From Chryseobacterium nepalense (GTDB lineage Bacteria > Bacteroidota > Bacteroidia > Flavobacteriales > Weeksellaceae), in contig NZ_CP096203.1 in NCBI RefSeq assembly GCF_023195755.1, forward strand, positions 868,001 to 932,000: a stretch of 64,000 nt of DNA. Reading direction: 5' to 3'. The translations under genes were made by a program, and so were the position numbers. Position 1 is the stretch's first letter. Every line of letters starts with the position of its first letter. The notes beneath the pieces are model-generated. The model worked only from the letters and a program-made list of their open reading frames with translations, ran no database searches and was not told the origin of the DNA. Positions 1 through 64,000 of the stretch are shown here, one piece after another.

Positions 1-197
1 TTTAAAGAGGCAGAATTAAATTGCGTTAAAACCAGGATTTTGTTCATTCCTGAATTTAAACAGTTGGAAATAGGAATATCTACCAACCTGTATTTTCCGG
101 CGATGGGAACTGCCGGTTTAGATCTTGTGAACGTTAATGGGAACAACCTTGTTCCTCTACCTCCTCCTAAAACAATGGAAATGACATTGCGATTCAT
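1..197 (-). CDS. glgC: Glucose-1-phosphate adenylyltransferase, N-terminal part (cut by window edge)
   Basis: Only the first 65 codons lie in the window. The protein starts [20 protein letters not shown] and carries the nucleotide-binding loop GGGRGTRL, then [19 protein letters not shown] and NCLNSG, which are diagnostic of ADP-glucose pyrophosphorylase. This enzyme makes ADP-glucose from glucose-1-phosphate and ATP, the first committed step of bacterial glycogen synthesis. The ATG at 195-197 lies 94 bp downstream of the glgA stop on the same strand, so it is the third gene of glgB-glgA-glgC. The opposite strand is open here too (1-306), but that is a shadow of this gene. The C-terminal domain is beyond the window. 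Confidence 0.93.
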
Positions 198-291
198 AAA
201 TTATTTTGCGTTTTATTTTATTAAGTTTACTGTTCTGTTTTTGGTGTCTATATATTTACTTCAGAAATTTAATTTCAGACAATTCTCAAAA

Positions 292-1698
292 TTAATTTTT
301 ATATAAAGCTATATATTTTTCTGCTGACTTTTCCCATGAAAAATCAAAATTCATATTGGCATGAATCAGATTTTCCATTACATCCTTTTGATTGTAAAGC
401 ATTAATGCCCTGTTCATGGCATGGATTACATCATCTATTCCGGGATAGCTAAAATTAATCCCTGCTCCACCCGTGGAAATATCAGCTACTGTATCTCTCA
501 GACCTCCGGTGTAGCGTACAATCGGTACCGTTCCGTATCTCATGGAGTACATCTGATTGAGACCACAAGGCTCTACCCTTGAAGGCATCAGCAAAAAATC
601 CGCCGAAGCGTATATTTTATGGGAAAGATGTTCCTTATATCCTAAATCCAAAGCAAAATTGGTATACGTATAATCGTATTCTTTAAGCTTATTTTCAATA
701 TAACTGTTACCGGATCCTAAAACCATGATATTGAGTGCACCGTAGCTTTGTTTAATGCTTTTCCAGACAATATCAGGAAGAAGATCGGCGCCTTTTTCTG
801 TGGCAAATCTTCCGATAAAGGCAAACAAAGGAAGCTCAGGCTTCAATCCATATTCTTTACAAAGTTTTTCTTTGCCTTTCCTTTTCTGCTCAACAGCATT
901 TTTACTGTTAAAATTAAAATCCAGCATCGGGTCGGTTTCCGGGTTCCAAACTTCGGTATCAATTCCGTTGATAATTCCGTATGCCTTACCAAATTCGTCC
1001 CTTACAAGACTTTCAAGACCGCGGAAGCTTACATACAGCTCTTCAAGATAGCCCTGAGAAACGGTTGTAAAAGCATGGGCACATTTGATCATGCTTGCGA
1101 GAGGATTGATCAGTCCGTTCCAATCCATTAATCCCCATTTATACTGATCGAAGGATGGAAGAAACCTAGCCATTTCCCAGCTCATCATTCCCTGATATTC
1201 GCCGTTGTGGATTGTTGCTATAGTTTTCACTCCTTTAAGGGAAGAAAATTCAGGACAATATTCAATCATAAAAGGAACCAATCCTGTATGATAATCATGG
1301 CAGTGTAAAACATCCGGACGGATATTCATCGCACTTAACCAGTGAAGAACGCCATGCTGAAAACCTAAAAACTGAAAATTTTCGTCCTGGTAGCCGTAAG
1401 GATTGTCTCTGTCTAAAAGTCCCGGGATTTTTACCATGTACAGTTCGAAGCCCAAAACATTTGATTTCTCCTTTAAAACCTGCACCTGAAGCATATTTCC
1501 TCCCTGGTGAATAAAGCCATCAAAAACTATGTCAAACTCATGATCGTAGACAAAAGATTTGTTGTACCAGGGCATAACAACCTTCGCTTCAATATCTTTA
1601 ATTTTATTCTGATATTTCGGCAAAGCGCCCACTACATCGGCCAAGCCTCCTACTTTTGCCACCGGATAACATTCCGTGCTTAGATGATAAATTACCAT
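292..1698 (-). CDS. glgA: Glycogen synthase (ADP-glucose, GT5)
   Basis: The 468-residue protein transfers glucose from ADP-glucose to the growing alpha-1,4-glucan. The N-terminus carries the substrate loop KVGGLADVVG (about residues 15-24), the middle has HCHDYHTG and TIHNGEYQG, and the C-terminal Rossmann domain has FIGRFATEKG and SRVEPCGLNQMYSMRYGTVP, the GT-B signature region of GT5 enzymes. Its length is typical for GT5 glycogen synthases. The ATG at 1696-1698 is 8 bp after the glgB stop, so the two genes are probably cotranscribed. The fold and motifs make the call secure; alternative GT4 assignments do not fit the N-terminal KVGGL loop. Confidence 0.95.
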   Translation of the reverse strand: MVIYHLSTECYPVAKVGGLADVVGALPKYQNKIKDIEAKVVMPWYNKSFVYDHEFDIVFDGFIHQGGNMLQVQVLKEKSNVLGFELYMVKIPGLLDRDNPYGYQDENFQFLGFQHGVLHWLSAMNIRPDVLHCHDYHTGLVPFMIEYCPEFSSLKGVKTIATIHNGEYQGMMSWEMARFLPSFDQYKWGLMDWNGLINPLASMIKCAHAFTTVSQGYLEELYVSFRGLESLVRDEFGKAYGIINGIDTEVWNPETDPMLDFNFNSKNAVEQKRKGKEKLCKEYGLKPELPLFAFIGRFATEKGADLLPDIVWKSIKQSYGALNIMVLGSGNSYIENKLKEYDYTYTNFALDLGYKEHLSHKIYASADFLLMPSRVEPCGLNQMYSMRYGTVPIVRYTGGLRDTVADISTGGAGINFSYPGIDDVIHAMNRALMLYNQKDVMENLIHANMNFDFSWEKSAEKYIALYKN

Positions 1699-1706
1699 TT
1701 TCTATC

Positions 1707-3653
1707 TTATCTTTTGTGGTGTTTAATTCTATTTTGCTTGTATTGCTTGTCTTTTCTTTTTAAAATAATCCCTGCCATCGGAGGAAGATTAAGGCTTATA
1801 GATTTCTGATGTCCCATATACTCCTCATACTGTTCATTAAAAATATCGGCTTTCACGCCGCTTCCTGCATACTGCTCATCATCGGAATTTAGAATTACTT
1901 CCCAATGGGTTCCTGCAGCTACACCAATTTTGTAATCAATAACTCTTGGAGTCAGGTTAAGAATTACCATGTATGAATCATCTTTTCGCTTTCCCTTTCT
2001 CAAGTAGATGTAGACAGAGTTATCCACATCATCTGCCTGTATCCATTCAAAGCCTTCCGGCGAAAACTGATTTTCGTAAAAAGCAGTTTCATTCCTGTAG
2101 ATATGATTAAGATCTTTTACCAGTTTCTGCAATCCTTTATGAACGGGATATACAAGCAAATGCCAGTCCAGACTTTTTTTGAAATTCCATTCATTGGTCT
2201 GCCCGAACTCATCGCCCATGAATAAAAGTTTGGCTCCAGGATGCGTAAACATATACACATACAGTGCCCGGAGATTGGCAAATTTCTGCCATTCGTCACC
2301 AAACATCTTGTAAATCAGGCTTGATTTACCATGTACGACCTCATCATGAGATAAAGGCATCATATAATTTTCATTATACATGTACATGGAAGCAAAAGTC
2401 AATTTATGATGATAAAATTTTCTGTCAATAGGATCTTTTTTAAAATAATCCAGTGTATCGTGCATCCAGCCCATCATCCATTTCATACCAAAACCTACAC
2501 CTCCATTGTGAACAGGTTTAGTAAGCATTGGAAAATCCGAACTCTCTTCAGCGATGGTAATAATGGAATCACCAAACTCTTTATACACTGCCGTATTAAA
2601 TTCCTGTAAGAACGTTTTTGCTTCCAGATTTACATTTCCCCCATAGATATTGGGTTCCCATTCGCCCTCATTTCTGGAATAGTCGAGATGGAGCATGGAA
2701 GTAACCGCATCCACACGCAGTCCGTCTGCATGATAACGTTCCAGCCAAAACATAGCATTTGAAATTAAAAAAGATTTTACTTCATTTCTTCCGTAATTGA
2801 AAATATAGGATTTCCAGTCGGGATGAAAACCTTTTCTCGGATCTTCATGTTCATACAGGTAAGAACCGTCGAATCTGTGTAATCCGTTGGCATCACCAGG
2901 AAAATGGGACGGAACCCAGTCCAGAATCACTCCGATATTGTTGCGGTGAAGCTCATCAATTAAAAACATCAGATCCTGAGGCGATCCGAAACGTGAAGTG
3001 GCCGCAAAAAAACCGGTAATCTGATATCCCCAGCTCGGGTCATACGGATACTCCATAACAGGCATAAATTCAACGTGCGTGAATTCCATTTCTTTGATAT
3101 AAGGTACGAGCCTTTCCGCTATATCGCGATAATTTAAAAATTTTTCAGGATCTTCCTCATTTCTCATCCAGGAAGCAATATGAAGCTCATATACGGAAAG
3201 CGGAGCTGTAAGGCTGTTTTTTTTCCAGCGGCGGTCCATCCATTCTTTGTCATTCCATTCATACCATGTTGTTGAAAACAAAGATGCTGCCTGAATATTC
3301 TGTTCCCAGCTTAATGCATAAGGATCACTTTTTTCAAGAATTTCTCCTCCGGCAGTTTCTATGGCATATTTATACAAGGTTCCCCAAGTAAGACCGGCAA
3401 TGAAACCCTCCCAGATTCCTGAGCCGTCCCATCTGGGAAAAAGAATATGATCTTTGGAATTCCAGTTGTTGAAATTTCCGATTACTGAAACTTTTTTGGC
3501 ATTAGGAGCCCAGACCGAAAAGTAAACACCCGGTATTCCTTCTTTTTCAGCAGAATGTGCCCCGAATTTATCATACAGCTTATAATGTTTACCTTCTCTG
3601 AAAAGATAAATATCTTGATCCGTAAAAAGTGTATATGTTTTAACCGAATTCAT
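1707..3653 (-). CDS. glgB: 1,4-alpha-glucan branching enzyme (GH13)
   Basis: This 648-residue enzyme makes the alpha-1,6 branches of glycogen. An N-terminal CBM48 module (about residues 40-125, with VIGNFNNWN) precedes the GH13 barrel. The barrel carries DWVPSHFPGD (245-254), DGLRVDAV with the nucleophile Asp315, AEESSDFP with the acid/base Glu at 369/370, and LSHDEVVHG (434-442). A GTG codon lies directly before the ATG at 3651-3653; I chose the ATG because it gives the cleaner start and bacterial genes strongly prefer it. It is the first gene of a glgB-glgA-glgC operon and is divergent from the esterase at 3872 across a 218-bp gap. The C-terminus is basic and lysine-rich. Confidence 0.95.
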   Translation of the reverse strand: MNSVKTYTLFTDQDIYLFREGKHYKLYDKFGAHSAEKEGIPGVYFSVWAPNAKKVSVIGNFNNWNSKDHILFPRWDGSGIWEGFIAGLTWGTLYKYAIETAGGEILEKSDPYALSWEQNIQAASLFSTTWYEWNDKEWMDRRWKKNSLTAPLSVYELHIASWMRNEEDPEKFLNYRDIAERLVPYIKEMEFTHVEFMPVMEYPYDPSWGYQITGFFAATSRFGSPQDLMFLIDELHRNNIGVILDWVPSHFPGDANGLHRFDGSYLYEHEDPRKGFHPDWKSYIFNYGRNEVKSFLISNAMFWLERYHADGLRVDAVTSMLHLDYSRNEGEWEPNIYGGNVNLEAKTFLQEFNTAVYKEFGDSIITIAEESSDFPMLTKPVHNGGVGFGMKWMMGWMHDTLDYFKKDPIDRKFYHHKLTFASMYMYNENYMMPLSHDEVVHGKSSLIYKMFGDEWQKFANLRALYVYMFTHPGAKLLFMGDEFGQTNEWNFKKSLDWHLLVYPVHKGLQKLVKDLNHIYRNETAFYENQFSPEGFEWIQADDVDNSVYIYLRKGKRKDDSYMVILNLTPRVIDYKIGVAAGTHWEVILNSDDEQYAGSGVKADIFNEQYEEYMGHQKSISLNLPPMAGIILKRKDKQYKQNRIKHHKR

Positions 3654-3844
3654 CACGGTTTTAGTTTAAATTTTATTATTTTCCTGAAAGTACTAAAAAA
3701 ATCAGAAAGAAAGGTTAATTATTATTGAAGAAATTATTATGTTTAATTACCCGTTATCACTAGTTTCTATCAAATATAGAGCTTTTTGAGGAGTATAAGA
3801 TCATTTTAAAAATAATTTGCCATAAAAAGATTTTATTATAAATT

Positions 3845-3852
3845 TATCTTTG
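3845..3852 (+). promoter_or_regulatory. Promoter -7 element TATCTTTG for the 3872 gene
   Basis: TATCTTTG fits the Bacteroidota housekeeping -7 consensus TAnnTTTG and ends 19 bp before the ATG at 3872. A TTTG at 3816-3819 could be the -33 element, but the 25-bp spacer is longer than the usual about 19. Confidence 0.55.
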
Positions 3853-3871
3853 AATTGTTAAACACACCTGG

Positions 3872-4993
3872 ATGAGATTTAAACTCCGTACCGAAGAACA
3901 TGATGAAAGAAATATCTACCTTACCGGAAATTTCAACAGCTGGAATCCGAAAGAAGAACAATATAGACTTGATCAGCTGGATCCCGAAAACTATTCCATC
4001 GAAATTAAAGATGAGTTTCTGCCTGAATTAATTGAATATAAATTCACCAAAGGCGGCTGGGAAAATGTGGAGCTCGACCAATACGGAAATATTACACCCA
4101 ACAGAAAGATCAATAAATCCGAAGCTGAAACTTCAGATGTGGTAAAAAAATGGAGACTCAATTGGGGACCTTTTAAAAAAGAGTTTTTTCCTATTGCAGA
4201 AGTTATTTCCGAAGCATTTTATATTCCCCAGCTCGAGCGTCACCGTAAAATCTGGGCCCTTCTCCCCTATGATTATTATGTATCAGGCAAGAGCTATCCG
4301 GTTCTTTATCTTCAGGATGCCCAGAATCTTTTTAATGAAGGAAGTGACTACGGAAACTGGGAGATCGACAAAAAGTTATCTCTGCTGACGGAATACGGAC
4401 GTGGTGATATCATCATCATCGCTATTGAACACGGAAGCGAAGACCGGATAAAAGAATACATTTTTGATAACGATCATATAGCAAACGGCTCTGAAGGCAA
4501 GAAATACATCCGTTTCATCACCGATACGCTTAAACCTTTTGTTGACGAAAACTACCGTACCAAAAAAGACCGGGACAATACCGGAATCGGCGGAAGCTCT
4601 CTGGGAGCACTGATTAGTATTTACAGCGGTTTTCTATATCCTGAAGTATACTCTAAACTGCTTATTTTTTCACCTTCGTTGTGGGTTGAGCCTAACAATA
4701 ATTTCCCAATGATGAATTTCAGGGTTCCTTTTGACATGAAAATTTATTTATATGGCGGAGGTAAAGAAGGCTCTAAAATGGTAAAAAGAATTCATATTTT
4801 CGAAGAATACCTGAAACAATGGGAAAAGAAAAACCTTTTCGATTTCGAATTCAGGACAAGTATAAATCCGGAAGGCACACACAGTGAATTTTACTGGTCT
4901 CAGGAGTTTCCAAGAGCTATCGAATGGCTCTATTATAATAGTAAAGAAAATCCTGTAGAAGTAAAATCCCGGCAAAAAATCAATAAAAATTAA
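3872..4993 (+). CDS. Esterase-D-family alpha/beta hydrolase with N-terminal starch-binding-like domain
   Basis: This 373-residue protein has two parts. Residues 1-95 resemble a CBM20/CBM48 carbohydrate-binding immunoglobulin fold (YLTGNFNSWNP near residue 16). Residues 105-355 are an esterase-D type alpha/beta hydrolase (PF00756) with nucleophile elbow GSSLG (Ser243), the sequence YPVLYLQDAQNLF, and a catalytic His at about residue 337 (GTHSEFYW). No signal peptide is seen, so it should be cytoplasmic. It sits between the divergent glycogen operon and a peptide-ligase cluster, and its stop is 3 bp from the next start, so it is cotranscribed with the M17 aminopeptidase. A glucan-related ester hydrolase and an accessory of the downstream cluster are both possible; the substrate is unknown. 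Confidence 0.8.
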   Translation: MRFKLRTEEHDERNIYLTGNFNSWNPKEEQYRLDQLDPENYSIEIKDEFLPELIEYKFTKGGWENVELDQYGNITPNRKINKSEAETSDVVKKWRLNWGPFKKEFFPIAEVISEAFYIPQLERHRKIWALLPYDYYVSGKSYPVLYLQDAQNLFNEGSDYGNWEIDKKLSLLTEYGRGDIIIIAIEHGSEDRIKEYIFDNDHIANGSEGKKYIRFITDTLKPFVDENYRTKKDRDNTGIGGSSLGALISIYSGFLYPEVYSKLLIFSPSLWVEPNNNFPMMNFRVPFDMKIYLYGGGKEGSKMVKRIHIFEEYLKQWEKKNLFDFEFRTSINPEGTHSEFYWSQEFPRAIEWLYYNSKENPVEVKSRQKINKN

Positions 4994-4996
4994 ATT

Positions 4997-6412
4997 ATGA
5001 AATTATTCAATAAAAAAATAAAAAATTACACCCAGATATTCCATCTTTTTACAGAAGAAGAATGGAACAGAGCTTCTAAAAATTTCAATAAAAATATTAC
5101 TGCTTTTTTCACGGGTAAAAAACACGAAGTGTTTATTAATGTGCAGGATGAAGGAGTTGCCTACTTCATTGGCTTAGGGAAAGAAGATTCACCGGTTTTT
5201 GAAATTCAGCAGATTGCTGTTAAATTCTCTCAGACGCAAAAAGAAAAGCTGATGGCAGTTCCAACATTGGTTGTTGGAGATTTTATGACGGAAAAGCAGT
5301 TTGAGGAATTCACAAAAGGTCTTCTCCTGGGAACATATCGTTATCCTTTTGAGAAAACCCACGCCTTCTGGAATCCAAAATTCGAACTTCATTTTGAAAA
5401 TTTAAGCCAAAAAAAACTGGATATGATCAGTCGAAAGTCTGAAGCGCTGAGCAACGGACAGACTGCGTGTCAGGAATGGCTCAATAAACCTGCAAATCTT
5501 AAAAGACCTGAAACTTTCAGTCTTTATCTAAAAACAATAGCTAAAAAATATAATTTTAAATATACTTCATTCAACAGGAAAAAATGTGAAGAACTGGGCT
5601 TAGGAGCTTACCTTTCGGTAAACCAGGGAAGTGCTTATGATGCTGCTTTTACAATTATTGAATATAAAACTGAGGTTAAAAATTCCAAAACATTCGGGCT
5701 TGTAGGAAAATGTGTTCTTTTCGACACGGGCGGAATTTCCCTGAAAAATCCGGATAATATGCATTATATGAAGTCGGATATGGGTGGGGCGACAGCCGTT
5801 TTAGGAGCCTTAATATATGCAGCAGAAATGCAGCTTCCTGTGAATATCATTGCAATTCTTCCAGTTACAGACAACGCGATTTCTCAGAATGCTTTCCTGC
5901 CAAGCGACGTCATTACAGCCTACAACGGGAAAACCATCGAAGTCCTGAATACAGACGCAGAAGGGAGAATGATTCTTGCAGACGGACTTTCTTACTTATC
6001 AAGAAACTACAAAACAGATATTCTTATTGATCTGGCTACCTTAACAGGCAGTTCGGTAAGAATGTTCGGTGATACCTGCGGAGCGATGTTTTCCAATAAT
6101 GAAGAGCTGAAAAATCTTCTTATAAAAACCGGTGACAAAACCAACCAGCGTCTTTGGAATATGCCACTTTGGGATATCTGGAAAGATGATATCCGTTCTG
6201 ATGTTGCCGATCTTAAAAACGTATCCATGAAACCTATTGGAGACTGTATTGTTGCCGCCAAATTTTTGGAGCAATTCATTGAAAACCATCCAAGATGGGC
6301 ACATCTTGATATTGCCGGAGTGGCTTTCGGAAATGTAGGATATGCCAAAGAAAAAGCAGCTACTGGCTTTGGAGTGCAGTTACTGGCAGATTTAATTGAA
6401 AATTATCACTAA
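4997..6412 (+). CDS. M17 family leucyl aminopeptidase
   Basis: The 471-residue protein is a two-metal aminopeptidase of family M17, which removes N-terminal amino acids from peptides. The catalytic domain shows GKCVLFDTGGISLK (237-250), MKSDMGGA (258-265) and the hallmark NTDAEGR (318-324). By alignment to E. coli PepA the metal ligands would be Lys238, Asp243, Asp261, Asp320 and Glu322, all present. It starts 3 bp after the esterase stop. There is no signal peptide, so it should be cytoplasmic. Downstream ATP-grasp and GCS2-like ligases make a dedicated role in recycling or trimming an amide-linked metabolite plausible, but a general peptidase role fits equally well. Confidence 0.88.
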   Translation: MKLFNKKIKNYTQIFHLFTEEEWNRASKNFNKNITAFFTGKKHEVFINVQDEGVAYFIGLGKEDSPVFEIQQIAVKFSQTQKEKLMAVPTLVVGDFMTEKQFEEFTKGLLLGTYRYPFEKTHAFWNPKFELHFENLSQKKLDMISRKSEALSNGQTACQEWLNKPANLKRPETFSLYLKTIAKKYNFKYTSFNRKKCEELGLGAYLSVNQGSAYDAAFTIIEYKTEVKNSKTFGLVGKCVLFDTGGISLKNPDNMHYMKSDMGGATAVLGALIYAAEMQLPVNIIAILPVTDNAISQNAFLPSDVITAYNGKTIEVLNTDAEGRMILADGLSYLSRNYKTDILIDLATLTGSSVRMFGDTCGAMFSNNEELKNLLIKTGDKTNQRLWNMPLWDIWKDDIRSDVADLKNVSMKPIGDCIVAAKFLEQFIENHPRWAHLDIAGVAFGNVGYAKEKAATGFGVQLLADLIENYH

Positions 6413-6515
6413 AAATTAGTTTATTACAAAAATTCTCTGTATAATTGAAACAGTATTTTCAAAATTGTATTTTATTTTAAATTTTAACACTAAATAAACA
6501 AATAAAAACAACTTT

Positions 6516-6523
6516 TATTTTTG
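6516..6523 (+). promoter_or_regulatory. Promoter -7 element TATTTTTG before the ligase operon
   Basis: TATTTTTG matches TAnnTTTG and lies 29 bp before the ATG at 6553 in a 140-bp AT-rich gap after the aminopeptidase. No good -33 TTG was found at the expected distance, so this is a moderate call. Confidence 0.45.
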
Positions 6524-6552
6524 AAAATTCATCAAAAACTAAAAAACATTAT

Positions 6553-7764
6553 ATGGAGAAGAAAACAATAGTATGTATTTCGTGCTATTATAAGGGGTAT
6601 GACTTCATGGATGAAATGAAAAACCTCGACAACAAGGTAATTTTGGTGACTTCCGAAAACCTGAAGGAAAAAAACTGGCCATGGCATGCTATCGATGAGG
6701 TTTTCTATATGCCCGAGCTAAAACCTTCCGTTTGGAATCTTGATCATCTTATCCAGGGCTTTTCCCACCTCATGCAGACGAGAAAAGTGGATGCTGTGGT
6801 TGCCCTTGATGATTATGATGTAGAAAAAGCAGCTCTGATCCGTGAAACATTCCGTATTCCCGGGATGGGCCAGACCACGCACCGATATTTCAGAGATAAA
6901 TTGGCGATGAGGCAGAAAGCAAAGGATTCTGGAATCAATGTTCCCGAATTTACAGCTGTTTTCAATAATGATGAAGTAAACCTTTTTGTTGATAAAGTAT
7001 CTCCTCCATGGGTACTGAAACCCCGCTCCGAAGCCTCTGCATCCGGCATCAAAAAACTGGCATCCAAAGAAGACCTTTGGGAAGAACTCAATAAACTTGG
7101 TGAAGAACGGCATTTATTTCTGCTGGAAAGCTTTAAGCCCGGCGATGTATATCATGTTGACAGTCTGACTTTTAATAAAGAAACGACTTTCACTTCCGCT
7201 TCAAAATATTTAGCACCACCCATGCAGGTTTCTCATGAAGGCGGTGTTTTCAGGACAAAAACCCTGGGAAGATATTCCGATGAATTTAAAGCTCTTGAGG
7301 CTGCCAATATAAAAGTCCTTTCCAGCTTTGGACTGATGCACGGTGCAACCCACACAGAGTTCATCAAAAGTAACGAAGACGACAAATATTATTTTCTTGA
7401 AACTTCTTCACGTGTGGGAGGCGCCCATATTCCTGATCTGGTAGAAGCATCAAGCAGCATCAATATATGGAGAGAATGGGCCAGAATTGAGGACGCTTTG
7501 TTAAAGGGGAAACACTACGAAGTTTCAAAACCTACAGGATACTATTCGGGATTAATTATTGCTTTGATCAAAAACAAAAATCCTGATTATGAAGAATTTG
7601 AAAGTCCGGAAACTGTAAAATTCTTACCCATTGAACATCATGTAGGAATTGTTTACAAATCCAATGATCCTATCATTATTCAGGAAAGGCTTGACAGCGC
7701 TGCAGAGAAAATCCTTGCCGAAATGCTGAATATTCTTCCTCCTAAAAGTAAACCGACAAGCTGA
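6553..7764 (+). CDS. ATP-grasp carboxylate-amine ligase (biotin-carboxylase-like type)
   Basis: This 403-residue protein has an N-terminal Rossmann-like preATP-grasp domain (VVALDDYDVEKAAL, residues 82-95) and an ATP-grasp domain with the lysine strand PWVLKPRSEASASG (152-165), the acidic strand HTEF (Glu269) and FLETSSRVGG (281-290). The last motif normally reads ExNxR; here the metal-ligand Asn is Ser285, although Glu269 and Glu283 remain. Members of this branch form amide bonds between amino acids or peptides through an acyl phosphate. It leads a compact series (6553-11529) with a hydrolase, another ATP-grasp enzyme, a GCS2-like ligase and a glutamine amidotransferase. The substrate cannot be read from the sequence. 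Confidence 0.85.
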   Translation: MEKKTIVCISCYYKGYDFMDEMKNLDNKVILVTSENLKEKNWPWHAIDEVFYMPELKPSVWNLDHLIQGFSHLMQTRKVDAVVALDDYDVEKAALIRETFRIPGMGQTTHRYFRDKLAMRQKAKDSGINVPEFTAVFNNDEVNLFVDKVSPPWVLKPRSEASASGIKKLASKEDLWEELNKLGEERHLFLLESFKPGDVYHVDSLTFNKETTFTSASKYLAPPMQVSHEGGVFRTKTLGRYSDEFKALEAANIKVLSSFGLMHGATHTEFIKSNEDDKYYFLETSSRVGGAHIPDLVEASSSINIWREWARIEDALLKGKHYEVSKPTGYYSGLIIALIKNKNPDYEEFESPETVKFLPIEHHVGIVYKSNDPIIIQERLDSAAEKILAEMLNILPPKSKPTS

Positions 7765-7804
7765 GAAGTTAGCGAAAATAATTGATTATCATTCACAATA
7801 CAAT

Positions 7805-8518
7805 ATGCCACATATAGAACATACAGATTATTATTCACATATTTTGGGAACAAGCATCAAAGTGGAAGTTACCGGACATTACGGCTACCCAATTATTATG
7901 TTTCCTACCTCACAGGGGCTTTATACACAAAACCACGATTTTCAACTGAACGGAAGTATCAACTGGTTTGTGGAGCAGGGAAAGGTTAAACTTTATAATA
8001 TCCAGACTATCGACAGCTGGAGCTTTTATGATGATAATATTCCGCCTCACCATAGAATTAAAAACTATGAAAGATACGTCCAGTTTCTGATTCAGGAATT
8101 TGTACCCTATATTCAAAAAATTCATAAAACTCATCGCGTTGCGGTTGCAGGAGCAAGTTTCGGGGGCTATCATGCGGCTAATTTTGCTTTCAGGTTTCCG
8201 GATGTTGTCTCGCATCTGTTCTGCCTTTCGGGCGCTTTCAGTATCAGAAATTTCATGGAAGGATATTCCGATGATCTCGTGTATTTTAATTGTCCGAGAG
8301 AATTTGTAAAGAATGATGAAGCCTGGAAATACAAGCATATGCATATTGTACTAAGTACTTCCGACCAGGACATCTGCAGGGATAAAAACATTGAAATGGC
8401 GGAAATCCTGCGTTCCAAAGGAATTGACTTCTGGTATGATGAAAGAAAATGGATTAACCACGACTGGCCACTGTGGAGAATGGTTTTCCCAACATTTATC
8501 GGAGCATTTTTCTCTTAA
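7805..8518 (+). CDS. Esterase family alpha/beta hydrolase
   Basis: The 237-residue protein belongs to the esterase-D-like (PF00756) alpha/beta hydrolases. The nucleophile elbow is GASFGG (Ser118), the likely acid is near Asp188 (TSDQD), and the likely His is 219 (WINHDW). There is no signal peptide. It sits between two ATP-grasp ligases, 40 bp after the first and 38 bp before the second, so it is probably part of the same transcript. In amidoligase clusters such hydrolases may release, transfer or proofread the product; whether it is an esterase, amidase or acyltransferase cannot be told here. Confidence 0.82.
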   Translation: MPHIEHTDYYSHILGTSIKVEVTGHYGYPIIMFPTSQGLYTQNHDFQLNGSINWFVEQGKVKLYNIQTIDSWSFYDDNIPPHHRIKNYERYVQFLIQEFVPYIQKIHKTHRVAVAGASFGGYHAANFAFRFPDVVSHLFCLSGAFSIRNFMEGYSDDLVYFNCPREFVKNDEAWKYKHMHIVLSTSDQDICRDKNIEMAEILRSKGIDFWYDERKWINHDWPLWRMVFPTFIGAFFS

Positions 8519-8556
8519 ATTTAAAAATACGATTAACAAATATTAAAAAATAGATT

Positions 8557-9510
8557 ATGGTTAAAAAAGTTGGAATACTATTCGGAATGGAAGATACTTT
8601 TCCCTGGGCATTTATTGATAAGGTAAATGAACTCGGTAAAGGCGAAATTATTGCAGAACCGGTAAGTATTGATAAACTTGAACAAGGCGCAGATTACGGA
8701 TATGCCGTAATTATTGACAGAATTTCCCAGGATGTTCCGTTTTACAGAGCTTATCTTAAAAATGCTGCATTAAATGGTACCTATGTCATCAATAACCCGT
8801 TTTGGTGGAGTGCCGATGAAAAGTTTTTCAATAATGCTCTGATGACAAAACTTGGGATCCCATTACCTAAAACCGTACTGCTTCCTTCTTATGAAAGACC
8901 GGAGAACACTTCGGAAACATCTTTCAGAAATTTAAAATTTCCTCACGACTGGGATTATATTTTTAATTACGTAGGTTTTCCAGCTTACATGAAACCTCAC
9001 GATGGCGGAGGATGGAGAAATGTATACCGCGTAGAAAGTCCTGAAGATCTTTGGGCAAAGCATTCGGAAACAGAACAGCTGGTGATGATGGTACAGGAAG
9101 AAATAATTTTTGATGATTATTACAGAGTATATTGTCTGGGTAAAAAATATGTTCACATTATGCCCTATGAACCCCGAAACGTACACCATCTACGATATGC
9201 AACAACGCATAAAACCCAGGGTGAAGAGCTGGAAAAATTATTAAAAACCATTCATGATTATACCATTACAATGAATGAAGCCTTAGGCTATGATTTCAAT
9301 ACGGTAGAATTTGCCGTGCGGGACGGAATTCCTTACGCCATCGACTTCTGCAATCCTGCCCCGGATGCAGACAGGAATTCTGTAGGTGAAGAAAACTTTG
9401 CATGGATTGTTGAGCATGCCGCAAAACTTGCTCTGGAAAAAGCAAAAGAATACGTTCCGGGAAAACCGAATATCTCCTGGGGAACTTTCGTAAAAGATTC
9501 TGTACAATAA
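8557..9510 (+). CDS. ATP-grasp ligase, RimK/glutathione-synthetase-like
   Basis: This 317-residue protein shows a second, different ATP-grasp type. Visible motifs are the lysine strand FPAYMKPHDGGGWRNVYRV (141-159), with a glycine-rich loop, and the metal-binding end VEFAVRDGIPYAIDFCNP (250-267), with Glu251, Asp263 and Asn266 all in place. The N-terminus (KKVGILFGMEDTFPWAFIDKV) is a preATP-grasp domain. Enzymes of this kind join an amino acid to a carboxylate with ATP. It is 27 bp upstream of the GCS2-like ligase. All catalytic positions appear intact, unlike the Asn-to-Ser change in the 6553 ligase. The substrate is unknown. Confidence 0.84.
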   Translation: MVKKVGILFGMEDTFPWAFIDKVNELGKGEIIAEPVSIDKLEQGADYGYAVIIDRISQDVPFYRAYLKNAALNGTYVINNPFWWSADEKFFNNALMTKLGIPLPKTVLLPSYERPENTSETSFRNLKFPHDWDYIFNYVGFPAYMKPHDGGGWRNVYRVESPEDLWAKHSETEQLVMMVQEEIIFDDYYRVYCLGKKYVHIMPYEPRNVHHLRYATTHKTQGEELEKLLKTIHDYTITMNEALGYDFNTVEFAVRDGIPYAIDFCNPAPDADRNSVGEENFAWIVEHAAKLALEKAKEYVPGKPNISWGTFVKDSVQ

Positions 9511-9537
9511 AAAAACATTAAATAAACACGAAAAAAA

Positions 9538-10659
9538 ATGCATCAATTTACTATTGGAATCGAAGAAGAGTATCAAATCATTGATGTTGAGAGCCGTGAC
9601 CTGGTCTCTCATGTTTCGAAAATTATCGAAGGCGGAAAAGCCGTTTTAAGCGAAAACTTAAAGCACGAAATGCACGAATCCATGATCGAAATGGAAACGG
9701 GAATCTGCCAGAATATCCAGGAAGCCAAAACGGAATTAACCAACCTGAGAAGACATCTTATCAAAACAGCCCATGAACAGGGACTTCGCGTTTCCGGCGG
9801 GGGAACACATCCTTTTTCAAACTGGGAACACAACACCATTACCAACGGCGAACGATATATCAAAATCGTTGATGACATGGGCGATGTGGCACGTGGAAAT
9901 CTTATTTTCGGGCTGCACGTTCATATCGGAATTCCAAACCGTGAAGAAGGAGTGAGAATACAGAATGTGATGCGATATTTTCTTCCGCACGTTTATGCGC
10001 TGTCTACCAATTCACCATTCTGGATCGGAAGAAATACCGGTTTCAAGTCTTACAGACAGGAAATTTTCGTAAAATTCCCAAGAACCGGGATTCCAAGCTT
10101 TTTTAATTCCCTGGCTGAGTTCGATAGCTATGTGGATCTTCTGGTGAAAACAGGAACCATAGACAATGCCAAGAAGATATGGTGGGATCTTCGGGTTCAT
10201 CCGTTTTACCCTACCATTGAATTCAGGATTTGCGATATGCCTTTAAGAATAGATGAAACCGTTTGCTTAGCTGCAATTATGCAGTCTCTTGTAGCAAAAA
10301 TTTATAAACTTCATCAGCAGAATTTAAGTTTCAGGAGCTATAGAAGGTTATTGCTGAACGAAAATAAATGGAGAGCATCCAAAAGCGGAATAGAAGCGCA
10401 TCTTATCGATTTCGGGAAAGAAGAATCCGTACCGTATCCGGATCTTCTGAAGGAACTCCTTGAATTTATTGATGATGTGGTAGACGAATTGGGATGCAGG
10501 AAAGAAGTAGAATATGCATGGACCATTCTTGAAAACGGAACGGGTGCAGACCGCCAGCTCAGAATATTTAATGAAACCGGCGATCTTACAAAAGTTGTTG
10601 ATTATATGATCTCTGAAACAGAATACGGCATTACTCATGGAGAAGTTTTACATTCATAA
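9538..10659 (+). CDS. Carboxylate-amine ligase, YbdK/GCS2 family
   Basis: The 373-residue protein belongs to the glutamate-cysteine ligase GCS2-like family (YbdK type). It opens with TIGIEEEYQIID, the acidic metal-binding strand of the family, followed by EMETGICQN, RVSGGGTHPF (84-93) and GLHVHIG (125-131), and EFRICDMPLR further on. Enzymes of this fold couple a gamma- or alpha-carboxylate to an amine using ATP and Mg2+. It lies between an ATP-grasp ligase and a class I glutamine amidotransferase, which suggests several successive amide-forming steps on one molecule. E. coli YbdK has weak gamma-glutamylcysteine ligase activity, but nothing here shows a glutathione role. Confidence 0.9.
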   Translation: MHQFTIGIEEEYQIIDVESRDLVSHVSKIIEGGKAVLSENLKHEMHESMIEMETGICQNIQEAKTELTNLRRHLIKTAHEQGLRVSGGGTHPFSNWEHNTITNGERYIKIVDDMGDVARGNLIFGLHVHIGIPNREEGVRIQNVMRYFLPHVYALSTNSPFWIGRNTGFKSYRQEIFVKFPRTGIPSFFNSLAEFDSYVDLLVKTGTIDNAKKIWWDLRVHPFYPTIEFRICDMPLRIDETVCLAAIMQSLVAKIYKLHQQNLSFRSYRRLLLNENKWRASKSGIEAHLIDFGKEESVPYPDLLKELLEFIDDVVDELGCRKEVEYAWTILENGTGADRQLRIFNETGDLTKVVDYMISETEYGITHGEVLHS

Positions 10660-10666
10660 TATTTGA

Positions 10667-10674
10667 TACATTTG
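10667..10674 (+). promoter_or_regulatory. Possible internal promoter TACATTTG
   Basis: TACATTTG (TAnnTTTG type) lies 18 bp before the ATG at 10693 in a 33-bp gap. It could give the glutamine amidotransferase gene an extra transcription start inside the operon. There is no convincing -33 element. Confidence 0.35.
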
Positions 10675-10692
10675 TATAAAATTTGAGATAAG

Positions 10693-11529
10693 ATGAAGGA
10701 TATTCGAATTGCTTTGCTGGATATGAATAATAATCAGATCAACCAGGGATTTAAAAATATTAAAGAAATTTCTGAAACCTTCAGGCAAAGCTGTACCGGG
10801 GAAAATGTAAGCATCACGACATTTGATGTGAGGTTTAAAAATGAAATTCCCGATATTGAAGATTTCGACATATTTATTTCTTCCGGAGGTCCCGGAAATC
10901 CGCACCGTGAAGGGTTTGAATGGGAAGATAGATTCAGTGCTTTTTTAGATTCAATTCACAATCACAACCGGATCAGCCAGAAGAAGAAATACCTTTTTTT
11001 AATCTGCCATTCTTTTCAGCTGGCAAGCATTCACTGGAAGCTGGGAAATATCTGTAAAAGAAAATCCTATTCATTCGGTGTAATGCCCATTCATAAAACA
11101 GAGGAGGGCGAAGAAGAATTTTTATTTAAAAATCTCCCGGATCCTTTCTACGCGGTGGATTCCCGTGCCTATCAGTTTATAGAACCGGACCATGAGCGGT
11201 TTGAAGAGCTGGGAATGAAAATTACTGCGATTGAAAAATTCCGTCCTCATATTGATCTGGAAAGAGCGGTAATGGCTGTGCGGTTTTCTGAGGAAATCTT
11301 CGGTACACAGTTTCATCCTGAAGCGAATCCTGAAGGAATGATTGAAAACCTGAAAGATGAAAAAAACAAATTGGCTATGATTGAAAATTTCGGAATGGAA
11401 AAGTATCTTGAAACCATCGAAAGAATTGATGATGAAGATAAAATTACCCTTACGCAGTCCCAGATTTTACCGAGATTTTTAGATTTTGCAAAGCAAAATA
11501 TTATCAACAGAGTAAATGTTCTGATTTAG
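10693..11529 (+). CDS. Class I glutamine amidotransferase (GMP-synthase-like)
   Basis: The 278-residue protein is a stand-alone triad-type glutamine amidotransferase. Asp/Gly-rich ISSGGPGNP (63-70) is followed by the nucleophile strand LFLICHSFQ, with Cys105, and by FGTQFHPEANPEG, with His208 and Glu210, so the Cys-His-Glu triad is intact. Such enzymes release ammonia from glutamine and pass it to a partner synthetase. No synthetase domain is fused, so the partner must be separate; the neighbouring ATP-grasp and GCS2-like ligases are the obvious candidates. A tail of about 60 residues follows the domain. A rho-independent terminator at 11550 ends the transcript. Confidence 0.86.
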   Translation: MKDIRIALLDMNNNQINQGFKNIKEISETFRQSCTGENVSITTFDVRFKNEIPDIEDFDIFISSGGPGNPHREGFEWEDRFSAFLDSIHNHNRISQKKKYLFLICHSFQLASIHWKLGNICKRKSYSFGVMPIHKTEEGEEEFLFKNLPDPFYAVDSRAYQFIEPDHERFEELGMKITAIEKFRPHIDLERAVMAVRFSEEIFGTQFHPEANPEGMIENLKDEKNKLAMIENFGMEKYLETIERIDDEDKITLTQSQILPRFLDFAKQNIINRVNVLI

Positions 11530-11549
11530 CAAAATATAGTTAGTAACAT

Positions 11550-11574
11550 AATCGGGCGATCGTCCGATTTTTTT
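11550..11574 (+). terminator. Rho-independent terminator after the ligase operon
   Basis: AATCGG and CCGATT arms enclose a CGATCG core, and a T run follows. It separates the amidotransferase from the next colinear gene at 11596. Confidence 0.75.
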
Positions 11575-11595
11575 AAATTACAACGAAAAAAGATT

Positions 11596-12780
11596 ATGAT
11601 TTCAGAATACAGAAAAAAGTTTAATCAGGAATTTTCGCAGGAAAAATATGCTCAGCTTAAAGAATATCTAAAGCAAAAAAGCGGACTGGAACCGGCATTC
11701 AGAATTTCTGAAAGTCCTTTATTCCTTACCAAAGATTTTGAAGCTAAACTGATCAATGCGAGCAAAAGTATTATTAATCAGATAAAAGCTTTATCCCCGG
11801 ATATTTTACAAAAAGCTGTTCCTGATAATTGCAGAGTTCCAAATGATACGGAAAAACCGCATTTTTTCACCATCGACTTCGGAATCTGTAAAAATGAAAC
11901 GGGAGAAGTGGAACCGCAATTAATTGAGCTTCAAGCTTTCCCTTCTTTATACGCTTTTCAAAAAGTTTTTGAAGATGCCTTCTGCGAAATTTATCCTTTC
12001 CTTTCTGAATTGAAAAATACAATGTCTCCTGACAATTTTAAAAACCATTTCAAAGATCTTATTATTGGAGACGAAAATCCGGAAAATGTTATCCTTCTGG
12101 AAATTTATCCTGAAAAGCAGAAAACAGCCATCGATTTTGTCCTGACAGAACAATTACTTGGAATAAAAACGGTTTGCCTTACCAAAGTAAAAAAGAACGG
12201 AAAAAAACTTTATTATGAGAATAATGGAAAATTAACCGAAATTAAAAGGATTTATAACCGTGTTATCTTTGATGAATTAGATCGGATTCCGGACCTGAAA
12301 ACTGAATTCGATTTCCGGGAAGATGTTGATGTAAAATGGATTACCCATCCCAACTGGTTTTTCAAAATTTCAAAATTTTTACTGCCTCTTTTACAACATC
12401 AATTTGTTCCGAAAAGTTATTTCCTGCATGAATTTCCCGAAACAGAGGATTTGAAAAATTTTGTTTTAAAGCCGTTGTTTTCTTTTGCCGGAAGCGGGGT
12501 GAATCTAAATCCTACGAAAGAAATTACAGATGCCATTGAAGATAAACAAAACTACATCCTGCAGAGAAAAGTAGACTATGCTCCTATTTTTGAGGATATC
12601 AACGGAGATTATTCGAAAGCAGAGATTCGTTTATTATATATCTGGCCTGAAAATAATGAAAGCCCGATTCTGATGGAGAATTTAGCAAGAATGACTAAGG
12701 CAGCGATGGTAAACGTCGATTTCAATAAAAAAGATGCCATCTGGATCGGAAGCTCGAATGCTTTTTTTGCGAAGGAATAG
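11596..12780 (+). CDS. ATP-grasp-like protein of unknown substrate (possibly circularly permuted type)
   Basis: I do not recognise this 394-residue protein as a named family. Visible features recall the glutathionylspermidine-synthase-like, circularly permuted ATP-grasps: an early acidic strand IELQAFPSLY (110-119), RIYNRVIFDEL (218-228), a lysine strand with a glycine-rich loop NFVLKPLFSFAGSGVNL (288-304), YILQRKVDY (320-328), AEIRLLYIW (342-350) and ENLARM (361-366). It has no signal peptide. It starts 66 bp after the amidotransferase, beyond a terminator, and its 3' end meets cphA. Position and motifs suggest one more amide ligase of the same pathway. The ligase call is inference; the gene itself is real. 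Confidence 0.65.
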   Translation: MISEYRKKFNQEFSQEKYAQLKEYLKQKSGLEPAFRISESPLFLTKDFEAKLINASKSIINQIKALSPDILQKAVPDNCRVPNDTEKPHFFTIDFGICKNETGEVEPQLIELQAFPSLYAFQKVFEDAFCEIYPFLSELKNTMSPDNFKNHFKDLIIGDENPENVILLEIYPEKQKTAIDFVLTEQLLGIKTVCLTKVKKNGKKLYYENNGKLTEIKRIYNRVIFDELDRIPDLKTEFDFREDVDVKWITHPNWFFKISKFLLPLLQHQFVPKSYFLHEFPETEDLKNFVLKPLFSFAGSGVNLNPTKEITDAIEDKQNYILQRKVDYAPIFEDINGDYSKAEIRLLYIWPENNESPILMENLARMTKAAMVNVDFNKKDAIWIGSSNAFFAKE

Positions 12781-12807
12781 TTTACTAAACTATAATAAAA
12801 GTTAGAA

Positions 12808-12839
12808 AAATTTCGGCATCTTCGATGCCGCCGAAATTT
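12808..12839. terminator. Bidirectional terminator between the 11596 gene and cphA
   Basis: AAATTTCGGCATC pairs with GATGCCGCCGAAATTT around a TTC loop (one arm has three extra bases). It lies in the 87-bp gap between the convergent genes. Confidence 0.7.
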
Positions 12840-12867
12840 ATAGAAATCCAAAACTTTAGAAATATAA

Positions 12868-15498
12868 TTATAGCATTTTATCGTCTTCCATTAATTCCCT
12901 GGTCTGATAATCCTGAACCAGATCAATTGCATTAGATATAACGTCGCTTAAGGCAGTGATAAAAGTACCTTCTTCAGCCATTCCCATTGCATGTTTCAGG
13001 GCTTCAATTTCTTTAGGAATAATTTCATAGCTTACATCTTTGCCCGAAGACTGCATACCTTCTATAATAAGTCCGTTAATTTCATCTTCCGTACGTCCGC
13101 GGAGATGCTTCTCATTTCGAATGATGATATGGTCAAACATTCTTCCTGCGATCTTTCCACACTCTTTAATATCACTATCCCTTCTGTCTCCTACCCCTGA
13201 AATAATCCCGATTTTTTTCGTTGCTTCAATATTTTTGAGATAATCTTCAATTGCTTCATAACCCGATGGATTGTGTGCGAAATCAATCAGCACCTTGAAA
13301 TTTTTAAACTTAAATACATTCAAACGTCCCGGAGTAAGCTGTGCACTTGGAATAAAAGTCCGTAAAGAATTGGAAATATCTTCAATCCCGAATCCATATA
13401 AATAACAGGCAAGACTCGCAGCCAGTACATTTTCAATCATGAATTTAGCCTTACCTTCCATGGTAATCGGAAAATCCTTTGCCTTGCCGATTCTTATTTT
13501 CCAGTCTCCTTTCTTGATTGTAACAAAACCTTCCTCATAAATACAGGTAATACGTCCTTCTTTCGCGAATTTCTGGATGTGCGGATTATTTTCATTCATA
13601 CTGAAAATGGCAACATGGCTATCCAGGTCATTAACAATTTTCATGGAATATTCATTATCTGCATTCAGAATACTCCACCCGTTTTTCTTTACACTATCGA
13701 GCACTACTCTTTTTACACGGGTAAGATCTTTAAGGTTATGAATATCATTCATGCCGAGATGATCCTCTTCAATATTGGTTAAAACCCCAATATCACATTG
13801 AGAAAATCCGAGCCCGGAACGTAAAATTCCGCCACGCGCAGTCTCAAGCACCGCAAACTCTACGGTAGGGTCTTTTAGAATAAACTCTGCAGAAAGCGGT
13901 CCTGTAGTATCGCCTTTCGACAGCATGGTATTCTGAATATAAATTCCGTCTGAAGTCGTAAAGCCAACTCTGTAGCCGTTACTTTTTACGATGTGTGAAA
14001 TAAGTCTTGTGGTGGTAGTCTTACCGTTGGTTCCCGTAACCGCAATAATCGGAATGGTAAAAGGTTTTCCCGGAGGATACAGCATATCTACTACTGGTGC
14101 GGCAACGTTTCTCGGCAATCCTTCGCTTGGCGCCAGATGCATTCTGAATCCCGGTGCGGCATTAACCTCAATGATGGCACCTCCACTTTCTTTTAAAGGC
14201 TGGGTAAGGTTTTCAGCCATAATATCAATTCCACAGACATCAAGACCGATAATTTTGGAAATTCTTTCAGCCATGGTAATGTTTTCAGGATGTATCATAT
14301 CTGTTACATCAATCGACGTACCTCCGGTTGAAAGATTGGCGGTAGATTTCAGATAAACGACCTCCCCTTTCTGGGGAACCGTTTCCAGGGTGTAGTTCAG
14401 TTTTTCCAAAAGCTCGGTGGTATCTTTATCAACCTCGATTTCCGTTAAAACATTTTCGTGTCCGTACCCTCTTCTCGGATCTTTATTTTCTTTTTCTATC
14501 AGTTGCTGAAGATTCAATTCCCCGTCGCCGACAACATGGGCGGGAACTCTTCTGGCAGCAGCCACCATTTTATTATTAATGACCAGCACCCTGAAATCAT
14601 ATCCTGTAATATACTTTTCTACAATTACTTTTTTGGAATATTTCTGGGCATGTTCCAGTCCGATTTTGGCAGATTCCCAATCATTGACATTTATAGAAGA
14701 TCCCTTTCCGTGATTTCCATCCAGAGGTTTAATAACCACGGGATATCCAATTTTTCGTACAACGCTGTCAAGTCCTTCTTCATCCATAATAAGATCTCCC
14801 ATAGGCACAGGAATCGCAGCATCATGCAGCATTCTTTTGGTAAGTTCTTTATTGCAGGCGATATCTACGGCAATAGAGCTTGTTTTTCCGGTAATGGTTG
14901 CCTGGAATCTCTGCTGGTTCACCCCATATCCAAGCTGTACCAAAGAGTTTGTCCCTAAACGGATCCAGGGGATTTTTCTGGAAACCGCTTCTTCTACAAT
15001 GCTTCCGGTAGAAGGTCCTAAACGAACCCTTTCACGGATTTCTTTAAGCTTCTGGATACAGGCGTTAAGATCATACTCCTCCCCTTTAATCAAAGCTTCT
15101 GCAATTTTTACAGATTCTTCCCCTGCAAAAATTCCGGCATTTTCTTCAATATAATTAAATACGACATTATAAACCCCGGGTGTTTTAGTCTCCCGCGTTC
15201 TTCCAAAGCCAACTTCCATTCCGGCAAGAGTCTGGATTTCCAGGGCGATGTGTTCAATAACGTGGCCCATCCATGTTCCCGTCTCAACGCGATGAAAAAA
15301 ACCTCCTTCCACTCCTTCGGAACATCTGTGAGTAAATAAAGAAGGCAATAACTTTTCTATTCTTTCTCTAAATCCTTCGATTTTATTAGTAGGAAAATTT
15401 TCCATCTCTTCCAGATCCAACCTCATCTGTATCAGCTTCTTTCGTCTGATACTCCAAATGTTCGGGCCGCGCAATGCCTGTATTTTTTCAATTTTCAT
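12868..15498 (-). CDS. cphA: Cyanophycin synthetase
   Basis: The 876-residue protein polymerises aspartate and arginine into cyanophycin, a nitrogen store with a poly-Asp backbone and Arg side branches. The N-terminal domain has HVIEHIALEIQTLAG and FGRTRETKTPG (about 79-108). The ATP-grasp domain (about 220-480) has VVIKPLDGNHGKG (254-266) and AIIEVNAAPGFRMH (441-454). The Mur-ligase-like domain has the P-loop VTGTNGKTTTT (487-497), ETARGGILR (552-560) and NIEEDHLG (575-582). Length and domain order match CphA1. The ATG at 15496-15498 faces cphB across a 198-bp divergent gap. Convergent with the ligase cluster, it forms a complete module with cphB and iaaA. Confidence 0.95.
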   Translation of the reverse strand: MKIEKIQALRGPNIWSIRRKKLIQMRLDLEEMENFPTNKIEGFRERIEKLLPSLFTHRCSEGVEGGFFHRVETGTWMGHVIEHIALEIQTLAGMEVGFGRTRETKTPGVYNVVFNYIEENAGIFAGEESVKIAEALIKGEEYDLNACIQKLKEIRERVRLGPSTGSIVEEAVSRKIPWIRLGTNSLVQLGYGVNQQRFQATITGKTSSIAVDIACNKELTKRMLHDAAIPVPMGDLIMDEEGLDSVVRKIGYPVVIKPLDGNHGKGSSINVNDWESAKIGLEHAQKYSKKVIVEKYITGYDFRVLVINNKMVAAARRVPAHVVGDGELNLQQLIEKENKDPRRGYGHENVLTEIEVDKDTTELLEKLNYTLETVPQKGEVVYLKSTANLSTGGTSIDVTDMIHPENITMAERISKIIGLDVCGIDIMAENLTQPLKESGGAIIEVNAAPGFRMHLAPSEGLPRNVAAPVVDMLYPPGKPFTIPIIAVTGTNGKTTTTRLISHIVKSNGYRVGFTTSDGIYIQNTMLSKGDTTGPLSAEFILKDPTVEFAVLETARGGILRSGLGFSQCDIGVLTNIEEDHLGMNDIHNLKDLTRVKRVVLDSVKKNGWSILNADNEYSMKIVNDLDSHVAIFSMNENNPHIQKFAKEGRITCIYEEGFVTIKKGDWKIRIGKAKDFPITMEGKAKFMIENVLAASLACYLYGFGIEDISNSLRTFIPSAQLTPGRLNVFKFKNFKVLIDFAHNPSGYEAIEDYLKNIEATKKIGIISGVGDRRDSDIKECGKIAGRMFDHIIIRNEKHLRGRTEDEINGLIIEGMQSSGKDVSYEIIPKEIEALKHAMGMAEEGTFITALSDVISNAIDLVQDYQTRELMEDDKML

Positions 15499-15682
15499 AG
15501 TCTATTTGCATTTTTAATAGTTAACAATAACTGCATTTAAAATCAAAGATAATGCAAAACCCTAAACAAAACTATACCACGTTTGAATATTTATTAAAAA
15601 TAATCATTCTTTAGTATTCATTCTAAAATCCTCAAAATCAATTTTATGTACCCTGAAATTTTTTCAGCTGTTAATATTTTTT

Positions 15683-15690
15683 TAAATTTG
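15683..15690 (+). promoter_or_regulatory. Promoter -7 element TAAATTTG for cphB
   Basis: TAAATTTG fits TAnnTTTG and ends only 6 bp before the chosen cphB ATG at 15697, which implies a nearly leaderless mRNA. An in-frame ATG at 15646 lies upstream of this element, which argues against that ATG as the start. Confidence 0.5.
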
Positions 15691-15696
15691 CAGCCT

Positions 15697-16587
15697 ATGA
15701 CGAAACCTGTTGGAAAATTAATTGTAATTGGTGGTGCAGTAAACAAAGGAAGTTTTGCAGAAACCGATTTTGATCAGAATATAGAAAAAAACCTGAATTT
15801 TTTTGAGCGAGGAATACTTAGAAAAATCATCAACGAGTCTAAGCATAAGGAAAACTCTGTAATTGAAATTATTACGACAGCGTCGCAGATTCCTCAGATT
15901 GTTGGCTCCGAATATAAAAAAGCCTTTGAATTTTTAGGGGCAAAAAATGTAAATATTCTGGATATTCATAACCGTGAAGAAGCCAATTCTGATGCAATTG
16001 TCGCAAGAGCAAATGCGGCCGACGTGGTGATGTTTACGGGCGGAGATCAGCTTCGTCTTACATCTATTCTGGGCGGAACAAGATTTCACGATACCATTTT
16101 ACTGAAGTATCAGGAACAGGATTTCATTTATTCCGGAACTTCTGCCGGTGCTGCTGCTGCGTCTGAAAACATGATTTATCAGGGAAGCAGTTCTGAAGCA
16201 TTGCTCAAAGGCGAAATTAAAACCACACAGGGACTAGGACTGATCGACAATGTCATTATTGATACGCATTTTGTACAGAGAGGAAGAATCGGAAGACTGT
16301 TCCAGGCTGTGGTAAATAATCCGAGAACACTGGGAATCGGGCTTGGAGAAGATACCGGTCTGTTTATTTATAATGATGTAATGACGGCCGTAGGTTCCGG
16401 ACTGGTAATTCTGGTTGACGGAAGATTCATTAAAGATACCAATCTTACGAATATTAACCTTGGAGAACCGATTTCTATTGATAACCTCACGGTGCACGTG
16501 ATGTCCATGAATGATCATTATGACCTTACAACAAAGGTGCTGACAATAGAAAATTCACAATTTAATCCTATTCCGCAGGAAAAATAG
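15697..16587 (+). CDS. cphB: Cyanophycinase
   Basis: This 296-residue peptidase of family S51 cuts cyanophycin into beta-Asp-Arg dipeptides. It starts MTKPVGKLIVIGGAVNKG and has FTGGDQ (113-118), the nucleophile elbow GTSAGA with Ser149, and the substrate-site sequence DTHFVQRGR (189-197). There is no signal peptide, so it is the intracellular type. An ATG 51 bp upstream (15646) is in frame, but its 17 extra residues are unlike the family and overlap the promoter element, so I start at 15697. It is divergent from cphA and is followed after 96 bp by iaaA, which would split the released dipeptides. Confidence 0.93.
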   Translation: MTKPVGKLIVIGGAVNKGSFAETDFDQNIEKNLNFFERGILRKIINESKHKENSVIEIITTASQIPQIVGSEYKKAFEFLGAKNVNILDIHNREEANSDAIVARANAADVVMFTGGDQLRLTSILGGTRFHDTILLKYQEQDFIYSGTSAGAAAASENMIYQGSSSEALLKGEIKTTQGLGLIDNVIIDTHFVQRGRIGRLFQAVVNNPRTLGIGLGEDTGLFIYNDVMTAVGSGLVILVDGRFIKDTNLTNINLGEPISIDNLTVHVMSMNDHYDLTTKVLTIENSQFNPIPQEK

Positions 16588-16683
16588 CAAATCATATTTT
16601 TCAACGAATATTAATTATCATTCGCAAAATCATAACCGGTTTTGAAAAATTTGGCTATCTTGTCTTCTAAATAACAATATACA

Positions 16684-17526
16684 ATGAAGGTAATCATTCA
16701 CGGTGGATTCTTTTCAGAAAGCGATCAGAGTCATGAGGTAAAAACTGCCAAACAGGAGTCTCTGAAAAATATTGCAAAACAGGCTTTTGATTTTTTACAA
16801 ACCCATTCTGCTTTTGACACCGCTGCTTTTGCTGTTTCTTTACTGGAAAATGACGAACTGTACAACGCTGGTATCGGTTCCCAGATTCAAAGTGACGGAA
16901 TTATCAGGATGAGTGCTGCAATTATGAATGGCGAAACCCAGAAAATGAGCGGTGTGATCAATATTCAGGATGTAAAAAATCCTGTTTTTGTAGCGAAGGA
17001 ACTGATGAAAGAAGACGACAGGGTTCTGGGAGGTAGTGGTGCTAAAAAGTATGCTGCAGCCCATGGTTTTGAAAATTTTTCAACTGAAATCCCAAAAAGA
17101 AGACAGGAATATGAGGAAAAATTAAGCAACGGCGGAAAAGGAACCGTTGGTTGTGTGGTAATTGATAAAAGCGGAAAATTAGCCGTTGCTACCTCCACCG
17201 GAGGAAAAGGATTTGAAATCCCCGGGAGAATTTCGGATTCTGCAACTGTAGCCGGAAATTATGCCAATTCTTTCTGTGCTGTAAGCTGTACGGGAGTGGG
17301 AGAAGATATTGTAAGTAATGCAACAGCAGCGAAAATTGTTACAAGAGTAACTGATGGAATGTCCCTTAGCGAAGCTTTTGACAAAACCTTTGACGAACTG
17401 AAAACAATAGACGGATTTGCAGGCGCTATTGCAATTGATAAAGATGGAAATCTCGCCCACAGAGATTCTCACCCGACTATGGTTTTTGCAAGTTTTGACG
17501 GTGAAAATTTAGAAACCTTCAATTAA
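16684..17526 (+). CDS. iaaA: Isoaspartyl peptidase / plant-type asparaginase (Ntn hydrolase)
   Basis: The 280-residue precursor belongs to the Ntn-hydrolase asparaginase family T2, which self-cleaves before a threonine to give two subunits. The cleavage site GGKG-TVGCVV puts the nucleophile at Thr154; STGGKGFEIPGRISD (171-185) is the usual substrate loop, and NAGIGSQ is in the alpha part. It is a little shorter than the usual 310-320 residues. In cyanophycin users this enzyme hydrolyses beta-Asp-Arg to aspartate and arginine. Its place 96 bp after cphB supports that role. Plain asparaginase activity may also occur. Confidence 0.9.
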   Translation: MKVIIHGGFFSESDQSHEVKTAKQESLKNIAKQAFDFLQTHSAFDTAAFAVSLLENDELYNAGIGSQIQSDGIIRMSAAIMNGETQKMSGVINIQDVKNPVFVAKELMKEDDRVLGGSGAKKYAAAHGFENFSTEIPKRRQEYEEKLSNGGKGTVGCVVIDKSGKLAVATSTGGKGFEIPGRISDSATVAGNYANSFCAVSCTGVGEDIVSNATAAKIVTRVTDGMSLSEAFDKTFDELKTIDGFAGAIAIDKDGNLAHRDSHPTMVFASFDGENLETFN

Positions 17527-17625
17527 TTTTAACATTATTTTATAGTTCTGATATTTTTTTTGGCACGTATTTTACATGATTACTAATAACAAAATTTTAA
17601 TATTAACATTTAAAAAATAGAAATC

Positions 17626-17883
17626 ATGGGAAATAAAACAAAAGGTTTATTGGCACTGGTTGGACTTGGAGCTTTAGCATACTGGAAGTATAAAAACTCA
17701 AGTCCTGAACAACAACAAATGGTAAAAGATAAATTCAACAATGCAAAGGACAACCTAAACAAATGGGGGAATGATATTAAGGACAGAGCCAACAATGTTG
17801 CTTCCCAGGTTCAGGAAAAAGCGGATGAATTTAAAAGCCAAGCACAGGATACTGTAAATAAAGCACAGGAAACTGTAAGTTAA
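17626..17883 (+). CDS. YtxH-like small membrane-anchored protein
   Basis: This 85-residue protein has one short N-terminal hydrophobic segment (LLALVGLGALAYW, about residues 8-20) and then a charged, alanine- and glutamine-rich helix rich in K/D/N (about 30-85) with apolipoprotein- or LEA-like 11-residue periodicity. Similar Bacteroidota proteins are called YtxH domain proteins and are often linked with stress. It is a single gene, with an AT-rich leader and a strong terminator directly after it. The specific function is unknown. Confidence 0.7.
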   Translation: MGNKTKGLLALVGLGALAYWKYKNSSPEQQQMVKDKFNNAKDNLNKWGNDIKDRANNVASQVQEKADEFKSQAQDTVNKAQETVS

Positions 17884-17912
17884 GAATAGTTATTTAACAT
17901 TCATATATTCAG

Positions 17913-17946
17913 AAAAGTCATCGTAGTATTTATTACGATGACTTTT
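17913..17946. terminator. Bidirectional terminator between convergent genes
   Basis: A perfect 13-bp arm AAAAGTCATCGTA pairs with TACGATGACTTTT around an 8-nt loop. The right arm overlaps the last codons of the methyltransferase gene at 17933. Confidence 0.85.
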
Positions 17947-18730
17947 TTTGCGCATCAATGGCGAAAACCAGAGGGACTTTATTTCCAAATTTTGATATTC
18001 TCCATTTACCTTTTTCAGATTCTTCAACATGTCTGAAACATGAATACGGCGACCAGTCGAATTCTTTAAACTGATGTATCATCAAATGATTATCAATCAG
18101 ACTTTGTAATACTTCTGCTAAAGAATGGTTCCACATCACATACTCCTGAACGATATCCGCAGAAGGGTCTGCATAAGTTCCTTCGTATGTTTCGATTATA
18201 GGCTTTTCATTAAAATAATTGTATTTCACGTCTTCAAAATCATCATCAAACATCCAAATAACAGGATGAAATTCTGCCATTATAAATTTCCCATCCGGTT
18301 TTAAGAAATGAGAAATCACTTTTGCCCATTGGTTTAGGTCCGGAAGCCAGCCTATCGTTCCGTAACTGGTAAAAACGATATCAAATTTTTCATCAAGAAC
18401 ATTGGGTAGATTGTATAGATCTGTACATATAAATTTCGTGTCTGTTTCACATTTTTGTGCAAGTTGCTTTGCTTCGGCAATTGCTTTGTCTGATAGATCT
18501 ATGCCTGTTACTTTGCCGCCAAGTCTTGACAAGGAGATGGAATCCTGACCAAAATGGCATTGCAGATGCAGAACAGATTTATCTTCCAGATTCCCTAAGA
18601 GTTCCAATTCAATAGGGTTCAGTGAGCTTCTGCCTTTTAAAAATTCGTCCAAAAAATAAAAATCTGATTTCAAATGGGGATCTACTTTGGCATTCCACGA
18701 CTTTCTGTTGATTTCTAAATAGTTTTCCAT
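17933..18730 (-). CDS. Class I SAM-dependent methyltransferase
   Basis: The 265-residue protein shows the SAM-binding motif I VLHLQCHFGQDSISLSRLGG and motif II VTGIDLSDKAIAEAK, with the later acidic strand FDIVFTSYGTIGWL. This is a methyltransferase-11/25-like Rossmann fold. The substrate is unknown; small-molecule acceptors are usual for this subgroup. It is a stand-alone gene. Its 3' end overlaps the terminator shared with the YtxH-like gene, and a 21-bp tandem repeat array lies upstream of its start. Confidence 0.82.
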   Translation of the reverse strand: MENYLEINRKSWNAKVDPHLKSDFYFLDEFLKGRSSLNPIELELLGNLEDKSVLHLQCHFGQDSISLSRLGGKVTGIDLSDKAIAEAKQLAQKCETDTKFICTDLYNLPNVLDEKFDIVFTSYGTIGWLPDLNQWAKVISHFLKPDGKFIMAEFHPVIWMFDDDFEDVKYNYFNEKPIIETYEGTYADPSADIVQEYVMWNHSLAEVLQSLIDNHLMIHQFKEFDWSPYSCFRHVEESEKGKWRISKFGNKVPLVFAIDAQKKSS

Positions 18731-18833
18731 GATTAATATTTTATGTTTAAAAGTATAAAAATAAATGTAACTATAATTACAGGCTTATTTAAAAGCAAGT
18801 CAACTAAAAAGTCAGAATTTTTTAATTTGTTTC

Positions 18834-19054
18834 GATGTAAAAGTATATTTTCGTGAGGTTAATCTACATTTTAGCAAGGTAATGTTACTTTCTTGCGTAG
18901 TAAAGTTACATTTTACCATTGCAATTCTACATTGGCACGATGTAAATTTACTTTCTTGAAAAATAAGGTTACTTTTTTATATAGTAAAGTTACTTTTTTG
19001 CGAGGTAAAGTAACATTTTAACCTTGTAGTTGTACATTTTTCTAAAGGTTATTC
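18834..19054. repeat. Degenerate 21-bp tandem repeat array, about 10 units
   Basis: The gap 18731-19078 holds no gene. A repeated core close to GTAAAGTTACTTTTTTGCGAG recurs every 21 bp: the TAC (or variant) core starts at 18844, 18865, 18886, 18907, 18928, 18949, 18970, 18991, 19012 and 19033. Each unit includes a partial dyad GTAA-N2-TTAC. Because 21 is divisible by 3, one frame (18875-19018) reads as heptads like SKVTFLR before a stop, but there is no start codon and upstream units contain stops, so I do not call a gene. Confidence 0.9.
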
Positions 19055-19078
19055 GATTCTTTGATATATAATCGCCAT

Positions 19079-20209
19079 TTATAATAAGTTCAGTAAATAT
19101 CCCATTATGGAACCTGATACAACGATGAGCGCACTGTTGATTTTCCTGTATCGAAAACTTATATAAAGGCATACAACAGCGATAAGAATTGTGCGCCAGT
19201 CGGTAACAGTTTCTATTCCCATACTGATGCAAACAGAAACAATAATGGCAACAGAAGCCGCATTTACCGCATCCAGAAATACTGAAAAAATTTTCGAGTT
19301 TCTCATTTTCTTTACCAACGGATTCAGCAGAGCGACAAATAGGAATGAGGGTAAGAAAATCCCAAGGGTTGAAACAGCAGCCCCAACCCATCCGTTAATC
19401 TGGTACCCGATAAATGTAACCGAAGAAAAAACCGGTCCGGGAGTAAACTGTCCTACTGCAATAGCGTCAATAAGCTGTTGCCGGTTCATCATTCCGCTGG
19501 CAACGAGTTCTGCATCCAGAAAGGCAAACAGTACATAACCACTTCCGTAAAGAATGGAACCTACTTTCAGGAAAATAAGAAAAAGTTTAAAGTTTAAAGA
19601 TGTTATCAAATTATATTCACTACTCTGTAAATAAACGATAGGAATAAGATTTTTCACATCTCCGGATCTTCCGGGACGTAGAAAAGTGATCAATACATAA
19701 AGAATACCGGCTCCGAAAAGAAGAAAAATTTCATTGTAACCTAATAAAGATCCCGTTAAAACAAGTAATACTAAAATAATAAGACCTATCGACTTAAAAG
19801 ATTTTTCAGCTAACGGAAAGATGGCCGATAAAATCACTGCAATAATCGCCGGCTTGATCCCGTAAACAAATGGCTGAATTTCAGGCAGAGCACCATACTT
19901 TTTATACAGCCACGCGAATATCCCGGTAATAAAAACTGCAGGAAGTATAAAACATACTCCTGCAGTAATTAAGCCTTTCCAGCCTGCTTTTTCTCTTCCG
20001 ATGTGGATGGCCATTTCCGTACTGTTGGGTCCTGGAATTAAGTTGGTAGCTCCTATCAGATCCAGAAAATGCTGCTGTGAAATCCATTTCCTTTTGGTGA
20101 CAACTTCATTCTGCATCATTGATATATGTGCAGCCGGTCCTCCGAAACCAATTATTCCCAGCTTGAGAAAAAGTCTGGCTATATCTTTTAGATTTTCTGT
20201 ATTTTTCAT
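19079..20209 (-). CDS. chrA: Chromate transporter family protein (ChrA)
   Basis: This 376-residue membrane protein is a two-domain (long-chain) CHR transporter. The N-half has GFGGPAAHISMM and the family motif NLIPGPNSTEMAIHIGRE; the C-half repeats the pattern with GQFTPGPVFSSVTFIGYQ. About ten hydrophobic segments are visible. Family members export chromate, but many are only annotated by homology. Its ATG overlaps the stop of the LRR gene by 4 bp (ATGA), so translation is probably coupled, and the LRR gene follows hisS by 4 bp. No clear terminator was seen after it. Confidence 0.88.
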   Translation of the reverse strand: MKNTENLKDIARLFLKLGIIGFGGPAAHISMMQNEVVTKRKWISQQHFLDLIGATNLIPGPNSTEMAIHIGREKAGWKGLITAGVCFILPAVFITGIFAWLYKKYGALPEIQPFVYGIKPAIIAVILSAIFPLAEKSFKSIGLIILVLLVLTGSLLGYNEIFLLFGAGILYVLITFLRPGRSGDVKNLIPIVYLQSSEYNLITSLNFKLFLIFLKVGSILYGSGYVLFAFLDAELVASGMMNRQQLIDAIAVGQFTPGPVFSSVTFIGYQINGWVGAAVSTLGIFLPSFLFVALLNPLVKKMRNSKIFSVFLDAVNAASVAIIVSVCISMGIETVTDWRTILIAVVCLYISFRYRKINSALIVVSGSIMGYLLNLL

Positions 20210-21273
20210 GGCATTTCCTGAGTAACAAACTTTGTTCTTGGCAACAAAGCCTGTGCACGGGAAATTTCCTGATACGGTATATTATTCCCTGCAATATATA
20301 CTACTTTCAGTTTTTTCATTTTTTCCAATCCGGGAGGAAAAGCTGTAATTTTATTTTCCCGGATATCCAGAACTTCTAGATTTTCTAGATTATAAAATTC
20401 AGTTAAACATTCGTTGGTAAGTTTATTCTTATCAATAAAAAGCCCGGTAAGTCCAGTCATACTGCCGATTCCGGCCGGAATCTGGCTAATCTGATTTTTG
20501 TAGATATCCAGTCTTTTGAGATTTGAGATTTTATATAATTCCTTAGGAAAAACTTTAAATGCATTATTGCTAAGGTTCAGCGTTTTTAAATTTTGAAGCT
20601 TAGAAAATCCATTTGGCAAGGTTGTCAACACGTTATCTGAAAGCCAAATATCATTAACCATATTTAAATATCCTATTTCTTCGGGCAGCTCAGACATTAG
20701 ATTTCTGCCCAATGACAAAGTTTCCAAATTTTTCAGATTCTTTATGGAAGGCGGAAGATTCCTTCCCGGTTTTCCTTCAACATTTTGTAAGCTTCTGATA
20801 TCAAATCCTCTTGATAATGCCAACCTTTTCAGTGTTTTTAGCTTCCCAATATCCTGCGAAAAATCAAAATAGCTGAACTGATAATATTCTAAATCTTCCA
20901 ATGATTTAAGATTAAAAATCACAGGAGACATCTTTTCAGTAAGCATATTATGCAAAGCCAATTTTTTCAGTTGATTTAAAGAAGAAAATTCTTTAGGAAA
21001 ATCTTTAATTTTATGACCTCCCGTAAGCATAAAAGACTCAAGATTCTTTAGTCTGGAAATTTTCTCAGGTAAGCTTGTCAACTGATCTGATTCACTTACC
21101 GTAAGATATTTAATATTCCATGAAAAAATATGTTCCGGAAAAGAAGTGATTTCCCGAAGCAAAACTCTGTCGCTTTCTTTGCTGAGGTCCTGTTTAGGAG
21201 GATCCGGCATCCTTACCTGTGCCTGAGTAACAACAGAAGATATGAGAAATGCTAAAAATAAGATATTCTTCAT
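20206..21273 (-). CDS. Secreted leucine-rich repeat protein
   Basis: The 355-residue protein begins with a signal peptide (MKNILFLAFLISSVVTQAQ) and then carries about ten LRR units from residue 60 to 340 with the pattern LxxLxxLxLxxNxLxxLPxxI, for example LQNLKTLNLSNNAFKVFPKE. There is no lipobox cysteine or C-terminal sorting domain, so it is probably periplasmic or surface-associated through an unknown route. It sits between hisS and chrA with 4-bp spacing on one side and a 4-bp overlap on the other. LRR folds bind proteins; the partner is unknown. Confidence 0.85.
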   Translation of the reverse strand: MKNILFLAFLISSVVTQAQVRMPDPPKQDLSKESDRVLLREITSFPEHIFSWNIKYLTVSESDQLTSLPEKISRLKNLESFMLTGGHKIKDFPKEFSSLNQLKKLALHNMLTEKMSPVIFNLKSLEDLEYYQFSYFDFSQDIGKLKTLKRLALSRGFDIRSLQNVEGKPGRNLPPSIKNLKNLETLSLGRNLMSELPEEIGYLNMVNDIWLSDNVLTTLPNGFSKLQNLKTLNLSNNAFKVFPKELYKISNLKRLDIYKNQISQIPAGIGSMTGLTGLFIDKNKLTNECLTEFYNLENLEVLDIRENKITAFPPGLEKMKKLKVVYIAGNNIPYQEISRAQALLPRTKFVTQEMP

Positions 21274-21277
21274 CGCT

Positions 21278-22630
21278 CTAAGATTGTAAAAATTCCTCTA
21301 AGGAAACCGTCTTCTGCTCTCCGGCTTCAAGATCTTTATAGGTAACATTTCCGTCCTTAATTTCTTCTTCACCCAAGAAAACAAGATTTTTAATTCCTTT
21401 CTTCTCTGCATACGTAAACTGTTTTCCAATCTTGGCAGATTCAGGATAGAGTTCGGCAGAGATTCCTTTTTCTCTCAGCTGTTTTATTAATTTCAGGGCT
21501 TCCAGGGTTTCGTTACCTCCAAAATTAGCAAACAGGTATTCTACTTTTGAGGTTGCCTCTTCAGGGAACAACCCAAGTTCTTCTATAACAAGATAAATCC
21601 TGTCTAAACCGAAAGAAATTCCGATTCCCGGAATATTTTTAACCCCGAAAACTTCCGTAAGGTTATCATATCTTCCGCCACCACCGATAGATCCCATCTG
21701 GACTTCGTCCGCTTTTACTTCAAAAATGGCTCCGGTATAGTAATCCAAACCTCTTGCAAGCGTAATGTCGAATACCAGATTCTGAATATCTACTCCCAGA
21801 TTTAATGACTGTGTGATTACGAACTCCAGTTCTTCAACACCTTTTAAACCGGTTTCATTTCCGGCAAATTTCTCTTTTAGCTGTAAAAGATTTTCCAACG
21901 CATCATCTGACTGTTCAAAAAGAAAATCCAGCTTATCGATAGATTCCTGAGCAATCCCTCTTTCAAGAAGTTCCTTTACAACACCTTCTTTCCCTATTTT
22001 GTCCAGTTTGTCAAGAGCAACTGTAAAATCTATTAATTTATCTGCAATTCCTGCAAATTCCGCAAGGCCTGAAAGAATTTTTCGGTTATTAATATGAATG
22101 GTTACAGAAAGACCTAATTCTGCAAATGATTTTAAATATAACTGAACAAGATCTACTTCCTGCAGAAGGCTTTCACTTCCCACCACATCGGCATCACACT
22201 GGTAAAACTCTCTAAACCTTCCCTTTTGAGGTCGGTCTGCCCTCCACACCGGCTGAATCTGGTAACGTTTGAATGGAAAAGTGAGCTGATTATGGTTCAT
22301 TGCTACAAATCTTGCAAAAGGTACGGTAAGATCATAGCGTAAAGCTTTGTCTGAAATCTGCGAAGTTAATTTCTGATGATTTTTGTCTTCCCAGTCCTGT
22401 TGATTTACTTTTGAAGTATAATCTCCTGAATTTAAAATTTTAAAGATCAGGCGGTCTCCTTCTTCTCCGTATTTTCCTGTTAATGTTGAAAGATTTTCAA
22501 AGCTTGGGGTTTCCAATGGCTGGAACCCGAATAATTCGAAGTTTTTCTGTAAAATATTAATGATGTATCTTCTTCTGGCAACTTCCAATGCTGTAAAATC
22601 TCTCGTCCCTTTTGCTAAACCTGGTTTCAT
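21278..22630 (-). CDS. hisS: Histidyl-tRNA synthetase
   Basis: The 450-residue class II synthetase charges tRNA-His. The N-terminus [15 protein letters not shown], motif 2 with [12 protein letters not shown] (97-108) and [17 protein letters not shown] (122-138), the histidine-A motif [10 protein letters not shown] and motif 3 [13 protein letters not shown] are all present, followed by an anticodon-binding domain with [14 protein letters not shown]. It is the first gene of a tight series with the LRR protein and chrA (4-bp gap, then 4-bp overlap). Confidence 0.97.
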
Positions 22631-22710
22631 TCTATAATTGATAAATGATGATTAATGTATAAGTGTTGCAAAAATAAGGAATTGAACTGACTTTAAAACT
22701 AAAATCCAAA

Positions 22711-22734
22711 GCTGAAGAAACAATCTTCTTCAGC
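22711..22734 (-). terminator. Terminator after the HRDC gene
   Basis: GCTGAAGAA and TTCTTCAGC form a perfect 9-bp stem with a 6-nt loop between the HRDC gene (ends 22771) and hisS (starts 22630). The U tract on the minus strand is weak. Confidence 0.6.
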
Positions 22735-22770
22735 CTTGAATATCTTCATCATTTGTGTTCTTGTGTTATA

Positions 22771-23223
22771 TCAGATACTATCTAAAATTTCAAGGATTTC
22801 CTCGCCGTAATTCTCTATTTTATGCTTTCCGAATCCCTTAATATCCAGCAGCTCTTCTTTGCGGGCCGGCTTATATTTGGCAACGGATATAAGTTCTTTG
22901 TTGGTTGCAATAAAATAGCCCGGCAGATTTTGCTCTTTTGCTTTATCGGATCTCCATTCTTTCAGGGCATAGAGAATTTTTTCCTCGTCTGAGCTAAGCG
23001 CTTCATTTTCGGCTGTATACTTGGCACTTTTTGATTCTTTTACGGTAGTTACAGCCATCTTCAATGCTTCAAAATATAAGAGTACTGACCAGTAATTTTC
23101 ATCGTTTACAAAAGCCGTCTCCACTTTTACAATTTGATGTTTTCCGAGAAATTCATCCAGCATGTGCTGATCATGATGTAAAAACTCCTGATCCAGCCGG
23201 ACTTTAAAAACTTTTACTTTCAT
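22771..23223 (-). CDS. HRDC domain protein
   Basis: The 150-residue protein ends in an HRDC domain (about residues 78-148: ALKEWRSDKAKEQNLPGYFI, LISVAKYKPARKEELLDIKG, FGKHKIENYGEEIL), a nucleic-acid-binding module found in RecQ and RNase D. The N-terminal 70 residues (MKVKVFKVRLDQEFLHHDQHML) form a small conserved domain seen with HRDC in Bacteroidota. It starts 18 bp after ssb on the same strand, so a DNA-repair or replication link is likely but unproven. Confidence 0.82.
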   Translation of the reverse strand: MKVKVFKVRLDQEFLHHDQHMLDEFLGKHQIVKVETAFVNDENYWSVLLYFEALKMAVTTVKESKSAKYTAENEALSSDEEKILYALKEWRSDKAKEQNLPGYFIATNKELISVAKYKPARKEELLDIKGFGKHKIENYGEEILEILDSI

Positions 23224-23241
23224 CGCCTGTGTTTTTTACTG

Positions 23242-23574
23242 TTATTTACCTCCCAGAAGCAGAATCTCATCTACCCTAACTTCCGTGATATAGCGTTTTA
23301 CGCCGTCCTTATCATCATATGATCTGTAGGTAAGTTTTCCTTCTATGGCAATTTCTTTTCCTTTCGTAACATATTTCTGGAAAATTTCAGCGGTTTTACC
23401 AAAAGCAATGAGATTGTGCCATTGTGTTTCTTCTACTTTTTCGCCTTTCGCATTCGTGTAATAATCACTTGTTGCAAGAGATACAACGGCTTTGCTGTTT
23501 CCGTTTTCGAAGTTTACCATTTCTACTTCCTTTCCTGTGTAACCAATCAATGTTACTTTGTTTCTTAGTGACAT
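23242..23574 (-). CDS. ssb: Single-stranded DNA-binding protein, tail-less short form
   Basis: This 110-residue OB-fold protein starts MSLRNKVTLIGYTGKEVEMV and has TSDYYTNAKGEKVEETQWHN and VTKGKEIAIEGKLTYRSYDD, the typical SSB core. It ends at LLLGGK, directly after the OB fold, and so lacks the linker and acidic DDDIPF-like tip that recruits partner proteins. It may therefore be a second, specialised SSB with the main one elsewhere. It lies upstream of the HRDC gene and is divergent from the HPP gene. Confidence 0.92.
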   Translation of the reverse strand: MSLRNKVTLIGYTGKEVEMVNFENGNSKAVVSLATSDYYTNAKGEKVEETQWHNLIAFGKTAEIFQKYVTKGKEIAIEGKLTYRSYDDKDGVKRYITEVRVDEILLLGGK

Positions 23575-23702
23575 AATTTTGTTGTTTATTTTAGATTAAT
23601 ATTCAGATCCGAGACGTTCACTGTTTTCTCAGATCTCTGTTGCAAAGATTAGGGAAAGCTGAAACTCAAACCGGTACAAAACTATTTAAATTCGTTTGTA
23701 GT

Positions 23703-23757
23703 CGTTTGAAAACGAATAATGTAAAATATCATTCTTTTTATCCGTTTGAAAACGGAT
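23703..23757. promoter_or_regulatory. Paired palindromic operator-like sites between ssb and the HPP gene
   Basis: Two related inverted repeats are centred 40 bp apart. Site 1 is CGTTT-GA-AAACG (23703-23714). Site 2 is ATCCGTTT-GA-AAACGGAT (23740-23757), with perfect 8-bp arms. A half site TTCGTTT also lies at 23691-23697. Site 2 overlaps the proposed -33 element of the HPP promoter, as expected for a regulator binding site. Confidence 0.6.
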
Positions 23758-23773
23758 AATTTCCATACCTTTG
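23745..23773 (+). promoter_or_regulatory. Promoter of the HPP gene (TTTG-N17-TACCTTTG)
   Basis: TTTG at 23745-23748 and TACCTTTG at 23766-23773 fit the Bacteroidota -33/-7 pattern with a 17-bp spacer. The -7 element ends 7 bp before the ATG at 23781, so the leader would be very short. Confidence 0.6.
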
Positions 23774-23780
23774 AGTATAT

Positions 23781-24383
23781 ATGAAAAAAGCAATTAAAAG
23801 GACATTCAGAGTATCAAAATACGTGATTTACAGGGAAACACTTGTTGATTATAAAGAACATTTCTGGTCTTTTCTGGGCGCATTTTTCGGAATCGGGATT
23901 ATTGCTTTTATCCAGTCGCATTCAGTATCCGCTACAGAGAATATTTTTCTGATCGGATCTTTCGGTGCTTCAAGTGTTTTGATTTACGGCGCAATTCAGA
24001 GTCCGCTGGCGCAACCGAGGAATTTGGTAGGAGGACATGTGATTTCAGCTTTGGTTGGCGTTACTGTTTATAAGATTGTTCCTGATATTATCTGGCTTTC
24101 AGCTCCCCTTGCCGTTGCTTTTTCAATTGTTTTAATGCAATATACCAAAACCCTTCACCCTCCCGGTGGCGCTACCGCACTGATTGCAGTAAGCTCCACA
24201 GGAAAAATCCCTGAACTGGGATTCTGGTATGTGTTATCACCGGTTCTTTCCGGGTGTATTATTTTATTACTTATGGCACTTTTTTTCAATAATATAACAT
24301 CCAACAGAAGCTATCCAGCACACAGCAGGTTTAAGAAACTATTAAAGAAAAAACATGCACATCCACACAAATTGAAAAAATAA
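23781..24383 (+). CDS. HPP family integral membrane protein
   Basis: This 200-residue protein belongs to the HPP family (PF04982), with four to five transmembrane segments and the name motif LHPPGGATALIAV in the second half. The N-terminus is basic and cytoplasmic, and the C-terminus ends in a lysine/histidine-rich tail (KKKHAHPHKLKK). Some cyanobacterial HPP proteins transport nitrite; for Bacteroidota members the function is unknown. It has its own promoter overlapped by a palindrome. The zinc-finger-like gene follows after 5 bp. Confidence 0.85.
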   Translation: MKKAIKRTFRVSKYVIYRETLVDYKEHFWSFLGAFFGIGIIAFIQSHSVSATENIFLIGSFGASSVLIYGAIQSPLAQPRNLVGGHVISALVGVTVYKIVPDIIWLSAPLAVAFSIVLMQYTKTLHPPGGATALIAVSSTGKIPELGFWYVLSPVLSGCIILLLMALFFNNITSNRSYPAHSRFKKLLKKKHAHPHKLKK

Positions 24384-24388
24384 AAATT

Positions 24389-24733
24389 ATGAATTGTCTT
24401 GAATGTGACGAAAAAATCATCGGAAGATCCGACAAAAAATTTTGCAATGACGCCTGTCGAAACGCCTACAACAACAAGCAGAATAAGGATTCCAACAATC
24501 TCATGCGTAATGTTAATAATAAACTTCGCAAAAATTACAGAATCCTTGCTGAGGTGAATACGGACGGGAAAACAAAAGTCACCCGTTCAAAATTGGATGG
24601 CTTGGGTTTTGATTTTGATTATTTTACTAATCTGAAGGTCTATAAAAATGGATCAGAGTACAAATTTATATATGATTATGGCTATAAACTTCTGGATGAT
24701 GATTTTGTTTTAATCGTTAAAAACCAATCATAA
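24389..24733 (+). CDS. Small zinc-finger-like protein
   Basis: The 114-residue protein opens with MNCLECDEKIIGRSDKKFCN and continues DACRNAYNNK: Cys pairs CxxC and CxxxC spaced like a treble-clef zinc ribbon. Similar short zinc ribbons occur in many Bacteroidota proteins (DUF2116-like). The rest (residues 40-114) is an unrecognised alpha/beta region with YKLLDDDFVLIV near the end. It is probably cotranscribed with the HPP gene (5-bp gap) and is followed after 18 bp by the epimerase. Confidence 0.65.
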   Translation: MNCLECDEKIIGRSDKKFCNDACRNAYNNKQNKDSNNLMRNVNNKLRKNYRILAEVNTDGKTKVTRSKLDGLGFDFDYFTNLKVYKNGSEYKFIYDYGYKLLDDDFVLIVKNQS

Positions 24734-24751
24734 CAGTAAACGCAGTTATTC

Positions 24752-25660
24752 ATGAAAGATATTATTCTCATTACCGGGGCCGGCGGACTTATTGCCCATG
24801 AACTTTCCAAAAAACTTGAAAAAGATTTTACCGTTCGCTTTTTAACAAGAAAGAAAAAGCACAGTAATGAATTCGAATGGAATATTAAAAATAAAACGAT
24901 TGATGTTGCGGCATTTGAAGGAGTTTCGCACATCATTCATCTGGCAGGAGCCAATATTTCTGAAAAACGATGGACCGACGAACGAAAAAAAGAACTGATT
25001 TCCAGCAGGGTTGATTCTGCCGATCTGATTTTGAAAACGCTTCAGGAGAAAAAAATCAAGCTGAAATCTTTTATTTCTGCTTCTGGAATCAATTATTACG
25101 GGACAAAAACTACCGATGTAATTTTTACTGAAAATAACCAGCCCGGAAATGATTTTTTAAGTGAAGTCGTAGTCTTATGGGAACGTGCTGCCGATCAGTT
25201 TAAAGAACAGAATCTTGCCGAAAGGGTGGTGAAAATCCGCACTGCAGTTGTGCTCTCTGAAAAAGATGGTGCTTTGAAGAAAATGCTACCTCCTATCCGA
25301 ATGGGAATCGGCGCTCCTCTCGGAACCGGGAAGCAATATATGCCCTGGATTCATATTGAAGACATTTGTGCCATTTATGAATTTGCACTGAAAAATGACA
25401 CCATGGATGGAGCTTTTAATGCCGTTTCACCGCAGCATACCACTAATGAGAATTTAACCAAAAAAATTGCTGAGGTTTTAAAGAAACCGCTTTTCATGCC
25501 TAATATTCCCGGATTTGTTTTAAAACTGATTTTTGGCGAACTTGCAGATGCGCTGCTGGAAGGCTCAAGAGCTTCCGCGGAGAAGATTCAGAATGCAGGT
25601 TTTCAATTTAAGTTCCCCGATTTAAAAAAAGCATTGGAACATTTATTAAAAAATAATTAA
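24752..25660 (+). CDS. TIGR01777 family NAD(P)-dependent epimerase
   Basis: The 302-residue protein is an extended short-chain dehydrogenase of the YfcH/SDR39U1 type. It has the cofactor loop [16 protein letters not shown] at the N-terminus, [10 protein letters not shown] with the active-site Ser and Tyr region, and the C-terminal DUF1731 part ([32 protein letters not shown] spans it). Members are often annotated as cell-division inhibitors of the SulA-like kind, without good support. It is part of a plus-strand series from the HPP gene to nudK. Confidence 0.88.
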
Positions 25661-25676
25661 CAAGATTATACAATCT

Positions 25677-26258
25677 ATGCACAATACAAACGTTCAGATA
25701 GAAAAGACGGAAATATTATCAGACAACTGGTACACCTTAAAGAAGGTAACATTCAGCATTCAGAAAAAAGACGGCAGCTTTCAGCAGCAAAGCCGTGAAG
25801 CCTATGATCGGGGAAATGGTGCAGCCATTTTATTGTATGACAAAAGCACGGAAAATGTAATCCTCACCCAACAGTTCAGATTGCCTTCCTTTCTAAACGG
25901 AAATGAAACAGGAATGATGATTGAAGTCTGTGCCGGACTTCTGGACGATGATAATCCGGAAGATTGTATTAAAAGGGAAACCGAAGAAGAAACCGGCTAC
26001 AAAATTTCTCACGTTGAGAAGATTTTCGAAACGTATATGTCACCGGGTGCCGTCACAGAAATTCTTCACTTTTTTATCGCCGAATATTCGAAGGATATGA
26101 AAATAAATGATGGCGGCGGACTTGATGATGAAGGTGAAGATATTGAAGTGCTGGAACTTTCTTTTGAGGAAGCTTTGCAAATGATTGATACCGGAGCGAT
26201 TAAAGATGCCAAAACCATTATGCTGCTGCAATATCTAAGACTTAAAAATATTCTTTAA
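25677..26258 (+). CDS. nudK: GDP-mannose pyrophosphatase NudK
   Basis: This 193-residue Nudix hydrolase closely follows E. coli NudK along its whole length: an N-terminal [31 protein letters not shown], the Nudix box [20 protein letters not shown] with ETGY, the [17 protein letters not shown] strand and the acidic [16 protein letters not shown]. NudK splits GDP-mannose to GMP and mannose-1-phosphate. The catalytic EExxxEE-type core (RETEEETGY) is intact. It starts 16 bp after the epimerase stop. Confidence 0.9.
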
Positions 26259-26285
26259 ATCTTAACTAAAAATTAGTAAAACATC

Positions 26286-26864
26286 ATGAAATTATTATAC
26301 ACAGTCAGCCTCACCTTACTTTTATCAGCATTTGTTTTTGCCCAGAAAACAGAAAAGCCAGGACCAAAAGATAAGACTGCTATCGAACATTTTAAAAACG
26401 ATTATAAAAAGAAAAATTACAAAAAGTTTTCGGGAAACCTTGTGATGAAAGATAATCAGGTACAGTTTGATAATAAGGTTATTTTTTACGATAAATCTGA
26501 TAAAATTACGAAAGCCATTCTTCAGGAAGGACTGGTTTACCCTCAACTTTTAACCGATTTCCAGGTTGATAAGTTTGAAAATGAAGACAGCGACAGAACC
26601 CAGAAGAGATTCGCCAGGCTACAGAAAAACTGGAAAGATGCTTTTGATGTAAACAATATAAGGTTCTATAATGCTTCCGAGCTTGTTTTCTTAAGTAATG
26701 ATGAAAAGGTAAAACGTTTCAAAATACTGTGTAAAGATCCCAAGTTTCCCAATACAATGGTATATTATGTTGAACTCACCAATAAAAATGCAGTGAAGGA
26801 TATGCCGTTACAGGATTTCATTAAGGATTCTAAAGTGACACATATTTTCCAGAAAACGGAGTAA
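26286..26864 (+). CDS. Secreted hypothetical protein
   Basis: I do not recognise this 192-residue protein. It has a clear signal peptide (MKLLYTVSLTLLLSAFVFAQ), then a lysine-rich segment and a mixed alpha/beta region with no lipobox and no C-terminal sorting domain. It lies 27 bp after nudK and 10 bp before the next gene, so it is probably cotranscribed with both. Confidence 0.7.
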   Translation: MKLLYTVSLTLLLSAFVFAQKTEKPGPKDKTAIEHFKNDYKKKNYKKFSGNLVMKDNQVQFDNKVIFYDKSDKITKAILQEGLVYPQLLTDFQVDKFENEDSDRTQKRFARLQKNWKDAFDVNNIRFYNASELVFLSNDEKVKRFKILCKDPKFPNTMVYYVELTNKNAVKDMPLQDFIKDSKVTHIFQKTE

Positions 26865-26874
26865 TTGAGGAATA

Positions 26875-27417
26875 ATGTATTCTACAGAACTGACCAATTA
26901 CTTTAATGCTATCTGCGAATTCAGACAGCTGCATCCTGTGCAGAAAAATATGCTTTTAAGAACCAATGATCCTGAAATGATTTCAATCGGAGATGCTCTG
27001 AATAGATTAAAAATACATTTACAACAGCAATATCAGGAAATCAATAATATTCCGCTTACCATAAAAGTTTCCCGGGGCATTGTGAATCTTCCCAATGTTC
27101 TTTATGCATGTATTCTTCCTCCCGGACAGCTGGTTCGTAATGGAATTTATACTGCCCTCTGCTTTGATGTGCTAGGAAGAGGTGCCCTGATCGGCTGTGT
27201 GGAATCTAAAGTAACCTCTAAAGGCTTAACGACTGTACAGCGTAAAAATGGCCACGGATTATTGTCTATTGATGTAGACGGAGGGAGCCAAAGGACCAAA
27301 TACAATAATGTTTTTGTTAATCCGAAAGAATTTTATTATCCATTAAATAATTCAGAAATATTGGACAAACATATTCACGAGTCAATCAAGGTGTCGTTGG
27401 CATTGCTGAATGTTTGA
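26875..27417 (+). CDS. Hypothetical protein, 180 residues
   Basis: No family was recognised. The protein has no signal peptide or membrane segment. Residues 40-70 look helical (DALNRLKIHLQQQYQEIN), followed by a beta-rich core with PNVLYACILPPGQLV, GIYTALCFDVLGRGALIGC and LLSIDVDGGSQRTKYNNVFV. The shape recalls restriction-associated N-terminal domains, but I cannot support that. It starts 10 bp after the previous stop; an AT-rich gap of 134 bp follows. Confidence 0.6.
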   Translation: MYSTELTNYFNAICEFRQLHPVQKNMLLRTNDPEMISIGDALNRLKIHLQQQYQEINNIPLTIKVSRGIVNLPNVLYACILPPGQLVRNGIYTALCFDVLGRGALIGCVESKVTSKGLTTVQRKNGHGLLSIDVDGGSQRTKYNNVFVNPKEFYYPLNNSEILDKHIHESIKVSLALLNV

Positions 27418-27517
27418 AGTAATCTGGTAAATAACTGCATTTTAAATTAATAAAAATTTAATATTATTTTATTAAAACAAATTAATAATGAATAAGTTAT
27501 ATTCCAATTAAATAGTT

Positions 27518-27525
27518 TAATTTTG
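27518..27525 (+). promoter_or_regulatory. Promoter -7 element TAATTTTG for the 27552 gene
   Basis: TAATTTTG fits TAnnTTTG and ends 26 bp before the ATG at 27552, in an AT-rich gap. No -33 TTG stands at exactly 19 bp. Confidence 0.5.
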
Positions 27526-27551
27526 CATCCCGAAAAAAGGATCCAACCATA

Positions 27552-27998
27552 ATGAAAAAATTAGGCGAATACAGAAAGCTTCTTGAAGTTGATAAAAATG
27601 TGACACTGAGAGAACTGAAAACCATTTACAGGAATACGATGAAGGATACACATCCTGACAAATTCATCAATGATGAAGCCGGTAAACTGGAGGCGGAAGA
27701 AAAAAGTAAATCGGTGATTGAAGCCTATCATTTCCTGGTGAGCATTAATCCGGAAACTCAGGAAAAATACAAGGAAGAATATACGGAGACTACCACGACT
27801 TCCAATATTCAGGATTTCTATCTGGAAAAATCCATACTAACCATTCAGCATCTTAACGGTAATATTTATGAATACCTGGGTGTTCCTAGAAATACCTACA
27901 TTAAAATGGTGAACGCAGATTCGCCAAGCCGTTTCGCAAGAAGACATATCTATGGCAGCTTCGTGTACCGAAAGGCAGGTGAAGTAATGGCAGATTAA
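27552..27998 (+). CDS. J-domain-like protein fused to a KTSC domain
   Basis: The 148-residue protein joins two modules. Residues 6-65 form a J-domain-like helical hairpin with the HPD signature (THPDKF, His34-Pro35-Asp36), which in DnaJ proteins stimulates Hsp70. Residues 93-141 form a KTSC domain (YEYLGVPRNTYIKMVNADSP, then SRFARRHIYGSFVYR), a small fold found in phage, nuclease and bacterial proteins of uncertain function. There is no signal peptide. It has its own promoter and a strong terminator, so it is a single-gene unit. A co-chaperone role is inferred only from the HPD. Confidence 0.82.
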   Translation: MKKLGEYRKLLEVDKNVTLRELKTIYRNTMKDTHPDKFINDEAGKLEAEEKSKSVIEAYHFLVSINPETQEKYKEEYTETTTTSNIQDFYLEKSILTIQHLNGNIYEYLGVPRNTYIKMVNADSPSRFARRHIYGSFVYRKAGEVMAD

Positions 27999-28022
27999 AT
28001 CTTACGATTTAATATAAATATA

Positions 28023-28050
28023 AAGCTTTCGGGATTCCCGGAAGCTTTTT
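28023..28050 (+). terminator. Rho-independent terminator after the J/KTSC gene
   Basis: AAGCTTTCGGGA pairs with TCCCGGAAGCTT (one G-U pair), followed by a T run. Confidence 0.8.
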
Positions 28051-28209
28051 TGTTGGATTAATCTTAACGCAAAGAATTGCAAAGTTTTTTAAAATTATCA
28101 AAAATATTTTTGTCCGCAAAGGCTGAACTATGTTCGTAAACTTTCAGTTTATACTCAGCAATTGAGCATTGATGTTATCATTTAAAATTGCTTCTTGCTC
28201 ATCGCAATG

Positions 28210-28239
28210 AAAAAAAGCGCACCATTTCTGATGCACTTT
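28210..28239 (-). terminator. Terminator of the RND efflux operon
   Basis: On the minus strand AAAGTGCATCA and TGGTGCGCTTT form an 11-bp stem (with G-U pairs) closed by a GAAA tetraloop and followed by seven T. It lies 27 bp after the RND gene stop. Confidence 0.85.
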
Positions 28240-28265
28240 TAAGGTTAATTAAGGTTGTTGTTATA

Positions 28266-31200
28266 TTAGTCTAAATGTTTCGGGGTATAACCGTCTTCAC
28301 TCAGTTCTCTGTGATCATAATCGGCTTTCATTTCAGCTTCATAATCCACTTTTTCATGTTTGCCCATTCTTCTCAGGATGGAATCAAATAAAGAGTAAAC
28401 CACCGGTACAATAATCAAGGTAAGGAATAGAGATGATGTTAAACCACCGATAACTACCCAGGCAAGACCTTTGTTCATCTCTGCTCCGGCTCCTGTAGCC
28501 AATGCGATCGGTAACATCCCGAAGATCATCGCAATTGTTGTCATCAAAATCGGACGAAGACGGGCGTGATTAGCCTGTACCAAAGCATCATGGGTGTTGG
28601 CTCCTGCAGCTTTTCTCGCATTGGTAAAGTCGACGATCAGGATCGCATTCTTTGCAACCAAACCAATCAACATGATCATCCCCAACATGGTAAAGATGTT
28701 TAATGAATTGGCAGTAAGTGCAAGAATCACCATTACTCCGATCATTGCCAAAGGAATGGAGAATAATACCACAAACGGATACACGAAACTGTCATATAAA
28801 GAAACCATCACCAGGTACACCAATACGATAGCTGCCAGTAAAGCAATTCCTAAAGTACCGAAACCTTCCTGCTGGTTTTCCATGTCTCCGCTCCAGATAT
28901 AATCTACACCTACAGGTTTGTTTTTGCCATCCATGAATTGTTTAGCCCATTCATTGGCCACATCTCCTACCGGTCTACCTACAGCTTTGGCTCTTACTTT
29001 TACAGAAGGTGCCTTATCTCTACGTTCCAGCAAGCTTGGTCCTGAACCCATTTTAACTTCAGCAAACTGACTTAAACGAATCTGCTGTCCCTGCGGATTG
29101 GTAAACATTAAGTTTTTAACATCATCAATAGATTGTCTGTTGGCATCTCCGAAACGAATGTTAATATCATATTCATATTCTCCGGCTCTGAATTTCCCAT
29201 CTGTATTTCCGTTGAATGCAGTCTGCATCGTTTGTCCTACACTGGAAAGATTTAATCCTAAAGAAGCCATTTTATCTCTGTCTATATTTACCTGTACTTC
29301 AGGGTTTCCTGTATCGGTAGATAATTCAGCATCTACAGCCCCGGGAACTTTTTTCAGTAATTCCAGGATTCTTGTTGCTTCCTTTACAGCGGTTGCGTTA
29401 TCCGGTGCGGTTACCACCATTTCGATCGGCGCATTTTCAGCACCCATGATTCCGATTGGAGCGGTTTTAAATTCAACTCCGGTAAATCTCTCTTCTAACG
29501 CTCTTTTTATTTTTGCCGCTTTGATATTTGTGCTTTCAGAACGTTCAGACTTGTCGGTCAAGTTTACCTGAACCTCAGACTGGTAAGTTGTAGCCTGAGC
29601 CCCACCGAAACCGGTTGACTGCTGCCCTACCGTGGTGATAAGGTCTACAACGTCTTTGTCATTTCTTAAAAACTTTTCAACATCCAATGTCAGCTGATTT
29701 GTTTTTTCAACAGTTGCATCTTTTGATAATTCCATCTGAACAAGGAACTGTCCTCTGTCGATCGGCGGGAAGAATTCACCTCCGATAAATCCGAATGCCA
29801 CCAACATGAAAGAAGCAATTAAAACAACGAATGTTATTACAACTGTAGAAATTCTTCTCAGGGTTGTTTTCAGACACCATTCCAGAATTCCTGTGATCCA
29901 GTGGGTAAATCGGTCGATCATTCCTTCAAACCAAAGGATGAATTTTTCAAACCAGTTTTTTCCGGTTAAATGTTCCAGCTTACCGAATCTTGAAGAAAGC
30001 CAAGGAATAATGGTAAACGAAGCCAGCAATGACAACAATGTCGCAATTACTACCGTAACACAGAACTGTGCCAGAATATTGGCCACCAAACCGGAGCTCA
30101 TCGCAATCGGAAGGAATACTACCACGATTACCAAGGTAATTGCCGCAACCGTAAATCCAATCTCCGAAGCTCCGTCGTATGCTGCACGGATTTTACTTTT
30201 CCCCATCTCCATGTGACGGTAAATATTTTCCAGTACAACAATCGCGTCATCCACAAGAATACCTACTACGAGCGAGAGCCCTAATAAACTCATTAAGTTC
30301 AGTGTATAACCCATAAGATTCATTCCAATGAACGTTGCTATAAGGGAAGCCGGGATTGATACCATTACGATAAATGCATTTCTGATACTGTGAAGGAATA
30401 ATAACATCACAATAGCCACAAGGATAATCGCAAGGAACAAGTCGAAGATAACGTGGTTGGCAGATTCCAGGGTAAAATCTGTTGTATCATTTACAACTTT
30501 TACTTTAATTCCCTGAGCTTTGTATGCTTCCTGTACGGTTTCAATAGTTTTCTGAACACTTTCCGAAACGGAAACCGCATTTGCATCCGACTGTTTTTTC
30601 ACCTGCATCAAAATAGTAGGAAACTGATTGAACCTTGCTACTTTTTCAACATCTTTCTGGGAGTCAAAAACCGTTGCAATATCAGATAAACGAACCTGTG
30701 CTCCATTTTTATTGGAAACCACAAGATTGTTCATTTCTTCTACCGATTTATATTTTCCTGATAACCTGATGGTAGATTTTGAGGTTCTTGTTTTCAGACT
30801 CCCTGTAGGAAAATCAAGGTTTGAAGATAAAATTGCCTGCTGAACATCGCCAATTGACAGCCCATACCCCTGCAGCTTCTTCTCATCAAGATTCACCTGA
30901 ATTTCTCTTTCCTGTCCCCCTACAAGATCTACCTGTGCCACGCCGTTTACACGGGAGAAAATCGGTTCTATTTTTTTATCTAAAAGGTCGTACAGATCTT
31001 TGCTGTTTAATTTATCTGATGAAATACTCATCGTGATGATCGGTAAATCATCGAGTGAGAATTTATTCAGGGACGGGGCATCCACATCATCCGGAAGGTC
31101 TGCCAAGATCGCATTTACTTTTCTCTGAGCATCATTTAAAGCATAATCCACATCTGCTCCGTCATTCAGCTGTACCATGATTACGGATAAGCTTTCATAG

Positions 31201-31451
31201 GAAGAAGACTCTACTTTTTTCACGTTTTCCAAAGAACCAACGGCGTCTTCGATCTTTCGGGTAACCGATGTTTCCACCTCTGCGGGTGAAGCCCCCGGAT
31301 ATACCGTAGAAATTGTTACCATATTGGTTTCAAACTTCGGAATCAATTCGTATCCCATGAGTGTATAACTCAGGATACCACCCAACGTAAGGATCGTAAA
31401 TAATACGATCACCAACGATGGTCTTTTAATCGATATTTCTGCTAACTTCAT
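28266..31451 (-). CDS. RND efflux pump inner-membrane transporter (AcrB/HAE1 type)
   Basis: The 1061-residue protein is a proton-driven multidrug exporter subunit. It shows the N-terminal helix KRPSLVIVLFTILTLGG, two large periplasmic loops, and the proton-relay pair in TM4 (LVVGILVDDAIVVLENIYRH, the two Asp). The conserved FGMLPIALATGAGAEMNKG region lies near TM11/12. The twelve-helix layout and length match AcrB relatives. It is the last gene of a tetR-tolC-MFP-RND operon, 7 bp after the adaptor gene. The C-terminal about 40 residues are charged and cytoplasmic. Confidence 0.95.
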   Translation of the reverse strand: MKLAEISIKRPSLVIVLFTILTLGGILSYTLMGYELIPKFETNMVTISTVYPGASPAEVETSVTRKIEDAVGSLENVKKVESSSYESLSVIMVQLNDGADVDYALNDAQRKVNAILADLPDDVDAPSLNKFSLDDLPIITMSISSDKLNSKDLYDLLDKKIEPIFSRVNGVAQVDLVGGQEREIQVNLDEKKLQGYGLSIGDVQQAILSSNLDFPTGSLKTRTSKSTIRLSGKYKSVEEMNNLVVSNKNGAQVRLSDIATVFDSQKDVEKVARFNQFPTILMQVKKQSDANAVSVSESVQKTIETVQEAYKAQGIKVKVVNDTTDFTLESANHVIFDLFLAIILVAIVMLLFLHSIRNAFIVMVSIPASLIATFIGMNLMGYTLNLMSLLGLSLVVGILVDDAIVVLENIYRHMEMGKSKIRAAYDGASEIGFTVAAITLVIVVVFLPIAMSSGLVANILAQFCVTVVIATLLSLLASFTIIPWLSSRFGKLEHLTGKNWFEKFILWFEGMIDRFTHWITGILEWCLKTTLRRISTVVITFVVLIASFMLVAFGFIGGEFFPPIDRGQFLVQMELSKDATVEKTNQLTLDVEKFLRNDKDVVDLITTVGQQSTGFGGAQATTYQSEVQVNLTDKSERSESTNIKAAKIKRALEERFTGVEFKTAPIGIMGAENAPIEMVVTAPDNATAVKEATRILELLKKVPGAVDAELSTDTGNPEVQVNIDRDKMASLGLNLSSVGQTMQTAFNGNTDGKFRAGEYEYDINIRFGDANRQSIDDVKNLMFTNPQGQQIRLSQFAEVKMGSGPSLLERRDKAPSVKVRAKAVGRPVGDVANEWAKQFMDGKNKPVGVDYIWSGDMENQQEGFGTLGIALLAAIVLVYLVMVSLYDSFVYPFVVLFSIPLAMIGVMVILALTANSLNIFTMLGMIMLIGLVAKNAILIVDFTNARKAAGANTHDALVQANHARLRPILMTTIAMIFGMLPIALATGAGAEMNKGLAWVVIGGLTSSLFLTLIIVPVVYSLFDSILRRMGKHEKVDYEAEMKADYDHRELSEDGYTPKHLD

Positions 31452-31458
31452 AGATCTT

Positions 31459-32520
31459 CTACTTTACGATATTTACTTTAGACCCGTTATCCAGATTGAT
31501 CTGTCCGCTGGTTACCACCTGTTCGCCTCCATTCAGTCCACTTAGCACCTGAACTTTATCTCCGTACACTTTCCCAACGGTTACTTTAATCAATTTTGCA
31601 ACACCATTTTGAACAACAAATAACTGTCCTGAACTTACACCATTTACAAAAGCTTCTGCAGGAACCGTAAGCATGTTCTGAGTTTCCGCGCCATGGTTGG
31701 TTTTAAATGTTGCTGTAGCATACATCCCGGCTTTCAGGTTTCCTTTGTTCTGAACTTCAATTTCAACAGGGAAATTTAAAGAAGCATCACTTTTGGGAGC
31801 AATGAATGTAATTCTTCCCACAAAAGAATCTTCAGGAAGAACATTTACTTTAATAGGAACCTCCTGCCCGATCTGAATTTTCCCGATCTGGCTTTCGTCA
31901 ACTAAAACTGAAAGCTTTAATGAATTGATATTCACAATTTCAAATAAAGCAGTTCCCGGTGCGACTACCATTCCCGGTTCCACCATTTTCTTGTTGATGG
32001 TACCGCTGATTCCTGCGCGAACGCTGGTATCGTTTATTTTTACCCCCTGCGCACGAACTGCCGCCTGCGCATTTTTAAGCTGTAATCTTGAATTGTCAAG
32101 CTGCTGCTTTGTCACCCCTCCTGTTTTGAAAGCATTTTCGTAACGCTGATTATCAATAATAGCATTCTGCAAGTTGTTCTGAGCCTGGGTAACGTCTACT
32201 TCGATGGCATCTTTTTTAATAGTCGCCAAAACCTGGCCGGCACCTACTCTTGACCCTTCTTTAACCAGAACACTTACAATTCTTCCGGAGATTTCAGAAG
32301 ACTGGTTGGATTCCTGCTTTGGAATGAATGTTCCGTTGGCAGAATAATCCGTATCTATATTTTCTCTGGAAACCGTAACCACATTCACATTGATTTTGTC
32401 TACCTGCTTGGCTACTTCTTTTACTTCCTGAGTCTGCTTTTCTTTATTTCCTGCAATTTTGTACGCCGCTAGACCGACCAGTACAGCTGCCACGATAATA
32501 TATATTAGAGTTTTTTTCAT
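31459..32520 (-). CDS. RND pump periplasmic adaptor (membrane fusion protein)
   Basis: This 353-residue protein has an N-terminal membrane anchor (LIYIIVAAVLVGLAAYKIAG), then a barrel-sandwich half (GRIVSVLVKEGSRVGAGQVLATI), a helical hairpin (VTQAQNNLQNAIIDNQRYEN), the second half site (GISGTINKKMVEPGMVVAPG), and a beta-barrel with a C-terminal MP domain. It links the RND transporter to TolC. It starts 9 bp after the tolC-like gene and ends 7 bp before the RND gene. Confidence 0.93.
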   Translation of the reverse strand: MKKTLIYIIVAAVLVGLAAYKIAGNKEKQTQEVKEVAKQVDKINVNVVTVSRENIDTDYSANGTFIPKQESNQSSEISGRIVSVLVKEGSRVGAGQVLATIKKDAIEVDVTQAQNNLQNAIIDNQRYENAFKTGGVTKQQLDNSRLQLKNAQAAVRAQGVKINDTSVRAGISGTINKKMVEPGMVVAPGTALFEIVNINSLKLSVLVDESQIGKIQIGQEVPIKVNVLPEDSFVGRITFIAPKSDASLNFPVEIEVQNKGNLKAGMYATATFKTNHGAETQNMLTVPAEAFVNGVSSGQLFVVQNGVAKLIKVTVGKVYGDKVQVLSGLNGGEQVVTSGQINLDNGSKVNIVK

Positions 32521-32529
32521 TGTAGTTTA

Positions 32530-33897
32530 TTATGGGTTTTGTAATGTGTTTAATTGTCCTTTTGCTTTGATTAATTTAATTTCAGCCTGTTTATAATCCA
32601 ATAAAGCATTTGCATAATTCTGCTTAGCCTGAGTAAGGGCATTTTCAGCATCCAGCACTTCGGTAAGTGTGGCAAGACCATATTGATAATTGGATTGTGT
32701 ATCTTTCTGAACTCTTTCGGCAAGACCAACGTTATCCTTCATGCTTTCGATATTAATGATCGCATTTTCCATATTACTGATGGCATTTTTATAATCAAGG
32801 TCGAGACTTTCTCTGGTATTGTTAATATCCTGATCAAGATCCTGAATATCAATTTCAGCCTGCTGAATCTGCGCTCTTGTCGATCCGCCTGAGAAAATCG
32901 GGATTTTAATCGCTAAACCTATAGACGCATAATCACTCCAGTTTGTTCCCTGGGCGCTTCCCGTAAAATACGGAAACTTATTACCCAGTCCCTGCCATCC
33001 GTAGTTTGCCTGCAGGCCAACCGTTGGATACAGTAAAGCTTCAGTAGCTTTTTTGTTGTATTGTAAAAGTTCTTTCTGTTTGTTCAATACTTTAATCTCT
33101 GAACGGGTTTCCAAATTGGCAGCGGTATCTAATAATGCAGTATTCGGCTCGATGGTTTTTTCTTCCAGTTCAATAGGTGTACTGATCGGGATTCCCATAT
33201 AGAATTTCAGTGCATTTTTTGAAACTTCAACAGCATTTACAAGCTGTTGTCTGTTTGAACCGATATTCGTAAGCTGAACGTTGGTACGGTCAAGATCAAT
33301 GGATTTTGCCAGTCCGTTATCTACCAGACTTTTAATAACATTTCTCACTCTTTCCGTATTGGCATAGCTGGCTTCTACGGTTTTAAGGTTTTCTTCCTGA
33401 ACAAATACCTGGTAATAGGCAGTCGCTACATTTTCGATAATCTGTTCATTGGTAAGTTCAGAATTAAGCAGATAAAATTCTCTGGTAGATTTAGCCGCTT
33501 TTAACCCTGTAAAAACCCTTTGATCAAATATATTCTGATACAGCGACACTGAATTTACCGACTGCCATTTTGTTCCGAAAGTAACGGGAACAAGCTGTCC
33601 GGGCATCCCGATAATTTCTCCGGGAAGCACAGATTTCTGAAGAATCGGATTAAAAGTATTACTGATGTTGGCACTGATCTGCGGAAGGGCTCCGGCTCTG
33701 GCCTCATCAATTTTGTATTCAGCTTTTTTCACCTGTAAAGCAGCTTTTTTAGCTTCCGTCTTATTTTGGAGCGCCTGTTTAATGGCCTCCTGAAGGGAAA
33801 CCTGCTGCTGTGCAGATAGTGATGAAAAGCCGAAAATCATAAATGCAGCCGCTATTCCTATTTTAAGCTTTAGTGCAGTTATTCGTTTTCTTTTCAT
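32530..33897 (-). CDS. TolC family outer-membrane efflux channel
   Basis: The 455-residue protein has an N-terminal export signal (LKIGIAAAFMIFGFSSLSAQ) and the duplicated OEP structure: VSLQEAIKQALQNKTEAKKA in the first repeat, and the later helix pair ending AQKQTQ-like with TLTEVLDAENALTQAKQNYA in the second. This trimeric channel spans the outer membrane and periplasm. It is the second gene of the efflux operon, about 94 bp after tetR and 9 bp before the adaptor. Confidence 0.93.
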   Translation of the reverse strand: MKRKRITALKLKIGIAAAFMIFGFSSLSAQQQVSLQEAIKQALQNKTEAKKAALQVKKAEYKIDEARAGALPQISANISNTFNPILQKSVLPGEIIGMPGQLVPVTFGTKWQSVNSVSLYQNIFDQRVFTGLKAAKSTREFYLLNSELTNEQIIENVATAYYQVFVQEENLKTVEASYANTERVRNVIKSLVDNGLAKSIDLDRTNVQLTNIGSNRQQLVNAVEVSKNALKFYMGIPISTPIELEEKTIEPNTALLDTAANLETRSEIKVLNKQKELLQYNKKATEALLYPTVGLQANYGWQGLGNKFPYFTGSAQGTNWSDYASIGLAIKIPIFSGGSTRAQIQQAEIDIQDLDQDINNTRESLDLDYKNAISNMENAIINIESMKDNVGLAERVQKDTQSNYQYGLATLTEVLDAENALTQAKQNYANALLDYKQAEIKLIKAKGQLNTLQNP

Positions 33898-33991
33898 AAT
33901 TTTATACTTCGTTTATTTTTTTAATGTAATTGCTGTTGCTGTAGTTTTTATTTCTAAAAGACGATTCATTTTTTAAAATACTTTAACATTT

Positions 33992-34585
33992 TTAATTTTT
34001 AAATAATATATTTAAAATGATGTCTTTCCGTTCTGAAATAATTTTATCGAATGTCACTTCATCTATCATTAGATTTTCCATTAATAAAGGTCTTACGGCA
34101 CTTGGAAAAACCAATAGGGAAATCATATTCAAGACAAACTGAATGGGTGCCATTTTTTCAATATTTCCCAGCTCCATTTCTGCTTCTACTTCCTGATACA
34201 GTTTTTTTAATTCATCTTCTTCAATATCTTTTTTATGGCAGTTTCCTTTGTTGATTTGTGAAACGATATAGGTTTCCAAATATGGATACTGAAGACTGGT
34301 AGACAAACTTCCTTCGATGAACTGGCCAATCTTTTCCTTAAACGGTAAATCAGAATTCATAATGATTTCAGATTTTTCGTGTTCTACTTTCTGCGCTTCA
34401 TCAAAAATGATCTGGATCAGATTATCTCTTGATCGAAAATAATAATTGATCAGCGTTCTGTTGACCCCGGCCTCATCAGCAATCTCCTGTGTGGTGGCAT
34501 CAAACTTCCCTTTCACAAAAAATAAATTCTTTGCAGTTTCTTTGATTAATTCCTGTGTTTGGTCTTTTTTTGTTTGATTTGACAT
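33992..34585 (-). CDS. TetR family transcriptional regulator of the efflux operon
   Basis: The 197-residue protein has the TetR helix-turn-helix at the N-terminus (TTQEIADEAGVNRTLINYYF, about residues 26-45) and a variable helical ligand-binding region. It is the first gene of the tetR-tolC-MFP-RND operon. Two copies of TTGTTAAACAA flank its promoter, so self-repression is likely. The inducing ligand is unknown. Confidence 0.9.
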   Translation of the reverse strand: MSNQTKKDQTQELIKETAKNLFFVKGKFDATTQEIADEAGVNRTLINYYFRSRDNLIQIIFDEAQKVEHEKSEIIMNSDLPFKEKIGQFIEGSLSTSLQYPYLETYIVSQINKGNCHKKDIEEDELKKLYQEVEAEMELGNIEKMAPIQFVLNMISLLVFPSAVRPLLMENLMIDEVTFDKIISERKDIILNILFKN

Positions 34586-34587
34586 TT

Positions 34588-34598
34588 TTGTTAAACAA
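34588..34598. promoter_or_regulatory. Operator-like palindrome TTGTTAAACAA, downstream copy
   Basis: This near-perfect 11-bp dyad lies between the predicted transcription start and the tetR ATG. An identical copy lies exactly 50 bp further on at 34638. Confidence 0.6.
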
Positions 34599-34605
34599 AT
34601 TTGTG

Positions 34606-34635
34606 CAAATATAAATCAATCAAATGTTTTGACAA
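34606..34635 (-). promoter_or_regulatory. tetR operon promoter (TTG-N19-TATATTTG)
   Basis: On the minus strand TTG (34633-34635) is followed by a spacer of exactly 19 bp and TATATTTG (34606-34613), a full match to the Bacteroidota consensus, 20 bp before the tetR ATG. Confidence 0.75.
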
Positions 34636-34637
34636 AA

Positions 34638-34648
34638 TTGTTAAACAA
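34638..34648. promoter_or_regulatory. Operator-like palindrome TTGTTAAACAA, upstream copy
   Basis: This is identical to the dyad at 34588-34598 and lies just upstream of the -33 element, so the pair brackets the promoter. Confidence 0.6.
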
Positions 34649-34767
34649 AATAATTAAAGAAAATAATTATGATATGCATCAGGTTTTAACATAATAGAAT
34701 CGTATTAAACATTTTTAATCTTTAAGAGGTATTGATTTTATTATATTTGCCGGAAAATTAGTAACCA

Positions 34768-37700
34768 ATGCAAAGAATACCGTTTCTTATTGCTTTTCTC
34801 TATTGTACGCTCTTTTTCTCTCAGAAGAAAAATTATCAAAACCAAGATTATTTCTTTTATGAAAACAAGGGTCAGATTGTTGACCAGGATGGAAATGCAA
34901 ATCCCAATGTAAAATACCTTTTTCATTCTGCGGGACTGAATGTACAGCTGCGATCCAACGGATTTTCGTACGATGTATATGAAACGATAAAGACTACAAA
35001 TCCAAATTCTTCAAAATTTGACAAAGACCAGTCACTTGGTGCAAAAAAATATTTTAGTGATGAGTTCTTATATGAAAATCAATTTCATCGGGTAGATATT
35101 GAATTGGTAAATTCAAATAAGAATGTAAAAATTATTGCAGAAGGAAAGTCCTCTGATTATAACAATTATTACAATATTCCCAATCAACCAAAAGGCGTAA
35201 CAAATGTTCATTGCTTTAAAAAAGTTTTATATAAAAATATTTATCCGAATATTGATTTAGTTTTTTTTAAGCCAAATGATACTTTAAAACCTGTTGAATA
35301 TAATTTCATCATAAATCCGGGAGGAAAAATTTCCGATATTAAAATGAAATTTACAGGTGCTTCAACATCTATTAAAGATAGTAAACTATTAATGAAAGTC
35401 CGTTTTGGAGAAATGTACGAAAACATTCCAAGCAGCTGGATTTCGGGGAATGAAAAAGAAAATATTGATGTTTCCTTTAAGGATTTTGGAGATCAGACTT
35501 TCGGTTTTAACAGTCCTTTTGATATTTCAGATAAAACTATCGTCATTGATCCAGTTCCTACGAGAATCTGGGGAAGCTATGCAGGTGGCTTTGGTGAAGA
35601 TTACGGAAGAATTAAAACAGATTCTCAAAATACAGGATATCTTTACGGAACAACAGCAAGCCCTACTAATATTTCAACTTCAGGAGCTTATCAACAAAAT
35701 ATTCTTGCTGCGTTTGATGCTTTCTTAATGAAAATTACAAAAACCGGACAAAGATTATGGAGTACTTATTATGGAACTATAAAAGATGATTCGTTTAACG
35801 ATGTTGCATTCGATGAAAATTATAATATTTATGCGGCAGGTACAGTTTACAGGCTAGCAAGCAATCAAGATGTTGTAATAACTAAATTTAATGCTAATGG
35901 CGCGCTGATTTATCAAAAAAATTTTATTGGAAACTCTGTTGATGAAATGTATACTATTTCATACAATAATAATCAGGTTTTTCTTGGGGGGCAGACAATG
36001 AGTCCTGATTTTCCAACTTTAAACGCTCCACAGCCAACAAAACTTAGCCCAAATGGATATACTGACGGTTACATTATTACCCTGGATGCGTCAACCGGTA
36101 ATACACTCCGATCTACATTCTTCGGTGCAACCGACCACTCTACTTCTATTTATAATATATTTTCTTCTACAGGAAGCGAGCTTGAAGTTATTGGGGCAAC
36201 CCGTTCTCCTAATATTCCTATGATCAACGCTTTTCAAACTACATTCGGGGGTGTAACTGACGGATTATATCTAAAGTTTTCGAAAAGCGCAGGCACTTTG
36301 CTACGATCCAGCTATTTTGGAAATTCAATTCAGGAATATGTTTGGGAAGCAAGAATTGTAAACAATACTCTAATATTAGCAGGTGAGTTTCCTAATTTTA
36401 GCGGTCCGGTTTACGGGCCGGCCGGAATATGGAGAGTAGATCTGAATACAAATACTATTGTAAAAATTAATCTGCCTATTTTATATTCAGTTCAATTAAC
36501 AGCCCACATTGATACTACGGGAAATGTATTTTTCTCGGGATTATCTGATCATATTCACCAGGCAGGAATCGCTACACCTAATGCGTATATGGAAGATACG
36601 GGACCTTCCCTAAAAACTTTTATGGTAAAATATGATTCCAATAATGTAAAGCAATGGGGAACTTTTTATGGAGGAAACGGAGGAACACAGCTAGGAACTG
36701 TTACAAAAGATAACGAGGGTTATATTTATTTTACAGGAATGTCAAGTAATAACACTACAGGAATTGCTACCCCCGGAACATTTCAGCAACAGGGAGGACA
36801 TCCTTCAAATGATATATTTATTGCAAAGTTTCAGGATTGTACATCCTCTGGTATAGTGACTTCCAACTCTCCGGTCTGCATGAATTCTGCCGTCCAACTA
36901 AATGCAATGGGCGGGACAACTTATCAATGGTCAGGGCCAAACGGATTTACATCAACACTACAAAATCCTACAATACCAAGTGCGACAGCGATTAATTCAG
37001 GAACGTATACTTGTGAGATTACCGGTTCCGGAGCTTGTGATGGAATTTTCACCGTAAACGTAATTGTAGGCGACCCAACATCGCCGGTCCCAAATGCTTC
37101 AGCGCTTCCAACCATCACAGGAGACTGCCATACGGTAATTTCAGCAATTCCTACGGCAACAGACAATTGCGCCGGAATCATTACTGCCACAACAACAGAT
37201 CCACTTTCCTACTCCCTTCCCGGAACATATGTAATTCACTGGAATTATGATGATGGAAACGGAAATATTTCATCACAAAATCAAGATGTAATCGTAACTG
37301 CACCAGCCTTGCCAACTACTGCAAATCCGCAGCAAACTTTCTGTGCAAGCAATCATCCTGCACTTTCAAATATCCAGATTACAGGACAGAATATCAAATG
37401 GTATGATGCAGCAGGAAATATCTTAACCACCACCACAGCACTTGTAAACGGACAAACATACTACGCTTCACAAACTGTCAACGGCTGCGAAAGTAATAAG
37501 ACAGCTGTTCTGGTAACCATTAACGAAACTCCCAAGCCAACAGGAAACCCGGCTCAGGACTTCTGTGCTTCTTCAAATCCAAAATTATCTAATTTAATTG
37601 TTTCCGGTACTTCGTTAATATTTTACGATGCCGCAGGAAATGTATTACCTGTAACGACTCCTTTGGTTCACGGTGTGACGTATTTTGTAACACAGACTTT

Positions 37701-38691
37701 AAATAATTGTGAATCTGAGAAATTTGGAGTTTCGGTAACACTCTCAACCAATAATGTTCCTGCCAATGATTATTCTGCAACAGCGTGCAACAGTTCAACG
37801 GCAAATTCAATGATGGTAGACCTTACTTCGTATCAGTCTAATATTATAGCCAATCCCGGAATATATACTTTTACTTATACCGATAATATTGGAAATCCTA
37901 TTATCAATCCAACCAATTATCTTCTGAATGTAGGTTCTACAGTAATTCATGTAAAAGTTACCACAGCAGACGGATGTTTTGCCGTAGTAAGACTAAGCCT
38001 TACCTTAAACCCAAAACCCGTACTGGAGCTTCCTGAAAAAATTGAGTTCTGTAAAGGCAAAACCGTAACACTGGATGCAGGAAACGGATTTGCCACCTAT
38101 TTATGGAATACCGGAGACACTACCCAAACCATTACGGTTTCTGCTGCCGGAAATTATTCGGTTACGGTAAGCAATAACTTCGGATGCCAGAGTTCCGACC
38201 AGATTCAGGTGAATTATATTACATTGCCGGAAATTACGGCTGTAACGGTTAATAATGGATCCGCAACAGTTACGCTTTCTGCTGCCGGTAATTTTGAATA
38301 TTCCCTGGATAATTTTACGTGGCAGACTTCAAATATTTTCACCAATTTAAATATCGGCGAATATATTGTTTATGTGCGAACCAAAGAAGGCTGTTTTATT
38401 GGACAAAAACCTTTTTCGATTTTCAATATTCCGAATGCTTTTACTCCGAATGGTGATGGATACAATGATAAATGGAAGGTCGCAGGACTGGAAAATTATC
38501 CGGGAACTGAGGTAAGCGTGTATGACAGAAGAGGATTACCGGTTTTCAGGGAAGTGATCCTTAAAAAACCTCTGGAATGGGATGGCAAGCTCAACGGAAG
38601 CCCGATTTCTACAGGAAATTACTGGTACACAATTAAAGTTTCCGACGGCAGAGTCTATACCGGCTGGCTGATGGTGAAGAATAGAGAGTAA
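34768..38691 (+). CDS. Large type IX-secreted protein with SBBP-like repeats and type B sorting domain
   Basis: The 1307-residue protein begins with a signal peptide (MQRIPFLIAFLYCTLFFSQ). Residues about 25-265 form a conserved N-terminal domain (DYFFYENKGQIVDQDGN). Residues about 265-680 form a beta-propeller-like series of repeats of SBBP type (GSYAGGFGEDYGRIKTD, YGTIKDDSFNDVAFDENYNIYAAG). Cysteine-containing Ig/PKD-like modules follow (690-1210). The C-terminal about 90 residues are a type B sorting domain with NAFTPNGDGYNDKW, VYDRRGLPVF and ISTGNYWYTI. It should be exported by Sec, then moved across the outer membrane by the type IX system. TATATTTG at 34743-34750 is a likely -7 element. 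The function at the surface is unknown. Confidence 0.92.
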   Translation: MQRIPFLIAFLYCTLFFSQKKNYQNQDYFFYENKGQIVDQDGNANPNVKYLFHSAGLNVQLRSNGFSYDVYETIKTTNPNSSKFDKDQSLGAKKYFSDEFLYENQFHRVDIELVNSNKNVKIIAEGKSSDYNNYYNIPNQPKGVTNVHCFKKVLYKNIYPNIDLVFFKPNDTLKPVEYNFIINPGGKISDIKMKFTGASTSIKDSKLLMKVRFGEMYENIPSSWISGNEKENIDVSFKDFGDQTFGFNSPFDISDKTIVIDPVPTRIWGSYAGGFGEDYGRIKTDSQNTGYLYGTTASPTNISTSGAYQQNILAAFDAFLMKITKTGQRLWSTYYGTIKDDSFNDVAFDENYNIYAAGTVYRLASNQDVVITKFNANGALIYQKNFIGNSVDEMYTISYNNNQVFLGGQTMSPDFPTLNAPQPTKLSPNGYTDGYIITLDASTGNTLRSTFFGATDHSTSIYNIFSSTGSELEVIGATRSPNIPMINAFQTTFGGVTDGLYLKFSKSAGTLLRSSYFGNSIQEYVWEARIVNNTLILAGEFPNFSGPVYGPAGIWRVDLNTNTIVKINLPILYSVQLTAHIDTTGNVFFSGLSDHIHQAGIATPNAYMEDTGPSLKTFMVKYDSNNVKQWGTFYGGNGGTQLGTVTKDNEGYIYFTGMSSNNTTGIATPGTFQQQGGHPSNDIFIAKFQDCTSSGIVTSNSPVCMNSAVQLNAMGGTTYQWSGPNGFTSTLQNPTIPSATAINSGTYTCEITGSGACDGIFTVNVIVGDPTSPVPNASALPTITGDCHTVISAIPTATDNCAGIITATTTDPLSYSLPGTYVIHWNYDDGNGNISSQNQDVIVTAPALPTTANPQQTFCASNHPALSNIQITGQNIKWYDAAGNILTTTTALVNGQTYYASQTVNGCESNKTAVLVTINETPKPTGNPAQDFCASSNPKLSNLIVSGTSLIFYDAAGNVLPVTTPLVHGVTYFVTQTLNNCESEKFGVSVTLSTNNVPANDYSATACNSSTANSMMVDLTSYQSNIIANPGIYTFTYTDNIGNPIINPTNYLLNVGSTVIHVKVTTADGCFAVVRLSLTLNPKPVLELPEKIEFCKGKTVTLDAGNGFATYLWNTGDTTQTITVSAAGNYSVTVSNNFGCQSSDQIQVNYITLPEITAVTVNNGSATVTLSAAGNFEYSLDNFTWQTSNIFTNLNIGEYIVYVRTKEGCFIGQKPFSIFNIPNAFTPNGDGYNDKWKVAGLENYPGTEVSVYDRRGLPVFREVILKKPLEWDGKLNGSPISTGNYWYTIKVSDGRVYTGWLMVKNRE

Positions 38692-38692
38692 C

Positions 38693-38722
38693 AAAAAAGA
38701 GCAGAAAATTCTGCTCTTTTTT
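38693..38722. terminator. Bidirectional terminator between convergent genes
   Basis: AAAAAAGAGCAGAA and TTCTGCTCTTTTTT are fully complementary. It lies in the 34-bp gap between the sorting-domain protein and the CvfB-like gene. Confidence 0.9.
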
Positions 38723-38725
38723 GTT

Positions 38726-39550
38726 TTATAATAATTTGATTTTATCGTCAAGGATATCAATAACTTTATCTTTATAAAGTCCGCCAATGGCTTTTTTAAA
38801 ATTCTTCTTACTCATCTGGAGCTCATCTTTGATCTCTTCAGGAGACGACTGATCGGAAACGTATAGGAGACCGTAATTTTCTTCCAGTTTATCCAGAATT
38901 TTCTTTTTAAACTCATCAATATTTTCAAAACCTTCCGGCTGGAGTGAAACATCGATCTTACCGTCTTCACGTATGGCTTTGATATAACCGGTTTCTTCGG
39001 ATAAAGGATACAGTTTTTTGAAAACATCAGAACCGTAAATAAGACCTATGTATTTTTTATTGATAACCACATTCCAGCCCAACTCGCTTTCATTCATCAT
39101 GATAAGATCTACTTTATCTCCTTTTTTGAATGGCAGCTCCTGATATTGCGGATTTCTTTTAAATTTTGTGGTTCCGGTGATGAGTTCCAGGTCTTCATCA
39201 ACATATATGTGTACAAGATATCTTTTACCTTCTACAATTTTTGTTTTCTGCTGTTTGTATGGAATAAAAAGATCTTTGATAATCCCCCAATCCATAAAAG
39301 CACCACTCGGAAGGCTCTGAACACAGCTCATTACGGCAAACTCTCCCACTTCCGCCAATGGAATTTCCGTAGTTGCCTTCAGTTTGTTGTCATCCTGATA
39401 TACAAAGACTTCAATTTCATCATCTATTTCTTTATCTTCCTGAATGAAAATCTTCGGCAAAAAAGCCTTTTCGCCAGATTCATCCGTTAAGATCCATCCT
39501 GAATTATTTTTATCTGAAATTTTTAAAGCCTGAGTTTTTCCGAGTTGCAT
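38726..39550 (-). CDS. cvfB: CvfB-like S1 RNA-binding protein
   Basis: This 274-residue protein matches the CvfB/YitL family: several S1-like OB folds (MQLGKTQALKISDKNNSGWI; LPSGAFMDWGIIKDLFIPYK; GWNVVINKKYIGLIYGSDVF) and a C-terminal winged helix (SSPEEIKDELQMSKKNFKKA, IGGLYKDKVI). CvfB affects virulence gene expression in Staphylococcus and binds RNA. It is cytoplasmic and a single gene here, ending at a shared terminator. Confidence 0.87.
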   Translation of the reverse strand: MQLGKTQALKISDKNNSGWILTDESGEKAFLPKIFIQEDKEIDDEIEVFVYQDDNKLKATTEIPLAEVGEFAVMSCVQSLPSGAFMDWGIIKDLFIPYKQQKTKIVEGKRYLVHIYVDEDLELITGTTKFKRNPQYQELPFKKGDKVDLIMMNESELGWNVVINKKYIGLIYGSDVFKKLYPLSEETGYIKAIREDGKIDVSLQPEGFENIDEFKKKILDKLEENYGLLYVSDQSSPEEIKDELQMSKKNFKKAIGGLYKDKVIDILDDKIKLL

Positions 39551-39616
39551 TGATCATAAAATTAGTGGGTAAAGGTACGGAAATATAAGCCGAACTTGCA
39601 AAAATGAAAAATGGAC

Positions 39617-39645
39617 AAAAAAAAGAGGAAAAACTTCCCTCTTTT
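39617..39645 (-). terminator. Terminator after the DUF4476 gene
   Basis: AAAAGAGG and CCTCTTTT arms, with a T run on the minus strand, 28 bp after the DUF4476 stop. Confidence 0.75.
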
Positions 39646-39673
39646 AGTTGAACTGATATTTGAATCAAATGTT

Positions 39674-40516
39674 TTATAATTTAGAAATATAATCCATCAG
39701 TTCCTTTCTGCTGCTTTCAAAATCCAATGCTTCTCCAACAATAAAATACTTTTGCTTATTCACACATTTCGGAAATAATGATTTGGCCAAAGCCAGTTTA
39801 TTTTTATCAAAACTAAGATCTTTTACCAACATACTGATTTGCTCCGAGGTAAACATCGCATGTCTGCCCTGCTGATTGATAAATGCCAGTTTTTTATCAT
39901 CAAACCAGGCTCTATCCTTCATTGTATCCATAAACTGCTGAAATGTCTGATTGTCCATCACATTAGGATAGTTTATATTTCCGCTGTTTCCGTACGGATT
40001 GTTCCAGATATCATTCCAGCTGTTGAAGCCGTAAGACTGAACAGGATAAGAATCCAGCAAAAATAAACCTTCATTGGTAAAAAAATCAAGAACCAGTCTG
40101 CTGTTGTTTCTTACATTCAGCGTAGTTCTGTACAATAAATAGCCGCTTTCATAGATTGAAATGGGAATTCTTCCTGCCGGCAGATCAAAAAACCGGAATT
40201 TCCCTGAATTATTGGAGATAAACTGATCGCCTATTTCCACACTGAAAAATCCCTGTTCGGGAATTCTGAGAAAAACTTCGGAGTACCCATATTCCTGATT
40301 CCAGCGGTATTGCGGACTATTTGTTCTGAAACCACTATTTCCCTGGTTTCTGAAACCTGGATTATTTTTGCCGTTTACACCGGATTTTTTATTATTTACA
40401 GATCCAATTTCAGTTTTGGAAGCTTCATTCTTCAGGAGCTCACCTGCTTTTCCTGCTTCCTGCGCCAATGAAGTGACTGCGAAGAGAAGCAAAACACTTA
40501 TACATATACTTTTCAT
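39674..40516 (-). CDS. Secreted DUF4476 protein
   Basis: The 280-residue protein has a signal peptide (MKSICISVLLLFAVTSLAQ), a low-complexity Asn/Gly-rich stretch (about 35-75), a beta-rich middle (about 80-150) and a C-terminal DUF4476 domain (about 185-278) with MLVKDLSFDKNKLALAKSLF and DFESSRKELMDYI. DUF4476 is common in secreted Bacteroidota proteins and has no known function. It is a single gene with its own terminator, downstream of lpdA. Confidence 0.83.
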   Translation of the reverse strand: MKSICISVLLLFAVTSLAQEAGKAGELLKNEASKTEIGSVNNKKSGVNGKNNPGFRNQGNSGFRTNSPQYRWNQEYGYSEVFLRIPEQGFFSVEIGDQFISNNSGKFRFFDLPAGRIPISIYESGYLLYRTTLNVRNNSRLVLDFFTNEGLFLLDSYPVQSYGFNSWNDIWNNPYGNSGNINYPNVMDNQTFQQFMDTMKDRAWFDDKKLAFINQQGRHAMFTSEQISMLVKDLSFDKNKLALAKSLFPKCVNKQKYFIVGEALDFESSRKELMDYISKL

Positions 40517-40545
40517 AACACTTGTATTTAAAAATACCTTTTCAT

Positions 40546-40571
40546 AAAAAAAGAAGAGGCTTATGCCTCTC
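40546..40571 (-). terminator. Terminator after lpdA
   Basis: AGAGGC-TTAT-GCCTCT hairpin with a T run on the minus strand, about 48 bp after the lpdA stop. Confidence 0.75.
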
Positions 40572-40618
40572 CTAATTTACAAATATTTTTAAATGATTGA
40601 ATTTTTTTTAATTCAACA

Positions 40619-42022
40619 TTACATGTGAATCGGTCTTTTTGCCGTAGCATCCAATGCCGCTTCTTTAATGGCCTCTGCATAGGTAGGGTGTGCGTGAGAA
40701 CTTCTGGCGATATCTTCAGCGCTTGCCCGGAATTCCATTGCAATAACACCCTCTGCGATAAGATCGGCAGCTCTCGCTCCTACGATATGCATTCCTAAAA
40801 CTTCATCCGTTTTTTCGTCTGCAATGATCTTAACCAGACCATCAACATCACCACTTGCGCGGCTTCTTCCTAAAGCTCTCATCGGGAAAGATCCAACTTT
40901 ATAAGCAACACCTTCTTCTTTAAGCTGCTCTTCAGTTTTACCGACTCCTGCAACTTCCGGCCATGTATAAACCACTCCCGGAATTAAGTTATAATTAATG
41001 TGAGGCTTTTGTCCTGCTAATGTTTCAGCTACAAAAACTCCCTCCTCTTCAGCCTTGTGAGCAAGCATCGCTCCTTTTATAACGTCTCCGATCGCGTAAA
41101 TGTTGGCAACATTTGTCTGTAGATGGTCGTTTACTTTCACTCTTCCTCTTTCGTCAAGCTCAACACCTGCTTTTTCCAGTCCGAGTCCGTCTGTATACGG
41201 TCTTCTTCCTACAGAAACCAGACAATAATCTCCTTCAACTGTTACTTCTTCTCCTTTTTTATCTTTGGCTGTGATTTTTACCGTATCTCCATTTCTTTCC
41301 ACTGCAGAAACTGCTGTAGAAAGCATGAATTTCATTCCCTGCTTTTTAAGAACTTTCGTCAATTCCTTGCTTAAAGCGCCGTCCATTCCTGGAATGATTT
41401 TATCCATAAATTCAACAACAGTAACCTGGGCGCCCAATCTCAAATAAACCGAACCTAATTCAAGACCAATTACTCCACCTCCGATTACCACAAGATGTTT
41501 AGGAATTTCTTTAAGGTTTAACGCTTCCGTGGAAGTAATTACTCTTTCTTTATCAATCGTGATGAAAGGCAAAGAAGATGGCTTGGAACCTGTAGCAATA
41601 ATGGTATATTTAGATTCGATCATTTCTGTAGAACCGTCATTCTTCGTTACTTTGATCTGGGTTGCAGATTCGAAGCTTCCGACTCCTTCAAAAACAGTGA
41701 TTTTGTTTTTATTCATCAGATAGCTGATTCCGTCTGTATTTTGTTTGATGACCTCATTTTTACGCTCGATCATTCTTGCGATATCAGCCTGAGGTTCGTT
41801 GATAATGATTCCGTGGCCGGCAAAATTGTGTTTTGCATTCTCAAAATGCTCTGAGCTGTCTAAAAGCGCTTTCGACGGAATACAACCCACGTTAAGACAA
41901 GTTCCTCCCAAAGTAGGGTATTTTTCAATAATTGCTGTTGTGAAACCTAATTGTGCAGCACGGATTGCAGCAACATAACCACCAGGACCGGAACCGATTA
42001 CGGTAACATCGAATTGACTCAT
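40619..42022 (-). CDS. lpdA: Dihydrolipoyl dehydrogenase (E3)
   Basis: The 467-residue flavoprotein reoxidises dihydrolipoamide in 2-oxoacid dehydrogenase complexes. It shows the FAD loop VIGSGPGGYVAAIRAAQLG, the redox disulfide GGTCLNVGCIPSKALL, the NAD loop VVIGGGVIGLELGSVYLRLG, the second FAD motif IYAIGDVIKGAMLAHKAEEE and the C-terminal active-site HAHPTYAEA. Length is typical. TAAATTTG on the minus strand (42065-42072) is a likely -7 element 42 bp before the ATG. No other complex subunits are in the window. Confidence 0.96.
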   Translation of the reverse strand: MSQFDVTVIGSGPGGYVAAIRAAQLGFTTAIIEKYPTLGGTCLNVGCIPSKALLDSSEHFENAKHNFAGHGIIINEPQADIARMIERKNEVIKQNTDGISYLMNKNKITVFEGVGSFESATQIKVTKNDGSTEMIESKYTIIATGSKPSSLPFITIDKERVITSTEALNLKEIPKHLVVIGGGVIGLELGSVYLRLGAQVTVVEFMDKIIPGMDGALSKELTKVLKKQGMKFMLSTAVSAVERNGDTVKITAKDKKGEEVTVEGDYCLVSVGRRPYTDGLGLEKAGVELDERGRVKVNDHLQTNVANIYAIGDVIKGAMLAHKAEEEGVFVAETLAGQKPHINYNLIPGVVYTWPEVAGVGKTEEQLKEEGVAYKVGSFPMRALGRSRASGDVDGLVKIIADEKTDEVLGMHIVGARAADLIAEGVIAMEFRASAEDIARSSHAHPTYAEAIKEAALDATAKRPIHM

Positions 42023-42064
42023 GTTATTTTATGAATTTGTTTATTATTAACTTTCTTATGCTTA

Positions 42065-42072
42065 CAAATTTA
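42065..42072 (-). promoter_or_regulatory. Promoter -7 element TAAATTTG for lpdA
   Basis: It fits TAnnTTTG on the minus strand, 42 bp upstream of the lpdA ATG. No -33 TTG stands at the ideal distance. Confidence 0.45.
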
Positions 42073-42142
42073 ACGATTAATTATCAGGTGGGAAAGTGAG
42101 ATTTGTCAAATTTTCTGGAAGAAAGCGAAGTTAAAAACCTTT

Positions 42143-42496
42143 TCAGCAAAAATCTTTAATATCTTTAAATTTCTCAATGATTTCTTTACATTTTTCATCA
42201 AGCAAATTTTTATATTTTGTATCTACTAATTCTAATTTTGAATCAAGTTTCTTAAGATATTCCATATTGTAAAGTTTTCTTTCTTCACCGACAGGATAAA
42301 ATTGAATTTCGTTATAGAACTTCTCAAAAATATTTAAATCAATATCTAATGGTTGGATATCATTTATTCTTCCAATAAGATAATGCATTTTAAAATATCC
42401 GGAATGAATCTCAATTTGATTTGTTATGATAGCAATAGCGTTTGATCGCAATTTTTTAATAAATCTGTAACGTTTCAGCTCTTCAAACTTATTCAT
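42143..42496 (-). CDS. Hypothetical protein, 117 residues
   Basis: No family was recognised. It is rich in Lys, Glu and Ile, mostly helical in appearance (KNLLDEKCKEIIEKFKDI at the end), with no signal peptide. It starts 25 bp after the 42522 gene on the same strand, so the pair may be cotranscribed. Confidence 0.55.
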   Translation of the reverse strand: MNKFEELKRYRFIKKLRSNAIAIITNQIEIHSGYFKMHYLIGRINDIQPLDIDLNIFEKFYNEIQFYPVGEERKLYNMEYLKKLDSKLELVDTKYKNLLDEKCKEIIEKFKDIKDFC

Positions 42497-42521
42497 ATAA
42501 ATTCATAAGTATCTAAGGATA

Positions 42522-42872
42522 TTATAAATCGACGCTCAATTTTCCCTGTCCAAATTCTCCTGTGGAATCAAAATAAGAACCTCCATACACATACCATTCA
42601 AGACTTTCCAGATATTCTACAGCATTTTCGGGGGTAATCTGTGGCCTGTTTTTTTTAGAAACAATTCCCCTGTACCATCTTCCTGATTTGGAGTAATGTT
42701 CAAATTCAACCAGGTAATGAATCCATATTCTCTGGCAAAGCTTACACTGCTGAATGCTTACTTCCGCATGTCTTCCGTTCGTATGGTCAATTCCTAATTC
42801 CGAACTTCTGTATTCCGTATAATTTGATGTGGGTTTTTCGCAGGCGCATCCTATTCTCTGGATTTTATTCAT
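42522..42872 (-). CDS. Hypothetical cysteine-containing protein, 116 residues
   Basis: No family was recognised. Two Cys pairs, CAC near residue 8 and CKLC near residue 43, could hold a metal ion. Aromatic residues are common (RIWIHYLVEFEHYSKSGRWY). There is no signal peptide. It is the upstream member of a small pair with the 42143 gene and follows the glycosyltransferase gene by 77 bp. Confidence 0.55.
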   Translation of the reverse strand: MNKIQRIGCACEKPTSNYTEYRSSELGIDHTNGRHAEVSIQQCKLCQRIWIHYLVEFEHYSKSGRWYRGIVSKKNRPQITPENAVEYLESLEWYVYGGSYFDSTGEFGQGKLSVDL

Positions 42873-42949
42873 GAGGAATTATTATAGTTTGGATAAAATT
42901 AAAGGCATCAAAAGTATAAAATAAACTGCATAAGAACAATACAACAGAA

Positions 42950-44029
42950 TCATTTCACCATGCTCAACAGTACCTTTTCATAGGCATCCAGAATAATATT
43001 TTTAGAAAACCTGGATTTGATAGAGCTTTTAATCAGATCTTCATCATGATTTTCATGAAGAATTTTTAAAATTTTCTGTGAAAAATCTTCATAATTTTCT
43101 ATATCGGAAACTTCACCATTAGTTTCGTTTTGTATGATTTCGTTAATGCCACCCGGACAATTATTGGCCAGCGAATAGGTTCCGCAAGCCCCTGCTTCAA
43201 GCAAAACGTTAGGAAATCCTTCGTAGCGCGAAGAGAGAATAAAAAGGTCCGCATATTTCAGGAATTCATATGGATTTTCTTGTCTGCCGTGGAAGATGAC
43301 GTGTTCAAGGCCAAGGAAATCCTTCATCTGATGCAACATTTCGCGGTCTTTTCCGTCTCCCAGAATGTGAAGCAGAATATTTTCATTTTTCAGCCTGGAA
43401 AAAACTTTCAGCAGATTATCAAAACCTTTTCTTGCCGATAAATTCCCGATAGCTACTACGTTTTTGTAGTTTAATTTAAAGCTCTCAGGCTTTTGTGCGG
43501 AAGCAAGCTTTGATTCAATAAAATCAAAATCTACAGGATTATTGATTTTAACAATCTTGCTCGATTTTATGCTGAAATTTCTAATAAGATCCCGCATCAT
43601 ATCATCACTCTGCGCAATAATCTTATCGTAATTATTATAGAAATTATAGAAGAATTTGATTTCCTTTCTGGTGACGTGCCGGGTGACCACATTCGTTTCC
43701 CTTGCGATAAATTTCGTTTTCGGAAAAAGCTTGATAAACAATGATAAATACGCATTTACCTCTCCAAATCCGGAAAAGACAATATCGGGTTTTCTGCGGT
43801 ATATTTCCCGCAGAATAGGTTTTAATGAATGCCTGATTTTTTCAGTATTAATGTCAATGATTTCTACATCTCTATTGAGAAATTTCAGATATCCTCCCTG
43901 TTTGCGTAACAGCAAAATCTTAGGCTCGAAACGATCTCTGGAAAGATGATTCGCAATTGTGGTAACAATCCTTTCTGCGCCTCCGGTTTCAAGATCCGGC
44001 AGAATAAATATGACAGAAATCTTTTTCAT
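42950..44029 (-). CDS. Glycosyltransferase family 4
   Basis: The 359-residue GT-B enzyme has DLETGGAERIVTTIANHLS at the N-terminal glycine loop and the C-terminal donor site VAIGNLSARKGFDNLLKVF, then ILGDGKDREML and SSRYEGFPNVLLEAGACGTY, with the GT4 Glu pair. It transfers a sugar from a nucleotide donor to an unknown acceptor, probably in polysaccharide or glycan synthesis. A GTG codon directly precedes the ATG at 44027-44029; I use the ATG. It is not next to other glycan genes. Confidence 0.88.
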   Translation of the reverse strand: MKKISVIFILPDLETGGAERIVTTIANHLSRDRFEPKILLLRKQGGYLKFLNRDVEIIDINTEKIRHSLKPILREIYRRKPDIVFSGFGEVNAYLSLFIKLFPKTKFIARETNVVTRHVTRKEIKFFYNFYNNYDKIIAQSDDMMRDLIRNFSIKSSKIVKINNPVDFDFIESKLASAQKPESFKLNYKNVVAIGNLSARKGFDNLLKVFSRLKNENILLHILGDGKDREMLHQMKDFLGLEHVIFHGRQENPYEFLKYADLFILSSRYEGFPNVLLEAGACGTYSLANNCPGGINEIIQNETNGEVSDIENYEDFSQKILKILHENHDEDLIKSSIKSRFSKNIILDAYEKVLLSMVK

Positions 44030-44134
44030 CACTGTAAAATTAGTAAAAAGTTTTCTTAACCCTTGATCCTAATCTATAATTAATGATTTTAATGTAAAAA
44101 AAGATTTTAATTTTATATTAATACTTGTCTCTAA

Positions 44135-44170
44135 AAAAAAGAAACTCCTCATGTGAAGAGTTTCTTTTTT
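44135..44170. terminator. Terminator after recQ and the small membrane protein
   Basis: GAAACTC and GAGTTTC arms extend through an inner TCA/TGA pair and are flanked by A and T runs, so it can act on both strands. It overlaps the stop of the small gene at 44169. Confidence 0.8.
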
Positions 44171-44282
44171 ATTTTTTTCCTTGAAGATACCAGTCTATAA
44201 ATACTCCAAAAAGAAGTAAAAGTAAATAACATCCCATCAAGAAAATTATAATATACAAAAGATATTTTAATACATCTTTCAT
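44169..44282 (-). CDS. Tiny membrane protein downstream of recQ
   Basis: This 37-codon frame starts with an ATG that directly follows the recQ stop codon (TAA-ATG), which suggests translational coupling. The product begins MKDVLKYLLYIIIFLMGCYL, continues with five leucines and a phenylalanine-rich stretch, and ends DWYLQGKK: one transmembrane helix with a positively charged C-terminus. A terminator follows at once. It has no recognisable family. Its place, AT content and compact structure support a real small gene, but no comparison was possible. Confidence 0.55.
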   Translation of the reverse strand: MKDVLKYLLYIIIFLMGCYLLLLLFGVFIDWYLQGKK

Positions 44283-46487
44283 TTAGTTGGCAACATCGCT
44301 GATGAATTTTATTCTCAACATTCTCACCTCTTCATCCGAAAGTTCATCCCCGAATTCATCCAGCAGCACTTTCATGCTGTCGCTTTCAGATTCGTTCATG
44401 AACTCCATGAAACCGTCTACAATATCTTCATCAAAATTATCTTCAATATAATAATCGATATTAAGTTTGGTTCCCTGATAAACGATGCGTTCCATTTCCT
44501 TCAGCAATTCGTCCATCGAAAGATTTTTGGCTCTTGCAATGTCTTCAAGATCAATCTTTTTATCAGTACTCTGAATGATAAAAACTTTATGGCTGGATTT
44601 ATTAGCCACCTGTTTGAGCACCATATCCTGAGTACGTTCGATGTTATTATCCTCTACATATTTACTGATAAAATCCGCAAATTCTTTACCGTATTTTTTA
44701 GCTTTTCCTTCACCAACACCGTAGATTTTGGCAATCTCTTCAACCGTTATGGGATATTGCACCGTCATATCTTCCAGACTCGGGTCCATAAAAACTGTAT
44801 ACGGCGGAATTCCGTGCTTTTTGGCAACTTTTTTCCTTAGTTCTTTTAACTGATTGAATAAATTCTGGTCCAATCCTCCGGCAGACTGCATCTGAACCTG
44901 ATCACTTTCGGCTTTTGTCTGCGTAAGGTCAAACTCCCTGTCTTCGGCGATAAGGAAAGAATGTTCCAGCTTTCCGTCTAAAACCAGTTTACCCTTTTCA
45001 GCAATCTTTAAAACACCATAAGTTTCAATATCTTTCTGTAAAAAATTCTGAACCGTTGCCTGTCTTAAAATTGTTTTCCAGTGATTATCTTTTTCCTCTT
45101 TTCCAAAACCGAAATAAGAGCTTTGTTCCAGCTTATAGGATTTTGTAACAGCCGTTTCCTTGCCGGCAATAATGGAAATCAGATCTTTTGCTTTAAACTT
45201 CTCACCCGTATCTTTTATCAGCTGCAGGACTCTTTTAAGATCATTTGTAGCATCTTTCAATTTTGGAGGGTTTGAGGAATTATCACACATTTTAGCGCCA
45301 TCTCCATTTACCGGATCAAAATTTTCCCCGAAATAGTATAAAATATATTGTCTCCTGCTCATGGACGTTTCGGCATAGCCTACTACTTCATTAAGAAGCT
45401 GTAACCCGATTTCTCTTTCCGACACAGGTTTCTGAGCCAGGAATTTTTCAAGTTTTTCAATGTCTTTCGGATCGTAAAACGCAAGACAGTAGCCTTCTCC
45501 GCCGTCACGTCCTGCCCTTCCCGTTTCCTGATAATAGCTTTCCAGCGATTTCGGGAAATCATAATGAATGACAAAACGTACATCCGGTTTATCAATTCCC
45601 ATCCCGAATGCAATGGTAGCGACAATCACATCAACCTCTTCCATCAGAAACTTGTCCTGATTGGCTACCCGCACTTTCTGGTCAAGACCTGCGTGATACG
45701 GTAAGGCGTTGATACCATTTACCTGAAGAAGCTGGGCAAACTCTTCCACTTTTCTTCTGCTAAGGCAATAAACGATTCCCGACTTTCCTTTATTCTGATT
45801 GATAAATTTTACAATTTCCTTATCTACATTTACTTTCGGACGTACTTCATAATAGAGGTTCGGTCTGTTGAAACTCTCTTTAAAGACCAGAGCATTCGTC
45901 ATTCCCAGTGTTTTCTGGATGTCATCCTGAACTTTTGGGGTGGCAGTTGCCGTAAGGGCTATTACCGGGACATCGGCAATTTTATCGATAATGGATTTGA
46001 GATTTCTGTATTCGGGTCTGAAATCGTGACCCCATTCTGAAATACAGTGAGCCTCATCTATGGCGAAAAATGATATTTTCACTTCCTTCAGAAAATCCAG
46101 ATAATCTTCTTTGATAAGAGATTCCGGCGCCACATAAAGAAGTTTTGTTTTTCCGTTTTTTATATCGTCAAAAACCTGTTTGGTCTGTGTTTTGTTTAAA
46201 GATGAATTCAAAACATGGGCTACTCCGCTATCAGATGAAAGTCCGTTCACAGCATCCACCTGATTTTTCATTAATGCTATCAAAGGTGACACCACAATGG
46301 CCGTACCTTCGGAAATAAGTGCCGGAAGCTGGTAGCATAAGGATTTTCCACCTCCGGTAGGCATTAAAACAAATATATCTTTTCCGTTCAGAAGGTTTTC
46401 AATAATTTGTTCCTGCTGCCCTTTAAAAGTAGAAAATCCGAAATATTTTTTCAATTCGCCTGATAAATTGGCTTTTTTTGCGCTCAT
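44283..46487 (-). CDS. recQ: ATP-dependent DNA helicase RecQ
   Basis: The 734-residue helicase has Walker A TGGGKS (44-49), a DEAH box in FFAIDEAHCISEWG, the helicase C motif YYQETGRAGRDG, a RecQ-Ct region and an HRDC domain (about 540-620). The C-terminus extends about 110 residues beyond E. coli RecQ, with a helix-turn-helix-like segment (IDLEDIARAKNLSMDELLKE). In the zinc-binding region only one of the four usual cysteines is left (SRRQYILYYFGE about 375 and GAKMCDNSSNPP about 398). It repairs and restarts damaged forks. It is divergent from kdsD. Confidence 0.95.
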   Translation of the reverse strand: MSAKKANLSGELKKYFGFSTFKGQQEQIIENLLNGKDIFVLMPTGGGKSLCYQLPALISEGTAIVVSPLIALMKNQVDAVNGLSSDSGVAHVLNSSLNKTQTKQVFDDIKNGKTKLLYVAPESLIKEDYLDFLKEVKISFFAIDEAHCISEWGHDFRPEYRNLKSIIDKIADVPVIALTATATPKVQDDIQKTLGMTNALVFKESFNRPNLYYEVRPKVNVDKEIVKFINQNKGKSGIVYCLSRRKVEEFAQLLQVNGINALPYHAGLDQKVRVANQDKFLMEEVDVIVATIAFGMGIDKPDVRFVIHYDFPKSLESYYQETGRAGRDGGEGYCLAFYDPKDIEKLEKFLAQKPVSEREIGLQLLNEVVGYAETSMSRRQYILYYFGENFDPVNGDGAKMCDNSSNPPKLKDATNDLKRVLQLIKDTGEKFKAKDLISIIAGKETAVTKSYKLEQSSYFGFGKEEKDNHWKTILRQATVQNFLQKDIETYGVLKIAEKGKLVLDGKLEHSFLIAEDREFDLTQTKAESDQVQMQSAGGLDQNLFNQLKELRKKVAKKHGIPPYTVFMDPSLEDMTVQYPITVEEIAKIYGVGEGKAKKYGKEFADFISKYVEDNNIERTQDMVLKQVANKSSHKVFIIQSTDKKIDLEDIARAKNLSMDELLKEMERIVYQGTKLNIDYYIEDNFDEDIVDGFMEFMNESESDSMKVLLDEFGDELSDEEVRMLRIKFISDVAN

Positions 46488-46508
46488 CTAATTTTATTGC
46501 TAAATTTG
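46477..46508 (+). promoter_or_regulatory. kdsD promoter (TTTG-N20-TAAATTTG)
   Basis: TTTG (46477-46480) lies inside the first codons of the divergent recQ gene, then a 20-bp spacer and TAAATTTG (46501-46508). It is a strong match to the consensus. Confidence 0.7.
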
Positions 46509-46641
46509 CATCTAATCCAAAGTTATGAATTTTTCGCTTAAAATAAAAGCGAACGAATTTATAAAAAATTATATTTATAATAAAAATTCTTTTAGAAATA
46601 ACGCTTTTTTAATTGATTTTTATATGCTTCATATACGTAAA

Positions 46642-47601
46642 ATGGAAAGATCCGACATTATCTCAATAGCGAAAAGCACTTTAGAAATAGAAATTTCAGA
46701 ACTTGAAAAGCTCCGCCACCGATTAAATGATGATTTTGCCCGTGCTGTGGAGATTGTCCATTCTGCCAAAGGTAAATTAATCGTGGTAGGAATCGGGAAA
46801 TCTGCCCATGTAGGCAACAAAATCGTTGCAACCCTGAATTCCACGGGAACACCTTCCCAGTTTTTGCACGCTTCAGAAGCCATCCACGGAGATCTTGGAG
46901 TGATCCAGAAACAGGATGTGGTGTTGTGCATTTCCAACTCCGGAAATTCTCCTGAAATTGTAAACCTCGTTCCTTATCTTAAAGAATATTCTTCGGCACT
47001 GATCGGGATGACCGGAAATAAAACAAGCAAGCTTGCAGAGTTTTCAGAAATTATACTGGACACGCATGTCGATATGGAAGCCTGTCCCAATAAACTGGCC
47101 CCGACAAGTTCCACCACTTTACAGATGGCTTTGGGAGACGCTCTGGCCATTGCTTTAATGGAAATGAATGATTTTAAGGCTAATGATTTTGCTAAATTTC
47201 ATCCCGGCGGAAGCCTTGGGAAAAACCTGATCTCGAAAGTGGATGATTTTTTGTCTTCGCAAAAACCGCAGGTAACGGAACATGATACCGTAAAAGACGT
47301 TATTATCTCCATCAGCGGTTCCCGTCACGGAATTACTGTTGTTACCAATAACGATGAGATTATCGGAGTAATTACCGACGGAGATTTGAGAAGAATGCTT
47401 TTGAAAGGCGATGATATTTCAAAAGTACTGGCCAAAGATATTATGTCTGCCAAGCCGAAAACCATTGAAAGAACAGCTTTGGCAAAAGAAGCCATGAAAA
47501 TTTTAAAAGAAAACAATATCGGACAGCTTGTTGTGACGGAAAACGGAAAGTATTTCGGGATTATTGATCTTCATAAGCTGCTGGACGAAGGAATTAATTA
47601 A
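46642..47601 (+). CDS. kdsD: Arabinose-5-phosphate isomerase KdsD/KpsF
   Basis: The 319-residue enzyme interconverts ribulose-5-phosphate and arabinose-5-phosphate, the first step of Kdo synthesis for lipopolysaccharide. It has a SIS domain (VVGIGKSAHVGNKIVATLNS, HGDLGVI, CISNSGNSPEIV, APTSSTTLQMALGDALAIAL) and two CBS domains after about residue 200. The open frame reaches back to an ATG at 46525, but the 39 extra residues are AT-driven and unlike the family, so the start is placed at 46642 (MERSDIISIAKSTLEIE); an ATG at 46624 is also possible. tatC follows after 70 bp. Confidence 0.92.
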   Translation: MERSDIISIAKSTLEIEISELEKLRHRLNDDFARAVEIVHSAKGKLIVVGIGKSAHVGNKIVATLNSTGTPSQFLHASEAIHGDLGVIQKQDVVLCISNSGNSPEIVNLVPYLKEYSSALIGMTGNKTSKLAEFSEIILDTHVDMEACPNKLAPTSSTTLQMALGDALAIALMEMNDFKANDFAKFHPGGSLGKNLISKVDDFLSSQKPQVTEHDTVKDVIISISGSRHGITVVTNNDEIIGVITDGDLRRMLLKGDDISKVLAKDIMSAKPKTIERTALAKEAMKILKENNIGQLVVTENGKYFGIIDLHKLLDEGIN

Positions 47602-47671
47602 GCTGAAAGATTTAACGTTATATAATACCGAAACTTTTTTCATACATTTGAAACCTTAAAAATAGCATCCT

Positions 47672-48496
47672 GTGAGTGAAAAAGACATGTCTTTCCTTGG
47701 ACATATTGGAGAATTAAGAGGTCACCTCATCCGTTCGATTCTTGCCATCATCATTGCGGCAGTCATTATCGGATTTAACATCAACTGGATCATGGATCAT
47801 ATTTTTTTCGGTCCCACCAGAAACGATTTTGCCACCTTTGAAATGGTCAATCACTTCTCAAGAATGATTTTGGGTGAAGACAGCATTCACCTTCCTAAAG
47901 ATTTCCCGGTACGTGCCAGCAAATTATACCAGCAGTTTAATGTTATGATGGCGGTATCCATATTTGGCGGTATTGTTCTGGCTTTTCCATACATTGTTTG
48001 GGAACTGTGGAGGTTTATCAGCCCGGCCCTTCATCCTAATGAAAGAAAAAACTCTATTTTCATCATCAATTCCGTATGGATTTTGTTTATGACGGGAGTA
48101 TTATGCGGATATTTCCTGATTCTTCCGTTTGCCGTTAATTTCGGAGTTATTTTTAAAATTTCAGATATCATTATTCCGCTTTACGATTTAAGTGACTATA
48201 CAACTTTATTTTTACAGGTTGTTCTCGGAATGGGAGTTATTTTCCTTTTCCCGATTCTTATTTATTTCCTTACAACCATAGGAATATTAACCCCGGTTTT
48301 TATGAAAACATACCGTCGCCATGCCATTGTCCTGATCATGGTAGTAGCCGCGATTATCACTCCGGCAGATGTTTTAAGTATGATGATGGCAGCATTGCCA
48401 TTGTTACTGCTTTACGAATTCAGTATTGTGATGTGTGCCTATACCTACAAAAAGGTACAGAAAGCGGCAGGTAATCTGCCGGCTGTTAAGAATTAA
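47672..48496 (+). CDS. tatC: Sec-independent protein translocase TatC
   Basis: This 274-residue protein with six membrane segments is the core receptor of the Tat pathway for folded proteins. It has the N-terminal signature SFLGHIGELRGHLIRSIL, the conserved WRFISPALHPNERK and the later GILTPVFMKTYRRHAIVLIMVVAAIITPAD region. The start is a GTG (GTG AGT GAA) that gives MSEKDMS; an in-frame ATG five codons later is the alternative. It is 70 bp after kdsD and ends before a terminator. Confidence 0.95.
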   Translation: MSEKDMSFLGHIGELRGHLIRSILAIIIAAVIIGFNINWIMDHIFFGPTRNDFATFEMVNHFSRMILGEDSIHLPKDFPVRASKLYQQFNVMMAVSIFGGIVLAFPYIVWELWRFISPALHPNERKNSIFIINSVWILFMTGVLCGYFLILPFAVNFGVIFKISDIIIPLYDLSDYTTLFLQVVLGMGVIFLFPILIYFLTTIGILTPVFMKTYRRHAIVLIMVVAAIITPADVLSMMMAALPLLLLYEFSIVMCAYTYKKVQKAAGNLPAVKN

Positions 48497-48519
48497 TTTT
48501 AAAGACATTAAAACATATT

Positions 48520-48547
48520 CCCGCGGAGCTTTCTGCGGGATTTTTTT
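48520..48547 (+). terminator. Rho-independent terminator after tatC
   Basis: CCCGC and GCGGG arms, with inner pairing and one G-U, are followed by seven T. Confidence 0.85.
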
Positions 48548-48560
48548 ATTAGATTTTTTT

Positions 48561-48626
48561 AGGAGCTTTTTCGCGCTTTCCGCTGCAATCTTTTTTTCAA
48601 AAAGGATTTTCGCTGCAATCACGGCT
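48561..48626 (-). repeat. Dispersed Flavobacteriaceae-type intergenic element, copy A
   Basis: On the minus strand it reads AGCCGTGATTGCAGCG, then a short hairpin of ATCCTTTTT against AAAAAGAT, then GATTGCAGCGGAAAGC and GAAAAAGCTCC. GATTGCAGCG occurs twice, exactly 30 bp apart. The gap 48497-48894 has no gene. Confidence 0.7.
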
Positions 48627-48727
48627 AGGATTTTTGTCGGGAATAGAATTAGTTTTAAAAATATTGATCACAAGCCTTTTTTAGATTAATGTTTTTTGAC
48701 ACCCGTCAAAAATTTTTGAATTTTTGC

Positions 48728-48750
48728 CACCCCTCCAAAGGAGGGGAATC
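48728..48750. repeat. Short CCCCTCC-AAA-GGAGGGG hairpin
   Basis: A perfect 7-bp stem with a 3-nt loop (48730-48746) in the gap before the M1 peptidase. Short GC-rich hairpins of this type recur between genes in Flavobacteriaceae as I recall; no function can be assigned. Confidence 0.5.
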
Positions 48751-48894
48751 TCACGATAGGGTAATTGATTACAAAATGACACTTATAAAGAATGTAACAA
48801 AACTTAATTTTTTCCGTCATATTAACAGATTTGCTATTGAAACAGATGCCAGAATTAATTTATTCTTTATTTTAGTCTTATTAATTTAATTTAG

Positions 48895-50526
48895 ATGAAA
48901 AAACTTTCATATACGCTTTTATTTGCTTCAGGATTGGTTTTCGGCCAGTTTTTCGAGACAGGTAAAACTTTTACGAAACAGGACACTTTGAAAGGTTCAG
49001 ATACGGCATTCAGAAATTTCTGGGATGTAAAGAAGTACGACCTTTCCGTGGAACCGGATTTTGAAGCGAAAAGCATAAAGGGCTATAATAAAATCAGCTT
49101 TGAAATCACTAAAGATATTAAAAATCCTACGTTTCAGATAGATCTTCAGCAGCCGATGAAAGCTGATAAAGTGCAAGCAAGCTTTCCCATGGCAGAGTAT
49201 AAACAGGAAGGCGATTTTATCTGGATTAAATCTGATAAAGCATTTAAAAAGGGAGAAAAATATACGGTTGATATTACCTATTCAGGAAATCCGAGAATCG
49301 CGAGAAATGCGCCGTGGGACGGAGGATGGATATTTACCAAAGACGAAAAAGGAAATCCGTGGATGAGTGTTGCCGATGAAGGCATCGGAGCTTCAATATG
49401 GCTTCCTACCAAAGATATCTGGAGTGATGAACCCGAAAACGGGATTGTTATGAAAATCATTACGCCGAAAGATCTGGTTGGTGTTGGAAACGGAAGGCTC
49501 ATCAGTAAAAAACAGGAAGGTGATAAAACCGCTTATACATGGGAAGTTAAAAATCCGATCAATGCGTATTCCATTATTCCCAACATCGGAAAATATGTCA
49601 ATTTTAAAGATACTTTCAATGGAGAAAAAGGCAAGCTGGATCTTGATTACTGGGTAATCGATTATAATCTTGATAAAGCTAAAAAACAGTTTCAGCAGGT
49701 AAAACCGATGCTTTCTGCGTTTGAATACTGGTTTGGTCCGTATCCTTTTTATGAGGATTCTTACAAACTTGTAGAGTCGCCTTATCTCGGTATGGAGCAC
49801 CAGAGTAATGTAGCCTACGGAAACGGATATACAAACGGATATCTCGGAAATGATCTTTCAGGAACCGGTGTCGGGCTAAACTGGGATTACATCATTATCC
49901 ACGAAAGCGGCCATGAGTGGTTTGCCAACAATATCACGGCAAAAGATCAGGCAGACATGTGGGTACACGAAGGGTTTACCATGTATTCCGAGGTTCTCTT
50001 CACAGAAAAGTTTATGGATAAAAAATCGGCGGACCTGTACATGCAGGGAATCCATAAAACCATCAGCAATGATACGCCAATCATTGGAAAATACGGCGTT
50101 AGGAATGAGGGAAGCGGCGACATGTATTCTAAAGGAGCAAGTATGCTTCACACCATTCGCCAGGTAATCAATAATGATGAAAAGTTCAGGGAGATTTTAA
50201 GAGGAATCAACAAAGATTTTTATCATCAGACGGTAACCACACAACAGATTGAAAATTATATTTCAAAAAAATCGGGAATTGATTTTTCAAGCGTATTCAA
50301 CCAATATCTGAGGTCTGTAAAAGTTCCTGTTCTTGAATATGAACAAAAAGGAGAAGAGCTGAAGTTCAGGTATACTAATGTGGTTAAAAATTTCAGTTTG
50401 CCTATAAGAATCGACAGTGATATTACCATTAATCCTACGGAACAATGGCAAACCATAAAAATGAAGAAAGGAAATCCGGTACAATTCAATAAAAATTATT
50501 ATATCAGGTATAAAAAAGTACAATAA
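48895..50526 (+). CDS. M1 family metallopeptidase, secreted
   Basis: The 543-residue protein has a signal peptide (MKKLSYTLLFASGLVFGQ), an N-terminal beta-sandwich (KYDLSVEPDFEAKSIKGYNK) and a thermolysin-like catalytic domain with HESGH (336-340) and the third zinc ligand Glu359 (WVHEGF), spaced as in M1 aminopeptidases. GMEHQS before it replaces the classic GAMEN loop. It is shorter than full M1 enzymes (about 600-900 residues), as it ends soon after the helical region. It probably trims peptides in the periplasm. It has its own terminator and is followed by the M61 peptidase gene. Confidence 0.9.
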   Translation: MKKLSYTLLFASGLVFGQFFETGKTFTKQDTLKGSDTAFRNFWDVKKYDLSVEPDFEAKSIKGYNKISFEITKDIKNPTFQIDLQQPMKADKVQASFPMAEYKQEGDFIWIKSDKAFKKGEKYTVDITYSGNPRIARNAPWDGGWIFTKDEKGNPWMSVADEGIGASIWLPTKDIWSDEPENGIVMKIITPKDLVGVGNGRLISKKQEGDKTAYTWEVKNPINAYSIIPNIGKYVNFKDTFNGEKGKLDLDYWVIDYNLDKAKKQFQQVKPMLSAFEYWFGPYPFYEDSYKLVESPYLGMEHQSNVAYGNGYTNGYLGNDLSGTGVGLNWDYIIIHESGHEWFANNITAKDQADMWVHEGFTMYSEVLFTEKFMDKKSADLYMQGIHKTISNDTPIIGKYGVRNEGSGDMYSKGASMLHTIRQVINNDEKFREILRGINKDFYHQTVTTQQIENYISKKSGIDFSSVFNQYLRSVKVPVLEYEQKGEELKFRYTNVVKNFSLPIRIDSDITINPTEQWQTIKMKKGNPVQFNKNYYIRYKKVQ

Positions 50527-50541
50527 TAAAACACAGCAAAG

Positions 50542-50577
50542 GACAAATCTTTTAATAAAGAATTTGTCTTTTTTTTA
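50542..50577 (+). terminator. Rho-independent terminator after the M1 peptidase gene
   Basis: GACAAAT-CTTT and AAAG-A-ATTTGTC arms are followed by a T run of eight. Confidence 0.8.
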
Positions 50578-50648
50578 TAAAAAATTTAACAGACGCGGTG
50601 TAACAAATACAGATTTTCAACAACTATTTAACTATAATTTTAAACTCA

Positions 50649-52505
50649 ATGAAAAAAATAGCACTTAGCTTAGGCGTTTTAACTACGTTTCTGGTGAATG
50701 CCCAGTCGATTAAAACTACAATCGATCTAGTGAACGTAAAAGACGATAAAGTAGCCGTAACCATGGAATTTCCGAAGATGAAATCCAGAGATGTGAAGTT
50801 TCACTTTCCAAAAACGGTGCCCGGAACCTATTCTGTAGATGATTACGGAAGATTTGTGGAAGGCATTAAATTTTTAGACAACAAAGGAAAAGAAATTGCA
50901 TTTACAAAAGTCAATGACAATACCTATGCTCTAAAGAATGCACAGAATCTATCCAAAGTCACCTATCTTGTAAACGATAGTTTCGATGATGAAATGGATA
51001 CTTCAAAGCACAAGGCTGTTTTTTCGCCATCCGGAACGGACATTGAAGCAGGGAAGATTTACCTCATCAACACCCACGGATTTGTCGGATACATCGACAA
51101 TATGCAGGATGTTCCTTATCAGCTGGTGATTCAGAAGCCTGCAGATTTTTATGGGACAACGGCTTTGGTAGACCAGGACCAATCGGATGCTACAGATACC
51201 TTTACGCTGGCCAATTATGCAAAAGTTACCGATTCACCATTAATGTACACCAAACCTGATTATATCACCTTCAATGCAGGAGGTATGGATCTGGTATTGG
51301 GAGTGTACTCCCCTTCCGGAAAATATAAAGCTGCAGATTTTAAAGATAATCTTGAAAAAATGGTGGTTGCCCAAAAGAAATTCCTGGGTGACATGAATAC
51401 CAATAAAAAATACGCAATCATGCTGTATCTTGCGGGTGGAGACGGACCTCAGATCAAAGGATTCGGTGCGCTGGAACATCATGAATCGACCAGTGTTGTG
51501 CTTCCTGAAATGATGCCGAAAGAAGCAATCGACAAAACCATTACCGACGTCGTTTCGCATGAGTTTTTTCATACCGTAAATCCATTGAAAACGCATTCTG
51601 AAGAAATCCATTACTTTGATTACGCAGATCCGAAAATGTCTCAGCATCTCTGGATGTATGAAGGCGGAACGGAATATTTCGCCAACCTTTTCCAGATCCA
51701 GGAAGGGCTTATTACCAGAGATGAATTCCTTCAGAGAATGAATGAAAAAATCACCAACTCAAAGAACTACAACGACACCATGCCTTTCACGTTGATGAGT
51801 AAAAATGTTCTTCTGGACGAATACAAGGACCAGTACAGAAATGTTTATGAAAAAGGAGCACTTCTTGCCATGTGTCTGGATATCGAGCTCAGAAAACTTT
51901 CTAACGGTGAAATGGGATACAGGGATATGATCAGGAAACTGTCTCAACGATTCGGTGAAAATAAGCCATTCAAAGATGATAAGCTTATTGATGAACTGGT
52001 TGCCGTAACAGGATATCCTCAGGTAAGAGATTTTTATAATAAATATATTGCAGGAAGCCAGCCGACACCTTATGCACAATACCTTAATATGGTGGGTGTT
52101 GAACTGAAGAAGCAGGAAACGCCGCCGATTTTCTGGTTTATTAAAGATCCGAACCAGACAGGATATGACGAAAAAACAAATACTTTCGTGTTTGATGAAA
52201 GCTCTGCACTTTCACCTTTTGCAAAAAGCATTGGCTTCAAAATTACCGATAAGATCCTGGCTTTGGATGGAAAAACCATCAACATTCAAAACGTTCAGGA
52301 TTTCATTAATTATTCCAAAACGATTAAAGAAGGCCAGAATGTAACGGTAACGGTTCTTAGGGACAACGGCGGGAAATCTGAAAAGATTGATCTTAAAGGT
52401 AAAGCGGTTCTTGATAAAATGACCATAGAAAATTTACAGTTTAAAGCTAACCCGACGCCGGAAGAAAAGAAACTTCAGGATCAGTGGCTTACGGGAAAGA
52501 AGTAA
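50649..52505 (+). CDS. M61 family metallopeptidase with PDZ domain
   Basis: This 618-residue protein has a signal peptide (MKKIALSLGVLTTFLVNAQ), an N-terminal beta domain, the glutamyl-aminopeptidase-like catalytic domain with HEFFH (304-308) and a downstream Glu in MYEGGTEYFA, and a C-terminal PDZ domain (about 500-600: SIGFKITDKILALDGKTIN). Family M61 includes glycyl aminopeptidases. It stands downstream of the M1 gene with a terminator in between, so it is likely expressed separately. Confidence 0.9.
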   Translation: MKKIALSLGVLTTFLVNAQSIKTTIDLVNVKDDKVAVTMEFPKMKSRDVKFHFPKTVPGTYSVDDYGRFVEGIKFLDNKGKEIAFTKVNDNTYALKNAQNLSKVTYLVNDSFDDEMDTSKHKAVFSPSGTDIEAGKIYLINTHGFVGYIDNMQDVPYQLVIQKPADFYGTTALVDQDQSDATDTFTLANYAKVTDSPLMYTKPDYITFNAGGMDLVLGVYSPSGKYKAADFKDNLEKMVVAQKKFLGDMNTNKKYAIMLYLAGGDGPQIKGFGALEHHESTSVVLPEMMPKEAIDKTITDVVSHEFFHTVNPLKTHSEEIHYFDYADPKMSQHLWMYEGGTEYFANLFQIQEGLITRDEFLQRMNEKITNSKNYNDTMPFTLMSKNVLLDEYKDQYRNVYEKGALLAMCLDIELRKLSNGEMGYRDMIRKLSQRFGENKPFKDDKLIDELVAVTGYPQVRDFYNKYIAGSQPTPYAQYLNMVGVELKKQETPPIFWFIKDPNQTGYDEKTNTFVFDESSALSPFAKSIGFKITDKILALDGKTINIQNVQDFINYSKTIKEGQNVTVTVLRDNGGKSEKIDLKGKAVLDKMTIENLQFKANPTPEEKKLQDQWLTGKK

Positions 52506-52526
52506 TATCAGTAAAATCAAATAATT

Positions 52527-52573
52527 AAAGCGGGGATTTTTTCTCCGCTTTTCAAGAAAAGCGGAGAAAAAAT
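52527..52573. terminator. Terminator with two mutually exclusive hairpins
   Basis: AAAGCGGGGA (52527-52536) can pair with TCTCCGCTTT. The same middle strand, as ATTTTTTCTCCGCTTTT (52536-52552), pairs perfectly over 17 bp with 52557-52573. The long hairpin suits a bidirectional terminator after the M61 gene. Confidence 0.75.
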
Positions 52574-52736
52574 ATATAATAAATTAAAAATATTACCTTA
52601 TAATTTAGTTAGCATTAATAAAATCATGAAATAGAAAATTCAATATAAATAAAATTAATAATATTAACATAATTACAGTAAATTAATAGCAAATTATAAA
52701 TTATTATAAAATTTTTTATGTGTTAGTGAAAAAAAT

Positions 52737-52744
52737 TATATTTG
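52737..52744 (+). promoter_or_regulatory. Promoter -7 element TATATTTG for the leader peptide gene
   Basis: TATATTTG fits TAnnTTTG and ends 26 bp before the ATG at 52771. The preceding 160 bp (52574-52736) are very AT-rich with no gene. Confidence 0.55.
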
Positions 52745-52770
52745 AACGTTAATTAAAAAATCTAACAATA

Positions 52771-52980
52771 ATGAAAAAAATTTTAAAAAATCAAATGCAA
52801 GAAATTAAAGGCGGATTAACCGAAGGTGCAGGAAAGAGAACTTTAGTAAGAACAACGGCTTTTGATGGATACGCAGGAAATCCATGCAGACCAGGCAGAT
52901 TTATACAAAGAATTTATTCTGATGGCTCATTTGAAACATTTAATATTTTAGGCCAGATGATTGAATCTTGTTATCTTTAA
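52771..52980 (+). CDS. Double-glycine leader peptide, candidate bacteriocin/RiPP precursor
   Basis: The 69-residue protein begins MKKILKNQMQEIKGG, which looks like the double-glycine leader that C39-peptidase ABC exporters cut. Cleavage after Gly15 would leave a 54-residue peptide with two cysteines (Cys39 and Cys67), many Gly, Arg and aromatic residues, and CYL at the C-terminus. Bacteroidota carry a widespread family of short natural-product precursor-like genes of this form. It has its own TATATTTG promoter and terminator. No exporter or modifying enzyme is adjacent, so the function is open. Confidence 0.72.
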   Translation: MKKILKNQMQEIKGGLTEGAGKRTLVRTTAFDGYAGNPCRPGRFIQRIYSDGSFETFNILGQMIESCYL

Positions 52981-52990
52981 GAGAACTTCC

Positions 52991-53018
52991 AGGCTGTATT
53001 ATTAGTACAGCCTTATTT
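52991..53018 (+). terminator. Terminator after the leader peptide gene
   Basis: AGGCTGTA and TACAGCCT form a perfect 8-bp stem with a 7-nt loop, followed by a T-rich stretch. Confidence 0.75.
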
Positions 53019-53072
53019 ATTGTAAAAATAATTTTGATTTGACAATACAATCTTATACAAAGATTTTCTCTA

Positions 53073-54233
53073 TTATTTTTTAATTGTAATCCTAAAAGTC
53101 GTTCCCTTCCCGACTTCTGTCTGGGCAATCCTGATATCACCATTATGATATTCCTGTACAACTCTTCTTGCAAGAGACAACCCTAATCCCCATCCGCGTT
53201 TTTTGGTAGAATAGCCGGGTTTGAAGGCATTCAGAGCCTGCTGTTTCATCATGCCGCTTCCGGTATCCTGAACCTCCACGATAATATTTTTATTTCTTTC
53301 GATTACCGAAATGGAAAGCGAACCTTCTCCTTTCATCGCGTCAACAGCATTTTTCACCAGATTTTCAATCACCCAGCTCATCAGGATCTTATTGTGGGGT
53401 ACAGAAATCGTATAGTTCGGCAGATGCAGTCCGAAATTAATTTTCCTGGAAATCCTTGTTTTCAGATAATCATAATTCTCCTGAATGGTAGCATTAAAAT
53501 CCTTGTCATTTAACTCAGGAACCGAACCGATCTTCGAAAACCTTTCTGAAATGGTTTTTAAACGGTCAATATCCTTTTCTATTTCATGAATGCCTTCAGA
53601 TTCGGGATCATCCAGCTTCATGATTTCCATCCATCCGATCATGGAAGATAAAGGTGTTCCGATCTGGTGTGCCGTTTCTTTGGCAAGTCCCGCCCATAGA
53701 TAACCTTCATCTGTTTTCTTGATGGTCCTGAAAAACCAAAACGAAAACAGGAAATAACTTAAAAGAAATAAGCCCAGCAAATAAGGTGAATACTGAAGAT
53801 AATTTAACAATTTTGAATTATCATAATAAACAAATTGTTTATTTCCATTTGCAATCTTGAGTTCAATAGGTTTATATTTTTTTTCCATACTTGCCATTAA
53901 ACTTCTTAAATCTTTGGGATTTTTTATTATATCTTCAGGAATATTTCGATAGAAACCTAATTCTAATATTGGCTCTTTATTTTTGTCAGTTACAATAAAT
54001 GGAATTGTATTATTAGAAGCATTAATTGTAAGAATAAGCTCCTGTAAATCTAAACTAGGACTAATTTCCTGCTGAAATTTAAGTGCAGTTACCAAAATAT
54101 CAACCCTTTTAATCTCTTCCTTACGGAGAAAATTGATGAGAATGGTGGAGGCGATCACAATGGTCAGAACAACGATCGTCATCAGGACAAAAATGATCCA
54201 GTTATTCAGTCTGGCAAATATTGATTTTCTCAA
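53073..54233 (-). CDS. Sensor histidine kinase
   Basis: The 386-residue protein has two membrane helices (about 12-34 and 150-168) around a periplasmic sensor part, then a HisKA-type helix with the phospho-acceptor His189 (AKETAHQIGTPLSSMIGW) and an ATPase domain with NLVKNAVDAMKG, DTGSGM and GWGLGLSLARRVV. No response regulator is adjacent. It starts with TTG at 54231-54233, 6 bp after the PBP4-like gene stop, and no upstream in-frame ATG is available in the gap. It is probably cotranscribed with that gene, so a cell-wall-related signal is possible. Confidence 0.9.
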   Translation of the reverse strand: MRKSIFARLNNWIIFVLMTIVVLTIVIASTILINFLRKEEIKRVDILVTALKFQQEISPSLDLQELILTINASNNTIPFIVTDKNKEPILELGFYRNIPEDIIKNPKDLRSLMASMEKKYKPIELKIANGNKQFVYYDNSKLLNYLQYSPYLLGLFLLSYFLFSFWFFRTIKKTDEGYLWAGLAKETAHQIGTPLSSMIGWMEIMKLDDPESEGIHEIEKDIDRLKTISERFSKIGSVPELNDKDFNATIQENYDYLKTRISRKINFGLHLPNYTISVPHNKILMSWVIENLVKNAVDAMKGEGSLSISVIERNKNIIVEVQDTGSGMMKQQALNAFKPGYSTKKRGWGLGLSLARRVVQEYHNGDIRIAQTEVGKGTTFRITIKK

Positions 54234-54239
54234 AGCAGA

Positions 54240-55610
54240 TTATTTTAAAACACTCAGGATTTTCTGCAGCTCTGTGCTTCCGCTTCCCTGATAATTATTG
54301 ATGATAATTGAAAACACATATTTTTTTCCTTCTTTCGAAGTATGAAATCCTGCAAAAGATTTAGTGTCTCTCATGGTTCCGCTTTTCATTTTCATTCCGT
54401 TATCCTGAGTCGGGAAACCATCATAATAAGATTCGAACCAGGGCTGTTTTTTAGCATAAATCAGTGCCTGTACTTCGGCTCTTGCGGCTACGTAATTCTG
54501 TGGGGAAAGTCCGCTTCCATCAGCAAAATTAATCATATTGGGATTAATTCCTTTCGACTTCCAGAATTCTTTCAGGAACGCTACACCGCTTTTAAAATTA
54601 GGATTTCCTTTTTTCTCTTTGCCTAAAGTTTTGATTAATGTTTCACCGTAAAGATTGATGCTCTTTCTTAAAAACCAATAGATGATCTTATCCAATGTTG
54701 GAGATTCGTAGGTGAAAATCATGTTATTTTTAGGAAAAACTGATATTTTTTTCCCTTCAATTTCAAGCTGGGAGTTGGTAACGGTTTTTCCCGAAAGCTC
54801 AATTCCTGCCTGCTGCAGCCATTGTTTAATCTCTACACCAAGTTGTAACGGAGGATTGGGTGTAGCTCCTGAGACCGTTACTGTTTTGGAAGGCAATGTT
54901 CCGTTTATCAAAGCGACATTAGAATGTGGCGCGGTAAAAATCAGGCTTTGATCTGAGGTTCCGCCTATTTTCACGTCATTGAGCCATTTTATACCCTCCA
55001 AAGGATAAGAAAAACTTTTGAATTCATTTCCGTTGATATTGATGTCAAACTGGTTTTCGCGCCAGTTAACTCCCCAGACTCCTGCTCCGTAATAATTCCC
55101 GAGATCATCCCACGGCCAGCCGCCGGGAATCGTCTGGTGATCAAAATAAGAATCATCAATAACAAGATCCCCTGAAATTTTTGTGATGCCTGCTTTTTTT
55201 ATGGCTTCTAAAAGCTGCTGTTTAAAATTTTCCGGTTTATACCCGTCATATCTCCAGCTTCCGAGCGTTGGGTCCCCTGTTGAAGTGATGATAAAGTCTC
55301 CTTTCAGATTTCCTCCGGAAATATTTCCCGAATAACCAGCCGTCGTTTTATAGGTGTAGTTTTTGCCTAATACTTCAAGAGCCGCTGCTGCAGTAAATAT
55401 TTTTTGAGTAGAAGCTGTAGACAGTCCTTTGTTTCCCTGATAATCATAAATAAAATTTCCGTTTTCGTCCGCAACGTAAAATGATAAGTTTGATGATACG
55501 GCACCTGAAGAATTCATCAGATTCTTTGTAGCCTCATCAAGTTTTCGGGATATATCCTGGGCAAAAACAACCTGCACGGATAAAGTAAGGACAGCTAATG
55601 TTTTTCTCAT
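54240..55610 (-). CDS. dacB: D-alanyl-D-alanine carboxypeptidase/endopeptidase (PBP4, S13)
   Basis: The 456-residue periplasmic enzyme has a signal peptide (MRKTLAVLTLSVQVVFAQ) and the serine peptidase motifs of family S13: SxxK as Ser67-Thr-Gln-Lys70 (STASTQKIF), the ADGSGLSPQNYV second motif and the KSGT third motif (MKMKSGTMRDTKSFAGF). It trims or cuts peptidoglycan cross-links. The sensor kinase gene follows 6 bp later on the same strand. Confidence 0.92.
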   Translation of the reverse strand: MRKTLAVLTLSVQVVFAQDISRKLDEATKNLMNSSGAVSSNLSFYVADENGNFIYDYQGNKGLSTASTQKIFTAAAALEVLGKNYTYKTTAGYSGNISGGNLKGDFIITSTGDPTLGSWRYDGYKPENFKQQLLEAIKKAGITKISGDLVIDDSYFDHQTIPGGWPWDDLGNYYGAGVWGVNWRENQFDININGNEFKSFSYPLEGIKWLNDVKIGGTSDQSLIFTAPHSNVALINGTLPSKTVTVSGATPNPPLQLGVEIKQWLQQAGIELSGKTVTNSQLEIEGKKISVFPKNNMIFTYESPTLDKIIYWFLRKSINLYGETLIKTLGKEKKGNPNFKSGVAFLKEFWKSKGINPNMINFADGSGLSPQNYVAARAEVQALIYAKKQPWFESYYDGFPTQDNGMKMKSGTMRDTKSFAGFHTSKEGKKYVFSIIINNYQGSGSTELQKILSVLK

Positions 55611-55784
55611 TCTTTAAGCTTATTTTCAGTCTATATAAAGAAAAATGATAATTACTGATGTACGACAAGTTCACCATTACATCACTATAATTCTTGCTGG
55701 TTAATAGCACGTAATAGAAATATCAGCATATACGGTTGAAACATCTTTTAATCAGAAATCAATTCAAATATAATTAAAAATAAA

Positions 55785-56477
55785 TTACAGTTCTGTTCCG
55801 GGCTTGATCTCGTACGGTTCTTTATCTTTTTCGAAAATTCTGGTAAGCTCCGTTCCTTCAACGGTAATTTTATTATTTTTCCCTCTGATCCAGTTTCCTT
55901 CACGAAGTCCGACCACTTTAAGATCATTCTGTGTAAGAAATTCTTTAATTCGGGTTTCTCTTGTTTCACCGTTGTGTTTAAGTTCCGGATTCGGATCCAG
56001 ATAATGCGGATTAATATTAAACGGAACGAGTCCCATACAATCAAAGCCTGAAGGATACACAATGGGCATATCGTTGGTGGTTTTCATGTTCTGTCCGCCG
56101 ATATTGCTTCCGGCACTACAGCCAAGATAAGGTTTTCCGTTTTCAACATTATTTTTCAATATTGACATCAGGTTTTCTTCATGTAAAGTTTTAACCAACA
56201 GAAAAGTATTTCCGCCACCTGTAAAGAACCCTTTTGCATTATTCACTGCCGCTATTTTATCGTCAAATTCATGAAGCCCTTTTACTTTAATGTTGATTTT
56301 TTCAAAGAAAGAACGTGCTTTTTGCGTGTAATCCTCATGTGAAATGCCTCCCGGTCTGGCAAAAGGAATAAAAATAATTTCATCAATACCCTGAAAAAGG
56401 TTAGTGATTTCCTCTCTTAAATATTCCAGATAGTCTCCGCCAAAAAGTGTAGAAGTTGATGCTAATATGATATTCAT
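55785..56477 (-). CDS. pepE: Peptidase E (alpha-aspartyl dipeptidase, S51)
   Basis: The 230-residue protein is a serine peptidase of family S51, the family that also holds cyanophycinase. It has FTGGGNTF (85-92) and the nucleophile elbow GCSAGSN with Ser121, then ENGKPYLG before it and FDCMGLVPFNINPHYLDP. PepE hydrolyses Asp-X dipeptides. The frame reaches 56492, but MNIILASTSTLFGG (ATG at 56475-56477) fits the family start better. It is a single gene. Confidence 0.88.
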   Translation of the reverse strand: MNIILASTSTLFGGDYLEYLREEITNLFQGIDEIIFIPFARPGGISHEDYTQKARSFFEKINIKVKGLHEFDDKIAAVNNAKGFFTGGGNTFLLVKTLHEENLMSILKNNVENGKPYLGCSAGSNIGGQNMKTTNDMPIVYPSGFDCMGLVPFNINPHYLDPNPELKHNGETRETRIKEFLTQNDLKVVGLREGNWIRGKNNKITVEGTELTRIFEKDKEPYEIKPGTEL

Positions 56478-56661
56478 CGGTATAAATGTCATTAAAAAGG
56501 TTAAAGTGACAAAGATAGTTTATATGTCATGAATCTAAAATTAATATAAAAGACCTAATTAACCCGTTAATTTTTTCAAAAAAAGCTTAAAGGTTCTAAA
56601 ATATTAACTTTATGGAATCATTATTGAATTTTATTATATGCAATTGAAAAATATTAGAATT

Positions 56662-57237
56662 ATGAAAATGACTAAAATGAATATCAGAACCCTTCTTTTA
56701 GGTTTAATGCTGACAGGAGGTTTAGGTTTTGTGAGCGCACAAACGACTCAGACAGACAGCACGGCAGGTACAGCTAATACAACTGCAGCCACAACAGCAA
56801 GTACTGCTCAGGCGTCTAATCCAACGATTGAAGCACTTAAAAAGCAAATAGAAGCTAATCCGAAAGATGCAGAAGCTTTAGCTAAATTAGCAGGAGCATA
56901 TCAGGAAGCTTCAGATTGGACTAATGCGATAGATACGTGGAAGAAAATATCAGTTCTTTTACCGGATTGGGCTCCATCGTATTACAGTCAGGCTTACGCA
57001 TATCAAAATGCAAAAGACGATGTCAATGCCAGATTGGCTTATGAAAAATATATAGCTACCGTAAAGCCTGAAGAGGTGGAACAGAATAAGAAAAACCTGG
57101 CATATGCGTACTTTTATGTAGCATTCTCAGAGCAACAAACTGATCCGGCCAAGGCTAAAGAACATATTGCAAAATCATTGCAGTATGATCCAACCAATCA
57201 GGATGCCATCAAGCTGAGCCAAGCTTTAAATTCATAG
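56662..57237 (+). CDS. Secreted TPR protein
   Basis: The 191-residue protein has a signal peptide (MKMTKMNIRTLLLGLMLTGG with GFVSAQ), a Thr/Ala-rich linker (about 28-60) and three or four TPR-like helical pairs (about 60-190), for example PKDAEALAKLAGAYQEASDW and DDVNARLAYEKYI. TPR folds bind proteins in complexes; this one should be periplasmic. An ATG at 56638 is in frame upstream, but the start at 56662 gives the more regular signal peptide. It is a single gene followed by a terminator. Confidence 0.82.
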   Translation: MKMTKMNIRTLLLGLMLTGGLGFVSAQTTQTDSTAGTANTTAATTASTAQASNPTIEALKKQIEANPKDAEALAKLAGAYQEASDWTNAIDTWKKISVLLPDWAPSYYSQAYAYQNAKDDVNARLAYEKYIATVKPEEVEQNKKNLAYAYFYVAFSEQQTDPAKAKEHIAKSLQYDPTNQDAIKLSQALNS

Positions 57238-57247
57238 TTATAATGTA

Positions 57248-57271
57248 AATCCGGAGAATCTTCTCCGGATT
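57248..57271. terminator. Bidirectional terminator between the TPR and YdeI-like genes
   Basis: Perfect 11-bp arms AATCCGGAGAA and TTCTCCGGATT with a 2-nt loop, flanked by T-rich sequence, in the gap between the convergent genes. Confidence 0.85.
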
Positions 57272-57276
57272 ATGTT

Positions 57277-57768
57277 TTATCGGTTTATTTTCTTTCCGAA
57301 AAAATCAGTCTCTCCGTTTAGATACCGGATGATCTTTTCAATATTCCTTTTAACTGCGGTTTCCGTTTTAAGGTTATTGATGTAACGGATCAGTTCCAGC
57401 TTTGCGGAAGGAATAAGGTTTTCAAAATTTTGCAGTGCCAGAGGATTTTCATGAATGGTTTTATACAATTCAGGGTGTATGGAAACTGTTCGTTCGGACC
57501 TGTCAAACTCAACTGAGACTTCTATCATTTCACCAATTCTTTTCGGTGAATCCTTAAGCATCGTCAGGTTAATATATAACCTCCACTCTCCCAAATATTT
57601 CATTAAATTTTGCGTGAACGGCTCACCATTTACCTTTCCTTTTACCGGAATGGGACTTTTGCATTTTCCTGCAGCCTGAAATATCTCATTCAGGATATCC
57701 TCAGGCACAAAAACGAAAGGGTTGATCTCAATAATTTCAAGCCTGGCTGTAAATGGATTGTTTTGCAT
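57277..57768 (-). CDS. YdeI/OmdA-like protein with DUF1905
   Basis: This 163-residue protein has an N-terminal DUF1905 barrel (FTARLEIIEINPFVFVPEDI, PVKGKVNGEPFTQNLM) and a C-terminal OmdA/YdeI helical part (ALQNFENLIPSAKLELIRYI, KTETAVKRNIEKIIRYLNG). The second domain is named for bacteriocin protection in some proteins, but no function is settled. It is cytoplasmic and a single gene. Confidence 0.8.
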   Translation of the reverse strand: MQNNPFTARLEIIEINPFVFVPEDILNEIFQAAGKCKSPIPVKGKVNGEPFTQNLMKYLGEWRLYINLTMLKDSPKRIGEMIEVSVEFDRSERTVSIHPELYKTIHENPLALQNFENLIPSAKLELIRYINNLKTETAVKRNIEKIIRYLNGETDFFGKKINR

Positions 57769-57838
57769 ATTTTAAAGATACATTTTTAATGGCTGTTTGT
57801 TCAGATAATTTCCCGAGTTTTTACTGTGTCTTCAGCCT

Positions 57839-57953
57839 AGCCTTGATTGAAGCAATTGTTTGAGCTCATTTTTATACTCATGGGTTGCGGCGGCGGAGCC
57901 GCCGCAACCCATGAGTATAAAAATAGCGAGTGCGGAAAGCAAGAAAAAGCTTC
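57839..57953 (+). repeat. Dispersed intergenic element, copy B with long hairpin
   Basis: It begins AGCCTTGATTGAAGC and ends with GTGCGGAAAGC and GAAAAAGCTTC, the same framework as copy A (48561-48626). Between them sits a perfect inverted repeat with 27-bp arms and a 3-nt loop (57868-57924). A further partial copy on the minus strand lies at 57969-57997. The gap 57769-58147 holds no gene. Confidence 0.72.
57868..57924. repeat. Perfect 27-bp inverted repeat with 3-nt loop
   Basis: The left arm is 57868-57894 and the right arm 57898-57924, with GGA as loop. The inner 15 bp are GC-rich (GGGTTGCGGCGGC pairs with GCCGCCGCAACCC). No T run follows, which is unlike a simple terminator. Confidence 0.92.
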
Positions 57954-58117
57954 AAAATAAAAAATAATATCGCTTTTCGATGCAATCAAATTGCTCCTTA
58001 AAAAATCATAAATACAATTCAACGGAGTCAAAAAGCTACCAATAAAAATATGAATACTTAAATTTCGATATTAATCTGATTAAAACAATTAAAATTTTCC
58101 ACTCAGAATGGAATGTT

Positions 58118-58125
58118 TATCTTTG
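58118..58125 (+). promoter_or_regulatory. Promoter -7 element TATCTTTG for the transaldolase gene
   Basis: It fits TAnnTTTG and ends 22 bp before the ATG at 58148. No -33 TTG stands at the ideal distance. Confidence 0.55.
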
Positions 58126-58147
58126 TATTAAATAAATCTGTAAAGAC

Positions 58148-58801
58148 ATGAAATTTTTTATTGACACTGCTAATTTAGAGCAAATTAAAGAAGCTAAAGA
58201 TCTTGGAATTCTTGACGGCGTTACGACCAATCCTTCATTAATGGCAAAAGAGGGAATTCAGGGTGCTGAAGCGATCAGAAATCATTATAAAGCAATTTGC
58301 GAAATTGTTGATGGAGATATTTCTGCGGAAGTTCTTTCTACAACATATGAGGAAATGATTAAAGAAGGTGACGAATTGGCAGCCATCCACCCGAATATAG
58401 TGGTTAAAATCCCGATGATCAAAGACGGAATTAAAGCATTAAAGTATTTTTCAGATAAAGGTATCAGAACCAACTGTACGCTGATTTTTTCTCCCGGGCA
58501 GGCTCTTTTGGCAGCAAAAGCAGGTGCTACCTACGTCTCTCCTTTCCTGGGAAGACTTGATGATATTTCAACAGATGGATTAAATTTAATCCAGGAAATC
58601 AGACTGATTTTTGATAACTACATGTATGAGACTGAAATTTTAGCCGCGTCTATCCGTCATGCTATGCATATCATCGATTGTGCGAAGATTGGTGCTGATG
58701 TAATCACTTCACCGCTTCCTCCGATTTTGAGCCTTCTTAAGCATCCGCTTACCGATAACGGACTGGCTCAGTTTATTGCAGATTCTCAGAAACTGGCTTA
58801 A
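58148..58801 (+). CDS. fsa: Transaldolase / fructose-6-phosphate aldolase-like enzyme
   Basis: The 217-residue class I aldolase is of the short transaldolase type (TalC/MipB). It starts [20 protein letters not shown] and has GVTTNPSLM (24-32), the Schiff-base Lys87 (NIVVKIPM), [19 protein letters not shown] and [10 protein letters not shown]. It transfers dihydroxyacetone units in the non-oxidative pentose phosphate route; transaldolase versus F6P aldolase activity cannot be told. It is a single gene with promoter and terminator. Confidence 0.93.
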
Positions 58802-58814
58802 TTTAATTATAATA

Positions 58815-58857
58815 AAAATCATTAGCGCGGAAACTTTGTTTCCGCGCTAATGATTTT
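58815..58857. terminator. Bidirectional terminator with 20-bp arms
   Basis: AAAATCATTAGCGCGGAAAC (58815-58834) pairs perfectly with 58838-58857 around a TTT loop, between the convergent transaldolase and acetyltransferase genes. Confidence 0.9.
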
Positions 58858-59416
58858 ACTGTTCAATATTTCTCACAGGTTTGCAGGGATTTCCTACTGC
58901 AACAACATTTTCCGGAATATCTTTAGTGACAACACTTCCTGCGCCGATTACGGCATTTTTTCCAATCGAAACCCCGGGAAGAACTACTACATTTCCACCG
59001 AACCAAACATTATCTGCTACCTGTATAGGATCCGCCGTTTCAAGGCCCTCATTGCGTTGTTTTACATCAATGGGATGGCTGGCCGTGTAAAAGCTGCAAT
59101 TGGGCCCGATAAATACATTATCGCCAAAAGTAACTTTAGCACAATCCAGAATGACAAGATTATGATTGGCATAAAAATTTTCTCCTGCTTCGATATTGTA
59201 ACCATAGTCGCACCAGAAGTGGGGTTCTATACAGATATTTTTGCCAGTCTTCCCTAATATCTTTTTCAATAATGATATTCTTGCCTCTGAGTCGGAATTT
59301 CTGAGCTGGTTATATTGCCCGCAAAGATCTTTCGCAGCAATCTTTTCCTGTATGAGCTCCTGATCATAATTGGCATTGTATAAAAGTCCGTTCGCACATT
59401 TCTCTTTTTCTGTCAT
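58856..59416 (-). CDS. Sugar O-acetyltransferase (maltose acetyltransferase type)
   Basis: The 186-residue protein has the N-terminal Mac domain (MTEKEKCANGLLYNANYDQE) and a left-handed beta-helix of hexapeptide repeats (GENFYANHNLVILDCAKVTF, IGPNCSFYTASHPIDVKQRN, VWFGGNVVVLPGVSIGKNAV). The active-site His is in ASHPID. It acetylates sugars or sugar-like molecules with acetyl-CoA. It is a single gene, convergent with the transaldolase. Confidence 0.92.
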   Translation of the reverse strand: MTEKEKCANGLLYNANYDQELIQEKIAAKDLCGQYNQLRNSDSEARISLLKKILGKTGKNICIEPHFWCDYGYNIEAGENFYANHNLVILDCAKVTFGDNVFIGPNCSFYTASHPIDVKQRNEGLETADPIQVADNVWFGGNVVVLPGVSIGKNAVIGAGSVVTKDIPENVVAVGNPCKPVRNIEQ

Positions 59417-59460
59417 ATCTTGTGATGTATATTGGTTTTAAGTCTAAAGATAGCAAAACA

Positions 59461-59492
59461 AAAACAGGATGAAAATATTCCATCCTGCTTTT
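59461..59492 (-). terminator. Terminator of the GLPGLI gene series
   Basis: CAGGATG (59465-59471) and CATCCTG (59481-59487) form a stem with A and T flanks, 16 bp after the stop of the 59508 gene. Confidence 0.7.
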
Positions 59493-59507
59493 AAAACAAT
59501 TTATAAT

Positions 59508-60461
59508 TTATTTTACTAAATCCAGCTCAATAGGATTACTATCCTTTTTTTGATTTTCTTTAGCGCTTTTTTCTATCAGTTTATAAACATCATTCATAGT
59601 TGTTTCTTCTGCTTGTTTTGTGCCATTACCATTCGTTATAATTTTTGTTGAAATATTTGCATTACTTCCAAAACTATTAAGTAATTGTTTCAAACCAAGT
59701 GAAGGGTCTTTATTGTAATCTTCCGAAAGTTTTTTAAACTTTTCTTTTGTTACTTCAATTTCATTTCCATTGATTACAGAAGCTAAATTATCAGGAATAT
59801 CCTCTTCACGATCACCTCCCTGAACGGCTTTATTTCCCATTAAAGTTATTATATGTGAAGCAGTAGCATCTTCTATCTTTATTATAAGACCCGGCAATCC
59901 GTAAAATTTGTAAGGTCCGTCCTGAAAAGGAATTTCTGTTGTAAACCATGCAGTCCATTGTCTGCCTCCGAAATTTGTTGTGGCTTTCTGCGTATTGTAC
60001 TCACCAATTTTTTGTTTATCCGGGAAAATTTTCCAGACTATCTTCTGGTCTTCTAAAACTTTATAAGTATCAATAGAAAGGGCTTCTATAATATATGTTT
60101 TATAATCTGGATATTTTTTTATTACTTTATAATCTTTTTTTCCGATAGTGAATAACTTAGTTTCATTCTTATCTATTTTGTAACTTTTATAATTCCCGTA
60201 TTCTTTTGTTATTTTATCTTTTATTTCATTTTCAAAATCCGAATCAGATATATCCTTTTTCAAAGAATCTACTATTTGGCGATGCTTATCTTTGTAGTAA
60301 TAAGAACCATTTTTCTTATCTATATCCAGTACCATGAGATCTCTTTTGACATCCGATTTATTATTGATATCCGGAATATATTTATATTCATAAAAAAAGC
60401 GGTTGATTTGCGCATTAATGCAGACGCTTAAAAGCATAAAAAGTAAAACATTTTTTTTCAT
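59508..60461 (-). CDS. GLPGLI family secreted protein, copy 2
   Basis: The 317-residue protein has a signal peptide (MKKNVLLFMLLSVCINAQ) and the family motif in FYGLPGLIIKIEDATASHII. It also shares RFFYEYKYIPD and QKIGEYNTQKATTNFGGRQW with the 60606 paralog. GLPGLI proteins are widespread in Bacteroidota with no known function. It follows the paralog by 144 bp of AT-rich sequence in which I see no gene. It lies downstream of a BlaI/BlaR-type pair. Confidence 0.9.
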   Translation of the reverse strand: MKKNVLLFMLLSVCINAQINRFFYEYKYIPDINNKSDVKRDLMVLDIDKKNGSYYYKDKHRQIVDSLKKDISDSDFENEIKDKITKEYGNYKSYKIDKNETKLFTIGKKDYKVIKKYPDYKTYIIEALSIDTYKVLEDQKIVWKIFPDKQKIGEYNTQKATTNFGGRQWTAWFTTEIPFQDGPYKFYGLPGLIIKIEDATASHIITLMGNKAVQGGDREEDIPDNLASVINGNEIEVTKEKFKKLSEDYNKDPSLGLKQLLNSFGSNANISTKIITNGNGTKQAEETTMNDVYKLIEKSAKENQKKDSNPIELDLVK

Positions 60462-60605
60462 AATTGTGCATTTTTTTTAAACTTTATCAATGATTTCTAA
60501 TTCATATCTATTGACAAGGTTCAGATTAAAAATTAATTTATTTAGTTATTTATTTAATTTAAAAAATATTATTGGAATTTTTATTTGATCAAAAATAAGA
60601 AAATC

Positions 60606-61511
60606 TTAATTACTTACTAAATCCGGTTCAATGGGATTATTGTTTTTTGCAAGAGATTCTTTGGTTCTTTTTTCCATTTCGCGGAATACCTGATTGGGAT
60701 CTGATATTTCTTTGCCGTCTGCCGTTCTTACCTTAAAACTTACTCTTGTATTATCACCACCATTTCTCATCATCATTTCTCTCATGTTTTTAGAAGGATC
60801 ATTTACATAATCTTTCCATAATTTTTTATATTGGGATTTCGAAATTTCAAGCTCTTTTCCTCCGATTCCCATAATTTTTACATTACCGGGAACGTCCATT
60901 TCTGTTTGTGAAACCGGAGCTGCCATTTTCTTATTTCCTACCAGGGTCATAACATGAGAACCTGTAATATCTTCAAGTTTTACAATAAGCCCCGGCAGTC
61001 CATAAAATTTGTATGGTCCGTCCTGAAAAGGGATATCTGTGCTGAACCATGCAATCCACTCCCTTCCGCCATAGCTGGTGGTCGCTTTTTGGGCATTGTA
61101 CGATCCTATTTTCTGTTTTTCGGGAAGTATTTTCCATTCCGGTTTCTGATCTTCCTTTACTTTATACTGATCCATGGAAATCCTTGTGAAAAGATAGGTT
61201 TTAAAATCGGGATAGCTTTTTGTCACTTTATATCCTACCATTCCCTGATTGTCCCTTCTGCTGATATTGATATTTCCGCCACCGCTTTTAATCTGCTTCT
61301 GCACTTCAGCCATAGAGGTGGAATCGGCTACAAACTTATCTCTGCTGTAATAATTTGAGCCTTTCTGATCAATATCCAGCAGCATCATTTCTTTTTTTAC
61401 ATCCTCTTTGTTATTGGAATCAGGTATAAATTTGTATTCATAGAAAAATCGATTGACTTGCGCACCGGCTGTAATGCTTATGAACAGGAGAAAAAGACTG
61501 ATATTTTTCAT
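60606..61511 (-). CDS. GLPGLI family secreted protein, copy 1
   Basis: This 301-residue protein has a signal peptide (MKNISLFLLFISITAGAQ) and FYGLPGLIVKLEDITGSHVM. It is a clear paralog of the 59508 protein along the whole length (NRFFYEYKFIPDSNNKEDVK against the same place there), differing most in the C-terminal third. The pair arose by tandem duplication. It follows the BlaR-like gene after a hairpin terminator. Confidence 0.9.
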   Translation of the reverse strand: MKNISLFLLFISITAGAQVNRFFYEYKFIPDSNNKEDVKKEMMLLDIDQKGSNYYSRDKFVADSTSMAEVQKQIKSGGGNINISRRDNQGMVGYKVTKSYPDFKTYLFTRISMDQYKVKEDQKPEWKILPEKQKIGSYNAQKATTSYGGREWIAWFSTDIPFQDGPYKFYGLPGLIVKLEDITGSHVMTLVGNKKMAAPVSQTEMDVPGNVKIMGIGGKELEISKSQYKKLWKDYVNDPSKNMREMMMRNGGDNTRVSFKVRTADGKEISDPNQVFREMEKRTKESLAKNNNPIEPDLVSN

Positions 61512-61530
61512 AGTATATTATTTTTTAAAA

Positions 61531-61567
61531 AGCTCTGTCAATATTTATTGTTTTTATTAACAGAGCT
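61531..61567 (-). terminator. Terminator after the BlaR-like gene
   Basis: AGCTCTGT and ACAGAGCT arms enclose a 21-nt AT-rich loop and are followed by T residues on the minus strand. Confidence 0.6.
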
Positions 61568-61579
61568 GATGGGAACTTT

Positions 61580-63430
61580 CTATTTCTTTGTTTCGACTCT
61601 TACCTCTCCGGTCGTTTTTCCGTCCGTATTATTCTTATTGATATTCACACTTCTGATGGATTCCGGTTTTAGGGCTTCCATCTGTTCTTTTGTGGATTCT
61701 TTCCCGTCAATATAAATCTTCAGTTCTTCAATACCTTTTGTATTTTTAAATCCTGAAGTAATAATAGATGTACCGTTGTTACTGAATTTTATATTATCGG
61801 CATTGATTTTTAATACCCGATCTCCGGGAACCGTTCTGAAGGTATTGCTATAAATAAAAGGTCTTCTTCCGCCTTCCAACGCTCTTCTTTCTGCTTCCAG
61901 TTTTGCCCTTTCACCTTCCAGCTTCGCTCTTTTTTCTTCCAGCCTTGCACGTTCTTTATCGAGCTTAGCTCTTTTTTTGGCAGTTGCAGCAGATTCTTTT
62001 GCTTTTTCTGAAGATCTGAAAGCCATATCGGATTCAGGAGTCCATTTCATATCTCCGGTAGTTTTAAATTTATAGACTTTAACTTTCGGGGCATCCGGGG
62101 GTGCGGGAACATCAGGAAATTCAATATTCATTTCCGGAATTTCAGGCATGTCAAATTCATATTTAAAATCTTTAACCTCCTTCAATACATCTTTAAATTC
62201 TTTGGAGTTAAAATACTCATCAAATTTCATATCTTTTCCATCGATTTTAATGACCATTGCAGAATTAAGAAAATCTTTAGAACTTGCTATTTTTCCGATT
62301 TCACCGGATAGTTTTCCGATCTCTTCAAGATTTTTATTGTATTCATTACTTTCCGGCTTAAAATTTTTCAGAGCCTCAGTTCTTTCCTGAATCTTTTTGC
62401 TCAGCTCGGCAATTTTCCTGTCATCATCTGATTTTCTGTATACTTTTGGAGTAACTATGGTTTTATTTTCAGATGATTTTGGAGAAATGGTGTCTTTTTT
62501 AACAATACTCTTATTTTCTTTTTTGATTTGAGAAACGGCCTTCTCAATCTCCATATTCGTTGCTTTAATTTCCTGGTTTTTAGCATTTACCAGATAAGCA
62601 AAAGCTACTGAAAATACAACCGGCAACGCAAAAATTCTACGCGCATACCCGAATTTTGTTTTAGGTTTTTGTAACATTTTTAATCGTTTTTTTAAATTAG
62701 AACTTAAAAACGGACTGGTGGCAGGCAACTGGTTTCCGGAAAAGTGGCTTGCTAAAAGCATCTGCGCAAATGCTTTGGTGTCCGATTGTTTTACGGCTTT
62801 TTTATCAGCCAGATATTCGTGAATTAAACTAATTTCTTTTTTAATGAGATGAAAGAACGGATTGAACCAGAAAACAGACGTAATAATTTCCATAAAGATT
62901 TTATCGAATGAATGTTTCTGTTCGATGTGAACCATTTCGTGTTTCAAAATCTGTTTTCCGACATCTGAATTCAACATAATTGAATTTTTCCAGAAAAGAT
63001 TTTTAAAGTATGAAAAAGGCGCTTCACTAAGGTTGGTATGGTAAAAGTTGATTCCGTCAAAGCTTTCCTTATGAAACTGACTTTTCAACCGGTGGATTCT
63101 GAAAATCCCGTAGATCAATCTTCCTAAAAAATAGAAAGAAACCAGCCCCAAAGCTGAAAAAATAATTCTAAAATAAGTGGAATCATGGGTTGCATTTTTA
63201 TTGTTAAAATTCTGTACGGTATCTATTAATTTATAGATATCATTACTCACCTCGATAGTAAAATCTTCAACTTTCACTAACGGCAGCAGCAGTGATATGA
63301 GCATCGCAGACAAAAGATAAAATCTGTTGTAGTGATGAAATGTCCTGTCTTTTAAAGACAATTTATAATACAAAAACATTACACCGGAACATAAAATAAC
63401 TTTCCCAAAATATAGAAGTACAGTTTCCAT
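61580..63430 (-). CDS. M56 (BlaR1-like) membrane metallopeptidase
   Basis: The 616-residue protein has four N-terminal membrane segments with the cytoplasmic/membrane zinc site HEMVHIEQKH and HEYLADKKAV, typical of M56. After about residue 265 a long, charged region follows (SEKAKESAATAKKRAKLDKE, then RARLEEKRAKLEGERAKLEA), a predicted coiled coil outside the membrane, and a C-terminal segment with ELKIYIDGKESTKEQ. In the BlaR1 system the enzyme senses a signal and cuts the repressor. There is no penicillin-binding domain, so the signal is unknown. It starts 6 bp after blaI. Confidence 0.88.
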   Translation of the reverse strand: METVLLYFGKVILCSGVMFLYYKLSLKDRTFHHYNRFYLLSAMLISLLLPLVKVEDFTIEVSNDIYKLIDTVQNFNNKNATHDSTYFRIIFSALGLVSFYFLGRLIYGIFRIHRLKSQFHKESFDGINFYHTNLSEAPFSYFKNLFWKNSIMLNSDVGKQILKHEMVHIEQKHSFDKIFMEIITSVFWFNPFFHLIKKEISLIHEYLADKKAVKQSDTKAFAQMLLASHFSGNQLPATSPFLSSNLKKRLKMLQKPKTKFGYARRIFALPVVFSVAFAYLVNAKNQEIKATNMEIEKAVSQIKKENKSIVKKDTISPKSSENKTIVTPKVYRKSDDDRKIAELSKKIQERTEALKNFKPESNEYNKNLEEIGKLSGEIGKIASSKDFLNSAMVIKIDGKDMKFDEYFNSKEFKDVLKEVKDFKYEFDMPEIPEMNIEFPDVPAPPDAPKVKVYKFKTTGDMKWTPESDMAFRSSEKAKESAATAKKRAKLDKERARLEEKRAKLEGERAKLEAERRALEGGRRPFIYSNTFRTVPGDRVLKINADNIKFSNNGTSIITSGFKNTKGIEELKIYIDGKESTKEQMEALKPESIRSVNINKNNTDGKTTGEVRVETKK

Positions 63431-63436
63431 AGCCTA

Positions 63437-63802
63437 TCAGTTTTTCTTTTTAAGTTCGTGCAGCAGCATTTCAAGATCTTCCACAGTCATCTCATTCTTT
63501 TCTACCAGAAATGAAACGGCGCTTTTATAAGAACCCTTGAAATAATTTTTAACCAGACTTTTTATTGTTTTTCCGGAGTACTGCTCTTTGGATACCAGTG
63601 GAAAATACTCATGCTGCCTTCCGTACACATGATAATCAACAAATTCTTTTTCCTTTAAAACTTTAAGAATTGTGGAAACGGTATTTGTATGAGGTTTCGG
63701 TTCGGGAAAAAGATCGAGGACATCTTTCAGAAATCCTTTTTCGAGTTTCCATAAATACTGCATTACCTGCTCTTCTGCTTTAGTTAACGTCTGAATTTTC
63801 AT
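63437..63802 (-). CDS. BlaI/MecI-family repressor
   Basis: This 121-residue winged-helix protein starts MKIQTLTKAEEQVMQYLWKL and has TVSTILKVLKEKEFVDYHVY (DNA recognition helix and wing) and the dimerisation helices near the C-terminus. An ATG at 63820 is in frame, but the family start fits 63802. It is paired with the M56 peptidase gene, as in BlaI-BlaR1 systems, where the peptidase inactivates the repressor. A palindromic TACAAATGTA overlaps its promoter. Confidence 0.9.
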   Translation of the reverse strand: MKIQTLTKAEEQVMQYLWKLEKGFLKDVLDLFPEPKPHTNTVSTILKVLKEKEFVDYHVYGRQHEYFPLVSKEQYSGKTIKSLVKNYFKGSYKSAVSFLVEKNEMTVEDLEMLLHELKKKN

Positions 63803-63865
63803 ACATTTTTCATTTATCATTGATTGTGATACGATTCAATTTCAATATCACTAAGAAATTAGTTA

Positions 63866-63875
63866 TACAAATGTA
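63866..63875. promoter_or_regulatory. BlaI/MecI-type operator TACAAATGTA
   Basis: The perfect TACA-N2-TGTA dyad agrees with the half-site sequence TACA/TGTA known for BlaI/MecI operators. It overlaps the -7 element of the blaI promoter. Confidence 0.65.
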
Positions 63876-63897
63876 GAAATATTTCCTGTCCAAACAA
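63868..63897 (-). promoter_or_regulatory. blaI promoter (TTG-N19-TACATTTG)
   Basis: On the minus strand TTG (63895-63897) is followed by 19 bp and TACATTTG (63868-63875), an exact consensus match, 65 bp before the blaI ATG. Confidence 0.75.
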
Positions 63898-64000
63898 CTA
63901 CTTTTTTAGTGATAACAAAGATTATTTCATAATTAACTGAAAATCAATGCTATAATTTTTATTAAAATTTGTTAAATTTTTAACTGCTGCAATTTATCAG

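Follow-up and report, generated by a model that had tools for sequence, protein, structure and literature searches.

The window, as we call the whole 64,000-nucleotide stretch of the Chryseobacterium nepalense genome analysed here (contig NZ_CP096203.1, positions 868,001 to 932,000 of the forward strand), contains a block of genes in which several ATP-dependent ligases adjoin the genes for cyanophycin synthesis and breakdown. All nine genes that had been listed from P1 to iaaA in a sequence-only reading of the window are real and lie where it had placed them, and each can now be given a family or a fold. The co-directional run to which the ligase genes belong begins upstream of P1, at position 3872, with an esterase gene (estD), and the gene for an M17 peptidase starts 3 bp past it. 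The features of the locus are as follows.

3872–4993, + strand: estD, PF00756 esterase (E 7.4e-23) with a weak CBM48-like N-terminus, heading the co-directional run
4997–6412, + strand: M17 leucyl-aminopeptidase-type peptidase (PF00883, 349 bits against a cut-off of 25)
6553–7764, + strand: P1, ATP-grasp ligase of the L-amino-acid-ligase kind (from its nearest solved relatives, best 4wd3)
7805–8518, + strand: P2, PF00756 alpha/beta hydrolase, an esterase (39.4 bits against 22)
8557–9510, + strand: P3, RimK/LysX/Ddl-like ATP-grasp ligase, the hallmark of the cassette (predicted fold, Foldseek)
9538–10659, + strand: P4, GCS2/YbdK-type carboxylate-amine ligase (PRK13515, 534.8 bits against 371)
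10693–11529, + strand: P5, class-I glutamine-amidotransferase-fold protein with Cys-His-Glu kept (PF00117, 44.4 bits against 22.8)
11550–11569, + strand: terminator-like hairpin in the P5–P6 gap (pattern scan)
11596–12780, + strand: P6, ATP-grasp ligase of the YgiC/glutathionylspermidine-synthetase/eukaryotic glutathione-synthetase fold (predicted model)
12814–12830, − strand: terminator-like hairpin in the gap where P6 and cphA converge (pattern scan, gap sequence)
12868–15498, − strand: cphA, cyanophycin synthetase 1 with an intact Cx19HxxEH N-domain site (TIGR02068, 1269 bits against 850)
15646–16587, + strand: cphB, cyanophycinase (TIGR02069, 224.4 bits against 126.6)
16684–17526, + strand: iaaA, compact (280 aa) PF01112 isoaspartyl-peptidase-type Ntn hydrolase (254 bits against 27)

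P1, P3 and P6 pass no curated cut-off and were assigned from sub-threshold matches, solved relatives and predicted folds. The CBM_48 match of estD (E 0.058) is likewise below the cut-off of the profile search, and the gene recurs near those for M17 and P1 in some other genera. A hairpin comparable to the one in the P5–P6 gap was seen, as judged by eye, in the same gap of loci L070, L072, L073 and L074. The cphA gene is convergent with the ligase genes across a gap of 87 bp, and this orientation, together with the terminator-like hairpin in the gap, places cphA outside the ligase-gene operon. Below, cphA, cphB and iaaA are referred to as module A and the genes at 3872–12780 as module B.

The cyanophycin genes

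CphA reaches the equivalog score for cyanophycin synthetase 1, and its closest solved structure is SuCphA1 (7lg5, E 1.1e-298). It retains, as C59, H79, E82 and H83, the N-domain site with which CphA1 achieves primer-independent synthesis (PMC9262961); the motif is present in 16 of the 18 relatives that were fetched. CphB likewise reaches its equivalog score. IaaA belongs to the PF01112 fold family and has a nucleophilic threonine, Thr154 of the GTVG motif, which aligns with the first residue of the solved beta subunits, E. coli IaaA (2zak) being among the aligned proteins. Its score against the NCBIfam beta-aspartyl-peptidase equivalog NF007589 is 136.5 bits, the cut-off being 567; it is therefore IaaA-like by family and place, and not established as the equivalog of the E. 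coli enzyme.

The distribution of both modules was followed in a sample of 158 genomes of the phylum Bacteroidota, at cut-offs of E 0.001 for P3 and P6, 1e-10 for P2, 1e-15 for iaaA, 1e-20 for P1, P4, P5 and cphB, 1e-50 for cphA and 1e-60 for M17. The counts are of genomes and not of independent events, and kinship is handled only by a genus table (86 genera, of which 14 have full-length cphA; P2 left out). Eighteen genomes make up the cphA set; G044, G048 and G129, whose matches show 28–32% identity over 1191–1788 bases, were left out and would bring it to 21. By the best matches, 16 of these 18 genomes have cphB at most 6 kb from cphA, and 14 have an IaaA-family gene equally close to cphB, in 10 of them of the compact type. 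In addition, seven fetched loci (L049–L055) carry cphA, cphB and compact iaaA and show none of the cassette genes within the stretch covered.

The trio thus recurs without the ligases, which supports the earlier proposal that it constitutes a set for storing and recovering Asp and Arg. Module A is best explained as an ordinary unit for cyanophycin storage and recovery, in which a self-priming CphA1 would polymerise Asp and Arg, CphB would free beta-Asp-Arg dipeptides from the polymer and the compact IaaA would split them. The arrangement is like that of the cyanophycin gene clusters described in PMC10206079, with cphA1 beside cyanophycinase and an IaaA-family gene nearby. Of the 86 Bacteroidota genomes with cphA1 in that survey, only 22.1% had IadA and/or IaaA, and its authors, Sharon and Schmeing (2023), call the isoaspartyl dipeptidase of the phylum undiscovered; in contrast, an IaaA-family gene is close to cphB in most of the cphA genomes sampled here. 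The compact IaaA is accordingly a candidate for the enzyme reported as missing, ready at hand beside cphB for the last step of cyanophycin breakdown, for which the survey leaves most Bacteroidota genomes without an enzyme.

Proteins and distribution of the ligase cassette

Residues 72–330 of P1 align with the L-amino acid ligase 4wd3 (E 6.4e-24), and no Pfam model is above its cut-off for this protein. By that alignment P1 resembles the L-amino acid ligases (4wd3, 3vot, BacD). It is absent at E 1e-20 from 27 of the 62 genomes that have P3. In P2, G116, G120 and D189 are invariant and S118 and H219 nearly so among 15 aligned sequences, and in P5 the residues C105, H208 and E210 are invariant among 20; P5 is assigned to the class-I glutamine amidotransferases by sequence, from its PF00117 score and this triad. 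The model of P3 (pLDDT 92) finds Ddl, LysX/ArgX and PsnB as top Foldseek matches, its similarity to the RimK family being below cut-off. P4 scores as a GCS2/carboxylate-amine ligase equivalog, has YbdK (1r8g and 1tt4) as its nearest solved structures and falls below the glutamate-cysteine ligase equivalogs TIGR02048 (65.2 vs 249 bits) and TIGR01436 (21.1 vs 463 bits). P6, previously noted as a further ATP-grasp-like protein, is indeed of the ATP-grasp kind, and its place could be refined: in a confident model (pLDDT 91, pTM 0.90) the whole chain has the fold of glutathionylspermidine and eukaryotic glutathione synthetases. Structural alignment of the model gave Z 26.4 with YgiC (3.4 Å, 341 of 394 residues), 25.3 with GspSA (3.8 Å, 344 residues) and 24.1 with human glutathione synthetase (3.8 Å, 364 residues), and its score against the glutathionylspermidine synthase family PF03738 is below the gathering value (17.6 bits vs 29.3).

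The genes for P2–P6 are complete, in one order and on one strand, in 69 of the best 80 named loci. P4 and P6 occur together in 50 of the 57 genomes with either (P4 only in 5, P6 only in 2, neither in 101; phi 0.90), and the genus table gives the same picture (39 genera with both, 2 with P4 only, 2 with P6 only and 43 with neither; phi 0.91). In the 50 genomes with both, the two genes lie within 6 kb of each other in 30, on the same contig more than 20 kb apart in 4 and on different contigs in 16, some of the last perhaps owing to assembly breaks. P3 accompanies P6 in 50 genomes (P3 only in 12, P6 only in 2, neither in 94). The corresponding count for P2 and P3 (60 with both, 7 with P2 only, 2 with P3 only and 89 with neither) overstates their association, because many P2 matches are paralogues of 28–35% identity located away from the cassette. 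Of 35 P1 genomes, 11 have the M17 gene no further than 6 kb from P1 (best match per P1 genome and in G068). Module B is thus a Bacteroidota cassette of esterase, ATP-grasp, GCS2, class-I amidotransferase and ATP-grasp genes, co-inherited even where dispersed.

Its composition varies. G037 and G064 have P3, P5 and P6 and no P4 at E 1e-20. Loci L023, L024 and L043 have a circularly permuted ATP-grasp-like protein between P3 and P5, and their genomes are without P6, with P4 absent or elsewhere, so that some cassettes may lack a gamma-glutamyl core. Next to the cassette of L043, a run of four small ORFs resembling one another was considered as a source of possible substrate peptides and rejected; it has the look of a repeated element mistaken for coding sequence. 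In L029 and L033 an M29-type peptidase gene stands between P4 and P6. None of the eight proteins encoded at 3872–12780 matches PADLOC anti-phage defence models at E 0.001, and a defence role was rejected on this ground. Neither P3 nor P6 matches any of 72,556 plasmid records at E 1e-5, and the plasmid relatives of P4 and IaaA are all below 60% identity. Nothing on this cassette appeared among the titles and abstracts listed in literature searches.

The cassette in relation to cphA

Across the 158 genomes the ligase genes are not kept with cphA: full-length cphA is missing from 52 of the 62 P3 genomes, and P3 from 8 of the 18 cphA genomes (10 with both, 88 with neither; p 0.2). At the genus level phi with cphA is −0.05 for P3, −0.04 for both P4 and P6, −0.15 for P1 and 0.12 for P5 (p 0.37). 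By genome, P5 is the sole cassette gene associated with cphA (10 with both, 33 with P5 only, 8 with cphA only, 107 with neither; p 0.009). Ligase genes and cphA adjoin only in the window's genus within this sample, and cphA follows P6 in 11 of the best 80 named loci, ten of Chryseobacterium and one of Halpernia, and in no other genus. The sample shows ligases widely without cphA and cphA widely without ligases, at unrelated loci, which the sequence-only reading had itself named as refuting a link.

In that reading the ligases might prime, cap or derivatise cyanophycin, which would make the whole 3872–17526 block one functional unit. The tight neighbourhood in Chryseobacterium and Halpernia, the L-amino acid ligases as nearest solved relatives of P1 and the P5–cphA association by genome are all consistent with it, as are G072, where an IaaA homologue and a cyanophycinase gene start 3.3 and 5.5 kb past the cassette (cphA being on another contig), and G013 (locus L023), where an IaaA homologue adjoins P1. 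We nonetheless hold this idea to be very improbable: besides the near-independent occurrence, P3 and cphA are on different contigs in 7 of the 10 genomes with both (which is not proof of distance, as P3 in G096 sits 1.5 kb from a contig end), nine other loci with the same eight- or seven-gene order have no cphA in the 5.9–6.8 kb after P6, CphA keeps its self-priming motif, and cphA is convergent with the cassette across a terminator-like hairpin. The distribution suggests that the adjacency is local to a single lineage and does not mark one pathway, which removes a tempting but unsupported link between the ligases and cyanophycin. Near-independent occurrence, with joining only in Chryseobacterium and Halpernia, points to two separate modules, and it is probable that two unrelated ones adjoin in the window, an ordinary cyanophycin unit (A) and a separate stepwise-ligation pathway (B). 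The alternative of a separate amide-rich metabolite, also raised earlier, is the reading that survives, its product being putative.

Possible product of the cassette and known ligase systems

For module B we infer the activities, substrates, order of steps and product alike. It would couple small acids and amines step by step, each ligation driven by ATP: P4 may make a gamma-glutamyl or similar amide, which P6 would extend, P3 and P1 may add further residues, P5 would either provide the ammonia of a terminal amide or break a gamma-glutamyl bond, and the esterases and the aminopeptidase may trim or recycle. Our best guess for the output is a small peptide or amide of the gamma-glutamyl type.

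The substrates of GCS2 and L-amino-acid ligases are small molecules, which argues against module B being a peptide-tagging or protein-modifying system, in which P3, like RimK or the tubulin-tyrosine-ligase kin, would add residues to a protein and peptidases remove them. The sub-threshold RimK similarity of P3 and the pairing of ligases with peptidases (M17 near P1, the M29 type in L029 and L033) fit such a system; the intergenic gaps of 3–140 bp in the window leave no room there for a tag gene, and we regard it as highly unlikely. Somewhat less remote, and still improbable, is a glutathione-like low-molecular-weight thiol redox buffer, with P4 joining Glu and Cys and P6 adding the third residue. 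The co-inheritance of a GCS2 ligase with a glutathione-synthetase-like fold agrees with this, as does a neighbouring esterase in L016 that carries a fused DinB_2 domain weakly matching mycothiol transferases. However, 156 of the 158 genomes have the bacillithiol gene bshC, among them all P3 genomes but G109, a carrier without a bshC match that would suit a thiol product. The main thiol need is therefore probably already met, although such near-universal presence also means that the bshC comparison gives little contrast. P4 has YbdK and its kin as nearest solved relatives and misses the glutamate-cysteine ligase cut-offs, and PMC6282198 reports gshA-B from Cyanobacteria, Proteobacteria, one actinobacterium and eukaryotes.

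Returning to stepwise ligation to a gamma-glutamyl-type product, one may tentatively go further, to a possibility that we rate well short of even: at least a third of Bacteroidota might share an unrecognised pathway alongside bacillithiol, in which GCS2 and the glutathione-synthetase-fold ATP-grasp would form a gamma-glutamyl tripeptide-like core, elaborated by more ATP-grasps and the amidotransferase to an amidated product. If true, this would be a second, independently assembled 'glutathione-type' chemistry in the phylum. The cassette being present in a third or more of the sampled genomes, its product is a testable problem.

Iyer et al. (2009, Mol BioSyst) reportedly described amidoligase neighbourhoods in which ATP-grasp and glutamine-synthetase-like ligases occur with peptidases and hydrolases, the product being unknown. 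Module B resembles the neighbourhoods so described in its combination of ligases with peptidases and hydrolases. The study is cited in PMC4431377. Compared with the YgiC, glutathionylspermidine synthetase and glutathione synthetase chains, P6 is only 10–14% identical in the best structural alignments. The glutathione pathway differs from module B in its glutamate-cysteine ligase, whose equivalog scores P4 does not reach, and nearly every carrier already has bacillithiol genes; module B is nevertheless like that pathway, with its glutamate-cysteine ligase and glutathione synthetase, in that a GCS2-family ligase is co-inherited with a glutathione-synthetase-like fold.

Gene layout and the linkage of the ligase cassette to cphA

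All the genes named in the sequence-only reading are present in the window, each at the position assigned to it. The peptide-ligase cassette (module B) is a run of eight genes, from an esterase to P6, separated by gaps of 3 to 140 bp:

3872-4993, same strand as P1: esterase, first gene of the run
4997-6412, same strand as P1: M17 aminopeptidase, beginning 3 bp past the esterase
6553-7764: P1, ATP-grasp
7805-8518: P2, esterase
8557-9510: P3, ATP-grasp
9538-10659: P4, GCS2
10693-11529: P5, class-I amidotransferase
11596-12780: P6, ATP-grasp

The cyanophycin genes (module A) follow, with cphA on the opposite strand to P6 and convergent with it, and with cphB and iaaA transcribed away from cphA. 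By pattern match only, terminator-like hairpins occupy the P6/cphA gap and the P5/P6 gap (11550-11569); the latter, with a variable loop, recurs in four Chryseobacterium loci (L070, L072, L073 and L074) and might lower the level of P6. The first esterase has a weak, below cut-off CBM48-like N-terminal start and is divergent from two genes read as glgB and glgA. A Flavo-1 RNA (RF01705) is located on the minus strand at 48565-48630 (65 bits versus 42).

To relate the cassette to cphA, each protein was searched against a 158-genome sample of the phylum. Matches were obtained in 67 genomes for P2, 62 for P3, 55 for P4, 52 for P6, 43 for P5, 35 for P1 and 21 for cphA; the cphA counts that follow refer to the 18 of these 21 genomes in which cphA is full-length. 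P3 and cphA co-occur in 10 of the 158 genomes, P3 being alone in 52 and cphA in 8 (p 0.2), and the genus-level phi with cphA is −0.05 for P3, −0.04 for both P4 and P6, 0.12 for P5 and −0.15 for P1. A contrary result is the association of P5 with cphA when counted by genome (p 0.009, 158 genomes). P3 and cphA are separated by 4.3-5.0 kb in three of the ten genomes with both, all three from the genus of the window, and lie on separate contigs in the remaining seven.

Gene order was compared at the best 80 of at least 583 confirmed relatives retrieved by scanning a genome collection with a P3 alignment, all with titles that read as Bacteroidota. The window is Chryseobacterium-like: its P3 is 95% identical to that of C. 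daeguense, where the gene order is the same, in a scan that may not include the closest genomes. P2-P6 are complete, in a single order and on a single strand, at 69 of these 80 loci, several of the remaining 11 being truncated by contig ends. At 11 of the 80, P6 is followed by cphA: ten Chryseobacterium loci and Halpernia. The other three of the 13 Chryseobacterium-titled loci end 267-424 bases past P6. No cphA was found in the 5.9-6.8 kb past P6 in nine loci whose genes around P1-P6 are arranged identically (Elizabethkingia, two Epilithonimonas, three Kaistella, Soonwooa, Cruoricaptor and one "Flavobacteriaceae bacterium"), nor cphA, cphB or iaaA in the available flanks of the other 56 of the best 80 (L089-L144), at least 5 kb past P6 being available for 41 of the 49 that bear P6. 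The ligases adjoin cphA in the genus of the window, and the genus-level phi of −0.15 to 0.12 speaks against a general tie between them. Both modules are real, and each is conserved in its own right; within the sampled genomes their adjacency is a feature of the Chryseobacterium-Halpernia lineage.

Cohesion and variants of the cassette

P4 and P6 occur together in 50 of the 158 genomes, P4 only in 5, P6 only in 2 and neither in 101; the corresponding numbers by genus are 39, 2, 2 and 43. This co-inheritance argues for the participation of both in one pathway, with shared ancestry controlled by the genus table only. In the 50 genomes the two genes are within 6 kb of each other in 30, more than 20 kb apart on one contig in 4 and on different contigs in 16, some perhaps through assembly breaks.

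P1 and M17 constitute a second sub-module of the cassette. They are within 6 kb of each other in 11 of the 35 P1 genomes and precede P2 in 23 of the 24 loci L065-L088, the exception being a short contig. At 7 of the 56 loci L089-L144, including Flavobacterium, Polaribacter and Winogradskyella, P1 is in view past P6, inverted in five and co-directional in two, with M17 also in view in six and the first esterase in three.

Other loci differ in content. Between P4 and P6, an M29-type peptidase takes the place that the amidotransferase has in the window (L029, 7850-8866; L033, 11295-12320). A circularly permuted ATP-grasp-like protein replaces GCS2 between P3 and P5 in L023 (10142-11557), L024 (10075-11430) and L043 (8628-10052); the three form a single BLAST cluster, the L024 copy, the one run against Pfam, has matches below cut-off, and their genomes lack P6 and have P4 absent or elsewhere. 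In L016 (11962-13518) the esterase that diverges from the cassette carries a fused DinB_2 domain, for which there are weak mycothiol-transferase matches.

The cassette enzymes

P6 has no match to a Pfam family above cut-off. Its structural model (pLDDT 91, pTM 0.90) resembles E. coli YgiC (Z 26.4, 3.4 Å, 341 residues), glutathionylspermidine synthetase (Z 25.3, 3.8 Å, 344 residues) and eukaryotic glutathione synthetases (human enzyme: Z 24.1, 3.8 Å, 364 residues), beyond which Z falls to 12.3 (3k1t, a putative gamma-glutamylcysteine synthetase) and then to 8.2 or less (LysX, Ddl and other ATP-grasp proteins). The P3 model (pLDDT 92) is similar to D-Ala ligases, to LysX/ArgX and to the peptide cyclase PsnB. 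L-amino acid ligases are the nearest relatives of P1, and YbdK is that of P4; C105, H208 and E210 of P5 are invariant in 20 sequences. The alignments give no sign of dead enzymes, and substrates are not readable from them. Since bshC is found in 156 of the 158 genomes, including every P3 genome except G109, almost every carrier of the cassette probably makes bacillithiol, and the cassette product is less likely to be the main thiol. We place the cassette among the amidoligase neighbourhoods, a broad class (Iyer et al. 2009); a literature search, with most subscription journals outside its reach, returned no paper on this particular cassette.

The cyanophycin module and its candidate isoaspartyl peptidase

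The ligases had also been suggested as possible makers of a cyanophycin primer. According to PMC9262961, a Cx19HxxEH site confers primer-independent cyanophycin synthesis, and C59, H79, E82 and H83 of this site are all present in the CphA of the window, which should therefore need no external primer; this argues against the suggestion.

In 16 of the 18 cphA genomes cphB is within 6 kb of cphA, and in 14 an IaaA-family gene is within 6 kb of cphB (window, 16684-17526; L049-L055, L058-L060, L062). Ten of these 14 genes encode the compact type of 280-281 aa, with one reading frame taken from a start further upstream and so given as 299 aa; the proteins of the other four have 306-310 aa. A GTVG motif with its Thr is shared by the window protein and all 15 family members compared, including two that do not adjoin cphA. 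Related genes also occur near cassettes elsewhere. In G072 (L016, 15190-18350) an IaaA homologue (32%) starts 3.3 kb and a cyanophycinase (44%) 5.5 kb past the cassette, cphA being on another contig; among the individually compared loci this is the only cassette locus with cphB outside the genus of the window. In G013 (L023, 14885-15874) an IaaA homologue (32%) beside the cassette variant is convergent with P1, and no cphA was detected at E 1e-50.

Among 86 Bacteroidota genomes with cphA1, Sharon and Schmeing (PMC10206079) found IadA and/or IaaA in 22.1%, in contrast to the 14 of 18 cphA genomes with an IaaA-family gene near cphB observed here. PF01112-type relatives of the window IaaA are present in 95 of the 158 genomes, so the gap may reflect search sensitivity, which counts against novelty. 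The same survey calls the isoaspartyl dipeptidase of Firmicutes and Bacteroidota undiscovered, and the compact IaaA encoded beside cphB is a direct candidate for the Bacteroidota enzyme.
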